From contig JAPLFY010000104.1 in NCBI GenBank assembly GCA_026390435.1, positions 1 to 46,001 of the forward strand: a stretch of DNA of 46,001 nt, given 5' to 3'. Position numbers and translations under genes: made by a program. This DNA is from Pseudomonadota bacterium. GTDB lineage: Bacteria; Bdellovibrionota_B; Oligoflexia; Oligoflexales; CAIYRB01. The notes beneath the pieces are model-generated. The model was not told where the DNA came from, made no database searches, and saw only the letters and a program-made list of their open reading frames with translations. Below are positions 1 through 46,001 of the stretch, piece after piece. Within the stretch, counting starts at the first letter, position 1; each line of letters starts with the position of its first letter.

Positions 1-252
1 CAGACTCAATTTGGACTGCTTATGGACTACTTTACGGTACTCACCCTCAAGAATATCGTGGGGGCACCAATCGCTAACGCAGAAAACCGGCTGGTACCCA
101 CCCTTACCTACAAGACGAGTGAATTTGTTACACTACGACTAGCTTATGACTGGTCTGTGGCAAAACAAGCCAATATCGCAGACCGGAATATCCAGGTATT
201 TCAGATGCAAGCCACGGTCAACCTAGGAGCACATCCATCCCATGACTTCTAA
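1..252 (+). CDS. C-terminal end of an outer-membrane beta-barrel protein (partial)
   Basis: The reading frame is open from the first base of the window and ends at 252, so only the last 83 residues are visible. They alternate polar and hydrophobic residues in the manner of beta strands (for example LRLAYDWSV and FQMQATVNL) and end in Phe. A terminal aromatic residue is the usual recognition signal for the Bam complex in barrel proteins. The stop codon overlaps the start of the downstream metal-binding protein gene by 11 bases, so the two are almost certainly cotranscribed. Context therefore suggests a metal- or metallophore-related outer-membrane protein, possibly the end of a porin-like or TonB-dependent receptor. 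The family cannot be named from this fragment. Confidence 0.7.
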   Translation, partial: QTQFGLLMDYFTVLTLKNIVGAPIANAENRLVPTLTYKTSEFVTLRLAYDWSVAKQANIADRNIQVFQMQATVNLGAHPSHDF

Positions 253-1210
253 TGCAAAAATTACCGGATTTATCCCCTGCTTTATTGTTCTGCTAATTAC
301 CTCACTCAGTGCAAATGCATTTGCAAAAGTTAAGGTCGTCACCACGATTCCAGATTTAGCTTGGGTCGCGGCAGAAGTTGGCGGCGACTACGTCGAAAGC
401 AAAGCCCTACTGCGCGGCAACGAGAATCCGCACTTCGTCGATGCTGTGCCAGAATTCACGCGACTGACGGCTGACGCCGACGTGGTCTGCATGGCAGGCC
501 TAGATTTAGAGGTGGGTTATATGCCCGCAGTCTTAACTCGGTCCGGCAATGCGAAAATACAACCTGGCGGCCCAGGCTACTGTGAGGCAGGCAAATCCGT
601 ACAAGTGCTTGAGAAGCCCACTGCCGCGGTGGATCGCTCGATGGGCGACGTCCACCCGGCCGGCAATCCGCACTTCTTTCTCAGCCCGAAAGCGCTTGCA
701 GACGGGGCTAAAGAGATCGCAGCAGCGTTGACCAGAGTCGATCCAGCCCACGCAATCGATTACAAAAAGGGTCTAGCCGCCTTTGCTGGCAAGATGGATG
801 CTCTGGATAAAGAAGTCGTCAAGTTACTCAACCCCCTGAAAAGCGCGCAAGATAAAGCCGGCGGCAAACCACTCTTAATCGAATACCACCGCGAGTTTAG
901 TTACTTTCTAAATGAATACGGACTAACTAGCTTTGGCAGCATCGAAGAGAAACCAGGCGTGCCGCCCTCGGCAGGTCGCCTCGGCGAAATAGCTGCAGCT
1001 TCTAAGGCCGCTGGCATTCGCGTTGCTTTGGCGGCGGATTACTATCCAAAGAAAACTCTCGAACGCTTCAGCGAATTATCGGGAATCAAGGTCGTGGTGG
1101 TTCCGACGATGATTCAGCCAGCGGGCAGTTATAAAACCTATGCTGAGTTACAAAAACACATCGCCAACTCGTTGGTCAGCGCCGCCACAGATCGGAGCGA
1201 GAAGATTTGA
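242..1210 (+). CDS. Metal ABC transporter periplasmic binding protein (ZnuA/TroA family)
   Basis: This 322-residue protein begins with a signal peptide (hydrophobic core about residues 9-25, cleavage near ANA-FA). It would capture Zn2+, Mn2+ or a related divalent metal in the periplasm for the ATPase and permease encoded next. Likely metal ligands of the cluster A-I fold are His64 in NPHFVD, a His in GDVHPAGNPHF (about 138-144), a His in IEYHREF (about 220) and an Asp in AADYYP (about 274). The His/Asp-rich loop of classic ZnuA proteins is missing, so the metal cannot be decided. Its start lies inside the preceding gene and its stop overlaps the ATPase start, indicating a single operon. Confidence 0.88.
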   Translation: MTSNAKITGFIPCFIVLLITSLSANAFAKVKVVTTIPDLAWVAAEVGGDYVESKALLRGNENPHFVDAVPEFTRLTADADVVCMAGLDLEVGYMPAVLTRSGNAKIQPGGPGYCEAGKSVQVLEKPTAAVDRSMGDVHPAGNPHFFLSPKALADGAKEIAAALTRVDPAHAIDYKKGLAAFAGKMDALDKEVVKLLNPLKSAQDKAGGKPLLIEYHREFSYFLNEYGLTSFGSIEEKPGVPPSAGRLGEIAAASKAAGIRVALAADYYPKKTLERFSELSGIKVVVVPTMIQPAGSYKTYAELQKHIANSLVSAATDRSEKI

Positions 1211-1848
1211 CCGTGACCGCTGCTACCCCATTACTTGTTGTGCGGGACCTTGCCTATGACGCTCCAGATGGGCGTCCACTAGTCGCTGGGTTGTCGTATG
1301 ACTTGATGCCTGGTGGCATCGTCGCGATCACCGGACCAAATGGCACGGGAAAATCCACCCTGCTGAAAATCATCATGGGTGAACTAAAAGCAGCGAGGGG
1401 TTCTGTCACGTTTACGAACAAGTCGGTGGGTTATTTATCGCAGCTGCATAATCGTGAATTCCATATCCCACTGAGTTTAGCTGACGTTTTAAGCCTTGGC
1501 GTTCCTGGACGGTTCAATCCTGCCGCAGCCACTGCCTTAGGCCTGCTGACCGCGGAAGAACTGGACTTAGCCTGGAACACAGCCAGCGGCGGAGAGCGGC
1601 AGAAAACCCTGCTAACACAGGTCCTGATGACACAACCACAGGTCCTGATTTTAGATGAACCCATGAATCATCTAGACAACGTCACGCGGGGCAAGCTGTA
1701 CGCGGTGCTTCGCGATTTCGTCGCTAACGGCAAACGCGCGATCTTGATGGTCTGTCACGAAAAGTTGATCACCTCAGACGAGCTAAAGCCGGCCTCAATC
1801 ATCGATCTGTCCAAATTCTCATCTCTATCAAGTGATAGCCAAAACTAA
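1207..1848 (+). CDS. Metal ABC transporter ATP-binding protein
   Basis: This 213-residue ATPase powers import by the neighbouring permease. It has a Walker A motif GPNGTGKST (about 43-51), an ABC signature SGGERQ (about 123), a Walker B motif VLILDEP followed by the D-loop NHLD (about 145-156), and a switch His in VCHEK. It is short for the ZnuC/TroB group, which often runs to about 240-250 residues. The start is probably the TTG at 1207, which overlaps the TGA of the binding-protein gene; a GTG at 1213 is an alternative. The stop overlaps the next ATG by one base, so translation is likely coupled throughout. Confidence 0.88.
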   Translation: MTVTAATPLLVVRDLAYDAPDGRPLVAGLSYDLMPGGIVAITGPNGTGKSTLLKIIMGELKAARGSVTFTNKSVGYLSQLHNREFHIPLSLADVLSLGVPGRFNPAAATALGLLTAEELDLAWNTASGGERQKTLLTQVLMTQPQVLILDEPMNHLDNVTRGKLYAVLRDFVANGKRAILMVCHEKLITSDELKPASIIDLSKFSSLSSDSQN

Positions 1849-2693
1849 TGCAAGCTTTACTCTCAATCTATGCATGGACCATTGCCGCTAGCACCGTACT
1901 GGGAGCAGCGCTCGCTTTACTTGGTGTTCAGCTAGCCGCACGCGACCGCGCGATGCAGACCATGTGCATCGGCCAAGGCGCCATGCTGGGGGTGCTGATA
2001 GGTATCGGTTTTTTTCTTAGCTTTGACGCACCTCCTACACTCTCAGCTGCAGGACCTTTTGCCCTCGCATTTGCTGCCTCAGCACTAACCTACGTGGTCA
2101 GTGAGCGCATCGCCTCCCGCCACGGCGCCTCAACAAATACGCATTTTGCCGCTCTATTTTCTGCTTTATTAGCAGGCGGCTACTTGATCAGCGCACTTTT
2201 TCCCGCGCTGGAAAACCACATGGCGCAGAGATATTTCGGCGACCTAGCGACCATTAGTCGCGGCGAATCTATCGCTGCCTTACTGATGGGCCTACTCATA
2301 TTAACTGCACTGTGCTGGTTTCAAAGATCTATCACACGTGATTCATTTGCAGTGGCGATACTAGGTAGCAAAGCCAGCGCCACACCAACGGGATTTCTCT
2401 TCTCGCTGGGCACTTTACTAAGCATCTGCTTTTGCGTGCAAATTGTAGGATTTCTGTTTACCGTGGCCTGCCTCTTTCTCCCAACGTCGATCCTGTCTTT
2501 TCGCCGCAACTCAGGCCTCAAAGGCCACCTAGTGGCTTGCGCTCTGATAGCCGGAATGGCTAGTCTCAGCGGTTTCACTGCGTCTTTATGGTTCACCCAT
2601 TTGCCGACGGTGCCAACCATCGTGGCGCTTATGGTCGTGTTCGCAATCGTGATCAAAAATCTTGCAGGGCATCGGCTTTATAAGCCCGCCTGA
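1848..2693 (+). CDS. Metal ABC transporter permease (ABC-3 family)
   Basis: This 281-residue inner-membrane protein consists almost wholly of hydrophobic helices, about eight by eye. It matches the ABC-3 (ZnuB/TroC/MntB) family in length, in the MQTMCIGQGAMLGVLIG stretch near residue 38 and in the closing helices. It is the membrane channel of the metal importer encoded by the two preceding genes. It is the last gene of the operon: the next gene is on the opposite strand and its stop lies 14 bases away. No strong terminator hairpin is visible in this gap. Metal specificity (Zn versus Mn) cannot be read from the sequence. Confidence 0.87.
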   Translation: MQALLSIYAWTIAASTVLGAALALLGVQLAARDRAMQTMCIGQGAMLGVLIGIGFFLSFDAPPTLSAAGPFALAFAASALTYVVSERIASRHGASTNTHFAALFSALLAGGYLISALFPALENHMAQRYFGDLATISRGESIAALLMGLLILTALCWFQRSITRDSFAVAILGSKASATPTGFLFSLGTLLSICFCVQIVGFLFTVACLFLPTSILSFRRNSGLKGHLVACALIAGMASLSGFTASLWFTHLPTVPTIVALMVVFAIVIKNLAGHRLYKPA

Positions 2694-2707
2694 GCACAGC
2701 GTAGACC

Positions 2708-3577
2708 TCAAGGCCTGCTAAACACAGGCAATATCTCCATCGCAGCGATCGCTTTGTTAGCTGCTCCTCCTTTCACTACTAAGCTCACCAGAATTCGCGA
2801 GGGAATACCCTCTGCTACTTCGGCAGGGATATCTACCTCAGTCGTGATCCTGGCCGCGCCCTTCTCAACTGAAGTCCGCTTTTCGCTGAGGAGCTTTTTC
2901 TTCGTCCAGAATTGCAGCACAAGATCGCGAGTCTCCTTCGCTTTATAGTCGACAATCACCTTGTTAGGCTGTCCGCGAAGAAACGTAGCGTAATACGATT
3001 CAGCCCGTACACCTTCGAAATCAGTCGATTCATTCAAAGTTTCTAAAACACCGGCGACGTATTCAATGGGGAAAACTGTTTTTGACTTAGCTAACGTATC
3101 AACCATTATCTGCAGCTTTGCCGTATATTCGTAAAAACTTCCGCCCTGCTGCGGCGCCTTCCACACCCGCGCTTGACCGAGCTCCGCGATCTCGCCCGTC
3201 TCAAGATTGAGTAGGAGCTCGGACGGGGTTTTAGCGTAACTAGTCACAAATCTGACTTTGAGTCCAAACTGCGACATCTCAGGCCCGGTATTTTTCGCGA
3301 CCTCCGCCCAGCAAGTTATCGGCAGATTAGCGTCTTGGCATGGACCTTCCGTACGATCGAATGCGCGGATATAGCCTGGGTAATAAAGACCGGACAGAGA
3401 GCCGGCAAAGCCGACAGAAGCACCGCTGGTAGAGGACTTCTCATCTTTTTGCGTGGTCCGGCAGCCGGGGATCACCACCGTGAGTAGAGCCACAGTGATT
3501 AAGATGAGAAAATCAGCAACCACAGCATGTCCAGTGTTCCTAATATCCCCAGTTTCCGTGACATTGATCTTCGGCAC
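2708..3577 (-). CDS. Putative lipoprotein of unknown function
   Basis: This 289-residue protein begins at a GTG preceded by AGAGG about 7 bases upstream; an in-frame stop lies just before it, so no longer start is possible. After a polar N-terminus of about 22 residues there is a hydrophobic segment ending in VIPGC, which reads as a slightly unusual lipobox (Cys about 39), followed by a Ser/Thr-rich linker. The mature part is mixed alpha/beta in appearance, with Cys residues near 80 and 89. I recognise no family. It is transcribed alone, convergent with the metal-transport operon and divergent from the dioxygenase genes, and nothing ties it functionally to either. Confidence 0.7.
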   Translation of the reverse strand: MPKINVTETGDIRNTGHAVVADFLILITVALLTVVIPGCRTTQKDEKSSTSGASVGFAGSLSGLYYPGYIRAFDRTEGPCQDANLPITCWAEVAKNTGPEMSQFGLKVRFVTSYAKTPSELLLNLETGEIAELGQARVWKAPQQGGSFYEYTAKLQIMVDTLAKSKTVFPIEYVAGVLETLNESTDFEGVRAESYYATFLRGQPNKVIVDYKAKETRDLVLQFWTKKKLLSEKRTSVEKGAARITTEVDIPAEVAEGIPSRILVSLVVKGGAANKAIAAMEILPVFSRP

Positions 3578-3728
3578 ATGAGACCTCTAGTCAGGCATTG
3601 TAGTGGGCGGCCCTAATGATAGAGGGTTATTCGACTAAACTGCTAAAAATATTTAGTAAATGGCTACCACCAGCCTTTTTGGCAACTCAAAATATTCCAC
3701 CTAAGTACTAACGATGCTTGTCATTTAG

Positions 3729-5521
<1,793 letters not shown>

Positions 5522-5528
5522 AAGCTAT

Positions 5529-6317
5529 TTAAAAACCGCGCCGCAAACCACCATCTACTGGAATGTGAACACCAGTGATATAGCTTGCCGCTTCCGATGC
5601 GAGAAAAGACACTAATGCCGCCAGCTCTTCCGGACGCCCCATGCGCCCCATCGGAATGGCGGCTTCGCTGCGCGCCATTTCCTGCTCCAGCGTTGTGCCT
5701 TCACGCTCTGCCTTCGCGCGACGCAGCGATTCGATTCGCTGCGTATGAATGATGCCCGGTAGGACGGTATTAGCGGTGACACCATCTTTGGCCACTTCAA
5801 CAGCAAGGGTCTTGGTGAAGCCAGTAACGGCCAGACGCATGGCTGTAGACACAACCAGGTTCTCAATCGGTTCAAGGACACTGATCGAAGTAATCGTGAT
5901 GATCCGACCAAATTTGCGCTCGCGCATAGCCGGCAGCAAGGCGGTTGTTAACAGGGTCGAGCTAAGAAATACCTGCTCAAAACCTTGTTTCCAGGCAGCT
6001 GCAGTGGTTTGAGCCGCCGCTGAGGGCGGTGGCCCACCGACGTTGTTGACCAAGACATCGACGTGGCCGAGCAGGCGTGTAGCCTCGCGTGCCAATCGTT
6101 CGGACGACTCAGGGAGCGCCAGGTCTAGAGCAATCGCATGGACCTTGACGCCGTACTCAGTGCTGAGTGAAGCAGCCACTGCCCGCAAACGTTCTTCATT
6201 GCGTGCACAAATACAAAGGTCCATCCCGCTAGCAGCGAGTGCTTTAGCAGTTGCAAGTCCGAGCCCTTGCGAAGCCGCACAGACCAGGGCATTTCGTTTT
6301 ATCAGCGTCGTAGTCAT
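5529..6317 (-). CDS. Atypical short-chain dehydrogenase/reductase (SDR)
   Basis: This 262-residue Rossmann protein sits in one transcript with the dehydrogenase and deaminase genes, 28 bases downstream of the former. GGAGG precedes the ATG. It keeps the dinucleotide motif AASQGLG (about 14-20), NNVGG (about 91-95) and a Ser in TITSIS (about 142-147). The usual YxxxK is not there: the aligned position reads STAMR, so the catalytic Tyr and Lys are replaced by Ser and Arg. Similar substitutions characterise a recognised FabG-like SDR subgroup lacking the canonical tetrad, so this is probably a family trait rather than decay. The reaction is unknown; context suggests a step on a ring-cleavage product. 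Confidence 0.82.
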   Translation of the reverse strand: MTTTLIKRNALVCAASQGLGLATAKALAASGMDLCICARNEERLRAVAASLSTEYGVKVHAIALDLALPESSERLAREATRLLGHVDVLVNNVGGPPPSAAAQTTAAAWKQGFEQVFLSSTLLTTALLPAMRERKFGRIITITSISVLEPIENLVVSTAMRLAVTGFTKTLAVEVAKDGVTANTVLPGIIHTQRIESLRRAKAEREGTTLEQEMARSEAAIPMGRMGRPEELAALVSFLASEAASYITGVHIPVDGGLRRGF

Positions 6318-6345
6318 CTATCGGCCTCCATCAACGGCTTATGAA

Positions 6346-7827
6346 TCAAGCCTTCATCGCCATCGAAATCGTTTTAAACTCACTAAAGAAATCCAAACTG
6401 TACTGACCACCCTCACGACCGATGCCGCTGCGTTTCATGCCGCCAAAAGCGGAATGCAAATCGCGCGCGAACCACGTGTTAATCCAGACTAGCCCCATCC
6501 GCACCCGGCGGGCGAAGCGCTGTGCCCGGTCTATATCCTTGGTGAACACAGAGCACGACAGACCATACTGAGTACCGTTTACTAACGAGATGGCCTCATC
6601 CTCGTCACTAAATACCTGTACCGTCAGCACTGGTCCAAAAACCTCTTCTTGAATCAAGCGTGAGCTTTGGTCGACGCCAGCAATCAGAGTGGGCTCAAAA
6701 TAAGCACCGCGCGGATGATCCTGCGGGATCTTACCACCAACAAGAATCTCAACACCCGGGCATGTACGAGCGTAGTCGACAAAACCAGCCACGCGGTCGC
6801 GATGCTCCCGAGATACCAGCGATCCCATGGTGGTCGTGGGATCAAGTGGATCACCGACCTTGATGGCTCGCATAGCTGCCTTAACTTTGTCGATTACAGC
6901 TGCAGCCACATCACGATGGACTAGCAAACGTGAGCCCGCCAAACAGATTTGACCTTGATTACGGAACGCTGCTCGCGCGGCTGTAGCCGCCGCAACATCA
7001 AGATCGGCATCGGGGAAAATCACCGTTGCACCCTTACCGCCGAGCTCAAAAGAAAGCTTTTTCAGCATGGGAGCAGAAGCCCGCATGATGGCCTCACCCG
7101 TGGTCGTTTCACCGGTGAAGGAGATCGCCTTAACATCGGGATGCGTCACCAGGGCCTCGCCGGCGCCGCCGCCGCCAAATCCCTGCACAATATTGACCAC
7201 ACCCGGAGGCAAGCCAGCCGCATTAAAAATATGACCCATGGCCATCGCGGTCAAAGGCGTCAATTCTGCTGGCTTCAAGATAATCGTGTTACCCTGAGCT
7301 AGAGCGGGCGCCAACTTCCACGTCGCCAAATAGAGCGGTAAATTCCACGGCGTGATCAAGCCAACGATTCCAAGGGGCTCGCGAACTGAGGTGTGCTGCG
7401 TCCCGTCTTCACCGAAGTAAGTGGCATTGGTTTGATGCGCACACAAGTCGGCGAAGAACTGAAAATTGGCAACGGACCGCGCAATATCACCGTCCAAAGT
7501 CTCGCTGTAGGGCTTGCCGCTATCCAAAGATTCCAAGCGAGCAAAGGCCGGACGGTGTTCGTTTAGAAGTTCAGCGATCCGTCGCAGGACGTGTGCACGC
7601 TCGGCTGGCGTACTCTTGCCCCACGGACCGCTCAGTGCGGCTGCCGCTGCCTCTGCAGCTCTAGCAATATCCTCGCGACTACCAAGGGCCACATCCCCCA
7701 AAGACGTGTCGTAGGCCGGGGCTAAATTGGCAAAGGTTTCACCCGCGCGAGGTTGGGTGTACGCACCGTTGATGAAGTGACCCTTTTTTTCCGGCACTAA
7801 TTCATGCACTTTGTGCTGAGTCAGCAT
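6346..7827 (-). CDS. amnC: Aldehyde dehydrogenase, 2-aminomuconate 6-semialdehyde dehydrogenase type
   Basis: This NAD(P)+-dependent aldehyde dehydrogenase of about 493 residues is likely to oxidise the semialdehyde made by the extradiol dioxygenase to 2-aminomuconate. It shows the family order: PWNLP oxyanion Asn (about 163), the FELGGKG general base Glu (about 261), and GQICLAG with the catalytic Cys (about 295). The C-terminal FGGMKRSGIGREGG motif is typical of the hydroxymuconic/aminomuconic semialdehyde dehydrogenase clade. I chose the ATG at 7827 because GAGG lies 5 bases upstream; a GTG two codons earlier falls on that Shine-Dalgarno sequence. The gene begins 7 bases after the deaminase stop. 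Oxidation of another muconic-type semialdehyde cannot be excluded. Confidence 0.85.
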   Translation of the reverse strand: MLTQHKVHELVPEKKGHFINGAYTQPRAGETFANLAPAYDTSLGDVALGSREDIARAAEAAAAALSGPWGKSTPAERAHVLRRIAELLNEHRPAFARLESLDSGKPYSETLDGDIARSVANFQFFADLCAHQTNATYFGEDGTQHTSVREPLGIVGLITPWNLPLYLATWKLAPALAQGNTIILKPAELTPLTAMAMGHIFNAAGLPPGVVNIVQGFGGGGAGEALVTHPDVKAISFTGETTTGEAIMRASAPMLKKLSFELGGKGATVIFPDADLDVAAATAARAAFRNQGQICLAGSRLLVHRDVAAAVIDKVKAAMRAIKVGDPLDPTTTMGSLVSREHRDRVAGFVDYARTCPGVEILVGGKIPQDHPRGAYFEPTLIAGVDQSSRLIQEEVFGPVLTVQVFSDEDEAISLVNGTQYGLSCSVFTKDIDRAQRFARRVRMGLVWINTWFARDLHSAFGGMKRSGIGREGGQYSLDFFSEFKTISMAMKA

Positions 7828-7834
7828 AGACACC

Positions 7835-8242
7835 TCAACTAGGGAAAGCTGCGATCGCTTTCATTTCAATAAAATTGTCACCAGGTAAACGGGAGACCGC
7901 GACCGTGGTGCGCGTTGGCGCTGATGATTCGCTGAAATAGCGATTCCACACCGCATTCATTTGTGGAAACTCGTCCATATTGGTTAGGAACACGGTCACA
8001 TCGACGAGATGACTGCGGTCTAAGCCTTGGCTATGGAGCACGCGCTCTATATTGGTCAATACAGCAGCCGCCTGCGCTTCAATATCGTGACTCGCGACGC
8101 GGCCAGCGGCGTCGCGGGTAATACCGGCGTAACCATTAGTCTCCGGATCGCGTGACCCTTGGCCTGCAACAAACAGCAGGGAGCCGACGCGGCGTGAATG
8201 CACATAGGCGGCAAGTGGTTTTGTCAGGCTTTCCGTGGCCAT
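7835..8242 (-). CDS. amnD: RidA-family protein, 2-aminomuconate deaminase-like
   Basis: This RidA/YjgF-fold protein of about 135 residues would deaminate 2-aminomuconate to 4-oxalocrotonate and ammonia. The family signature is clear: VAGQGSRD, DVTVFLTNMDEF, an Arg in APTRTTVAV and a Glu in NFIEMKAIA near the C-terminus. I chose the ATG at 8242 (MATESL), preceded by AGGGAGA; a frame-open extension to 8293 adds 17 residues that look non-native and has no good Shine-Dalgarno sequence. It is the first gene of the minus-strand set deaminase, dehydrogenase, SDR. RidA proteins are often generic enamine/imine deaminases, so the specific assignment rests on the adjacent dioxygenase and dehydrogenase genes. 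Confidence 0.78.
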   Translation of the reverse strand: MATESLTKPLAAYVHSRRVGSLLFVAGQGSRDPETNGYAGITRDAAGRVASHDIEAQAAAVLTNIERVLHSQGLDRSHLVDVTVFLTNMDEFPQMNAVWNRYFSESSAPTRTTVAVSRLPGDNFIEMKAIAAFPS

Positions 8243-8404
8243 ATAAGTCTCCCTCTGTGAGGCCGCGCAGACGGCGCGACGCCCTGATGCCATTATTTGC
8301 TACGTAAATAGCATCGGCGAGGCGAAATCAAAATATGTTTTCTCTACCTGCTCAGTCTATTGAGTGGCAGCGAAATGCGCACATTATTGTTTAAAATCAG
8401 GTAG

Positions 8405-9709
8405 TTAGCGGTTCATTAACTCGGCAATCGGACCCGTCCCCAAATTTGGATCACCAAAAGTCGGGTTATTGATGCCAGCCGCCTGGATCAAACTGACCAA
8501 TAAATGGTTATAAGATTTGTTCTGCAACTGCAGGGACTGCCCCGCTTTTAGGCTTCCACCCGCTTTACCCGCCACCACGCAGGCGATGTCGTTGAAGTCA
8601 TGAGCGTTAGAATCGCCGATTTCCGTGGTCGCCAGAACCAGGCTGGCATCGAGCAGGTTTTTATCACCAAGGGAGACGCCCTTCATTTGAGTCAGCAAAT
8701 AGGCCAGTTGCTCCATGTACCAGCGTTGGCAGGCGGCAAAATCATTGCCGTACAATCCGTTAATATCACCGCCGTAGTGCGAAAGGTCGTGATGACGCCC
8801 ACGGCTAATATTCGGCCCACCCGCAAAATTTAAGGTAGTCGGACTGACGGCATGAGACCACTGTAGCAGTCCCACCGGAGTGATACCGCAAGCCAGAGCC
8901 TGTACCATGATATCCATCATGACGCGGCCCACCTGGCCAAACACTTCATTTCTCTCGAATGATTTGGGATAATTTGGCTCTTGATCGGGTATCGAGAGGC
9001 CACGCCAATCTAAGGAACTCTTACAGACCCCACCGGATGATCCCTGAGCCGCCCTTCTTTCGAGCTCGCGCAGAGCTTCAAGATGAACCGCAAGTTTTGC
9101 CTGTTCTATGGTTCCCAAGCGATATCTGAGTCCCTGAATTTCACCACGCGCATAATCTAGCACACTGCGCTTTTCCGCCATCAGGTCATTGCGGTCCTCT
9201 AGGCCTCCTGCATTGAAGAGGTCATAGAAAGCGCGCTTTGGATTATCTTGAATAGCTGCTCGCGCGCCGGACGACAAAAAAGAAATTTGTTTACTTGGGT
9301 CCGTCTCGAAGTTAGCACCGACTCCAAGAGAGAGACTCTTCTGCCGGTAGTTACCACCCAGACTATCCCCCAAGAAGTTATCGATCGAATACCTTTGGTT
9401 GTCACTAGCAGTACCGGTCAGACAAAATCCAGCTCCGGCCTCATGGCTACCGCCAAGGCGGTAAACGAGACCACGAATCAAATTAATATCAGAGCGCAGA
9501 CCATTGAGTGGGGCAGTGATATCCGGTAGGGCTCCGTTGCCGTCCGGGAAAAAGCGCTGAGCGATATTGCCATCCGGATAATAAACGAACAGAGCTCGCA
9601 CTGGCGTGGCGGCGTAAGCTTCTTCTTCAAGCAGGGTGCGCATCAAAGGAATCGCTAAGCAGGTCATGCCTGCGTAGCGCAAAAGTCCTCGGCGTGATAT
9701 CGAGCCCAT
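8405..9709 (-). CDS. DUF1552 protein, Tat-exported
   Basis: This 434-residue protein starts with a twin-arginine leader (SRRGLLRYAG, hydrophobic stretch, cleavage near AYA-AT), so it is exported folded and may carry a cofactor. The body has DUF1552 hallmarks: FVYYPDG near residue 42, a GGSHEAGAGF segment near 86, repeated His and Asp residues in GRHHDLSHYGG, and a late TTEIGDSNAHDFND segment. The fold is related to secreted sulfatase/alkaline-phosphatase-like proteins (DUF1501 group), but the function is not established. GGGAGAG precedes the ATG. It is the last gene of an operon with a DUF1592-group haem protein and a cytochrome, as in planctomycetes and myxobacteria. Confidence 0.85.
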   Translation of the reverse strand: MGSISRRGLLRYAGMTCLAIPLMRTLLEEEAYAATPVRALFVYYPDGNIAQRFFPDGNGALPDITAPLNGLRSDINLIRGLVYRLGGSHEAGAGFCLTGTASDNQRYSIDNFLGDSLGGNYRQKSLSLGVGANFETDPSKQISFLSSGARAAIQDNPKRAFYDLFNAGGLEDRNDLMAEKRSVLDYARGEIQGLRYRLGTIEQAKLAVHLEALRELERRAAQGSSGGVCKSSLDWRGLSIPDQEPNYPKSFERNEVFGQVGRVMMDIMVQALACGITPVGLLQWSHAVSPTTLNFAGGPNISRGRHHDLSHYGGDINGLYGNDFAACQRWYMEQLAYLLTQMKGVSLGDKNLLDASLVLATTEIGDSNAHDFNDIACVVAGKAGGSLKAGQSLQLQNKSYNHLLVSLIQAAGINNPTFGDPNLGTGPIAELMNR

Positions 9710-9718
9710 ATCTACTCT

Positions 9719-9757
9719 CCCTGTTTACGTCGCCCTGTTTACGTCGCCCTGTTTACG
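9719..9757. repeat. 14-bp tandem repeat in the gap before the DUF1552 gene
   Basis: A unit CCCTGTTTACGTCG occurs twice in full and a third time in part (11 bases). The array covers the stop codon of the DUF1592-group gene and the short spacer before the DUF1552 Shine-Dalgarno sequence. Read on the minus strand, each copy contains a TAA, so the terminator codon of the upstream gene appears to have been duplicated into the spacer. Copy-number change would alter the 43-base gap without affecting either protein. Confidence 0.85.
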
Positions 9758-11657
9758 GCTGGCGTCGCCTGAAAGCGTCTAGAGTTGGCACTTGCAGAAA
9801 TATCGTCGACACGCGTTTACCACCGCTGACAAATGCAGAGTCCAAATCCCTAACAGCACAGGCAATCTTTTTGTCATTATCCTGCCCGGCTGCAAACCTA
9901 TAAACCTGTTTGCTCATACAGCTTTCGGCCTGAGCGCTGGTGGCCAAAAATCTACCAAGTGCGGCAGTACCTTCGAACATGTTCTTCTCGCCGCCGGGAC
10001 CGAAGACGATACCTCTCGCGTCCACAGGCCGACCAGCGTCACTCTGTTTAAATCGCCCGATAGCGTCCATATCTTCCATACCAAAGCCAATGCCATCGAT
10101 CCGAGTGTGACAGATTGCGCAAGATGGGTTTGTCGAATGACTAGCAAAACGCTCGCGCACAGAGGCATTTGGATCACGCGGCGGCGGCGTAATTTTAAGC
10201 GAGGGCGGCGGTGGCGGAACCACTTGGCAAAGAAGACGTTCGAGAACAAAAACTCCGCGTTTAATTGGCTCGGAGTTATCATTTCCTGCATAAGTCGCTA
10301 GGATACTAGCGTGACCTAGTAGGCCGCGACGCTCTGGCGAGCGGTAACGGATAAAACCACCCGTAGGCACGCCATCGTAAAGGGAGCTAAGCGCACCGTC
10401 ACCGATGGTGTATTCGGACTGAAAAAGATCGGCAAATGAGCCATTTTTATCAGTCACTACGTCGGTAAAAAAATCATTGGTCTCATCGTACGCTTTACGG
10501 CGCAGTGAGCTATCGAAGGCTGGGAAGAGAACGGCATCTTTATTAACGCCGAGCACACTCTCGGTACCGAGCCAAGACGATGTGAAATAACCGAGGTTTT
10601 CCTTCGCTTTTGCATCTTTCCAAAGTCGCTTAGCTTCGGCAGCAATAGTCGCTTTATCCGTAAGTTTGCCGGCATCTGCCAGTGCCATCAACTGATCATC
10701 CGGTGGCATCCCCCAGAACATATAGGACAGGGCCTGAGCCATCTCCCAAGAGCTCAGCTCGTAATAAGAGCCCTTTAGCGCACCAAGTTCAAAACGATAA
10801 AGAAAACGCGGCGCCATCAGTAAACCCTGAATAACACGCTCTAATCCATCATCAAAATTGGCTCCGCTTTGAAACAGGGTCAACAGCTTCGCCGACTCTT
10901 CTTGATTAAGAGGCCCGCGCCATGCTTTTTTGCCGAAACTACGGATGAACTCCCCGGCACAGCTGGCATCGCGCTGCGCGCACGCCACATAGCTGGATAG
11001 TTTTTTGATCATAGTGCTGGAGACAATTTTAGCAGCCCTGTAATGGGCTTCGGCATGAGCGTCCGTTACTAAGCCATTGGCCTCTTGATTATCAAAACCG
11101 TGACTGCGTAGCTCCTTCGGGAAGTCACTCACGACGTCGGTCGTGATGCCTGTAAGGCTGGTGATCGTCCGTTGATATTCGCGCGCAGTTAAAAGGCGAA
11201 GGATGCGTGGACCATATAAAGGACTGTTTTGATCGCAGGACAAATCAAGGGGGGGGAAACGCCCACCGCCTGCGTCACAAACATAAATAGTCACTGGATT
11301 TGGGCCTGGTTTCAGATCAAAGGTGTGATCCTCTCCGCAGCCTGTGCTACTCAGCACCAGTTGATCGTTTTTAAAGTATTCTAGCTGAAAACTGGTCCGT
11401 TGCGGCTGCACCTGCACTTCGATAACGCCTTGACCGCGCGTTATTTGGAACAGGCTACCGACATCTTTAGACTCACCCGCCGGCCAAGCTCGGAGCTCCA
11501 TCCGGTCGTATTCTTCTGTGCCGATCTCCTTTACGCTCACTGTTGCAAGCTTCGACCCTGCGCCTCGACCCCCTTTGCGTTTAGCGGTCTGACATGACGC
11601 GGCACCGACGGAGCCGATCAGCAAAAGCCAGGTTATTGTCGAAGTAGCGCTCATCAT
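9753..11657 (-). CDS. DUF1592-group (planctomycete-type) monohaem c-type cytochrome lipoprotein
   Basis: This 634-residue protein has a signal sequence ending in GAASC, a plausible lipobox (Cys about 22). Residues of about 37-135 form a domain also found in the cytochrome encoded upstream. Then come the usual modules in order: DUF1587-like (LTAREYQRTI, about 165), DUF1595-like (KAWRGPLNQEE, about 250), DUF1592 (LLMAPRFLYRFE, about 285), DUF1588 (GLLGHASIL to RLLCQVVPPPPP, about 450-500) with a CAICH haem-binding motif (about 527), and a DUF1585-like C-terminus. It probably works with the cytochrome and DUF1552 partners in a periplasmic redox process; the substrate is unknown. It starts 3 bases after the upstream stop. 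Confidence 0.84.
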   Translation of the reverse strand: MMSATSTITWLLLIGSVGAASCQTAKRKGGRGAGSKLATVSVKEIGTEEYDRMELRAWPAGESKDVGSLFQITRGQGVIEVQVQPQRTSFQLEYFKNDQLVLSSTGCGEDHTFDLKPGPNPVTIYVCDAGGGRFPPLDLSCDQNSPLYGPRILRLLTAREYQRTITSLTGITTDVVSDFPKELRSHGFDNQEANGLVTDAHAEAHYRAAKIVSSTMIKKLSSYVACAQRDASCAGEFIRSFGKKAWRGPLNQEESAKLLTLFQSGANFDDGLERVIQGLLMAPRFLYRFELGALKGSYYELSSWEMAQALSYMFWGMPPDDQLMALADAGKLTDKATIAAEAKRLWKDAKAKENLGYFTSSWLGTESVLGVNKDAVLFPAFDSSLRRKAYDETNDFFTDVVTDKNGSFADLFQSEYTIGDGALSSLYDGVPTGGFIRYRSPERRGLLGHASILATYAGNDNSEPIKRGVFVLERLLCQVVPPPPPSLKITPPPRDPNASVRERFASHSTNPSCAICHTRIDGIGFGMEDMDAIGRFKQSDAGRPVDARGIVFGPGGEKNMFEGTAALGRFLATSAQAESCMSKQVYRFAAGQDNDKKIACAVRDLDSAFVSGGKRVSTIFLQVPTLDAFRRRQP

Positions 11658-11660
11658 TTA

Positions 11661-12371
11661 TTACCGAAATTTAGTTAAAGCGTAAGCGGCGATATCAGTC
11701 GCACATTTTTGATCACAGGAACCTGGATTAGCCAGCGGCATCGTTTCAACAGTAACTTTAACGAAGGCATCCGTGGAAGAGCACGAACTACAGGTTTTAC
11801 CGAGCGCACTGCCTGATGGTGTGCCTTGACCAGCATCACCGTGACAGGCTGCGCACTGGACTTTGTACAAACTTAAGCCACGTTCGGCCGATGGAGCGGA
11901 TGCCGTTACGGCCGCTGCTGATGGGGACTGAGCTGCTGCTGACGTCTTCTTAATCGGGGTAATCTCAACCGAAGCATCGTCGATTGGCTTCCCTTCCTTC
12001 GTACAAACCAAAACTTTTAACTGATTGACGCCGGATTTTACCGTCTGCTTTTGATTACTCAGATCCCCTTCACTACAGAAACTCGTACTGAGCGTCTGCC
12101 GATCACCTTTGAAGTAGGCCAAAGCGAAGACGTAGGTATCTGGCTTCAGCGTGATAGCGATCATCGCCGGCCCCTTGGGCACTTCCTGACTGACGACGGG
12201 CTTTTCCACGTCAGGTTTAGTTACTGACAGTTTAATCCGGTCATAGTCTTCACCCTCAAGAGCAGCGATCGTAATTGTTGCGAGCTTATTGCCTGAACGA
12301 TTTGTTGCTAAACATCCCAGCAGGGTGCCGCTCATCATCAACAGACCAGTCGTCATCAAAACGCTTTTCAT
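11661..12371 (-). CDS. Lipoprotein with a conserved N-terminal domain and a C-terminal class I cytochrome c domain
   Basis: This 236-residue lipoprotein has a lipobox LLGC (Cys20). Residues of about 29-127 form a beta-rich domain with paired Cys, followed by a low-complexity Ala/Ser linker (about 140-165). The C-terminal cytochrome c domain has CAACH (about 176) and a probable axial Met in ETMPLANP. A CSSC and two more Cys near the end could form disulfides. It is probably an outer-membrane- or inner-membrane-anchored electron carrier for the DUF1592 and DUF1552 products encoded directly downstream. The N-terminal domain is also present in the DUF1592-group protein, which supports a shared complex. 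GAGGG precedes the ATG. Confidence 0.83.
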   Translation of the reverse strand: MKSVLMTTGLLMMSGTLLGCLATNRSGNKLATITIAALEGEDYDRIKLSVTKPDVEKPVVSQEVPKGPAMIAITLKPDTYVFALAYFKGDRQTLSTSFCSEGDLSNQKQTVKSGVNQLKVLVCTKEGKPIDDASVEITPIKKTSAAAQSPSAAAVTASAPSAERGLSLYKVQCAACHGDAGQGTPSGSALGKTCSSCSSTDAFVKVTVETMPLANPGSCDQKCATDIAAYALTKFR

Positions 12372-12631
12372 ATCCAGCCCTCTGTATTGCCACGACTAGT
12401 GGCGGTCTTTGATTAGGTAGAGGCAGAAATCGTGCCAACTTTTTTCCCGCCATGTGCCCGGGGTAGAGGATCAAGACGACTTAGTAAACAACTGATATGA
12501 ATGTGGTTTTTATTTCAGGATCGTAGATATCCCAAAACTTCACGGACCTTAATTCGGCTAAGGGATGTGCATGTCTAGTTAGTTTACAATGTTCGCCCAC
12601 GGATTGAAGTCCACTAGCTCAGTCTACCGAC

Positions 12632-14131
12632 TCAGTCCACGGCCCCGAGCCTAAGTCCGCGCGGGATGAACCACTTCTCGAACCACCCGAACACATATTG
12701 TATCCCAATTGCCATCGCCGCGGCGGGAATTGCTCCAGTTAGGATAATTGCCATATCGTCGTGACGCACGCCCTCAAGAATTGGCTCGCCGTATCCACCT
12801 GCCCCAATGATCGCACCGATCGTAGCGGTACCGACGTTCAAAATCGCAGCAATCTTTACACCTGCGATAATCATAGGCGATGCCAATGGCAGTTCGACGA
12901 CCCAAAGCCGGCGCCAAGACGACAGTCCCAAAGCCTCGGCGGATTCACGCAAGGACGGCGCGATACCTGTCAGGCCCTCATAGGTATTTTTCATGATAGG
13001 CAGGGTGCCATAGATAAACAGCGCCGCTAGCGCTGGTGGGTACCCAACACCGAGCACCGGAATTAAACACACCAATAGAGCTAAAGAAGGAATAGTTTGG
13101 GCGACACCAACCACGCCGAGCAATAGATTGCCGACGCGCCGATAACGCGCAGCTACGACCCCTAGAGGGATAGCTACCAGAATATTGAGAAAAAGCGGAA
13201 AGAAGACGAGAAGTAGATGCCTTCTTGTGTCTTCACCAACCGTATCCAAAGCCTCTTGCAGGCGGCTATGTTGCTCACCGTTAGGGGTGACTAGTCCAAG
13301 CGACGCCAGGAAATCCTGCGCAACATCACCCTCGCTCTTTTTCTGGATCTTAACAGCAGCGTTCATCGCCACCATCTTTGCCTCGGTGACGTTGCCTTCC
13401 AACTGACTAAGCGCCTTGGGCAGTGCCGGGAACTTCTTGGCACTATCGAGACGGTAGAGATAAACAGCTTCATACGTGGGAAAGACCTTGAGATCGTCCT
13501 CGAGCCGCAGGATATCGTAGGCCTGAATCTCGGCATCGGTGCTGTATAGATTCGTTGCATCGATTGCTCCGGAAGCCAATGCCCGGTAAGTAATCTGATG
13601 CTCCATGACGGATATCTTTTCTTGCGGCAGATGATAGCGATCGCGAATTAAAGGCCATCCATCCATCCGATCGACAAAATCATTGCCAAAGCCAAATTTG
13701 AGGTGAGGATGGTCAGCTAGGTCTGAAATGCGGCGGATGCCGAGGTCGGTAGCCCGAGCTGCAAGCATGCCAATGATGTAGGTGTTACTAAATCCAAGCG
13801 ACTTAGAGACCCCTACACCGTACGGAGCAAGAGCTGCGGCAAGGTCAAAATTGCCCTCATAATTAGAAACGCCGAGGGTATCTCTTATGATGGTACCGGT
13901 GTAATCGCCGTAGGCGTCAATCTCTCCCGCTAGGAGCGCCTTCCACAGAATGGGACTATCACCAAGACTTTGGGAATGATTAGCCGGGGCTCCGTTGGCA
14001 CGGACTAACTCGGTCAACACGTCACCAAGAATCACAGCCTCGGTAAATGTCTTACTCGCTACGACTATTCTTTTTCTATGACCGTGTGCTGATGCCGTTG
14101 CGGCGCACACGCAGAAAAATAAAAAGAGCAT
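12632..14131 (-). CDS. Osmoprotectant-type ABC transporter: fused substrate-binding protein and permease
   Basis: This protein has about 499 residues if it starts at the ATG at 14131, which gives a clean signal peptide (LFLFFCVCAATASAHG). The frame stays open to 14275, so a longer start is possible. The first ~280 residues are an OpuAC/ProX-type binding domain (KTFTEAVILGDVL, AGEIDAYGDYTGT). The last ~200 are a BPD-type permease with several helices and the EAA-like loop AEALGLSSWRRLWVVELPLA. It probably imports glycine betaine, choline, carnitine or a similar solute, or ergothioneine as in EgtU-type fusions. No OpuCA/ProV-type ATPase lies beside it; the nearest ATPase is of the amino-acid type. 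Confidence 0.84.
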   Translation of the reverse strand: MLFLFFCVCAATASAHGHRKRIVVASKTFTEAVILGDVLTELVRANGAPANHSQSLGDSPILWKALLAGEIDAYGDYTGTIIRDTLGVSNYEGNFDLAAALAPYGVGVSKSLGFSNTYIIGMLAARATDLGIRRISDLADHPHLKFGFGNDFVDRMDGWPLIRDRYHLPQEKISVMEHQITYRALASGAIDATNLYSTDAEIQAYDILRLEDDLKVFPTYEAVYLYRLDSAKKFPALPKALSQLEGNVTEAKMVAMNAAVKIQKKSEGDVAQDFLASLGLVTPNGEQHSRLQEALDTVGEDTRRHLLLVFFPLFLNILVAIPLGVVAARYRRVGNLLLGVVGVAQTIPSLALLVCLIPVLGVGYPPALAALFIYGTLPIMKNTYEGLTGIAPSLRESAEALGLSSWRRLWVVELPLASPMIIAGVKIAAILNVGTATIGAIIGAGGYGEPILEGVRHDDMAIILTGAIPAAAMAIGIQYVFGWFEKWFIPRGLRLGAVD

Positions 14132-14453
14132 CAATGAAAACCTGCGGAGCAACTGCAAAATAACAGGCTCGCTCGCATCCACTGACGATGCCAAACGACG
14201 AAGTGACTTTCCCCTACCCTGTCGTATCCACACGCTCAAACACCACCGCCTTCGTTTATAGTAGGCACAGTCCACCCATCAACCCAACATCTACATTGCT
14301 TACTTCCCACACTACTAAAGTAGCGTCAAGGCAGCATAACCATTGTTGAAAGTCTAGGTCTCTGACACCAGCCAGACGCGCTTGGCTGCACAGAGCGCGT
14401 ATGTTGTGCTGATTACTAAGGTAAAAATCCTGCGGCCGCATCGCAGCTGGGCC
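14132..14453. other. Upstream region of the osmoprotectant transporter fusion
   Basis: This stretch lies between the preferred start of the fusion gene and the stop of the amino-acid transporter ATPase gene. Both genes are on the minus strand, so it should contain the fusion gene's promoter. The first 144 bases are frame-open with the fusion gene but encode a basic, Cys/Trp-rich sequence unlike a natural N-terminus. I see no clear operator, terminator or riboswitch. Confidence 0.4.
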
Positions 14454-15188
14454 TCAGTGACTCAAGATCTTAGCCAAAAAATCCTGCGCCCGCGGTGAGC
14501 GGGACTGCTCGGCTCCAAAAAAATCATCCTTAGTGCAGTCCTCGACGATGGAGCCCTGATCCATAAATATTACGCGGTTACTGACACGACGCGCAAAGCC
14601 CATCTCGTGCGTCACGCACAGCATAGTCATACCGTCAGCCGCCAATGTCGTCATCACATCCAACACCTCACCCACCATCTCGGGATCGAGAGCTGACGTT
14701 GGTTCGTCAAAAAGCATGACCACGGGATCCATGCAAAGTGCGCGGGCAATCGCTACCCGTTGCTGTTGTCCACCGGAAAGTTGTGCCGGATATTTATCCT
14801 TTTGAGCTGAGAGACCAACACGATCGAGATAACCAAGACCTTTACGCAGCGCATCGTCTTTCGAGCGATGCAGGACCTTGATTTGTGCGAGAGTTAAATT
14901 TTCTGTCACTGACAAATGTGGGAATAACTCGAAGTTCTGAAAGACCATTCCGACCCGCGCGCGCAGTCGTGGCAAATCCGTCTTTGGATCATGGACCGCC
15001 GTTCCCTCGACCCAGATTCCCCCCTCCTGAAAGGGTTCTAGGGCATTGACCGTCTTGATAAGCGTTGATTTGCCGGACCCAGAGGGACCGCACACTACGA
15101 CTACGTCGCCCTTAGCAACGCTAGTTGAGCATTGGCGTAAGACCTGAAAAGAACCATACCACTTGGACACATTCTGGATCTTAATCAT
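14454..15188 (-). CDS. gltL: Glutamate/aspartate-type amino-acid ABC transporter ATP-binding protein
   Basis: This 244-residue ATPase has Walker [10 protein letters not shown] (about 34-42), Q-loop [11 protein letters not shown], the signature [15 protein letters not shown] (about 137), Walker [15 protein letters not shown] (about 157) and the H-switch VTHEM. These are the polar-amino-acid (GlnQ/GltL/HisP) form. It overlaps the upstream permease gene by 8 bases and is the last gene of a set that follows the enterobacterial gltIJKL order. Glutamate/aspartate specificity is inferred from the binding domain two genes upstream. The symbol should be read as GltL-like. Confidence 0.85.
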
Positions 15189-15858
15189 GGGCGAGGCCCT
15201 TTACGCTAAGTCGTAACTTGACGAACAGAATACAGCGGGCAAGCAAAAAACAAATCACAAAATAGACTGCCGCAGCTAACAAATAGGCCTCTACCGGGCG
15301 ACCAAAATTCTTCCCTAAGGTCTCGAAGCCTTTAAGCAAATCATAGGCACCGATTGCATAGACGAGTGACGTGTCCTGAAAAAGGATAATCACCTGCGTT
15401 AAAAGCACTGGAATCATGTGACGCAGTGCCTGCGGCAAGACGATAAGACGCATAGTCTGCCACGGACTCATACCTAGGGCCAATCCAGCCATGGACTGAC
15501 CGGGCGGTAGCGCTTGAATCCCTGAGCGAATGATCTCGGCAAAGAAGGCCGCTTCGAAGGCAGTGAACGTTATGTAAGCGGATGGTTCGGCGCCGATGGG
15601 CCGCCCGAGCATCAACGGCACTAAAAGATAAAACCACAAAATCAGCATGACTAACGGTATGGCACGCATCAAGTTGATGTATAAAATGGCAGGACGCGAG
15701 AGCCAGGCATGTTTACTCAACTTGGCCAACGCTAAAAGTGTCCCAATCACGATACCGAATACGGTCGTGCTTCCCGTTAGCTTCAAGCTAAATATAAAAC
15801 CCTTAAGCAGGTAGTCAGACACTATGGCCCAGTTGTAAAAACTTAAATCGAGATTCAT
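15181..15858 (-). CDS. gltK: Glutamate/aspartate-type amino-acid ABC transporter permease (second subunit)
   Basis: This 225-residue inner-membrane permease of the HisM/GltK family starts at the ATG at 15858, which overlaps the stop of the preceding fusion gene as ATGA; an open extension to 15924 is not needed. It has an N-terminal helix after [15 protein letters not shown], the [10 protein letters not shown] motif (about 65-75) and the EAA coupling loop [23 protein letters not shown] (about 140). It would form the membrane channel with the permease half of the upstream fusion protein. The ATPase gene follows with an 8-base overlap. Confidence 0.85.
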
Positions 15859-17570
15859 ACAGCTCCCTGCGTCGCTGACTTGCCAGACGAGGGTCCTGGT
15901 ATCTGCGTATGGCGCTCGATCCAACCTAGCGCTCTATTAATAGACAGCGCAGTCAGAGCATATACGCAGGTGACGGCAGCATAGATTTCGACACCACGCG
16001 AGGTTTCTTCCTGAGCTTGCATAGCGAACATGGTTAGCTCTGGCACCGAGACAACGAAGGCTATGGCTGAGTTTTTGACTATGTTCATCGACTCGGAAGT
16101 TAATGGAGGGATGATGATCCGCAGTGCCACGGGCATGATGACATAACGGTAGCTCTGGAACGTCGAGAGCCCCAGCGCTTGAGCCGCCTGAATCTGCCCA
16201 CGCGGTAGCGCTAAAATACCGGCACGCATTTGTTCCGCAAGCCGTGCTGCTGTAAACAGACCGAGTGCCACAGCCACGACTACATAAGAAGGAAGTGCTT
16301 TTAAAAAAGGAAGGAATGAGGGCAGCACGTAGTACCAGATAAATACCTGAACCAAGATGGGAATATTACGGAACAGCTCCACCCCTGCCGCCAACAATCG
16401 ATTGGTCACGGGGATCCCTGGAACAGTCCGCAGCGCCCCGACTGTGAGGCCCAGAGCTAGAGCAATAACCAGCGCCAGACTGGATACTGCGAGCGTCCAC
16501 TTCCATGCATTGAGCAGCCAGGTGAGGTAGGTTGGATCGTTAGATCGCGCTTGGTCGAAAGCAAAGCAATGATCAACACGCTTGCCTGTTAACGTACTTT
16601 TGCAGAAGACTTGCCAATCTAGGCCAGCACCGTGTTCCGCAGATTCTGCAGCGGGCTTGACTGCTCGGTAATCCTCTGCGGGTTTATCATTAGGATTCGC
16701 CCAGGCTGCTTTTGTATTCTCAGAGAGTGGCAGTCCGATCACCCGTCCACTCGGGGGGATTGGCTGCAAGAACCATTTATCCCATAATGTCGGCATCCTT
16801 CCAGCGGCGACCAAACCAGCAATCGCAGAATTAACCGCAGACTTAAAGGCTGGGTCGTCTCTACGCATCATGATGCCTATCGGCTCGATGCTCAGAGGCT
16901 CACCCACAATCCGGAAGTCGCTAGGGTTTTTCGAATTTGCAATATTACCGGATAGAATTGAAGCATCCATGACGAAGGCATCCGCCCGCCCAGATTCTAG
17001 TAGCAAGAAGCTGTCGGCGTGATCCTTGCCAAATACAGCTTCAAACTGCAGACCGTGTCCCCGCCCCGCTTGCCGCAGCAGTTGCACCGCAGTCGTGCCG
17101 GTGGTTGAGACCACTTTTTTCCCGTTTAGGTCGGAAATGGACTGGATGCCTGAATTAGCTTTGACCGCGATGCGCACTTCTTCCACAAAGAGGGTGTTAG
17201 CAAACGCAACGTCACGCTGCCGCGCCGCAGAGTTGGTCGTCGAGCCGCAATCCAGATCGGCCGTCCCATTTTGGATAAGAGGGATCCGATTCTGCGAGGT
17301 AAGCGGCACGTACCTGATCTTTAGGGATTTAAGGGCGAGTTGTTTTTGAATATCGACAGCTATCAGGCGGCAAATTTCCACATGGTAGCCATCGTAGTTG
17401 CCGTTGCCGGTGGTAAAAGACAAGGCTCCGGACGAGTCACGCACGCCGAGTGAGATCGTGTGGGTGGATTTAATCTTGTCCAGGGTGTGGGGCTGCTCTG
17501 CGGCCTGTACACGAGAGGCACAGAGCGACAGGTACAACTGCAACCATAACGACAGGAAGTGGCCCAGCAT
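15855..17570 (-). CDS. Fused glutamate/aspartate-binding protein and permease (GltI-GltJ fusion)
   Basis: This 571-residue protein starts at the ATG at 17570. The frame is open to 17837, but that would add 89 non-native residues and overlap a divergent gene. A signal peptide (cleavage near VQA-AE) leads into a family 3 periplasmic binding domain with GltI-type motifs: PLTSQNRIPLIQNGTADLDCGSTTN and VSTTGTTA. A linker with two Cys follows (about 310-350), then a permease domain of the GltJ type from about residue 355, with FRNIPILVQVFIWYY and the EAA loop AAQALGLSTFQSYRYVIMP. It forms an importer with the GltK-like permease and the GltL-like ATPase encoded next. Fusion tethers the binder to the channel. 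Confidence 0.85.
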   Translation of the reverse strand: MLGHFLSLWLQLYLSLCASRVQAAEQPHTLDKIKSTHTISLGVRDSSGALSFTTGNGNYDGYHVEICRLIAVDIQKQLALKSLKIRYVPLTSQNRIPLIQNGTADLDCGSTTNSAARQRDVAFANTLFVEEVRIAVKANSGIQSISDLNGKKVVSTTGTTAVQLLRQAGRGHGLQFEAVFGKDHADSFLLLESGRADAFVMDASILSGNIANSKNPSDFRIVGEPLSIEPIGIMMRRDDPAFKSAVNSAIAGLVAAGRMPTLWDKWFLQPIPPSGRVIGLPLSENTKAAWANPNDKPAEDYRAVKPAAESAEHGAGLDWQVFCKSTLTGKRVDHCFAFDQARSNDPTYLTWLLNAWKWTLAVSSLALVIALALGLTVGALRTVPGIPVTNRLLAAGVELFRNIPILVQVFIWYYVLPSFLPFLKALPSYVVVAVALGLFTAARLAEQMRAGILALPRGQIQAAQALGLSTFQSYRYVIMPVALRIIIPPLTSESMNIVKNSAIAFVVSVPELTMFAMQAQEETSRGVEIYAAVTCVYALTALSINRALGWIERHTQIPGPSSGKSATQGAV

Positions 17571-17814
17571 GGCGATCGAACCCCCAGAGAACGCGGGGAC
17601 ATCCCCCCTTAGCGGGCGACTATAAACCATTGTATTAAATAATAAAATAAGGAATCCCGACAGACACCGGGATATTCTGTAGGCCTTTAACACCGCATGT
17701 GTTAGTCGAAGAAAATTGAAGTTTGCCAGCCCATCAGGTATCAAACCCCGCTCAACCTTTGCCCCCATCGAATAGCCAGGTTTGTTCGAAATAATAGCCA
17801 CACACGGAGTCATG

Positions 17815-18297
17815 ATGTCTAAGAAATCAAGCACCAAGTACGCCAGCCTAACCTACGCCCAGGCTATCAAAACTCCAGACAAAGTGTTCGACGAATACGA
17901 TGCACTCGGCGATCAGATGTACGAACTGCTGATCGGCAGTACGGAAGGCCGCGAAGCTTTATCCAAAAGCTTTGCTCCCGAGTCAGAAGTACAAGCAAGC
18001 TTCAAAAAACTCTACGACTCCTACGTCGAAAAAGAGACGACCGCAAGACAGACCAAAACCAAAGCCGATACCGACAAGCTGCAAAAAATTCACGATAAGC
18101 TCGCGGAATTTGACGACCGCGGTGAGTTTGATGATGTCTACTTTGAACACGCCCTACACCACTTCCAGCTCAGTGGCGGCGACAAACAAATTAGCTCTGA
18201 CCTCAAGCGCCTGTACAAACGTATTGCTGTGATCGCTAAGCTTGCTGATTTCTGGGCGGCATTCGTAGTGGAAGCTGAGGACCTGGATAAGGTTTGA
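17815..18297 (+). CDS. Small hydrophilic protein of unknown function
   Basis: This protein of about 160 residues is highly charged (Lys/Asp/Glu-rich), lacks a signal peptide or membrane segment and looks largely alpha-helical. The frame is open from 17782, but GGAG at 17806-17809 sits 5 bases before the ATG at 17815, making that the best start. I recognise no family. It stands alone on the plus strand, divergent from the glutamate transporter and convergent with the phosphatase gene, whose stop lies 3 bases away. It is probably a cytoplasmic protein. Confidence 0.65.
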   Translation: MSKKSSTKYASLTYAQAIKTPDKVFDEYDALGDQMYELLIGSTEGREALSKSFAPESEVQASFKKLYDSYVEKETTARQTKTKADTDKLQKIHDKLAEFDDRGEFDDVYFEHALHHFQLSGGDKQISSDLKRLYKRIAVIAKLADFWAAFVVEAEDLDKV

Positions 18298-18300
18298 GAC

Positions 18301-20262
18301 TCACGTAAAATCAGGCGCAAAGATCGGGCCGAGTTTATCAAGCTCTTGACCACCTCGGCCGCGAAATCCCACAATATGGCGTCCGGAATCAGCCACGAAC
18401 TGTAGGTTTTTTCCGGAATCTTTCCCACCTTCCAAGATACGGCCGTGACTGGTGACTACTTTAAGGTAGTGCACCGACACCATCCCACGAAATCTTCCGG
18501 CACCTATATGAACCTGACGGATATATTCGTCCTCACGGAGCTGGAGCACCTTCTCCTTACCACCCGAGCCGCCGTGAGTGAGGCTGGAACCATCAGCGTA
18601 GCAGGTCGTAATCGCATCGACACGATCACCACAGCGAAGCTTGAGCCCAGTCAGCCTTACCGTAAGTGCAAGGTGTTCAAGGTCGTCAAAATAGGCTCCG
18701 CCAGAGCCGCCTAGCTCGATAGAGCTTTGGTAAAGCTTAGGCTCACGACTCGCCGGCACGCCACAGCTGAGCCCATTAGACACCACCTTATGCTCGGTGG
18801 TAATCCGCTGCTCACCACTCCCAACATAAGCCGCATATGCCATCGTTTGATCGAGAGTGATGTCGACGTACGGCAGATACCAAAACTCAAGATTAGCGCC
18901 CTCGTCGCGGAGGTCGACAATTCCGTACCCGTGCGCGGTGCTATTGAAGTACCGAATATGCGGATTAAAGGCTTTAACCGCAGCGTGAAAACCGAGTGCG
19001 GCAATCCCCTGAAAAGCCTTCCTCACCTGCTCATCGAGATTACCGCGGTTGACACTCGTCGGTAAAAACTCAACCGCCACTGGTTTATCATCGATACCTA
19101 GATTGGCTGCAAACGATAAATGAGCGTCACCCGACACTACGAGCGTGTTTGTAATCGATGAATCGCACAAAGTTCGGAGAATTCGTTCCCGATCGGCAGG
19201 GAACCCATCCCAAAGCTTTTTTGAAATTGGCCGACCGAAAATCTTGCAAGATGAAAGAAGGACCTGATTCCCAATGATCCGCCAATGCGCCGTTGATGTC
19301 TTCAACTCATCCGATAACCAGGCGAACTGCTCGTCACCTAGGATAGATTTTTTGCCAGTAGCGCCGCTCACGGAATCACGGCCAATATGCCGCGTATCCA
19401 GCATGATTAAATCCAGCATCCCACCAAAAGAAAGGCGGCGATAGATGCGACTATCGTCCCCTGGAGCAGGCGAACGAATCGGGATCCACTCGTGAAAGGC
19501 TTGGATACTTGCCGCTTTGCCGGCATTATTTTCGATATCATGATTATCCCAGACCACCACCCAAGGATGCTGCTGATGCGCATGCCTTAGGAACGGATCC
19601 TTGCGGTAATAGCGATAGCGCTGACGAATGGCCTCTAGACTATCCGGACTGCATGTATTGATGGCGTCCGACGGTAGATTACGCCTCTCATCAGGATCGG
19701 GCACGTCGTAGACGTAATCGCCAAGGTGAACGATCGCATGGATGTCGTTGCGCCTAGCCAAGACTTCATACGCGTTAAAATAACCCGACCAAATACTGGA
19801 ACAGCTTACAATCGCAAGACGTATGTTTTGCTTATCAATCGGAGTGGTGCGAGTACGCCCGACCATAGACCAGCAATCTAGTGCATAAAACCGATAATAA
19901 TAGGTCGTGTTGGGAAGCGGCAACACCGCATCAATCTTGACCGTGTAATCACGACTTGCCTCTGCACTCCCATCACCCTCAGCCACGACGTTGTAAAAAT
20001 CGGGATCGAGGGCCACCTGCCAGCGCACTGGGACACTTAATGCTTCACCGCTCACTCTAGTCCAGATGATCACGCGATCTGGAAGTGGATCACCTGATGC
20101 TACACCGTAAGTGAATGTTCTGGCGATTTTTTCTAGTTCACTGCGCGGCAATTCGAATGCAGGACCAGGAACTTGGACATCCGAAAAGGCACCACCCCCT
20201 TGGGCCAGCATACCACCCAAAGTCGTGCCTATTTTGAAGAACCTGCGTCGCGAATGCGGCAT
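18301..20262 (-). CDS. Secreted PhoD-type alkaline phosphatase with a C-terminal jacalin-like lectin domain
   Basis: This 653-residue protein begins with a Tat-like leader (SRRRFFKIG). A PhoD N-terminal domain follows (FTYGVASGDPLPDRVIIWTR, about 48-67), then the PhoD catalytic domain with VSCSS, HLGDYVYD, WDNHDIENN and SGDAHLSF motifs that bind the Fe/Ca centre. It would hydrolyse phosphodiesters or monoesters outside the cytoplasm. The last ~144 residues (from about 510) read as a jacalin-like lectin: ELGGSGGAYFDD, THGGSGG, DEYIRQVHIG and IVGFRGRGGQELDKLGPIF. PhoD normally ends without such a module, so this is a likely carbohydrate-tethered phosphatase. GAGG precedes the ATG. Both domain calls are made by eye. 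Confidence 0.83.
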   Translation of the reverse strand: MPHSRRRFFKIGTTLGGMLAQGGGAFSDVQVPGPAFELPRSELEKIARTFTYGVASGDPLPDRVIIWTRVSGEALSVPVRWQVALDPDFYNVVAEGDGSAEASRDYTVKIDAVLPLPNTTYYYRFYALDCWSMVGRTRTTPIDKQNIRLAIVSCSSIWSGYFNAYEVLARRNDIHAIVHLGDYVYDVPDPDERRNLPSDAINTCSPDSLEAIRQRYRYYRKDPFLRHAHQQHPWVVVWDNHDIENNAGKAASIQAFHEWIPIRSPAPGDDSRIYRRLSFGGMLDLIMLDTRHIGRDSVSGATGKKSILGDEQFAWLSDELKTSTAHWRIIGNQVLLSSCKIFGRPISKKLWDGFPADRERILRTLCDSSITNTLVVSGDAHLSFAANLGIDDKPVAVEFLPTSVNRGNLDEQVRKAFQGIAALGFHAAVKAFNPHIRYFNSTAHGYGIVDLRDEGANLEFWYLPYVDITLDQTMAYAAYVGSGEQRITTEHKVVSNGLSCGVPASREPKLYQSSIELGGSGGAYFDDLEHLALTVRLTGLKLRCGDRVDAITTCYADGSSLTHGGSGGKEKVLQLREDEYIRQVHIGAGRFRGMVSVHYLKVVTSHGRILEGGKDSGKNLQFVADSGRHIVGFRGRGGQELDKLGPIFAPDFT

Positions 20263-20521
20263 CGCTCACACCTCGAAATGGCGCCATGTCCGCATGTCAT
20301 TAGCACAAAAAGGCTATTTAGTACGCAACTAAAACAAAGAGCAGGGCATTGGCAATGCTAGCGCATCCGAATAAATTATTGTTAAAAAATCGCTGCAAAA
20401 ATCGAGTGTTGGTCACTTTCTGACGACCTAACGCTAAGGCACACCACAATGATTTGGCATCCGTTAGCCGCTGATCTAGACTCCGTGTCTTCGCCAGTAA
20501 ACGTCTATCTCGGAGCGCCCC

Positions 20522-21754
20522 TTGCGCATTTTACACTCGTCAGATTGGCACCTTGGCCGCACCCTTGGGGAAAAGAGGCGCTACGATGAATTCGCCGCGT
20601 TTCTCGACTGGATGATCGACACCATTCAGGCAGAGGCTATCGATGCCGTCCTCATAGCGGGGGATATTTTTGACACGACTGCTCCGAGTCATCGGGCATT
20701 ACAGATGTATTATGACTTCCTCCAAAAGGTTGGGAAGTCGCATTGTCGGCATGTGGTGCTTATCGGGGGTAATCACGACTCGGCGTCCCTTTTAGCGGCA
20801 CCACAAAGATTACTCAGGGCGCTCGACGTCCATGTTGTAGCAGCCGCAACCGATCTCCTTGACGATGAAATCGTGATCCTGAAAGCCGAAGACGGTAGTC
20901 CAGAAATGATGATCTGCGCCGTTCCGTACCTGCGCGACCGCGATATTCGGAAGGTGGAAGCTGGCGAAAGTTATAGCGATAAACAAGCTAAGCTAATCCA
21001 GGGAATTCAAGATCACTATGCAGCGGTAGTCCAGTTGGCTGAGGAAAAACGCAGCAAGCTTGGCGACCAAATCCCTCTGGTGGCGATGGGACACCTCTTT
21101 ACCGCTGGTGGCCAGACCATGGAGGGGGATGGGGTGCGCGAGCTTTATGTTGGATCGCTAGCGCATGTGTCGCCATCAATGTTTCCTTCGACGCTTGATT
21201 ATGTCGCGCTTGGGCACCTCCATATTCCGCAGAAGGTTGGTGGTGACGAATTACGTCGGTATAGCGGCTCTCCTATCCCAATGAGTTTTGGCGAATATAA
21301 GCAGGAAAAGAGTGTGGTCGTTGTCGATTTTGTCGGCCGTGAGGGCATTATGAAGCTTTTGCCCATACCAAGATTTCAACGCCTAGAAAGAATACGCGGA
21401 GATCTCGCGGCGATTAAATCGCAGCTATCAGAACTCGTGGCTACCGGGGATTCCATTTGGACGGAAGTCACCTACGACAGCCTAGACGTGACGGGAGACC
21501 TGCGCGACCAGGTTGAAGCGACGGTCCGCGGCAGCCAGGTCGAGGTCTTGAGTATCAAGAACCTACGCATCGGAGCCGTCATGATAGACCACACTGATGA
21601 AATGGAATCTCTGGAAGATTTAAAAATCGAAGATGTCTTTGAACGCTGCCTTAGTGCCAACGAGGTGCCGGAGGAACAGCGACAAGAGCTACGACATACT
21701 TTTGGTGAAGCGCGGGACAGCCTCACATTAACCGACATCAACGTGATCGACTAG
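20522..21754 (+). CDS. sbcD: SbcD nuclease subunit
   Basis: This 410-residue Mn2+-dependent nuclease subunit of the SbcCD (Mre11-type) complex removes hairpins and processes blocked DNA ends. The phosphoesterase motifs appear in order: SSDWHLG (7-12), AGDIFD (about 45-50), GGNHDS (about 82-87), a His in MGHLF and YVALGHLHIPQ near residue 230. It starts at a TTG with a GGAG sequence upstream. SbcC follows 11 bases downstream, the usual operon. The PhoD gene is divergent, leaving about 260 bases that should hold both promoters; no operator is evident. Confidence 0.93.
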   Translation: MRILHSSDWHLGRTLGEKRRYDEFAAFLDWMIDTIQAEAIDAVLIAGDIFDTTAPSHRALQMYYDFLQKVGKSHCRHVVLIGGNHDSASLLAAPQRLLRALDVHVVAAATDLLDDEIVILKAEDGSPEMMICAVPYLRDRDIRKVEAGESYSDKQAKLIQGIQDHYAAVVQLAEEKRSKLGDQIPLVAMGHLFTAGGQTMEGDGVRELYVGSLAHVSPSMFPSTLDYVALGHLHIPQKVGGDELRRYSGSPIPMSFGEYKQEKSVVVVDFVGREGIMKLLPIPRFQRLERIRGDLAAIKSQLSELVATGDSIWTEVTYDSLDVTGDLRDQVEATVRGSQVEVLSIKNLRIGAVMIDHTDEMESLEDLKIEDVFERCLSANEVPEEQRQELRHTFGEARDSLTLTDINVID

Positions 21755-21765
21755 GGCCTGATAGT

Positions 21766-24700
21766 ATGCGCATCCTAAAGCTTCGCTTCAAAAACCTTAA
21801 CTCACTCGCTGGCGAGTGGGAGATTGATTTAACTAACCCCGAATATGCCTCCGGTGGACTATTTGCCATTACCGGCCCTACAGGGGCCGGTAAGACGACT
21901 GTGCTAGACGCTTTGTGCCTCGCCCTGTATCGGCGTACGCCACGGCTAGATAAAATCTCGAAAAGCGTCAACGACATCATGACGCGGGGCACTGCCGATT
22001 GCAGTGCCGAAGTGACGGTAGAGACAAGATCCGGGACTTTTTGCTGTCACTGGAGTCAAAGAAGGGCGCGCAACAAGCCGGACGGTGAACTACAGGATGC
22101 CAAGCACGAAGTGTCCCACCTAGATACTGGAGACATTTTAGCCAGTGGACTGAAAGACGCGGAAAAATTGGTGCAACATCTCACCGGCATGACCTACGAG
22201 CAATTTACTAGGTCTATACTTCTAGCGCAGGGGGCATTCGCCGCGTTCCTTAATGAAACGCCGGACCGACGCTCACCGATTCTAGAGCAAATTACTGGAA
22301 CAGAGATTTATAGCCAGATTTCCGTGCATATTCATAAACGGCGCGCTGATGCGACTAACCAGCTTAAAATGCTGGAAGCCACGCTACAGGGAATGCGACT
22401 CCTGTCTGAGGGAGAGGTACAGCAACTACAGGCAAGTCTTACTGATATTCATCAAGAGCACGCAATAAAACAAAAGCACCTAGAACAGACTACCGATCAA
22501 ATCAAATGGACCGAGAGCATTGCGACTCTTGAGCGTGACATAGAGAAGATTAAAGCTGAGGAGAAAGTCTGGCAGGCCTCCAAGGAGTCGTTTGCACCGC
22601 AAGAATACCGCCTAAGTCGGGCGCGACGAGCCTTAGAACTCGATGGAGCACATCAAGGCCTCTGTCTATTGCAGAATGAGCAAAGCCGAGACCAGATCAC
22701 ATTCGATTCCGAACATGCTACGCTGCCACTTAAAACACAGCAAGTGGCTGATTTCGGCCAATCGCTTAAGGCCGCGACAGAACGCGTCGATGGGGAGCGT
22801 TCTGCATTAGCTAAAGCAATGCCGCTGTTGCAGCAAGTCCGCGCCCTGGACCTAAAAGCGAACGAGAAGGAGGGCCCCATAAAGAAGACCGCTCAGCGGC
22901 TCACCCAACTCAATGATCAGCTGCGCCTAACCAAACATGAGGCGAACAAGTATCGTAGTTCAGTCACATCTGCCCAGTCGAAACTGCGGGAATTGACGAA
23001 GCTACTGCAAGAGACCTCGGTCGACGAAGCTTTGATTCAGGAAGCTGCAGGTCTTCACTATCAGCTTCAGACCCTTGACGAGCAGCAGCAGATTTTAGCC
23101 CAAAAACATTCAGCTATTCCCCATGGGAATCAGCGACTTCTCCAAGTCAAGACTGAGCATGAGACTCAAGTCAACCTGATGGCAGGTCAGCAGAATACGC
23201 TCAATGAGCTTCAGCAGAAACTAAATGCTCAAAAGCAGTCTTTAAGTGCGATCCTAAACGGGAAGGACTTAAGCACGTGGCGCACAGCAGCTGCGGCCAG
23301 CCGTGAGCGATTGGCTTTGCTGCTAGACCTTGATAAGTCGATAGAGGCCCAGCGCGCGGCAGAAGTCGGAGGCGCAGACATAGGCGAGAGACGGCGACAA
23401 CTAGAGCAGCAGCGATTAACTGACGAGACGCTCAAGACCGCTCATGACCAGAGCATGAAAGAAACTGAGCGCTTGATAACGGCACTGGAAGCAAATCTCA
23501 TGCTGCAGCGCCAGATCCAGTCGCTAGAGGATGCGCGGCACCAACTCAGGGACGGTGAGTCCTGTCCACTCTGTGGATCGCTCGAACACCCCTATGCACA
23601 GGGCAATCTACCGAGGTTGGACCACAATGAACAGGAGCTACAGCAGACCAAAGATGTACTGAAGAAGACCACCCAAGCGGCGTCCGACTTACTTGTCAGC
23701 CTTGCTAGGCTCGACAAAGAGATAGAGCAGCTAAGTGCGCGAGAGAAGGACAATCAGGTAGCATTTGCAGAGGCTACCACTGCAGTGACGCAGACCTGCG
23801 AAAGACTCTCGTTACCAGCAGACTTTGATATCGTGACACTGCCGCAGCTGATTGAAAATACTCAAACAGACCTGGGCCTAGCCGAGGCGACCTTGGTGCA
23901 GACGGAGCAAGCCGAAGCTGAAGTTAAAGCACTCGCTGAAGAGGCGCAGCGTCTTAACGACATTGTCGCTGAGAGTCGGCTAAAGCTTGAGTCCATGCGT
24001 CACGCTGTGGACCAGGCCGCCGTAGCGCTGACCACCGCTCAGGCAGAGGAGGCAGCGGCGGTACAGGCTTATCAGCATACCTTGCAGATCTGTGAGGCCG
24101 AGTTGACCAAATACGGCATCTCCCCTATCCAGCTTGGGTCAGTAAAAACGGTCCATTCTGTGATCAACGACCGCAAGCACATGCGCGAGGTCAGGAATGC
24201 CGAGAACATCTCACTCGACAAAAAACTCGAACAGGACACCAACCAGCTAGCGAACCTGGACCAAGAGGTACTTAAAATAGGTATCGATCTAGAAGCGGCC
24301 GAGGGGGAGATGGCTGAACTACGCGCCGAGTTAGAAAAGATCGCGGACCAGCGTCGGCATTTGTTCGGCGACAAAGTTCCCGATGTAGAAGAGGGCTTGA
24401 TCAACCGGGCTGTTCATGCTGCCGAATTAGGGCTAAAGACGGCGGACAATGATCACAGAGCCGCTGAAAACGTACTCAAGGCAGCACAGACCAAGATGGA
24501 AGCACTGAGTCAGACCTTAATGACTCGATCCGCTGTAATAGCGGCAGCTATGGAACAATTTACGATTGGTCTTAGCCAGCAAGAATTCCGTGACGAGAAT
24601 GATTATTTGCAGGCCAAATTACCCGAATCGACTCGCAATGAGTTGATCGCGGCTGCAACAAAATTGGCCAATCAGCGAGCCGATCTCGACGGCAGCTTTC

Positions 24701-25455
24701 GCGACCGGACGGAAAAACTACGCAGTGAACGTGAGAGATATCTGACTGAAGACAATCCTCCGGTATTACTGGCTCGCAAAGAGACCCTCTCGACCGATCT
24801 GACCAAACTGGCTCACGAGATCGGTGCATTAGGGCAAAAGTTAAAAGAGAACGACGAAGCGCGACTAAACCACTCAGGTCGACTGAGCGAAATTGAAGCT
24901 CACCGATGCGAAACAGCACGCTGGGATAATCTCCACCTCCTGATCGGGTCGAATGACGGAAAGAAGTTTCGAAATTTTGCCCAAGGCCTCACCTTTGAGA
25001 GGCTGGTACAGCATGCCAATCGCCAGCTAGGTACAATGTCAGATCGTTATGTTCTAGTCCGTTCTAAGTCAGAGGACCTCGATTTTAGCGTGATTGACAG
25101 TTATCAGGCTGGTGAAGTGCGCACGACGAAGAATCTGTCGGGCGGCGAAAGCTTCCTCGTCAGCCTAGCTCTGGCTTTGGGCCTATCGCAAATGGCCAGC
25201 AACAAGACTAGGGTCGACTCGCTGTTCCTCGACGAAGGCTTTGGCACCTTGGATCCCGACACTCTTGAGACTGCCCTCGATGCCCTCGCCGGCCTAAAGC
25301 ACGACGGTAAACTGATCGGCGTGATCTCGCACTTGCCGGACCTCAAAGAACGCATAGAGACGCAAATTCGCGTCGTTCGCAGGTCCGGTGGGCGGAGCGT
25401 GATTGAGGGGCCTGGATGTAGCAGGGTTGATGGTGTTTCAGCTACAGGCGTATAA
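21766..25455 (+). CDS. sbcC: SbcC ATPase subunit
   Basis: This 1,229-residue SMC/Rad50-like ATPase partners with SbcD. The N-terminal half-ATPase has Walker A GPTGAGKTT (37-45) and Q-loop ILLAQGAFAAFL. Two long heptad-rich coiled-coil arms flank a zinc-hook Cys600-Pro-Leu-Cys603. The C-terminal half has the signature LSGGESFLVSLALALGLS (about 1124) and Walker B LFLDEGFGTLDPD. The length is somewhat above that of E. coli SbcC (1,048 residues), through longer arms. It is encoded immediately after sbcD, and its stop lies 12 bases from that of a convergent gene. Confidence 0.93.
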   Translation: MRILKLRFKNLNSLAGEWEIDLTNPEYASGGLFAITGPTGAGKTTVLDALCLALYRRTPRLDKISKSVNDIMTRGTADCSAEVTVETRSGTFCCHWSQRRARNKPDGELQDAKHEVSHLDTGDILASGLKDAEKLVQHLTGMTYEQFTRSILLAQGAFAAFLNETPDRRSPILEQITGTEIYSQISVHIHKRRADATNQLKMLEATLQGMRLLSEGEVQQLQASLTDIHQEHAIKQKHLEQTTDQIKWTESIATLERDIEKIKAEEKVWQASKESFAPQEYRLSRARRALELDGAHQGLCLLQNEQSRDQITFDSEHATLPLKTQQVADFGQSLKAATERVDGERSALAKAMPLLQQVRALDLKANEKEGPIKKTAQRLTQLNDQLRLTKHEANKYRSSVTSAQSKLRELTKLLQETSVDEALIQEAAGLHYQLQTLDEQQQILAQKHSAIPHGNQRLLQVKTEHETQVNLMAGQQNTLNELQQKLNAQKQSLSAILNGKDLSTWRTAAAASRERLALLLDLDKSIEAQRAAEVGGADIGERRRQLEQQRLTDETLKTAHDQSMKETERLITALEANLMLQRQIQSLEDARHQLRDGESCPLCGSLEHPYAQGNLPRLDHNEQELQQTKDVLKKTTQAASDLLVSLARLDKEIEQLSAREKDNQVAFAEATTAVTQTCERLSLPADFDIVTLPQLIENTQTDLGLAEATLVQTEQAEAEVKALAEEAQRLNDIVAESRLKLESMRHAVDQAAVALTTAQAEEAAAVQAYQHTLQICEAELTKYGISPIQLGSVKTVHSVINDRKHMREVRNAENISLDKKLEQDTNQLANLDQEVLKIGIDLEAAEGEMAELRAELEKIADQRRHLFGDKVPDVEEGLINRAVHAAELGLKTADNDHRAAENVLKAAQTKMEALSQTLMTRSAVIAAAMEQFTIGLSQQEFRDENDYLQAKLPESTRNELIAAATKLANQRADLDGSFRDRTEKLRSERERYLTEDNPPVLLARKETLSTDLTKLAHEIGALGQKLKENDEARLNHSGRLSEIEAHRCETARWDNLHLLIGSNDGKKFRNFAQGLTFERLVQHANRQLGTMSDRYVLVRSKSEDLDFSVIDSYQAGEVRTTKNLSGGESFLVSLALALGLSQMASNKTRVDSLFLDEGFGTLDPDTLETALDALAGLKHDGKLIGVISHLPDLKERIETQIRVVRRSGGRSVIEGPGCSRVDGVSATGV

Positions 25456-25467
25456 ACATTTCGATTT

Positions 25468-27564
25468 TTAATGATGCGCGGCTTGCACAGCAGCCCGACC
25501 TTGCTTGGCGATTCGCGCATTGACCAGGTGGTACTTCAAAAACCAAACGGCGAAGGCCGCGAAGTAGACCATCGCAAGCACCAGCCAGACGCTGCGCATA
25601 CCGTGGAGCATAGATATATATTCCAGCAAACCACCGGCCATCGCACCGATTAGGTTAACACCCAAGGCGTACCCGGAGCTTTTCTGTTGTGCAAACATTT
25701 TACTAAAACAGTTGCCAGCAAGCAGTACTGGAATTCCAATCAGCGCAAAAGAAGCCGCGCATCGGGCCCAGAAATCTAGCCCCAAGAGCGCATCCATCGG
25801 GACTAGGATATTGCACGCCATGACGATACCAATGCCCAGCCATGAGGCCAGCATCGGTAGCCCCTTTGTTCGCATGACCATCCAGTTACTCAGCAATATC
25901 ATCGTCAATACAGTGATGAAAACGATGCTATTCACAATCCATGTGGTACCAAAAAGAAGCGCTAGGCGCACGATCGCGGCCGATTCCAGCAGCGTAAAGG
26001 CCAGACCTAGCAGGAAGAATTCACTCCCCACACCAGCGGATCCACTGCGTTTTTTCAGCATGAGAAACACGACCAGAATAAAGCTCATAAGCACGCCGAT
26101 CACGGTCCAATAGAGACGTGAAATGGTCGGTTTTTCGAGGTAGATGTAAGGCCAATTATCTGTTGATGGAGTCGACGGTAACAGCTTTTGATCTAGTGAT
26201 TGGTCCGAGTTAAAGCCGGGAAGGTTCTTAGCTGCAACGATAATAGCATTGAATAAGTAGCCGTCCTCAAGTATCGCGAGCTTGAGCGATCCAGGAAATG
26301 CCTCGTTAATTGTGGAATAGATGCGGGCAATAAACCAATCCTTCCAAATGGAGTAATAGGTCCCGAGCATGCCACCATCATTGAGAACGCGACGCGCGGC
26401 TTGAAACGATTCGACCGTATAGATGTAGTTCTCTAGCCGAAGATTGGCGTATCCGGAAAGCAGAGCTTGGGAGTCCAGAGTGCCGAAGATCACCATGTCG
26501 TAGCGATCAGACGTCATTGAAAGATAGTGGCGTCCGTCGTCGTTGATAATCCTCACTCTCGGATCATCATAGGGCTTCAGAAAATTAAACTCGCGTCCGA
26601 GGCTGATAATCACAGGATCAATTTCAATCACAGTGACTGAGGATGCCCCATTTAGAAGAGCAATATTAGCATCATTTCCAGTTCCGCCGCCGAGAATAAG
26701 AATGTTCTGCGGCGACGCTCCAGCGTGTGCACTCTGGTAAGCCGCATACGGAGCACTGAACTTACTGCGGGCCTTCTCAGCAGTGCGCCGATACTCTACA
26801 TTCGTAGAATTGAAATTGACGGCCTCTTGGTGAAAGCTTGAATTTACGAAAACAGATAAATTGTTTTCGGCTGGTATATAGCTCACCAAATAATAAGGAC
26901 TCCAACGAGAGTCGTACTTACCGACGGCGAAGGACAAAAAACATGCCCCAGCGACGATATAGGCAACTCTACGATCCATATCAAAATTTAGCAGCAGCGC
27001 AAAAACCACCGGCACAAGGAATATCCAAACGTAAGGTGGCACGCTGAATAGTGCCGATACCGTAAAAAGAATGGTCCCAACTAAACTGCCGCCGATATCC
27101 CAGGCGTAGGAAGTCAGTCTTTCATGTTGATCCATAAGATTCGCTAGAGCATGACCTAGGGTAAAAAACGGCAACGATGTCAAAACAAACACCAAAATAG
27201 CCGATATTTCGAGAGGAATTTCCAAGAGTGGCTTGTAGTCACGCGTCGACTTTTGTAACCAAAAATGGACACTACCGCTGGTGTCGTAGGTGACGATCCC
27301 GTGCGCGAGGAAGCAAAAAATATAAAGTAGAAATATACCAAGCGGAAAAAGCCAAGCCCTTTGTTTCGTATCACTCAAGATGCAGCCAATACCGAGTCCA
27401 AAGAAGCTGGCAAATAAAATGAGATTGCTGAAATACGAAATCGCTTTGACTTCAGATGGGATAAACCGGATCAGCGAAAGCTCGAGAATCATGATGAGTG
27501 CCGAAACTATCGAGATAGCCAAGGGGTGCTTAAGGCGTAAGTCTCGGTAGGCAGAAGAGGTCAT
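25468..27564 (-). CDS. Membrane protein with a spermidine-synthase-like domain between two transmembrane blocks
   Basis: This 698-residue protein has six or more hydrophobic helices in the first ~250 residues. A SpeE-like Rossmann domain follows (LILGGGTGNDANIALLNG, VTVIEIDPVI and VRIINDDGRHYL, about 285-345; IFGTLDSQAL near 360), and then about seven more helices. Stand-alone spermidine synthases have no membrane parts, so this belongs to the poorly understood MFS/spermidine-synthase-like fusion family. The nucleotide- or SAM-binding loop is intact, but whether it transfers aminopropyl groups is unknown. GGAG precedes the ATG. It is convergent with sbcC and divergent from the SDR gene. Confidence 0.78.
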   Translation of the reverse strand: MTSSAYRDLRLKHPLAISIVSALIMILELSLIRFIPSEVKAISYFSNLILFASFFGLGIGCILSDTKQRAWLFPLGIFLLYIFCFLAHGIVTYDTSGSVHFWLQKSTRDYKPLLEIPLEISAILVFVLTSLPFFTLGHALANLMDQHERLTSYAWDIGGSLVGTILFTVSALFSVPPYVWIFLVPVVFALLLNFDMDRRVAYIVAGACFLSFAVGKYDSRWSPYYLVSYIPAENNLSVFVNSSFHQEAVNFNSTNVEYRRTAEKARSKFSAPYAAYQSAHAGASPQNILILGGGTGNDANIALLNGASSVTVIEIDPVIISLGREFNFLKPYDDPRVRIINDDGRHYLSMTSDRYDMVIFGTLDSQALLSGYANLRLENYIYTVESFQAARRVLNDGGMLGTYYSIWKDWFIARIYSTINEAFPGSLKLAILEDGYLFNAIIVAAKNLPGFNSDQSLDQKLLPSTPSTDNWPYIYLEKPTISRLYWTVIGVLMSFILVVFLMLKKRSGSAGVGSEFFLLGLAFTLLESAAIVRLALLFGTTWIVNSIVFITVLTMILLSNWMVMRTKGLPMLASWLGIGIVMACNILVPMDALLGLDFWARCAASFALIGIPVLLAGNCFSKMFAQQKSSGYALGVNLIGAMAGGLLEYISMLHGMRSVWLVLAMVYFAAFAVWFLKYHLVNARIAKQGRAAVQAAHH

Positions 27565-27874
27565 GCCGGCAACTCCAAGAGGCTGATTTATGTCGAGCCA
27601 GGGTCGGGCTCACTTGTGTTTTTTCATTGGTAACGGACCAATATTACCGCACAAAATCGGGCGGTACAATTTTTGTGTTCTCTCACCCGCGACAAAGGCA
27701 GAAAACAACAAAATCTAACAGAAACCCAACGAAGAATCAGAGGCTTACCTATTAGCGCTTTGTTGATTCACTTCAGCCTATAAGAATACCAGAACATAGC
27801 TCCGTTGATGCCGTGAAAATGTTAGAATCAACATCGAACAATCAGACACCGACGATCACGGCGAGGGCAGCTGC
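27565..27874. other. Divergent intergenic region
   Basis: These 310 bases separate the divergent spermidine-synthase-like and thioester-reductase-like genes and should contain both promoters. The stretch is moderately AT-rich toward the plus-strand gene. I see no convincing -35/-10 pair, hairpin, repeat or small ORF. Confidence 0.4.
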
Positions 27875-29044
27875 ATGCGATTATCAGGCAGGGCGGAACC
27901 TAATGTTTTTTTGACCGGTGCCACGGGAGTACTCGGAGCCCGCATCCTGACTGACCTCCTGCGTGATACTGATGTAAATATTACCTGTCTAGTCCGCGCG
28001 AGTTCTATTGCTGACGCTTTTATTCGCCTCGAAAAGATGCTGCGCGTCTATGATCCTGACCTAACGCTTGCCGATGATCTACGGAGCCGCGTGCAGCCGT
28101 TGATTGGCGACATCGCTGCGGCACAATTCGGACTTGAGCAGGAAGATTTTTCTCGACTCACCGCCGAGACAGAGGTGGTGATTCATTGTGCTGCCAACAC
28201 CAATCTATTCGGAAGACTAAGCACAGCCCGCGCCATCAACGTCAAGGGCACGCACGAAGTGATCAATTTTACGCTCGCTACAGAGCGCCGTGAACTTCTC
28301 TTTGTCTCGACTTTTACTGTGATGGGCGACAAAACATTCGATGCTGACTTCACGCTACATGAAGGTGATTTCGATGTAGGTCAGGAATTTCCGTTTATGA
28401 CTTACCAGCAAAGTAAGTTTGAAGCGGAGGCCTTAGTTAGGCAGGCTGGTGAGCGCGGCCTGAACTGGCAGATCGTGCGTCCCGGACAAATCTTCGGCGA
28501 CAACACCTACGGCTATTATCCCCAAGGTGAGACTAATGTAAGCGGACTATTTTATGATATTTTCAAAACCGTCATAGACACTGGAGTCGCGTTCTCGTCG
28601 GAGGTCATCTTCGACGTGACACCGGTAGACTATGTGAGCAAAGCATCGATATTTTTTGCTCTCAAGCATCGAGCCTTTGGCGAAACCTTTCATTTAACCA
28701 ATCCCGATGAACGCACTTACAGCGAAATTATCGAGATGATCCGCGCCTATGGCTACGACATCCGCTTTGTGAGCCAAGATGAGTACAAAATCATGCTTAA
28801 TGAGCGTTTGCTGGTCGCCCATGGCAAAGAGTACCGAAGTGCCACGACACAGGCCTTCCGCTGCTGGTTTAGGCATAAATCCTTTGATTTCACTAGCAGC
28901 GGCCGTGTGGACTGCAGTAGAGCGCGCGGCATCTTGCAGCGCTACGAGATCCACTGCAAGCCCATTGAAGACCTAATCAAAGTCTACCTAAGGCGGGGTA
29001 TCGGCGCAGCACACATGCCGACACTTATCCAATTAGATATATGA
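27875..29044 (+). CDS. Extended SDR, thioester-reductase / male-sterility-type NAD-binding protein
   Basis: This 389-residue protein has an N-terminal NAD(P)-binding motif VFLTGATGVLGARI (about 11-24), the VIHCAANTN strand (about 104-112), an active-site Ser/Thr in FVSTFTVMG (about 145) and the catalytic pair in TYQQSKFEAE (Tyr and Lys about 176-180). The long substrate-binding half has RPGQIFGD. These are features of the NAD_binding_4 family, found in thioester reductase domains and fatty acyl-CoA reductases. No carrier-protein or adenylation domain is attached, so it probably reduces or epimerises a free substrate, perhaps a lipid. GAGGG precedes the ATG. Its 3' end overlaps the convergent gene by 20 bases. 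Confidence 0.78.
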   Translation: MRLSGRAEPNVFLTGATGVLGARILTDLLRDTDVNITCLVRASSIADAFIRLEKMLRVYDPDLTLADDLRSRVQPLIGDIAAAQFGLEQEDFSRLTAETEVVIHCAANTNLFGRLSTARAINVKGTHEVINFTLATERRELLFVSTFTVMGDKTFDADFTLHEGDFDVGQEFPFMTYQQSKFEAEALVRQAGERGLNWQIVRPGQIFGDNTYGYYPQGETNVSGLFYDIFKTVIDTGVAFSSEVIFDVTPVDYVSKASIFFALKHRAFGETFHLTNPDERTYSEIIEMIRAYGYDIRFVSQDEYKIMLNERLLVAHGKEYRSATTQAFRCWFRHKSFDFTSSGRVDCSRARGILQRYEIHCKPIEDLIKVYLRRGIGAAHMPTLIQLDI

Positions 29045-29720
29045 TTCCGCTCATGCCAGCGGAGCTCGCGAGTGGGACCGTTAAATTATCAAATCCCCGT
29101 TTGGACAGGCTCTCCACACAAGAGATTGCGAGTGCTAAAAGGATCGACATCAATACGGCTAAAGGCAGTGGAAATTCTGTAGTCAGGATCAAAAAACCCA
29201 AAATAACAGCGGTAGCCACAAGAAAGTGAGCACAGAATCCGGCGCGCGATTTTCCGAGAAAAGGCAAACTTTTGCAGCTCATTCCTGTAAAAGCGGCCGC
29301 AGGATCAGCGAACGCCAGAATTAAAAAGGACAGACAGAAAATCTGCGGCCTATCAAAGTAAGCGAGCGACATAAAAATAATACCAATTGCAAAAATAACC
29401 GACCCATCTCGGTTATTGAAGAGATAGCTAAATGGCTTAGATAGCCGCCGTGATTTGATCAGAATCAAAAACGATACCACGATAGCCACGCCGATCCCCA
29501 CACCAGAGCGCCAGCTGGCGCCGGTAAAGGGGAGATAGGCGATAAAACAAGCACAGCTTATATGGGCAAACTTACGAGCGACCTCGCTACCATCGAAGCG
29601 AAGGCGCATCCTAAGACATAAACCATCTAGCCATGGCCTGAGCAAAGCACCGATAAGAAAAATGCTCGCACCGATAGCCAGGTAGACGCAGATGACCATT
29701 AAGTCCAAGGTGCTTGGCAT
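29025..29720 (-). CDS. Dolichol/polyprenol kinase-like integral membrane protein
   Basis: This 231-residue protein starts at the ATG at 29720, with AAGGA 6 bases upstream; an open extension to 29807 has no such signal. It has several hydrophobic helices and the motif set of the CTP-dependent polyprenol kinase / VTE5-SEC59 family: EVARKFAHIS near residue 60, FADPAAAFTG near 140, and a late ESLSKRGFDNLTVPL. It would phosphorylate a lipid alcohol such as a polyprenol, phytol or farnesol in the inner membrane. The overlapping convergent SDR may also act on lipids, but that link is only proximity. A phosphatidate cytidylyltransferase-like role is an alternative. Confidence 0.72.
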   Translation of the reverse strand: MPSTLDLMVICVYLAIGASIFLIGALLRPWLDGLCLRMRLRFDGSEVARKFAHISCACFIAYLPFTGASWRSGVGIGVAIVVSFLILIKSRRLSKPFSYLFNNRDGSVIFAIGIIFMSLAYFDRPQIFCLSFLILAFADPAAAFTGMSCKSLPFLGKSRAGFCAHFLVATAVILGFLILTTEFPLPLAVLMSILLALAISCVESLSKRGFDNLTVPLASSAGMSGIIYLIG

Positions 29721-30148
29721 CGTGTATCCTTGGCAGTATGCCCACGCCTTGCTCCCCCCGCTGAGCGGAGATACGTGGGTAATGATTATTTGCGCATGGT
29801 CTACCAAAGATTCTAACCCATTAGACTGGCAACAGTCATCCTGGTCTGAATGGGGTCAGGCACTGAAGCCAAACTACTGAATCCTGGTCATTTATCCCGA
29901 TTTATTTAGATATAATCATTTAGGTGGGTCGGCCACAGCCATTCGTGGCACGAGACAACACAACACTTATCTGCCTCGCCCCTGCTCGCCCTATCCACAA
30001 AGTCTCCCACAGAGGACATATTTTAGCCCATAGCGGACTTATGGCTAGGATGGCGGACTTTTGCCATTTCTGCGCTAAAAATGGCCCAGATTTTAAGTAG
30101 CACCTGCAATTAGCCATGAGATGTCGAGGACCACTTCTGTGAGGTCTT
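29721..30148. other. Intergenic region upstream of the FkbM methyltransferase gene
   Basis: This 428-base gap lies between a minus-strand kinase-like gene and a plus-strand methyltransferase gene. It contains one copy of a 38-bp repeat (29846-29883), a TATAAT at 29911-29916 without a recognisable -35 partner, and two imperfect copies of a GCGGACTT-containing stretch near 30033-30060. A 65-codon minus-strand frame here shows no coding character. Confidence 0.4.
29846..29883 (+). repeat. 38-bp imperfect direct repeat, copy 1
   Basis: The copy includes the core GTCAGGCACTGA and matches a second copy at 31557-31594 at 32 of 38 positions with no gaps. The two copies lie in the same orientation on either side of the FkbM methyltransferase and XRE regulator genes. 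Neither copy lies in a coding region. Confidence 0.75.
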
Positions 30149-30994
30149 ATGTCGAAGCTTCGTCTACTTCTTTCTAAGGCTAGCTTGAATTTTCTTTCCG
30201 ATTTTAAATTTCTGGCTGCCCATCATATTTCCATCACCGACAGACTAATCTACTTGGTCAGCAAGTATATCGCGCTACTTACCGCACGACATGACATCCG
30301 CTATCTTGGCTCAGATTTTTACTATGACAACTACTGGACTCCGACCTTGCTCCAGCACTACCCGCAAGAAATAGAGACCCTCAAAAGATATATCGACACA
30401 TCAGCTATCACCACGCTACTCGACGTAGGAGCCAATCTAGGTCAGTTTGCCGCGACCTGGCGACACTACTCGCCAGGAACAATAATCTACTCTTTTGAGC
30501 CTAATCGCGATATTTACCCGCTACTGCAAAAGAACGCCCATCAGGATCCGGGCTGGATAACACTGCCTCATGCCCTCGGGAGGCAGCAAGCCACCATCGA
30601 TTTTTACTATGTGCCTCAAAAATCGGCGCAGGGATCTTTCTTTGCCTCGAATGCCGCGGCAAACTTGCTGACAACCACGACTATTAAAACTGAAGTCTCC
30701 GTGATTTCTCTGACTCCGGAGACATGCCAAGAACTGGGCGTGCCGCAAACCTTCGACCTGATCAAAATCGACACAGAAGGTGCCGAGGAACAAGTTCCTC
30801 AAGGGCTGATCGATATTCGATGGCGCTACCTTTACATCGAGTGCTCCATGGATCGCGAGGGCGCTATGGCCGAGACCCGCCTATGGGCGCTCATGGCGCG
30901 CATGAAAGGCGCTTTGCCGCGTCTTCTATATAAATCACAGCCAGCTGTGGGCGGGATGTCCTACGACGTCTTGGTGGAAAATATGAACTTTTGA
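30149..30994 (+). CDS. FkbM-family methyltransferase
   Basis: This 281-residue protein has the class I SAM-binding motif LLDVGANLGQFAA (about 90-102), the acidic FEPNRD loop (about 115-120), the FkbM signature LIKIDTEGAEEQVPQG (about 207-222) and IECS. FkbM enzymes usually O-methylate sugars, polyketides or other surface molecules; the substrate here is unknown. GAGG lies 5 bases before the ATG. There is no signal peptide. It stands alone apart from a short XRE regulator downstream, and direct repeats bracket the pair, so it may have arrived as a cassette. Confidence 0.82.
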   Translation: MSKLRLLLSKASLNFLSDFKFLAAHHISITDRLIYLVSKYIALLTARHDIRYLGSDFYYDNYWTPTLLQHYPQEIETLKRYIDTSAITTLLDVGANLGQFAATWRHYSPGTIIYSFEPNRDIYPLLQKNAHQDPGWITLPHALGRQQATIDFYYVPQKSAQGSFFASNAAANLLTTTTIKTEVSVISLTPETCQELGVPQTFDLIKIDTEGAEEQVPQGLIDIRWRYLYIECSMDREGAMAETRLWALMARMKGALPRLLYKSQPAVGGMSYDVLVENMNF

Positions 30995-31231
30995 ACACAC
31001 CTCCAGCCACCTCACTTGCAAGGCATGTGTGGGCAACTCAGATCGGCACTTGAATCCCGCCAAGATTACGGGCACTATGTGCATAAACTTCGGTAACAAA
31101 ATCTGATCGTCCGCCGTAGCGAACCCCAGGCAATGTTACGACGAGTTTTACCCATGTAATCTCGACTAAACTTACTTAGAGCAACAATCTAAACGAGCTT
31201 TTTGTGATCAAAAAAGCAGGGAAATGCTGCC

Positions 31232-31555
31232 ATGCCAAAACCAGACGACGGTAATAGCTTTGTGCTCCGCAAGCGCCTCAAGACCGAACTGGACTTTCGC
31301 GCCATGACAGCCGCGGACCTCGCTCGCCGCACTGGAGTACCTAAGCAAGTCATTTCTGACTGGCTAGCTGGCGTCACACCGCGTCGCCTCGACCACCTAA
31401 AAAAAGTAGCTGCTGAGCTATGCACCACCATTGACGAACTATGCTTCGGAACCGACAGTCAGCCCCCATTAACACAAACGCTCCGCATCGAGGGCTTGCC
31501 GCCAGGGGATAACCTTGTAGGCAGGTATGAAATTCTTGTACAAAAAATCTCTTGA
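31232..31555 (+). CDS. XRE-family helix-turn-helix transcriptional regulator
   Basis: This 107-residue protein has a single HTH_3-type domain (about 13-67): MTAADLARRTGVPKQVISDWLAG includes the recognition helix, followed by LDHLKKVAAELCTTIDELCFG. A roughly 35-residue tail without a recognisable domain completes it. It is probably a DNA-binding repressor or antitoxin-like regulator. AGGG lies upstream of the ATG. No toxin gene partners it. A 38-bp repeat begins 2 bases after its stop codon. The 237-base gap before it holds no recognisable feature. Confidence 0.8.
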   Translation: MPKPDDGNSFVLRKRLKTELDFRAMTAADLARRTGVPKQVISDWLAGVTPRRLDHLKKVAAELCTTIDELCFGTDSQPPLTQTLRIEGLPPGDNLVGRYEILVQKIS

Positions 31556-31556
31556 G

Positions 31557-31594
31557 CTGATTGGTGTCAGGCACTGAGGCTAAACCACTAAATC
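31557..31594 (+). repeat. 38-bp imperfect direct repeat, copy 2
   Basis: This is the second copy of the element seen at 29846-29883. It is in the same orientation and shares the core GTCAGGCACTGA. The six differences are scattered, with no gaps. It begins immediately after the stop codon of the XRE gene. Confidence 0.75.
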
Positions 31595-31643
31595 GTCGTA
31601 ATGTCCCGCCATTCTTCGACCTAGAGAGACCAATTTGCGACAC

Positions 31644-32009
31644 TCACTTACGCTTCAGCCGAAAAGGCCCCCTTAGATCCATGGGACCCTTGCCCTTTGG
31701 GACCAAAACATTTTTCTGAAAAAAGCGCAGAAGACTTTCATCCCGCATGGTAAAAAGCGCCTCACGCAAGAGGCTTAGTGCGTCACGTTCCTCTTTCAAA
31801 TTGATTTCCAAACTGTCTAAGACGATCTTTGCCAAGCGCCCCGGACAAATGCTGGTGTCCTTATCGAGTTTGGCAAGTTCATCTACGATTCTTCGGCGGA
31901 CCTCTACCGTATTTAGCGACGATTTCAGCTTCCTTAAACCTTGGCTCCGTCGCGAACAAATGGGCTCTGGACCAGGTCGATGACAGACTTCACAGAGGAC
32001 AGGGTCCAT
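31644..32009 (-). CDS. DUF3253-like protein
   Basis: This protein of about 121 residues starts at the ATG at 32009 (MDPVLCEVC), with AAGGA 8 bases upstream; the frame stays open to 32123 but lacks a better start. A short N-terminal CEVCHRPGPEPIC motif could bind a metal. The rest resembles DUF3253: an N-terminal helical stretch, the characteristic DTSICPGRLAKIVL near residue 60, and a closing MDLRGPFRLKRK that matches the usual 'KGPIRL' end. DUF3253 has no assigned role. It is convergent with the XRE gene. Confidence 0.68.
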   Translation of the reverse strand: MDPVLCEVCHRPGPEPICSRRSQGLRKLKSSLNTVEVRRRIVDELAKLDKDTSICPGRLAKIVLDSLEINLKEERDALSLLREALFTMRDESLLRFFQKNVLVPKGKGPMDLRGPFRLKRK

Positions 32010-32205
32010 CGCGTCAATCCTTTTTAATTTTACGACATGATTAGCTTGCTTAGCATAGCCATGCTGACTGGGATTGACCAGGGGGCGCCAGGTGCCTCTT
32101 GAGACATGCACTGGGTGTGACACTGGCTCGCTACCGATAAGAGCTAACTGAGCAGCACGAGGCGCCCTGTCTTTTTAAAACTGTGAACCTAAATCGCGGA
32201 CGGCG

Positions 32206-32421
32206 TTACTTAAGCATCCGGTCTACACAGCCGCGTAGTCGCTTGCCGTTGGCCATGCCCTTGCCAGCATCATATGCTTTGTTGGACCACAGATTAATTA
32301 GCCGGAAGCTTGAACCGTTAGTGAGCGTGATATTGCCGGCCGGGAAGGTCCACGCGCACTTGTCGGCGATTTCATCACGATCCTTAGTAACTGACGGACA
32401 ATCCGTCACAGGCGACAACAT
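32206..32421 (-). pseudogene. Possible C-terminal remnant of a secreted protein
   Basis: This 71-codon frame encodes DEIADKCAW, LTNGSSFRL and LWSNKA segments. These resemble, from memory, the C-terminal part of some secreted bacterial proteins with a conserved 'D-KC-W ... NG ... WSN' pattern. Stop codons in the same frame close just upstream, and there is no signal peptide or ribosome binding site, so if it is real it is a fragment. A chance ORF is also possible. Confidence 0.3.
32392..32408. repeat. Perfect 7-bp inverted repeat with 3-bp spacer
   Basis: TGACGGA, CAA, TCCGTCA reads as a perfect small palindrome in the gene-poor stretch. It lies within the 71-codon remnant, so it may be accidental. 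It could also be an operator-like site. Confidence 0.4.
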
Positions 32422-32726
32422 GCGCCCGCCGGTGACGAATTATCGCCTCTAGGTGCGTCACCAGAGGTCACCTTGGACCGACTGCGTATATAAATGCTGA
32501 CTCGATGAAGAGATGACTGATTTGTCTCTGGTTCGCAAATTATGCCTCAGACGAAACCCTGGAAATCTCTGATTCTCATCATTTGCTTGTGCCAAATGCT
32601 GCAGATTCGGCTGCTTAGCGCTTTCAATGGCGGCACGTTTGATGCAGGGACTGGCAAGGATTCGAGGTAGCGAGTTTTAATGCTTGCGGTAAGTGAGCTT
32701 GTATTCACAAAGAACGGAGATTAGCC

Positions 32727-33083
32727 ATGATGAAAAAGGCAATATTGTGCGCGGCCTTTATCACAGCATTCACCACAGAAGCCAGTGCCATAGGTTGGAA
32801 CTGCAGTAATAAATGGGGCGGAAATTACACGTTCACTGCTTTTGGTGCCGGTGGGACTGTCTACTATGAGGGACCAACTAATGCCATAGAGGTAGCCACA
32901 GGAATTCGGAAATCCCTTTGGGGAAACTGGTGGAATTTGGAAATTAGCCGGCACTTTGAATTTGCTGTTCCTGGGTTCAGCTATAACTGCAACTCATGGA
33001 GCGGTGGTACAAGCTATTGGTGCGATGGTACCGGCGGCAATCCGGGGGTTGAGCTAGTGAACTGCTACGGTAGACCTTTTTAA
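32727..33083 (+). CDS. Small secreted protein of unknown function
   Basis: This 118-residue protein has a clear signal peptide (MMKKAILCAAFITAF, cleavage near ASA-IG). The mature ~97 residues are rich in Gly, Trp, Tyr, Asn and Ser and contain four Cys that could form two disulfides (WNCSN, YNCNSW, YWCDG, VNCYG). GGAG lies 7 bases before the first ATG. I recognise no family. The composition suggests a compact beta-rich extracellular protein, such as an inhibitor or lectin-like protein, but that is a guess. Confidence 0.65.
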   Translation: MMKKAILCAAFITAFTTEASAIGWNCSNKWGGNYTFTAFGAGGTVYYEGPTNAIEVATGIRKSLWGNWWNLEISRHFEFAVPGFSYNCNSWSGGTSYWCDGTGGNPGVELVNCYGRPF

Positions 33084-33269
33084 TGATTCACAATTGCATT
33101 TGGGAAGGGAGCGGATGCAAACGATTTATGAAGATTCCGTCGAGAGATCAGTTTGAAACAAGATCTAGCAGCGTCCAAAACTTAGGGCGCTGACGGATTG
33201 TTACTTAGTAACCACAACTTCCGGCCATTGATCCCAATATAATGCTACCCAAATTCTGAAGACGAATAC

Positions 33270-33618
33270 GTGCCGTTTCTATGGGGCGGTGATGAGGGTA
33301 TTTATGGAATTATCAATGAAGACCGCCTCGGACTAGATGTCATTTACCTGAAAGCTAAACGCTGGGAGGGAAGTATCGGTCGCCCAGAAATACAGAAGTT
33401 CGCGGGAGCTTTACAGGGTAAGCGTGCTAAGAGGGTGGGTCATCACCACACCTGATTTTACAGTGGAAGCTCGGGATTTTGCCAAGGGAGTCGTCTCTAA
33501 CATCGTTTTAATCTCTGGAATACAACTCGTTGAACTGCTCTGGGAACATAACGTCGGCTTGTCCGCTTCTGCTACATACGAAAAAAAGATAGATTTTGAC
33601 TACTTCAGCGACAGCTAA
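33270..33618 (+). pseudogene. mrr: Truncated, frameshifted Mrr-type restriction endonuclease
   Basis: The first frame (33270 to about 33440) encodes GGDEGIYGIINEDRLGLD, IYLKAKRWEG and GRPEIQKFAGALQGKRAKR, a close match to the C-terminal catalytic domain of Mrr. One extra base in a G-run near 33438-33446 shifts the frame. The sequence then continues in the next frame as ITTPDFTVEARDFA, IVLISGIQLVELLWEHNVGLS and DFDYF, the remaining end of the same domain. The expected N-terminal DNA-binding region is absent upstream. A Tyr stands where Mrr proteins usually have Asp in GIDG, so the catalytic centre is also altered. The remnant is not expected to cut DNA. Confidence 0.82.
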
Positions 33619-33757
33619 TGGCCGGACATCATGGCAAGACCCCAACGAGCCGCAGTGTGTTCAAAAGTCGCACCGCGCTGCACGAAACCTCGATACCTGG
33701 CAGACCCGACGTCGTTGTCCTAAATCTCCCCGGACCAACTAAGCCTTGAACGATCTC

Positions 33758-36700
33758 TCAGTAAAGCACCATACCTTCCACCCACCGCACTCCTCCGTCC
33801 GTGCCGTCATAATAAGCAGCTGAAGGCGACGCATTCACCGGATTGATTTTTAAACTACAGTATTTGCCAGTGTCCCCTGCCTCGCCATCAATGGTACGAA
33901 ATGCCCAGTTCAAGTCTTTATTTCCGTATACCAGGTTTCCTTGCGTTGAATCGTAATAGCAAACGTGAGGACGATCACTCGCATCGAAAGCAAGGCTAGC
34001 ATATTTGCCTACGTCACCGGCACTGCTGACAGTTGTCACTTGCCATGTTCCGCCCACCTTTTCGGCATACTTTAAATCGAGCGTGCCACCATTATGGTAG
34101 GCTATGGCAGGATTACCGTCTGACTTCAAAGCTAGGCTGCTGTGACTTGCGCCACCGTTTGCGCTGTCAACAGTCTCGAACTGCCACGACGCACCGGTCC
34201 ATGATGCCAACTTTAAGGTGCCAGCAGTAACATCTGTGTAGGCTATTCGCGGATTATCCATGCTACCCAGCGCTAGTGACGCGTATTGACCCACATCGCT
34301 GCTGTCATCTACCACTTCGATCTGTGTACCGCTGGCGCTCATAGTCGCTAATTTCAGTTTTTTGTTGGTCTCATCGTAGTAGGCTATGATGGGATACCCG
34401 TCGCTACGCACGGCTAAGGAGGCATATTGGCCGACGTTTGCCGACTCATCGATGATGTCCAGGGTCCAAGTAGAACCGGTGCCCTCCGTAGCTAGTTTCA
34501 GGCGCCCTCGAGCTTCGTCGTAGTAGGCGATCACTTTACGTCCATTTGGTTTGATGCCAAGGCTGGCAAACTTACCAGTCCCGACGTTCGCATCGATTAG
34601 GGACACAGTCCAACTCGCACCATCGAAGGAAGCCAGCTTGAGACGGCGCCCAACGCTGTCGTAATAGGCGATGTGAGGTTTGCCGTTGCCATCGAAAGCG
34701 GCCGACGTATATTCGCCGATGCCCGGATTGACATCTACTGATGTCAATCCGACTGATGCCGCAAGCTCTGTAGTACCCATCGTCAGGTTGGTAATCCTCC
34801 CGATTGGATTCCCAAAAGGATTGATATTTATGCTGTCAACACCGGTCCCAGAGGGCTGGGTCCAGACGGCACCATTATCGTCCTCGATTGGATAGTAGAT
34901 AGTAGAGGCGCCATTGAAATATTGCAGCGCCGTGTCTTTCTCGCCAGTCGCGCCACTGTTTATTAATCTATAGCGTTTAGTATTGCTTGAATACTGGGTG
35001 AAGTTATTGCCATTTAATACCAATGACACACCATCGCTTGTGTTACGGATGGTCGGCACGCCATTCGCGTAGTTCAAACCATCCGAATCAGCTAACGAAT
35101 ATTGATTCCATGATAATAATGCGCCACGATTTGTCCATGAACCATTAACAAGCTCACTAAAAACCCACTGCGATCCAGCCTTAGAGTAGTAGAGCAGCCC
35201 AGCCGTTTCATTTGTCAAAGCCAACGAATTCGGTTTATACCTACGCCCATTCCATGAAATCAAAATCGGGTCGATACTTGAGCTGGCGACCAAAGTAGGC
35301 TGACCCCATGTTTGAGTTATCCAATCATAACTGATCGAAAATAATTCACGTATCGGAAGAAAAGAAGTAGGTCCCAGAGCAAGTACGGTCGAGCTTGATC
35401 CACTATCGAACAGACCAAAACCCTCCGGCGGCATAGCATAGGTGCCGCTCAGACCCGTTACGACCTTAGGAGCCAACGTCGTCCAGCTGTCATTAAGTTT
35501 ATTATAAGAGGCAATCGTAAGCTGTCTGGAATATTGCGGGCATAATATACGCCGCGAATTGGTTGAGATAATGAAATCAGTGAAAACAGTGCATATCGCA
35601 GACTGCCCAGTCCATCTGTTATTCTTGAAAGCGGACCATTTTATAGTGCCGGAGTCATTGACTAGCATTGCTGCAGTATCGGCAATCGTGAAGTCTAAGT
35701 CATTAGATGAGGTCGATGGAAAGCTGCTTCTTTCGCCTAAAAATTTGTAACGCCACGTAGCTGCACTCGTAAGCACAAGGCTACTAGCCGCTGAGTAAGC
35801 GCCAACATTCCCCGCAGCATCTCGCGCTCTGACTCGCCAGTAAACGGTGCCGACAGGAAGCACAGTGGTTGGCTTGAAGTTGGTCTGAAGTAGTCCAGTC
35901 TGATTTACCGCTGTAGTGGCAAACGTGCTTGAGGGTGAAATCTGAATGTCATAGCTCACTGCACCAGTGCCAGGGCTGGACCAGCTCAGCGTTGGCATGA
36001 GATTATTTGTCGGTGACGGGCTATATGCTGATAACACTGGGGCTGCGGGTGGCGTACTGTCGACAATGAAGGTTTGGGGCGCCGAAAATCCGCTTTCGTT
36101 GTTCGCCACATCAATCGCTGCCACGCGCCAGTAGTAAATATTATCAGTAAGATCGCTGGTCGGTGAGAAGCTGGTCGAGGTCAGCGAGGCGTCGTTAGCA
36201 ATTAAGCTGATAAAGGTTGTGTCTAATGCGATCTGCAATCTGTATTTCGCTGCACTTGAGACTGTGGACCATGTTAAGGACGGCCGCTTTGAGGCTGTTG
36301 GTGACGTGATGTTATTTGGAACAGGTGTACCGGGAGCCGTTGTGTCGATAACAAACGATCTCATAAGGCTGAATGGACTTTGATTGCCGGCACTGTCTAT
36401 GGACGCCACTCGCCAAAATATCGCCCCAACGGCAAGAGACAAGGTTGGGGTGTAATTGCTTGCAGTGATAGTAGCCAAGTCAATCACAGGATTGGCAAAA
36501 GATACCGAAGCAGACACTTGTAGACGGTAGCGCTGAGCTTCAGATGCTGCAGTCCATGAGAATGTGGGCCGAGTATCATTGAAAGGGTCAGGTATAAAGG
36601 CAACGGTCGGCACCTCAGGTGGTACGGTATCGACCTCAAAAGAAGTAGCCGTGGACCAACCTGAGATATTGCCGGCTCCATCTTTAGCTCTGATGCGCGC

Positions 36701-38512
36701 ATACCATAGGCCATCCGCCAGAAGGGGGCGCACTTCCTGAGATGTTGCGGTCATCCCACCAAATGTCCGAAGCATGGGGCTGTTGAAGGACGGACCGACG
36801 TCAACCTCAAGATCGTAAGAACTGGCATCTGTAACGCCGACCCAAGTAAGATTTGGCGTAGCATCGCTAGACAAAAAACCTAACGGGATACTCAACGCTG
36901 GTACCGCCGGAGGCGCGGCATCCACCGTCCACGAGTAGACCAACGGATGGGGATCGTCCCGACCCGTAACATCCCTAGCAGTTATCGTGACTGTATGCGG
37001 TCCGGATGTCAGATTAGTCCACGAAATCGGGGACAAGCATGGGGCCGCAGCATTGTTATCAAAGGCGCAGGTAAATGCAGCTTGTTTATTAGCGACGAAT
37101 ACTACGGTGCCTGAGGTTGAGGCAGTCAGGGGACTGGGTCCAGAGATCATTGTCGTATCGACTATCGACTGGTCAATCTGCCACGTAACCACAATTGGCG
37201 TACCGACATTTCCAGCCGCATCTGTAGCTGTGATTTGTACCGTGTGAAATCCTTGCAACAAGTTGGTCAAAACCAGAGGGTTGGTACATTGGAGGTAAGG
37301 GCGTCCGTCCAGCAGGCAGTTCCTGATCACGCCGGATTCGGTCGATGTGACATCGAGAGTGGCAGTCGTACTCGCGGCAACTGCATCCGGCTTAGATACG
37401 ACTACGAGGGAGGGAGCAGTGAAGTCTACATTCCAACGCCAAGTCGCAGGCGTCGCAGATACATTACCAGATGAATCGGTGGCCATTGCCTCGAATACAT
37501 GACTGCCCTCGGAAAGCCGCGCCAGAGCCGTGATTTGTGGACAGGGAGCGAATCGGTCGTTGTCCAGTCGGCAGGTAAAAGTGACTCCGGACTCGCCTGC
37601 GGTGAGTTCAAAGACAGCAACATTCGAATTCGAAATTAAAGCGGGACCAGAAGAAATCGTTACGGTCGGGGCCGTTGTATCTCGAGCCCTTAGCGTTACT
37701 AGCTCAAGATCCGCAACTTTTTTAGACAATACTAAGATGTTGGCTTTTGACTGGTAGGAATAACCATCTCGCTCATAGACCAGATCGTACTCACCCTCGG
37801 GTATGTAAAGTATTACAAACGCCCCGTCCTGGGCCGCCTTTGCGACGAATGACGTACCGGGGATATAGACATCCGTGCCGAGCGCTGAAGCACCATCACT
37901 CAACAACACTCTACCTGCGATCGCACCAGTCTCGGATAACGCAACCGTGCCCAGGTCGAGAGCACGACCACCGATCATGACCAAATTAGACAACCTTTTG
38001 GCATAGGTCTTCCCGTCCTTCTCGTAGGTCGCCACGATCGTGAAGGGCATTGAAGCTGCTTCAGCCGCGCGGTCGACTGCCACAGCTGCTGCAGGATTTG
38101 GGTTAGGCTGAGTAGCCGTAGCGAGAGCAGGACTGGCTAGCAACAGAGAAGCAGTCGCGCCGCCGGAGGGCAAATCAACGGATAGATCTGTCTTGATCGC
38201 GAGGGTGAAAGCACCAACGCTGTCGGTTGTCGCGATAACGCCGGCCAGACCTTCGATCCCGACCAATGCGCCCTGGACCGGAATGGGCGCTCCAGGACCA
38301 CTCTCGTCAAAATCAATTGCGATGATTCCAGCTATTTGTCCCGCAGGCAAACTGTTGCTTGGGCTGGGTTGAGTCGAGACACGCTCGTTGCCTTGAGTCT
38401 TTTCAACGGATGAAGTAGCAGCGGCGCCATCACTCGCGACCTTTTGCGTGCAACCCCAAAGATTACCCGTAATAAAAACCGCCGCCGCAAGGTTTTTCTT
38501 GGTGACCTTCAT
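33758..38512 (-). CDS. Very large repeat lipoprotein (Ig-like, Fn3-like and propeller-like repeats)
   Basis: This protein of about 1,584 residues starts at the ATG at 38512, after AGGAGAGG; the frame is open to 38581. A signal sequence ends in the lipobox LWGC (Cys21). In order there are two carboxypeptidase-regulatory-like segments (about 60-110 and 195-270), three Ig-like repeats with paired Cys and 'D-GN-W-VD' endings (about 280-545), four Fn3-like repeats with 'P-LSW ... YRLQ ... YWRV' patterns (about 546-930), a unique stretch, and seven repeats of about 45 residues built on 'YASLA ... IAYYD ... LKLA'. Seven such blades suggest a beta-propeller. It is probably a surface adhesion or binding protein; the ligand is unknown. 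Confidence 0.82.
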   Translation of the reverse strand: MKVTKKNLAAAVFITGNLWGCTQKVASDGAAATSSVEKTQGNERVSTQPSPSNSLPAGQIAGIIAIDFDESGPGAPIPVQGALVGIEGLAGVIATTDSVGAFTLAIKTDLSVDLPSGGATASLLLASPALATATQPNPNPAAAVAVDRAAEAASMPFTIVATYEKDGKTYAKRLSNLVMIGGRALDLGTVALSETGAIAGRVLLSDGASALGTDVYIPGTSFVAKAAQDGAFVILYIPEGEYDLVYERDGYSYQSKANILVLSKKVADLELVTLRARDTTAPTVTISSGPALISNSNVAVFELTAGESGVTFTCRLDNDRFAPCPQITALARLSEGSHVFEAMATDSSGNVSATPATWRWNVDFTAPSLVVVSKPDAVAASTTATLDVTSTESGVIRNCLLDGRPYLQCTNPLVLTNLLQGFHTVQITATDAAGNVGTPIVVTWQIDQSIVDTTMISGPSPLTASTSGTVVFVANKQAAFTCAFDNNAAAPCLSPISWTNLTSGPHTVTITARDVTGRDDPHPLVYSWTVDAAPPAVPALSIPLGFLSSDATPNLTWVGVTDASSYDLEVDVGPSFNSPMLRTFGGMTATSQEVRPLLADGLWYARIRAKDGAGNISGWSTATSFEVDTVPPEVPTVAFIPDPFNDTRPTFSWTAASEAQRYRLQVSASVSFANPVIDLATITASNYTPTLSLAVGAIFWRVASIDSAGNQSPFSLMRSFVIDTTAPGTPVPNNITSPTASKRPSLTWSTVSSAAKYRLQIALDTTFISLIANDASLTSTSFSPTSDLTDNIYYWRVAAIDVANNESGFSAPQTFIVDSTPPAAPVLSAYSPSPTNNLMPTLSWSSPGTGAVSYDIQISPSSTFATTAVNQTGLLQTNFKPTTVLPVGTVYWRVRARDAAGNVGAYSAASSLVLTSAATWRYKFLGERSSFPSTSSNDLDFTIADTAAMLVNDSGTIKWSAFKNNRWTGQSAICTVFTDFIISTNSRRILCPQYSRQLTIASYNKLNDSWTTLAPKVVTGLSGTYAMPPEGFGLFDSGSSSTVLALGPTSFLPIRELFSISYDWITQTWGQPTLVASSSIDPILISWNGRRYKPNSLALTNETAGLLYYSKAGSQWVFSELVNGSWTNRGALLSWNQYSLADSDGLNYANGVPTIRNTSDGVSLVLNGNNFTQYSSNTKRYRLINSGATGEKDTALQYFNGASTIYYPIEDDNGAVWTQPSGTGVDSININPFGNPIGRITNLTMGTTELAASVGLTSVDVNPGIGEYTSAAFDGNGKPHIAYYDSVGRRLKLASFDGASWTVSLIDANVGTGKFASLGIKPNGRKVIAYYDEARGRLKLATEGTGSTWTLDIIDESANVGQYASLAVRSDGYPIIAYYDETNKKLKLATMSASGTQIEVVDDSSDVGQYASLALGSMDNPRIAYTDVTAGTLKLASWTGASWQFETVDSANGGASHSSLALKSDGNPAIAYHNGGTLDLKYAEKVGGTWQVTTVSSAGDVGKYASLAFDASDRPHVCYYDSTQGNLVYGNKDLNWAFRTIDGEAGDTGKYCSLKINPVNASPSAAYYDGTDGGVRWVEGMVLY
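33760..34730 (-). repeat. Seven tandem propeller-like repeats at the C-terminus of the large lipoprotein
   Basis: Each unit of roughly 43-48 codons carries an aromatic- or Ser-rich strand (YASLA or a variant), an IAYYD-type strand and a final LKLA or LVYG-type strand before a variable loop. Units one to six are similar in sequence; the seventh is diverged and ends the protein. The boundaries are approximate, judged by eye from the translation. Confidence 0.7.
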
Positions 38513-38744
38513 GCGCCTCTCCTGACTTCCCGTGCCATTTGAGCATCCTTGCGAGCGCGGACGTGAAGTCCCCAATCCCAATGATCTCTGAGTGCATCGG
38601 AGGGATGCACAAGAACTTGAGTAATTTTAATTTCGGTAGTCAATTTGGAGCATTAAAAGCACAAGTATGAGTGACTAATATTTGGTCACAGGTAGAACAC
38701 TGAAGTCATATGGCCACCCCCTGCTTAGTTCTCTCGCCAAAATT

Positions 38745-39332
38745 TTAGCAATCGATCCTGTAAACCCACGTCGAAGGCATGGTGAACGATTTGGTTATGG
38801 TGTCGAAATCTGAGTCCGTGCTCGCTGAGGAATAGTAGCTACATTTCCAATTTGCGGTAATTTGCACAGTGCCATCTGCATAGGTCACAATTTGACCGCC
38901 TTTAAAGTTACAAAACTCAAGACTTACGCTGCCATTACAAAAATTCATAGTTGATGATTTCATCATCTGAATGCGAGCGACTGTCTGGGCGTTTGAGACA
39001 GCCTCGCCCTTATCACCCTTGTCACCTTTCTCCCCTTTAAGAGCCACCTTCTCCCATCCGTCCTGACAGACGTAAAAAGACTCACCAGCTTTTACGTAAG
39101 CCAGTGCTCCTTTGCGTTCGAGGTTGCACGTAGGGAGATCAGTCTGACTCTCCACCAACATTGAACCATAGGTTGATGCGACTGAGCTCGCTGGTACCTG
39201 CGTCTGTGCTTTACTCGCTGGAGTCGGAGAGCTCACCGCATTTTCAGCGGCCTGATCCACTTTGTTTGATGCTCCGCAGCTCTGAATAACGAAGCTACTC
39301 CCAATGAACAGAGTCAAAATATAAAGTCTCAT
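38745..39332 (-). CDS. Small lipoprotein with a collagen-like segment
   Basis: This 195-residue lipoprotein has the lipobox IQSC (Cys about 19). A Ser/Thr/Ala-rich linker leads to a conserved-looking segment (LPTCNLERKGALAYVKAGESFYVCQDGWEKV, about 66-97) with two Cys. A short Gly-x-y run (GEKGDKGDKGE, about 100-110) follows, and the C-terminal part has four further Cys. GGAG precedes the ATG. The Cys segment directly before a G-x-y run is common in phage-tail-like and exosporium-like proteins and in bacterial secreted collagen-like proteins. It is transcribed in the direction of the large repeat lipoprotein, 230 bases upstream. The function is unknown. Confidence 0.68.
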   Translation of the reverse strand: MRLYILTLFIGSSFVIQSCGASNKVDQAAENAVSSPTPASKAQTQVPASSVASTYGSMLVESQTDLPTCNLERKGALAYVKAGESFYVCQDGWEKVALKGEKGDKGDKGEAVSNAQTVARIQMMKSSTMNFCNGSVSLEFCNFKGGQIVTYADGTVQITANWKCSYYSSASTDSDFDTITKSFTMPSTWVYRIDC

Positions 39333-39400
39333 GGGTACTCCTTTTTTGAGCGCTGACTGCTCCCGACCTGTGTGTAGGCCTATTCGTAAAAATCAGACTT

Positions 39401-39442
39401 TTACTTAAGAAACATCCGGTGTAGCGGACAGACAATCCGGCA
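39401..39442 (+). repeat. 42-bp repeat, copy A
   Basis: The copy contains the core TAGCGGACAGACAAT and matches copy B at 42029-42070 at 36 of 42 positions without gaps. It lies in the divergent gap between the collagen-like lipoprotein and the protease gene, about 145 bases before the protease start. Placement before plus-strand transcription units in both cases suggests a regulatory role or a mobile-element end. Confidence 0.75.
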
Positions 39443-39585
39443 AGGGTGACGCGGGTGACATATAGGGAGCATCTGCAGACCCCCCCGTGAAGCTCTGACG
39501 CGGATAAAACTCATTCTCTTTTCTTGATAAAACTCAGACACATCGGTATCATGATTCGATAACTTCAATTCTATCGGAGGCTTTC

Positions 39586-40530
39586 GTGAAGCAGCGGCAA
39601 TCTTCAGATTTTTCTCTGTTTTCTCTCGCTATAGCCAGCGCGTTTTTGATGAACTGTAAGCCAAATTCCCGAGGATCACAGGTCAAGGAAATCATCGGGA
39701 CAGATAATCGTGCCGATATAAAAGATGAACGTATCCTGTCCAGGCTGGGCTTGTTGAATGTAGGTGACCACAAGTGCAATGCTGTGCTTATAGCCCCTGA
39801 TACCATAGCAACAGTCGTCCACTGCCTTGATAGCAAGAAGCTCGGAACGATCGCTGGATTAACATTCACAACTGCTGAGGGAAAACCAGCGTTAGTGAAG
39901 CAGTTATTAACGATTGATAAAAAGAAAGACCTTGCCGTGTACCGGCTGGATAGGGGTGGCTTTAATTTTTTCGCGCCCAAACTAGAGTCTAAAATCGCTG
40001 AGTCTATTGTTGTAGCGGGCTTCGACACGACGAAAAACCGCTGGCTGCAGTCCAGCTGCGAGATAAAGGAAAAGTCGAGTGAGTTCGCCTCATTCACATA
40101 TGATTGCGATACTGTCCCTGGCATGTCTGGGTCGGCAGTCATAAGTAACGATCGTGTTATCGGTCTGCATGTCGCCTACGACAAACAATTAAATCAGAAT
40201 TTGGCGTTAGATTTTTCCACTGTTAGCAATCCGAGTGCCGAAATTGCAAAAAGACCACGGATGAACTTGGAGTGGCCACCGTGTATTTGTTGTCACGGTT
40301 GTGATATGCCAAAAGTGGAGATAAACAAAGATGTGCAAGTATGTGGCGCTAAATTTGTAGTGTCCTATTTGGTGTACGATGCGTGTGTCGCTGCCTGTGC
40401 CACCGCTGCAGCATGTACGGCCGCAACCGAGGGAGCGTGCACTCCATCAATCGGGTTTGCAGCTGGTATTTGCGGTGCGAGCGTCTACACAATCCAAAGT
40501 GCATGGAATACATGTTTTCAAAAGCATTAA
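39586..40530 (+). CDS. Trypsin-like serine protease lipoprotein with a Cys-rich C-terminal tail
   Basis: This 314-residue protein starts at a GTG with GGAGG 6 bases upstream. A signal sequence ends in the lipobox LMNC (Cys about 24). The chymotrypsin-fold triad appears as TVVHCL (His about 79), KKDLAVYRL (Asp about 115) and PGMSGSAV (Ser about 181), in the V8/trypsin_2 style. After about residue 230 an 85-residue tail carries eleven Cys, including PCICCHGC, CVAAC and NTC, with several small-residue hydrophobic stretches. It is probably a periplasmic or surface protease. A small envelope protein gene follows 67 bases downstream and may be cotranscribed. The tail has no family I can name. Confidence 0.78.
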   Translation: MKQRQSSDFSLFSLAIASAFLMNCKPNSRGSQVKEIIGTDNRADIKDERILSRLGLLNVGDHKCNAVLIAPDTIATVVHCLDSKKLGTIAGLTFTTAEGKPALVKQLLTIDKKKDLAVYRLDRGGFNFFAPKLESKIAESIVVAGFDTTKNRWLQSSCEIKEKSSEFASFTYDCDTVPGMSGSAVISNDRVIGLHVAYDKQLNQNLALDFSTVSNPSAEIAKRPRMNLEWPPCICCHGCDMPKVEINKDVQVCGAKFVVSYLVYDACVAACATAAACTAATEGACTPSIGFAAGICGASVYTIQSAWNTCFQKH

Positions 40531-40597
40531 AACAGCATCTCCCGCGTGATATTTTGCTACAGATTTCATTATAAAATTAAGTTTTCAGGGGATTCAT

Positions 40598-41194
40598 ATG
40601 GCATTCGGCAAGCACTTCATTCTCTCCTCATCACTGCTTTTATTCTCAGTCAAATCGTTCGCCGCTGAGACCAGTTCAGTTTGGTCGTCATTAGCCGCCA
40701 AAGTAGATTTTTTGCAGCAAGAGGCTGCGATTACACGCGCCAGTGTTGGCCCAAGGTTTAACGAGCACCTAGCATTGTTGGTAGGGGTAGGAATAATCGA
40801 TACACAGAAGGCTGTAGCGAATTCATCACGGGCGACCTGGGATGAGAGCTCAGCATCGCAATATACTTTAACAGCCCTAACCTCGACGGGCGGGATCTTC
40901 GGGGACTCTGGATATCGAAACGTGATTGAGATGCAGATCGGTTCGTACTTTTATAAAGACTATGTTCAAGAAAGCACTGGCAAGCCTGAAAAAACATATT
41001 TCTTCGGAGGATCCTTCAAACTAGCATCTCCCAATACCTACTTAGTAGCAGGCAAGCAGGTGCACACCTCGTCATTTCAGTTTGGGATCACCTACGAACT
41101 GCGATTCATTAATAGGCGTTCGCAGGTTAAGAATATTGGGATGACGCCGCTTCGCCCGCTGTCAATTGGTCCAGAGATCACATTCGAATTATGA
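40598..41194 (+). CDS. Putative envelope protein of unknown function
   Basis: This 198-residue protein has a clear signal peptide (FILSSSLLLFSVKSF, cleavage near FAA-ET). The mature part shows alternating beta-strand-like segments such as ALLVGVGII, VIEMQIGSYFY, YLVAGKQV and FQFGITYELRF, and ends in a hydrophobic strand (ITFEL). This is compatible with a small outer-membrane barrel but not proof of one. AGGGG precedes the ATG. It follows the protease gene by 67 bases and is followed by a strong hairpin, so the two probably form one transcript. I recognise no family. Confidence 0.62.
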   Translation: MAFGKHFILSSSLLLFSVKSFAAETSSVWSSLAAKVDFLQQEAAITRASVGPRFNEHLALLVGVGIIDTQKAVANSSRATWDESSASQYTLTALTSTGGIFGDSGYRNVIEMQIGSYFYKDYVQESTGKPEKTYFFGGSFKLASPNTYLVAGKQVHTSSFQFGITYELRFINRRSQVKNIGMTPLRPLSIGPEITFEL

Positions 41195-41282
41195 TGGATC
41201 CATGGAAAGTTGTTGTTCTGGGTTTGGCAGATCAAATGAGATAATTCAACGCCGGACTGAAAAGTCCGTTAGCAGCAGGATG

Positions 41283-41322
41283 CAACAAGCGCCTAACTTT
41301 GATCAGGCGCTTGTTGCTTTAA
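41283..41322 (+). terminator. Rho-independent terminator
   Basis: A perfect 12-bp stem (CAACAAGCGCCT / AGGCGCTTGTTG) with a 10-base loop is followed by CTTTAA. It lies about 90 bases after the envelope protein stop, ending the protease transcript. The short T run makes it moderate rather than ideal, but the stem is unusually strong. Confidence 0.75.
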
Positions 41323-41359
41323 TGAAGCGGTTTCTTAGCAGAGAGATGTAAAAAATTTA

Positions 41360-41887
41360 CTATCCTTTTGCAGGCATCTTTTTGCATTCGAAATTCGCAC
41401 GACGCCACCAATTAGATGTGTCCTCACAGTGATAACTTGCAACGCGACTGCAGCCATTCGCAACAAACGTGGAATCATCTGCATTAAAAGTTCCACCAAC
41501 TTGCAAGATTTGCACGTCTTTAGCCGCACACTTTAAATCAACGGCTGCTTGATTTTTTACAAGCGAGCTGACAAAAAGCGATGGATCCTCCAAATTCAAA
41601 CGACAATTGTATTCGTCAGTACTGTGGTATGTCGACCCTGTACGAATACAGTTAACCTGTGTCTCTTGATTACAGCCTGAGGCGACGTAATAAAGTTCAG
41701 CACCAAAGGCACCGGTGTTTTTGACTGTTAGATCTTTCTCTGCACAGCCTAGTCTAGCGGCCGCTAAAGACCTAGCCAATGCAATCGGATTCTTCAGGGC
41801 TTCCTGTGTCTCAGGGCTTCTGGTTGTGACACACCCACCAAGAATCAATAGCGTCGCGAGTACCCAAACCAACGTTTTTGAGGTCAT
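41360..41887 (-). CDS. Small lipoprotein with a duplicated Cys-rich segment
   Basis: This 175-residue lipoprotein has the lipobox LGGC (Cys about 19). Its mature part contains two related halves: AARLGCAEKDL with YYVASGCNQ then VNC, and DLKCAAKDV with TFVANGCSR then YHC. Each has three Cys with comparable spacing, indicating internal duplication. This 'xLxC ... V ... GC ... Y-C' arrangement recurs in lipoproteins of myxobacteria and relatives, with no known role. The Shine-Dalgarno sequence is weak (GGGATAAATT before the ATG). It is convergent with the protease transcript. Confidence 0.7.
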   Translation of the reverse strand: MTSKTLVWVLATLLILGGCVTTRSPETQEALKNPIALARSLAAARLGCAEKDLTVKNTGAFGAELYYVASGCNQETQVNCIRTGSTYHSTDEYNCRLNLEDPSLFVSSLVKNQAAVDLKCAAKDVQILQVGGTFNADDSTFVANGCSRVASYHCEDTSNWWRRANFECKKMPAKG

Positions 41888-42203
41888 AATTTATCCCAAT
41901 TTGTCATTTTTGTTTATGAATCAGCACCGTTGCGGGTCGCGTCTATCACTATATCTTAGACGAGGCTAGCGTGTCTTGAATAACGCAATAATCAAGCAAA
42001 GTTGATCCGCAATTTATAATTAGTAAAGTTACTTCCGAAACATTCGGTATAGCGGACAGACAATTCAGCACTCTCACCCCCCCCACCAAGAGCCCCTCTT
42101 TTGTTCTCAAAACCCTCCTAATTTTGACCCGTTACAAAGAAAACCCTAATGAATCTGCCTCGTCACCCGATACGCCTAGGGTGAAGTTGGCAGGGGGGCT
42201 TTA
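41888..42203. other. Divergent intergenic region with a 42-bp repeat copy
   Basis: These 316 bases separate the Cys-rich lipoprotein gene (minus) from the binding-protein/phosphatase operon (plus). Besides copy B of the 42-bp repeat there is an AT-rich stretch (42011-42030, containing ATTTATAATTAG) and a C-run near 42077. No ORF of any size is credible. Both promoters should lie here. Confidence 0.45.
42029..42070 (+). repeat. 42-bp repeat, copy B
   Basis: This second copy of the element at 39401-39442 has the same orientation and an identical core TAGCGGACAGACAAT. It lies about 134 bases before the GTG start of the binding-protein gene, close to the ~144-base distance seen for copy A and the protease gene. 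Both copies are followed within about 50 bases by a run of 7-8 C. Confidence 0.75.
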
Positions 42204-43379
42204 GTGCTAATAAAAATCGTCAGCTTAATCTTTTGGCTGTGCTCCGCTGAATCAGCTCAGGCTGGCATCATTTTTTGGCATCAAGAAATTGGCGACAGAG
42301 ACTTCGTTTCGAAAATACTGAAAGACTTCCAAGAACAGTACGGCATTGCCGTTGAGGCAACGCTAATCGCTACGGATCACTATAAAAGCACACTGACCAA
42401 GCAGGTACAGAGGGGAGCTCTACCCGACGTCATCTTCTGCCCCGGTGATTATGTCAGTATGGCGGAGCAGCTAAACTTATCGCCGCTACCCAATGCGCTG
42501 AAGGTAAAAGATATAAGTAGCGACGTCTGGGTCACAACCACATCTAGCGGCAAACTATACGGCCTCCCGGTGATTCTGGGTAACCACCTCATGCTCTTTT
42601 ACAACAAATTGCTGGTAAAAGGAGCACCGACCTCATGGAGCCAATTCGCTCAAGGTCGCAAGACTCAGGATCCACCGGTGATTGGTTGGAACTTTTCTGA
42701 GATGTACTGGTTTGCGCCCTTCATTCAGGCATACGGCAGTGGAATAGTAAAAGACGCAGCTCCGAATCTAAATACACCGGCTATGGTTCAGGCTCTTAAA
42801 ACCTATAAAAAATTCGCTGACGAGGGCCTAGTCGATCGCCGCTGCTCCTACGATTGCGCGAGCAAAGATTTTTATGACGGCAAGTATCCATACGCAATCG
42901 ATGGTGACTGGGCCCTATCTTTAGCCCGGCAAAAGCTGGGCAAAAATCTCGGGCTCGCGAAATTACCCTCACTCGACGGGCACGAGATGCCCGCCATGTA
43001 TTCTACGATGGGATTACTGTTTCCGGGAAAATCCCTCTCGGGACCAAAGCGAGAGCAGATTATCAAACTCGCACGTTTCTTAGTTAGCGACTCCGTCCAG
43101 GGAGATCTTTGGCGCGTCCTACACCGAATCCCAGTCTTGAGCTCTGCCCGTAAGCAATTCGAGATTAAAGCTAACCAGGATGACAAGGTAATCTTGGGGG
43201 CGCTAGCTGCTGCTAAAGCCATGCCAAGCGACCCGGCAGTGGCCTACTCTTGGGAGGCCATGCGTCGCGGATTTCTTCGCTACCTTGGTGGCCAAGACTC
43301 AGCTGAGTACATTGCTCGCTATATGCAGGTCACTGCAGAATCAGAGCTGTCGAATCGCAAAGAAAAAGTACAAAAATGA
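42204..43379 (+). CDS. Periplasmic sugar-type ABC solute-binding protein (family 1), without transporter genes
   Basis: This 391-residue protein starts at a GTG after AGGGGGG. A signal peptide (SLIFWLCSAESAQA) is followed by a family 1 binding fold: IIFWHQE, LKDFQEQYGIAVEATLI, ALPDVIFCPGDYVSMAEQ, YGLPVILGNHLMLFYNK and later YAIDGDWALS. It would bind a sugar or other small solute in the periplasm. It is soluble rather than lipid-anchored. No permease or ATPase gene is adjacent; instead its stop overlaps, as ATGA, the start of a membrane phosphatase gene. It may therefore be the sensory ligand-binding partner of that phosphatase rather than a transport component. That role is an inference. Confidence 0.82.
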   Translation: MLIKIVSLIFWLCSAESAQAGIIFWHQEIGDRDFVSKILKDFQEQYGIAVEATLIATDHYKSTLTKQVQRGALPDVIFCPGDYVSMAEQLNLSPLPNALKVKDISSDVWVTTTSSGKLYGLPVILGNHLMLFYNKLLVKGAPTSWSQFAQGRKTQDPPVIGWNFSEMYWFAPFIQAYGSGIVKDAAPNLNTPAMVQALKTYKKFADEGLVDRRCSYDCASKDFYDGKYPYAIDGDWALSLARQKLGKNLGLAKLPSLDGHEMPAMYSTMGLLFPGKSLSGPKREQIIKLARFLVSDSVQGDLWRVLHRIPVLSSARKQFEIKANQDDKVILGALAAAKAMPSDPAVAYSWEAMRRGFLRYLGGQDSAEYIARYMQVTAESELSNRKEKVQK

Positions 43380-45241
43380 CACCTCTCACCTCTAGCACAA
43401 AAAGTTATCGCAAGGTCCTACTTGCAACGATTTTGCTCGCCTCTTCCCTGCCGATGATTTTGATATCAATCTTTCTGATGGCGTCTCTTTTTTCAAAAAC
43501 TCGTCAAAATGCAGTTGACGATTTGGACCTCCGGGCTTCGCAAACCGGGATCTATATCGAAGACGCCATAGATATTACGGTCTCACGCCTACTCACCATG
43601 GCTACCAGTTCTGACCTAATTCCGGCCGCTCAGTCCTCCATGTTTGGCGCGCAGGCAACTGATCTCATGGCGCGTTTCATCCAAGATAACCCGATAATGG
43701 AGCGTCTAGATCTGGTTAATCTTCAGGGCGAAACCACCGAGGTCGCGCCGCCTGGTCAAGCGTTTCAATTATGGAGCAAACAGCTTAAAAACCTATTCAG
43801 CGATCCGCCTACATCCGCGACCTCAATGAAATGGAATTTTTACCTAGCTAATATTTCATCACCCTCTTTAGTGATCGTAGTGCCACTAAAAGCCAACAGA
43901 ACGAATGGTGCATCTGATGGTCCACCGCTAGGCTACATGATTGCTACCATCCCGTGGGAGAAGATCACGCCCATATTAAGTCGCCTAGCTGGCGAGCAAC
44001 TTATTGTTTCGCTATTTAATCACGAGACAAAAATAATCAGCGCTGGATACCACTCGTTAGATGATGTCGACGTGATTAAGCTAAGTAAACCATTACATAT
44101 TTATGGTTTAGAATCATACGCCTCTTTGCCATTCCATATTGAAATCAAGGCACCATCAAATCTCATACTTGGCAAAGTCGCTGGCGTGATGATTATCGCT
44201 TTATTCTCGGCCCTTATACTTCTGGCTGTGGTAACGGCTGTAAGTTTCATCGTCGCCAGGCGCATGAACAGGTATCTCGATCAGATTTCCTCGATGGTTT
44301 CGGCCTATGCTGACGGGCGATACGATTTTGATATGCCTACCTTTCGCTACGCAGAATTCGATCATCTAAAAGATCTGTTGAAAAATATGGGCAAAGAGAT
44401 CCTTCGGCAAATTGAAGACGAGAAATTAAAGGCAAGGTTAGAGGCTGAATTCGAATCGGCGCGATTGGTTCAGGCTGCACTCTTCCCTCCTCCGATAGTT
44501 TGTCCCGGACTAGATGTAAACTTTAGGTTCCAAGCTGCCTCCCAAACAAGCGGCGACTGGATCGGATATTTTTATAATGAACATATGCACCGGCTGCAGA
44601 TATTCATTGCGGATGTGACCGGTCACGGCATGTCAGCCGCCTTAATGTCGGGAGTTGGCTGCGGTGGCATTTACGGATACGAGATTTTAAAAGAGCTTGC
44701 TGCAGATGGGCCTGATCATTGGCGAGACCATCTCCTACACTGTGCCAGTGGTCTAAATACGGTATTTAACCTCACGGGTGGCAATTCCCGGATGATGAGT
44801 CTTAGCATCATGTCACTCCACCTAGGATCCGGTCACTTGGCGGTGCTCAATGCTGGTCACCCAAATCCCTGGCTCATTCGCCCAGATAATATTGATGTCA
44901 TGCCTTCACGGGGACCAATGCTCGGCCAGGAAGTGCGATCCAAGTTTGTAGTCAGCGAAGCTATACTAAAGCCCGGTGATGCACTGTTCGCATATTCTGA
45001 CGGGCTCGTGGAAAACAGCTCAGTTTCAAAGCAACGGTTGAGTCAGCGGAAAATTCGCGACCTCATATTGGCGGAGGGATCCGCCGCGGAGATCCTCGAA
45101 CGCGTGATGAATGCCGGCGACAGCATCTGGGGCGGCGAAGCACGTAAAGATGATGTGACGACGTTATTTATCAGATGGCTGGGTCCGATCACCGTAGAGA
45201 CGGCGATGCGTTCAGTTGGTAACCGTCTCAAAGCGGCCTAG
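43376..45241 (+). CDS. Membrane-anchored SpoIIE/RsbU-type PP2C phosphatase with an extracytoplasmic sensor
   Basis: This 621-residue protein has a transmembrane helix (about 13-37), a periplasmic domain of about 220 residues (Cache-like in length and position), and a second helix (about 263-291). A HAMP-like segment (MNRYLDQISSMVSAYADGRYD), a short coiled coil (about 335-370) and a SpoIIE phosphatase domain follow. Metal-binding motifs are present: QTSGDWIGYF, IADVTGHGMSAALMSG, SDGLVEN and KDDVTTLFI. It would dephosphorylate a Ser/Thr-phosphorylated protein such as an anti-anti-sigma factor, controlled by a signal outside. The gene overlaps that of the periplasmic binding protein by 4 bases, which suggests the sensor input. 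No anti-sigma or STAS partner gene is visible. Confidence 0.85.
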   Translation: MTPLTSSTKSYRKVLLATILLASSLPMILISIFLMASLFSKTRQNAVDDLDLRASQTGIYIEDAIDITVSRLLTMATSSDLIPAAQSSMFGAQATDLMARFIQDNPIMERLDLVNLQGETTEVAPPGQAFQLWSKQLKNLFSDPPTSATSMKWNFYLANISSPSLVIVVPLKANRTNGASDGPPLGYMIATIPWEKITPILSRLAGEQLIVSLFNHETKIISAGYHSLDDVDVIKLSKPLHIYGLESYASLPFHIEIKAPSNLILGKVAGVMIIALFSALILLAVVTAVSFIVARRMNRYLDQISSMVSAYADGRYDFDMPTFRYAEFDHLKDLLKNMGKEILRQIEDEKLKARLEAEFESARLVQAALFPPPIVCPGLDVNFRFQAASQTSGDWIGYFYNEHMHRLQIFIADVTGHGMSAALMSGVGCGGIYGYEILKELAADGPDHWRDHLLHCASGLNTVFNLTGGNSRMMSLSIMSLHLGSGHLAVLNAGHPNPWLIRPDNIDVMPSRGPMLGQEVRSKFVVSEAILKPGDALFAYSDGLVENSSVSKQRLSQRKIRDLILAEGSAAEILERVMNAGDSIWGGEARKDDVTTLFIRWLGPITVETAMRSVGNRLKAA

Positions 45242-45652
45242 TCGGACCCCAATTTGGCTTGCCGACATCAGCGCGCCCCACCCCCCCAACTCGGGCCAAA
45301 ACCGGCTTCACCCCCCTCGGTGAGCCTGTTTTTTTAAAAAAAATCACCTTGACGCAAAAAAAACTTACGATTTTTTTGCTCCCCCACTCGTCCACCGCCA
45401 AACTTTTCTTAATATTTACAATTACTTAAAATCCAAAGGCCGGAGGGTCGCGGGGTCAAAAATATTTAATTTTACCCAATTTATGCCATTTTAAATAAAT
45501 AAATCAGATATTTATCACTCATAGACGGACTTCTGCGGGCAACAAGTCAGTTAGCGTCTTTCGCTGTGTTAGGATACAAGGGTGTCAGATAGTCGGCGGC
45601 CTAATGGTTGGCCCTCGATGAATCACTTACTCGTTATCGGATAGAGAGAGAG
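45242..45652. other. Intergenic region before the RRM protein gene
   Basis: The first 100 bases hold C-runs and the terminator of the upstream operon. The middle (about 45400-45520) is very AT-rich. The last 130 bases form the leader of the RRM gene and end with GAGAGAGAG before its ATG. No ORF or recognisable operator is seen. Confidence 0.45.
45304..45335 (+). terminator. Rho-independent terminator of the binding protein / phosphatase operon
   Basis: GGCT-t-CACC pairs with GGTGAGCC, giving an 8-bp GC-rich stem with one bulged T and a 6-base loop. It is followed at once by TGTTTTTTT. It lies about 65 bases after the phosphatase stop. Confidence 0.75.
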
Positions 45653-46001
45653 ATGGGAAAGAAAGTTTTTGTTGGTGGTCTAAGCTGGAATACTAATGAC
45701 GAAACCCTCCGCCAAGCGTTTGAACGCTTCGGTCACGTTGATGAAGCGAAAGTCATCCAGGATCGCGACACCGGTCGCTCCCGTGGATTCGGCTTCGTGA
45801 CCTTCGGCGATGATCAGTCGGCACAGAACGCTGTTACCGGCATGGACGGTAAAGAACTTGACGGTCGCACCGTTAAAGTCAACGAAGCTGAAGATAAGCC
45901 ACGCGGCGGCGGCGGCGGCGGCGGCGGTAGTCGCGGCGGCTTCGGCGGCGGCGGCGGCGGCGGCGGTAGTCGCGGCGGCGGCGGCGGCTACGGCGGCGGC
46001 G
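45653..46001 (+). CDS. Glycine-rich RNA-recognition-motif (RRM) protein, 3' end outside the window
   Basis: The ATG at 45653 opens a frame that runs to the window edge (116 codons seen). Residues of about 4-80 are a complete RRM: RNP2 VFVGGLSW near the start and RNP1 RSRGFGFVTF near 43-52, with typical spacing. From about residue 84 the protein becomes an Arg/Gly/Ser/Tyr low-complexity tail coded by long GGC runs. It is a single-stranded RNA-binding protein of the bacterial Rbp type, often linked to cold or stress responses. GAGAGAGAG precedes the ATG. The stop codon is not visible. Confidence 0.9.
   Translation, partial: MGKKVFVGGLSWNTNDETLRQAFERFGHVDEAKVIQDRDTGRSRGFGFVTFGDDQSAQNAVTGMDGKELDGRTVKVNEAEDKPRGGGGGGGGSRGGFGGGGGGGGSRGGGGGYGGG

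Follow-up and report, generated by a model that had tools for sequence, protein, structure and literature searches.

Two overlapping genes in a bacterial draft genome probably encode a bipartite receptor, and we hold this reading with considerable confidence: a MalE-like solute-binding protein (SBP) would serve a membrane protein that has a double-Cache-like sensor in the periplasm and a PP2C phosphatase output in the cytoplasm. The observations behind it are the gene pair itself, its recurrence, its joint presence or absence across genomes, the exchange of outputs, the separation of these SBPs from transport SBPs, the folds and the catalytic motifs. The window analysed here (46,001 nucleotides) is the whole of contig G000:C42 in a draft genome of 4.28 Mb and 95% completeness.

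The gene pair and its surroundings

An initial annotation of this DNA had described a secreted, non-lipidated SBP whose gene overlaps by 4 bases that of a membrane phosphatase, with no permease or ATPase, and these points were all confirmed (Table 1). The SBP has a Sec signal peptide and lacks a lipobox because the residues F-W-L precede the signal-peptide cysteine. A small lipoprotein-like gene lies 5' of the SBP gene in the opposite orientation, and an RRM RNA-binding protein gene, cut by the contig end, lies 3' of a terminator-like hairpin. The overlap, the hairpin and the oppositely oriented upstream gene therefore delimit a two-gene unit; a promoter scan gave matches no better than chance. 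No permease or ATPase gene stands beside the pair; about 28 kb upstream lies the nearest permease recognised among the scanned genes, a glycine-betaine OpuAC-permease fusion (window 12632-14275, minus strand), in which binding and permease domains share a single chain. A contig search with the phosphatase returned one match, a near-identical copy in a metagenome bin labelled proteobacterium.

Other genes of the window were recorded as well. A 1607-aa, probably secreted protein with many repeats (e.g., GKYASLAF...PHVCYYD units) is encoded at 33758-38581 (minus strand), two neighbouring LigB-type dioxygenase-like genes with a 4-base overlap lie at 3786-5521 (plus strand), and a PSD/DUF1592-DUF1588 protein gene adjoins a DUF1552 protein gene (8405-9709 and 9753-11657, minus strand).

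Table 1. Features of the two-gene unit, in window coordinates.
Feature	Position	Strand	Details
MalE-like periplasmic SBP gene	42204..43379	+	GTG start, 391 aa; PF13416 6e-23; AF2 model
Predicted Sec signal peptide, non-lipidated	42204..42263	+	MLIKIVSLIFWLCSAESAQA^G, from sequence; hydrophobic core 5-23
ATGA overlap of stop and start codons	43376..43379	+	4 bases; equal overlap in G002, G005, G053, G054
Membrane PP2C/SpoIIE phosphatase gene with periplasmic sensor	43376..45241	+	ATG start, 621 aa; PF07228 2e-31
Transmembrane helix 1, residues 14-32	43415..43471	+	Hydropathy; AF2 helix 11-76
Periplasmic sensor, double-Cache-like, residues 33-267	43472..44176	+	AF2 model, Foldseek, profile match to KinD
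Transmembrane helix 2, residues 268-286	44177..44233	+	Hydropathy
HAMP-like linker, about residues 287-345	44234..44410	+	Weak PF00672 in homologues; WalK match 254-346
PP2C/SpoIIE catalytic domain, residues 361-605	44456..45190	+	Pfam match and motifs
Intrinsic-terminator-like hairpin and T run	45303..45336	+	-18 kcal/mol, z -3.2; site 45307-45324 plus T tail called by a scan that performs near chance

The solute-binding protein

Both its match to PF13416 (SBP_bac_8; 82.4 bits versus a cut-off of 27) and its two-lobe SBP fold place the protein among the extracellular solute-binding proteins. Its AF2 model (pLDDT 88) was closest in the PDB to 6ffl (TM 0.86), a maltotriose-bound MalE domain from Bdellovibrio, and next to maltotetraose- or maltotriose-bound MalE of Thermotoga. 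Residues D82, E166, W236 and W350 are common to the SBP and 6ffl in the alignment; we take them to correspond to the sugar-contacting D65, E153, W230 and W340 of E. coli MalE. These shared cleft residues make a gluco-oligosaccharide the likely ligand, most likely an alpha-gluco-oligosaccharide, as far as the class of sugar can be read from the model. The SBP is not a MalE equivalog: it scored 76.9 bits against NCBIfam PRK09474, for which 291 are required, and linkage to MalFGK is absent.

The membrane sensor and phosphatase

The initial annotation had assigned to the phosphatase two helices, a periplasmic sensor of about 220 residues and a HAMP domain. Two hydrophobic helices indeed enclose about 235 periplasmic residues; the HAMP part is unscored by Pfam in the window protein and is supported by the WalK match and by weak matches in homologues (0.009 in L048 and 3e-5 in Pseudoalteromonas).

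The AF2 model of the sensor is of modest confidence (pLDDT 77). Its best crystal-structure match by Foldseek was the pair of Cache domains of KinD (4jgq; TMt 0.77, E 2e-7), and LuxQ (3c30; E 7.5e-6) was among the significant matches, with LuxQ alone and LuxP-bound LuxQ both present. KinD was also the only PDB match of the sensor by sequence profile (9e-5). The double-Cache family PF02743 (dCache_1) is unmatched in the window phosphatase and below cut-off in the homologues, and the fold matches come from the pLDDT 77 model. The sensor is divergent, with 13-20% identity between distant pairs.

In the cytoplasmic part, PF07228 matches residues 405-601 (109.9 bits versus a cut-off of 25), and the catalytic motifs GD394 (GDW), D413 VTGHG, NAGH492, SD542G and KD592D (KDD) are kept. 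This match, together with the metal-binding Asp motifs, assigns the protein to the SpoIIE/PP2C (PPM) phosphatases, with activity as a prediction from sequence.

Recurrence of the pair and exchange of outputs

An SBP search of 56 relatives gave matches in 17 genomes, and up to 19 kb around the matches were examined. The matches split into two kinds, one beside PF00528 permeases and the other beside a membrane sensor protein; those in G014, G027 and G040, on short or unclear contigs, were left unclassed. In the sensor-linked kind, the first ~360 residues of the neighbour resemble those of the window phosphatase (G002, G005, G022 C3, G053, G054 C176 and two G011 loci). The SBP and receptor genes are divergent in both G011 loci, at one of which the pair adjoins a further Hpt/HATPase kinase gene, coding for a 7TMR-DISM-like sensor and running in the same direction as the SBP gene (L047:1876-4581).

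A survey of co-occurrence, put forward in the initial annotation as a check, came out in favor of the pairing. A sensor profile (A2) matched the periplasmic part in nine genes of eight genomes among 58 of the phylum, and SBPs of the signalling clade (profile A1) occurred in exactly those eight genomes; both profiles were trained on eight pairs, the genomes are not independent of one another, and the independent matches are those in G056 and Pseudoalteromonas. The remaining A2 matches in the 58 genomes, in genes outside the pairs, cover only the HAMP-like linker or its near surroundings. Eight of the nine sensor genes adjoin a signalling-clade SBP gene, and in the ninth, in G056, the SBP gene is split off by a contig break: only 198 bases separate the start of the sensor gene from the edge of its contig, this short stretch codes for an SBP C-terminus (PGFIDPLIWSALGRAISLHFSG), and a second G056 contig opens with the N-terminal part. 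Beyond the phylum, a plasmid search found one strong SBP match, in Pseudoalteromonas xiamenensis (NZ_CP099918, E 1e-53), and no other plasmid record below 1e-20. This SBP gene overlaps by 26 bases a hybrid kinase gene; the sensor profile aligns over nearly its full length with the N-terminal part of the kinase (47 bits). With this tenth locus the pairing of SBP and sensor genes is far beyond chance; at the greatest distance, identity to the other loci is 20-30% for the SBP and 13-20% for the sensor. A correlation between SBP and sensor identities (r = 0.95) was set aside, being driven by a few close pairs.

Four outputs are found behind the sensor. PP2C/SpoIIE domains follow it in four loci by Pfam (window, G002, G005 and G022), a LytS-type histidine kinase (PF06580) in three (G053, G054 and G056, with LytTR response regulator genes near the G053 and G056 pairs), an Hpt plus HATPase_c kinase in both G011 loci, and the HisKA plus receiver kinase in Pseudoalteromonas. 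The SBP tree groups G022 with one G011 kinase pair (bootstrap 90-91), and a PP2C tree neither supported nor rejected a single origin of the PP2C output (32% bootstrap). The SBP and the sensor are very probably a plug-in sugar detector because the relatives keep the outside pair and swap the inside half.

The double-Cache-like domain might instead sense a small ligand of its own, with the SBP as a second, independent input or only as a co-receptor that makes detection more sensitive, as CuaD does for CuaS. The SBP could be accessory in this way because double-Cache domains often bind small ligands directly; the top fold matches include such domains (KinD with pyruvate, Tlp3 and DctB), and CuaSR perceives cellobiose even without CuaD (PMC10384115). 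We regard this as unlikely, given that none of the surveyed genomes has the signalling SBP without the sensor or the sensor without the SBP, and given the low conservation within the sensor, which has no obvious conserved pocket.

Signalling and transport SBPs

That the SBP works with the membrane sensor and not with a transporter is well supported, as far as genome comparison reaches, by linkage, co-occurrence, output exchange and a separate SBP clade, and the link between the two proteins drawn in the initial annotation is thereby strengthened. In maximum-likelihood trees, a branch supported at 100/99 separates the signalling SBPs from their permease-linked relatives; this branch holds with and without short and long-branched rows, and also with Pseudoalteromonas added. 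Positions H26, L64, L73-P74, S93, W162, Y201 and F273-P274 are invariant or almost so among signalling SBPs, in contrast to transport SBPs. Separate transport SBPs beside permeases occur in G011, G022 and G054 in addition to the signalling SBP, and in G022 about 28 kb separate the latter from the closest MalG-like gene. A permease beside the pair in relatives had been named beforehand as a result that would speak against the module; the ten loci, at which SBP and receptor genes stay linked, have no permease, as expected of an SBP-dependent membrane receptor, and the permease-linked SBPs are distinct paralogues.

It is very improbable that the SBP is an orphan transport protein, delivering sugar to a distantly encoded permease and located before the phosphatase gene by accident. 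SBPs can serve distant permeases, and this one is a MalE superfamily member that keeps the cleft residues of a sugar binder. However, a MalG orthologue is missing from the window genome, in which the closest match (26% identical) is a PotC-like gene in an ABC operon called as polyamine type (PotABCD) by sequence and gene order. In addition, the receptor linkage is kept in ten loci despite different outputs, and the SBP clade is separate from the permease-linked SBPs in a phylum where three genomes hold both kinds. Conservation of SBP and sensor while outputs are exchanged would be difficult to account for without communication between the two.

Phosphatase target

The window genome has 14 clear SpoIIE domains and two weak or partial ones, among which the window phosphatase ranks second best; no recognised SBP lies beside the other SpoIIE genes among the neighbours scanned. 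Five SpoIIE paralogues of about 430-490 aa cluster together (two on contig C131 and one each on C149, C143 and C70). The paralogue closest to the window phosphatase, of 841 aa (L069:4535-10470, G000:C101), stands in a row with a Pfam-unmatched lipoprotein-like gene and a HEAT-repeat protein gene, and could be part of another two-part receptor. A plasmid search with the phosphatase gave catalytic-domain or partial matches only, and the three neighbourhoods examined (two Nitratidesulfovibrio and one Paracoccus) had no SBP.

The weak link of the initial annotation is the partner-switching cascade, which is not supported because its STAS and RsbW partners were not recognised, while search controls were positive. 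In a classical partner switch, the SBP would control the sensor, and the phosphatase would dephosphorylate a STAS antagonist, which would then release a regulator such as a sigma factor from an RsbW-like kinase. This is the textbook role of SpoIIE/RsbU phosphatases, and the PF07228 match with its intact motifs agrees with it. The closest PDB relative of the PP2C domain is Rv1364c of M. tuberculosis, which we take to carry partner-switching partners in one chain, and G022, also a PP2C case, is among the phylum members with small STAS frames. In the window genome, however, the sole PF01740 match is a 561-aa SulP-like frame, nothing matches STAS_2 above cut-off, and no stand-alone STAS antagonist was recognised; no STAS frame was found in G002, G005, G001 or G004 either. 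An RsbW-type kinase was recognised neither in the window genome nor in its nearest relatives, where HATPase_c_2 matches look like histidine kinases. Matches in control genomes (B. subtilis and others) show that the searches work; very divergent members may escape them. We therefore consider the classical partner switch rather unlikely here; the step may hold in other members of the phylum, G022 included.

The target of the phosphatase, for which the module itself has no gene, is probably not a canonical STAS antagonist, since the searches recognised no such protein in this genome. The phosphatase could reasonably act instead on proteins that the organism's Hanks-type kinases phosphorylate: Pkinase matches lie at eight places, six of them above cut-off. 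At one locus (L075:7048-13165, G000:C70), a SpoIIE gene lies one gene before a PEGA-domain Hanks-type kinase gene, possibly as a kinase/phosphatase pair.

Proposed mechanism and significance

In the bipartite receptor that we propose, the MalE-like protein, released from its transport role, would capture a periplasmic solute, most likely an alpha-gluco-oligosaccharide, and dock in its bound form onto the double-Cache-like domain. Gene linkage is what suggests this contact. Docking, or closing driven by the ligand, may then shift the helices and the HAMP-like linker and thereby alter the activity of the PP2C domain, in either direction, which would dephosphorylate a cytoplasmic target at Ser/Thr residues.

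More tentatively, and with slightly less than even expectation, we suggest that the MalE-derived SBP and LuxQ-like sensor are a portable cassette with four outputs, which here directly gates a PP2C phosphatase outside the STAS/RsbW switch, e.g., against Hanks-type kinases. Sugar would then control Ser/Thr dephosphorylation from the periplasm. Such a cassette, joined to four outputs and accompanied within genomes by paralogues that do not signal, would be a clean natural experiment, in which one can ask which SBP surface residues convert a transport protein into a signalling protein. It also raises the role of the many SpoIIE phosphatases in genomes without recognisable STAS partners.

Comparison with known systems

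LuxP-LuxQ of Vibrio is alike in that a periplasmic SBP controls a two-helix receptor of matching periplasmic fold without a transporter; unlike the present SBP, LuxP belongs to the ribose-binding type and has AI-2 as its ligand, and the receptor acts through a hybrid histidine kinase instead of a PP2C domain. In the clostridial CuaD-CuaS-CuaR and XylFII-LytS systems, dedicated sugar SBPs act with, and were shown to bind, membrane sensor kinases (PMC10384115), and LytS-type kinases also occur in the present receptor family. There, however, the CuaS/LytS sensor is helical, CuaD is lipidated, the output is two-component, and the target is a sugar-transporter operon. GlnH-GlnX-PknG of Actinobacteria feeds Ser/Thr phosphorylation from an SBP via a membrane protein (PMC9769921, PMC6069109), but with an amino-acid SBP, a four-helix-bundle GlnX and a separate kinase, and with no phosphatase in the receptor itself. 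RsbQ-RsbP of Bacillus is likewise a two-gene sensing module, whose sensing half is fused to a PPM phosphatase, histidine kinase or diguanylate cyclase across bacteria (PMC3183031); it consists of a cytoplasmic alpha/beta hydrolase and a PAS domain, whereas a periplasmic SBP and Cache are found here. MalE-Tar of E. coli also signals from maltose-binding protein through a membrane receptor, but there MalE still serves MalFGK and the receptor, Tar, is a four-helix-bundle chemoreceptor.

SiaA of Pseudomonas shares the TM-sensor-TM-HAMP-PP2C layout and was matched at 8.5e-7, but the window phosphatase, with 27.9 bits against a cut-off of 700 (NCBIfam NF038263), is not a SiaA. We know of no SBP partner of SiaA, which acts on the STAS protein SiaC.

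The initial annotation had called the module undescribed. SBP-activated chemoreceptors, sensor kinases, c-di-GMP enzymes and Ser/Thr kinases, but not PP2C phosphatases, are among the outputs listed in a survey (PMC9602780), and Cache-SpoIIE proteins are already known (PMC7584622). Our literature search, with most subscription literature outside it, found no report of an SBP paired with or controlling a SpoIIE/PP2C phosphatase. What is unusual here is thus the PP2C output, whereas signalling from an SBP to a receptor is a familiar principle.
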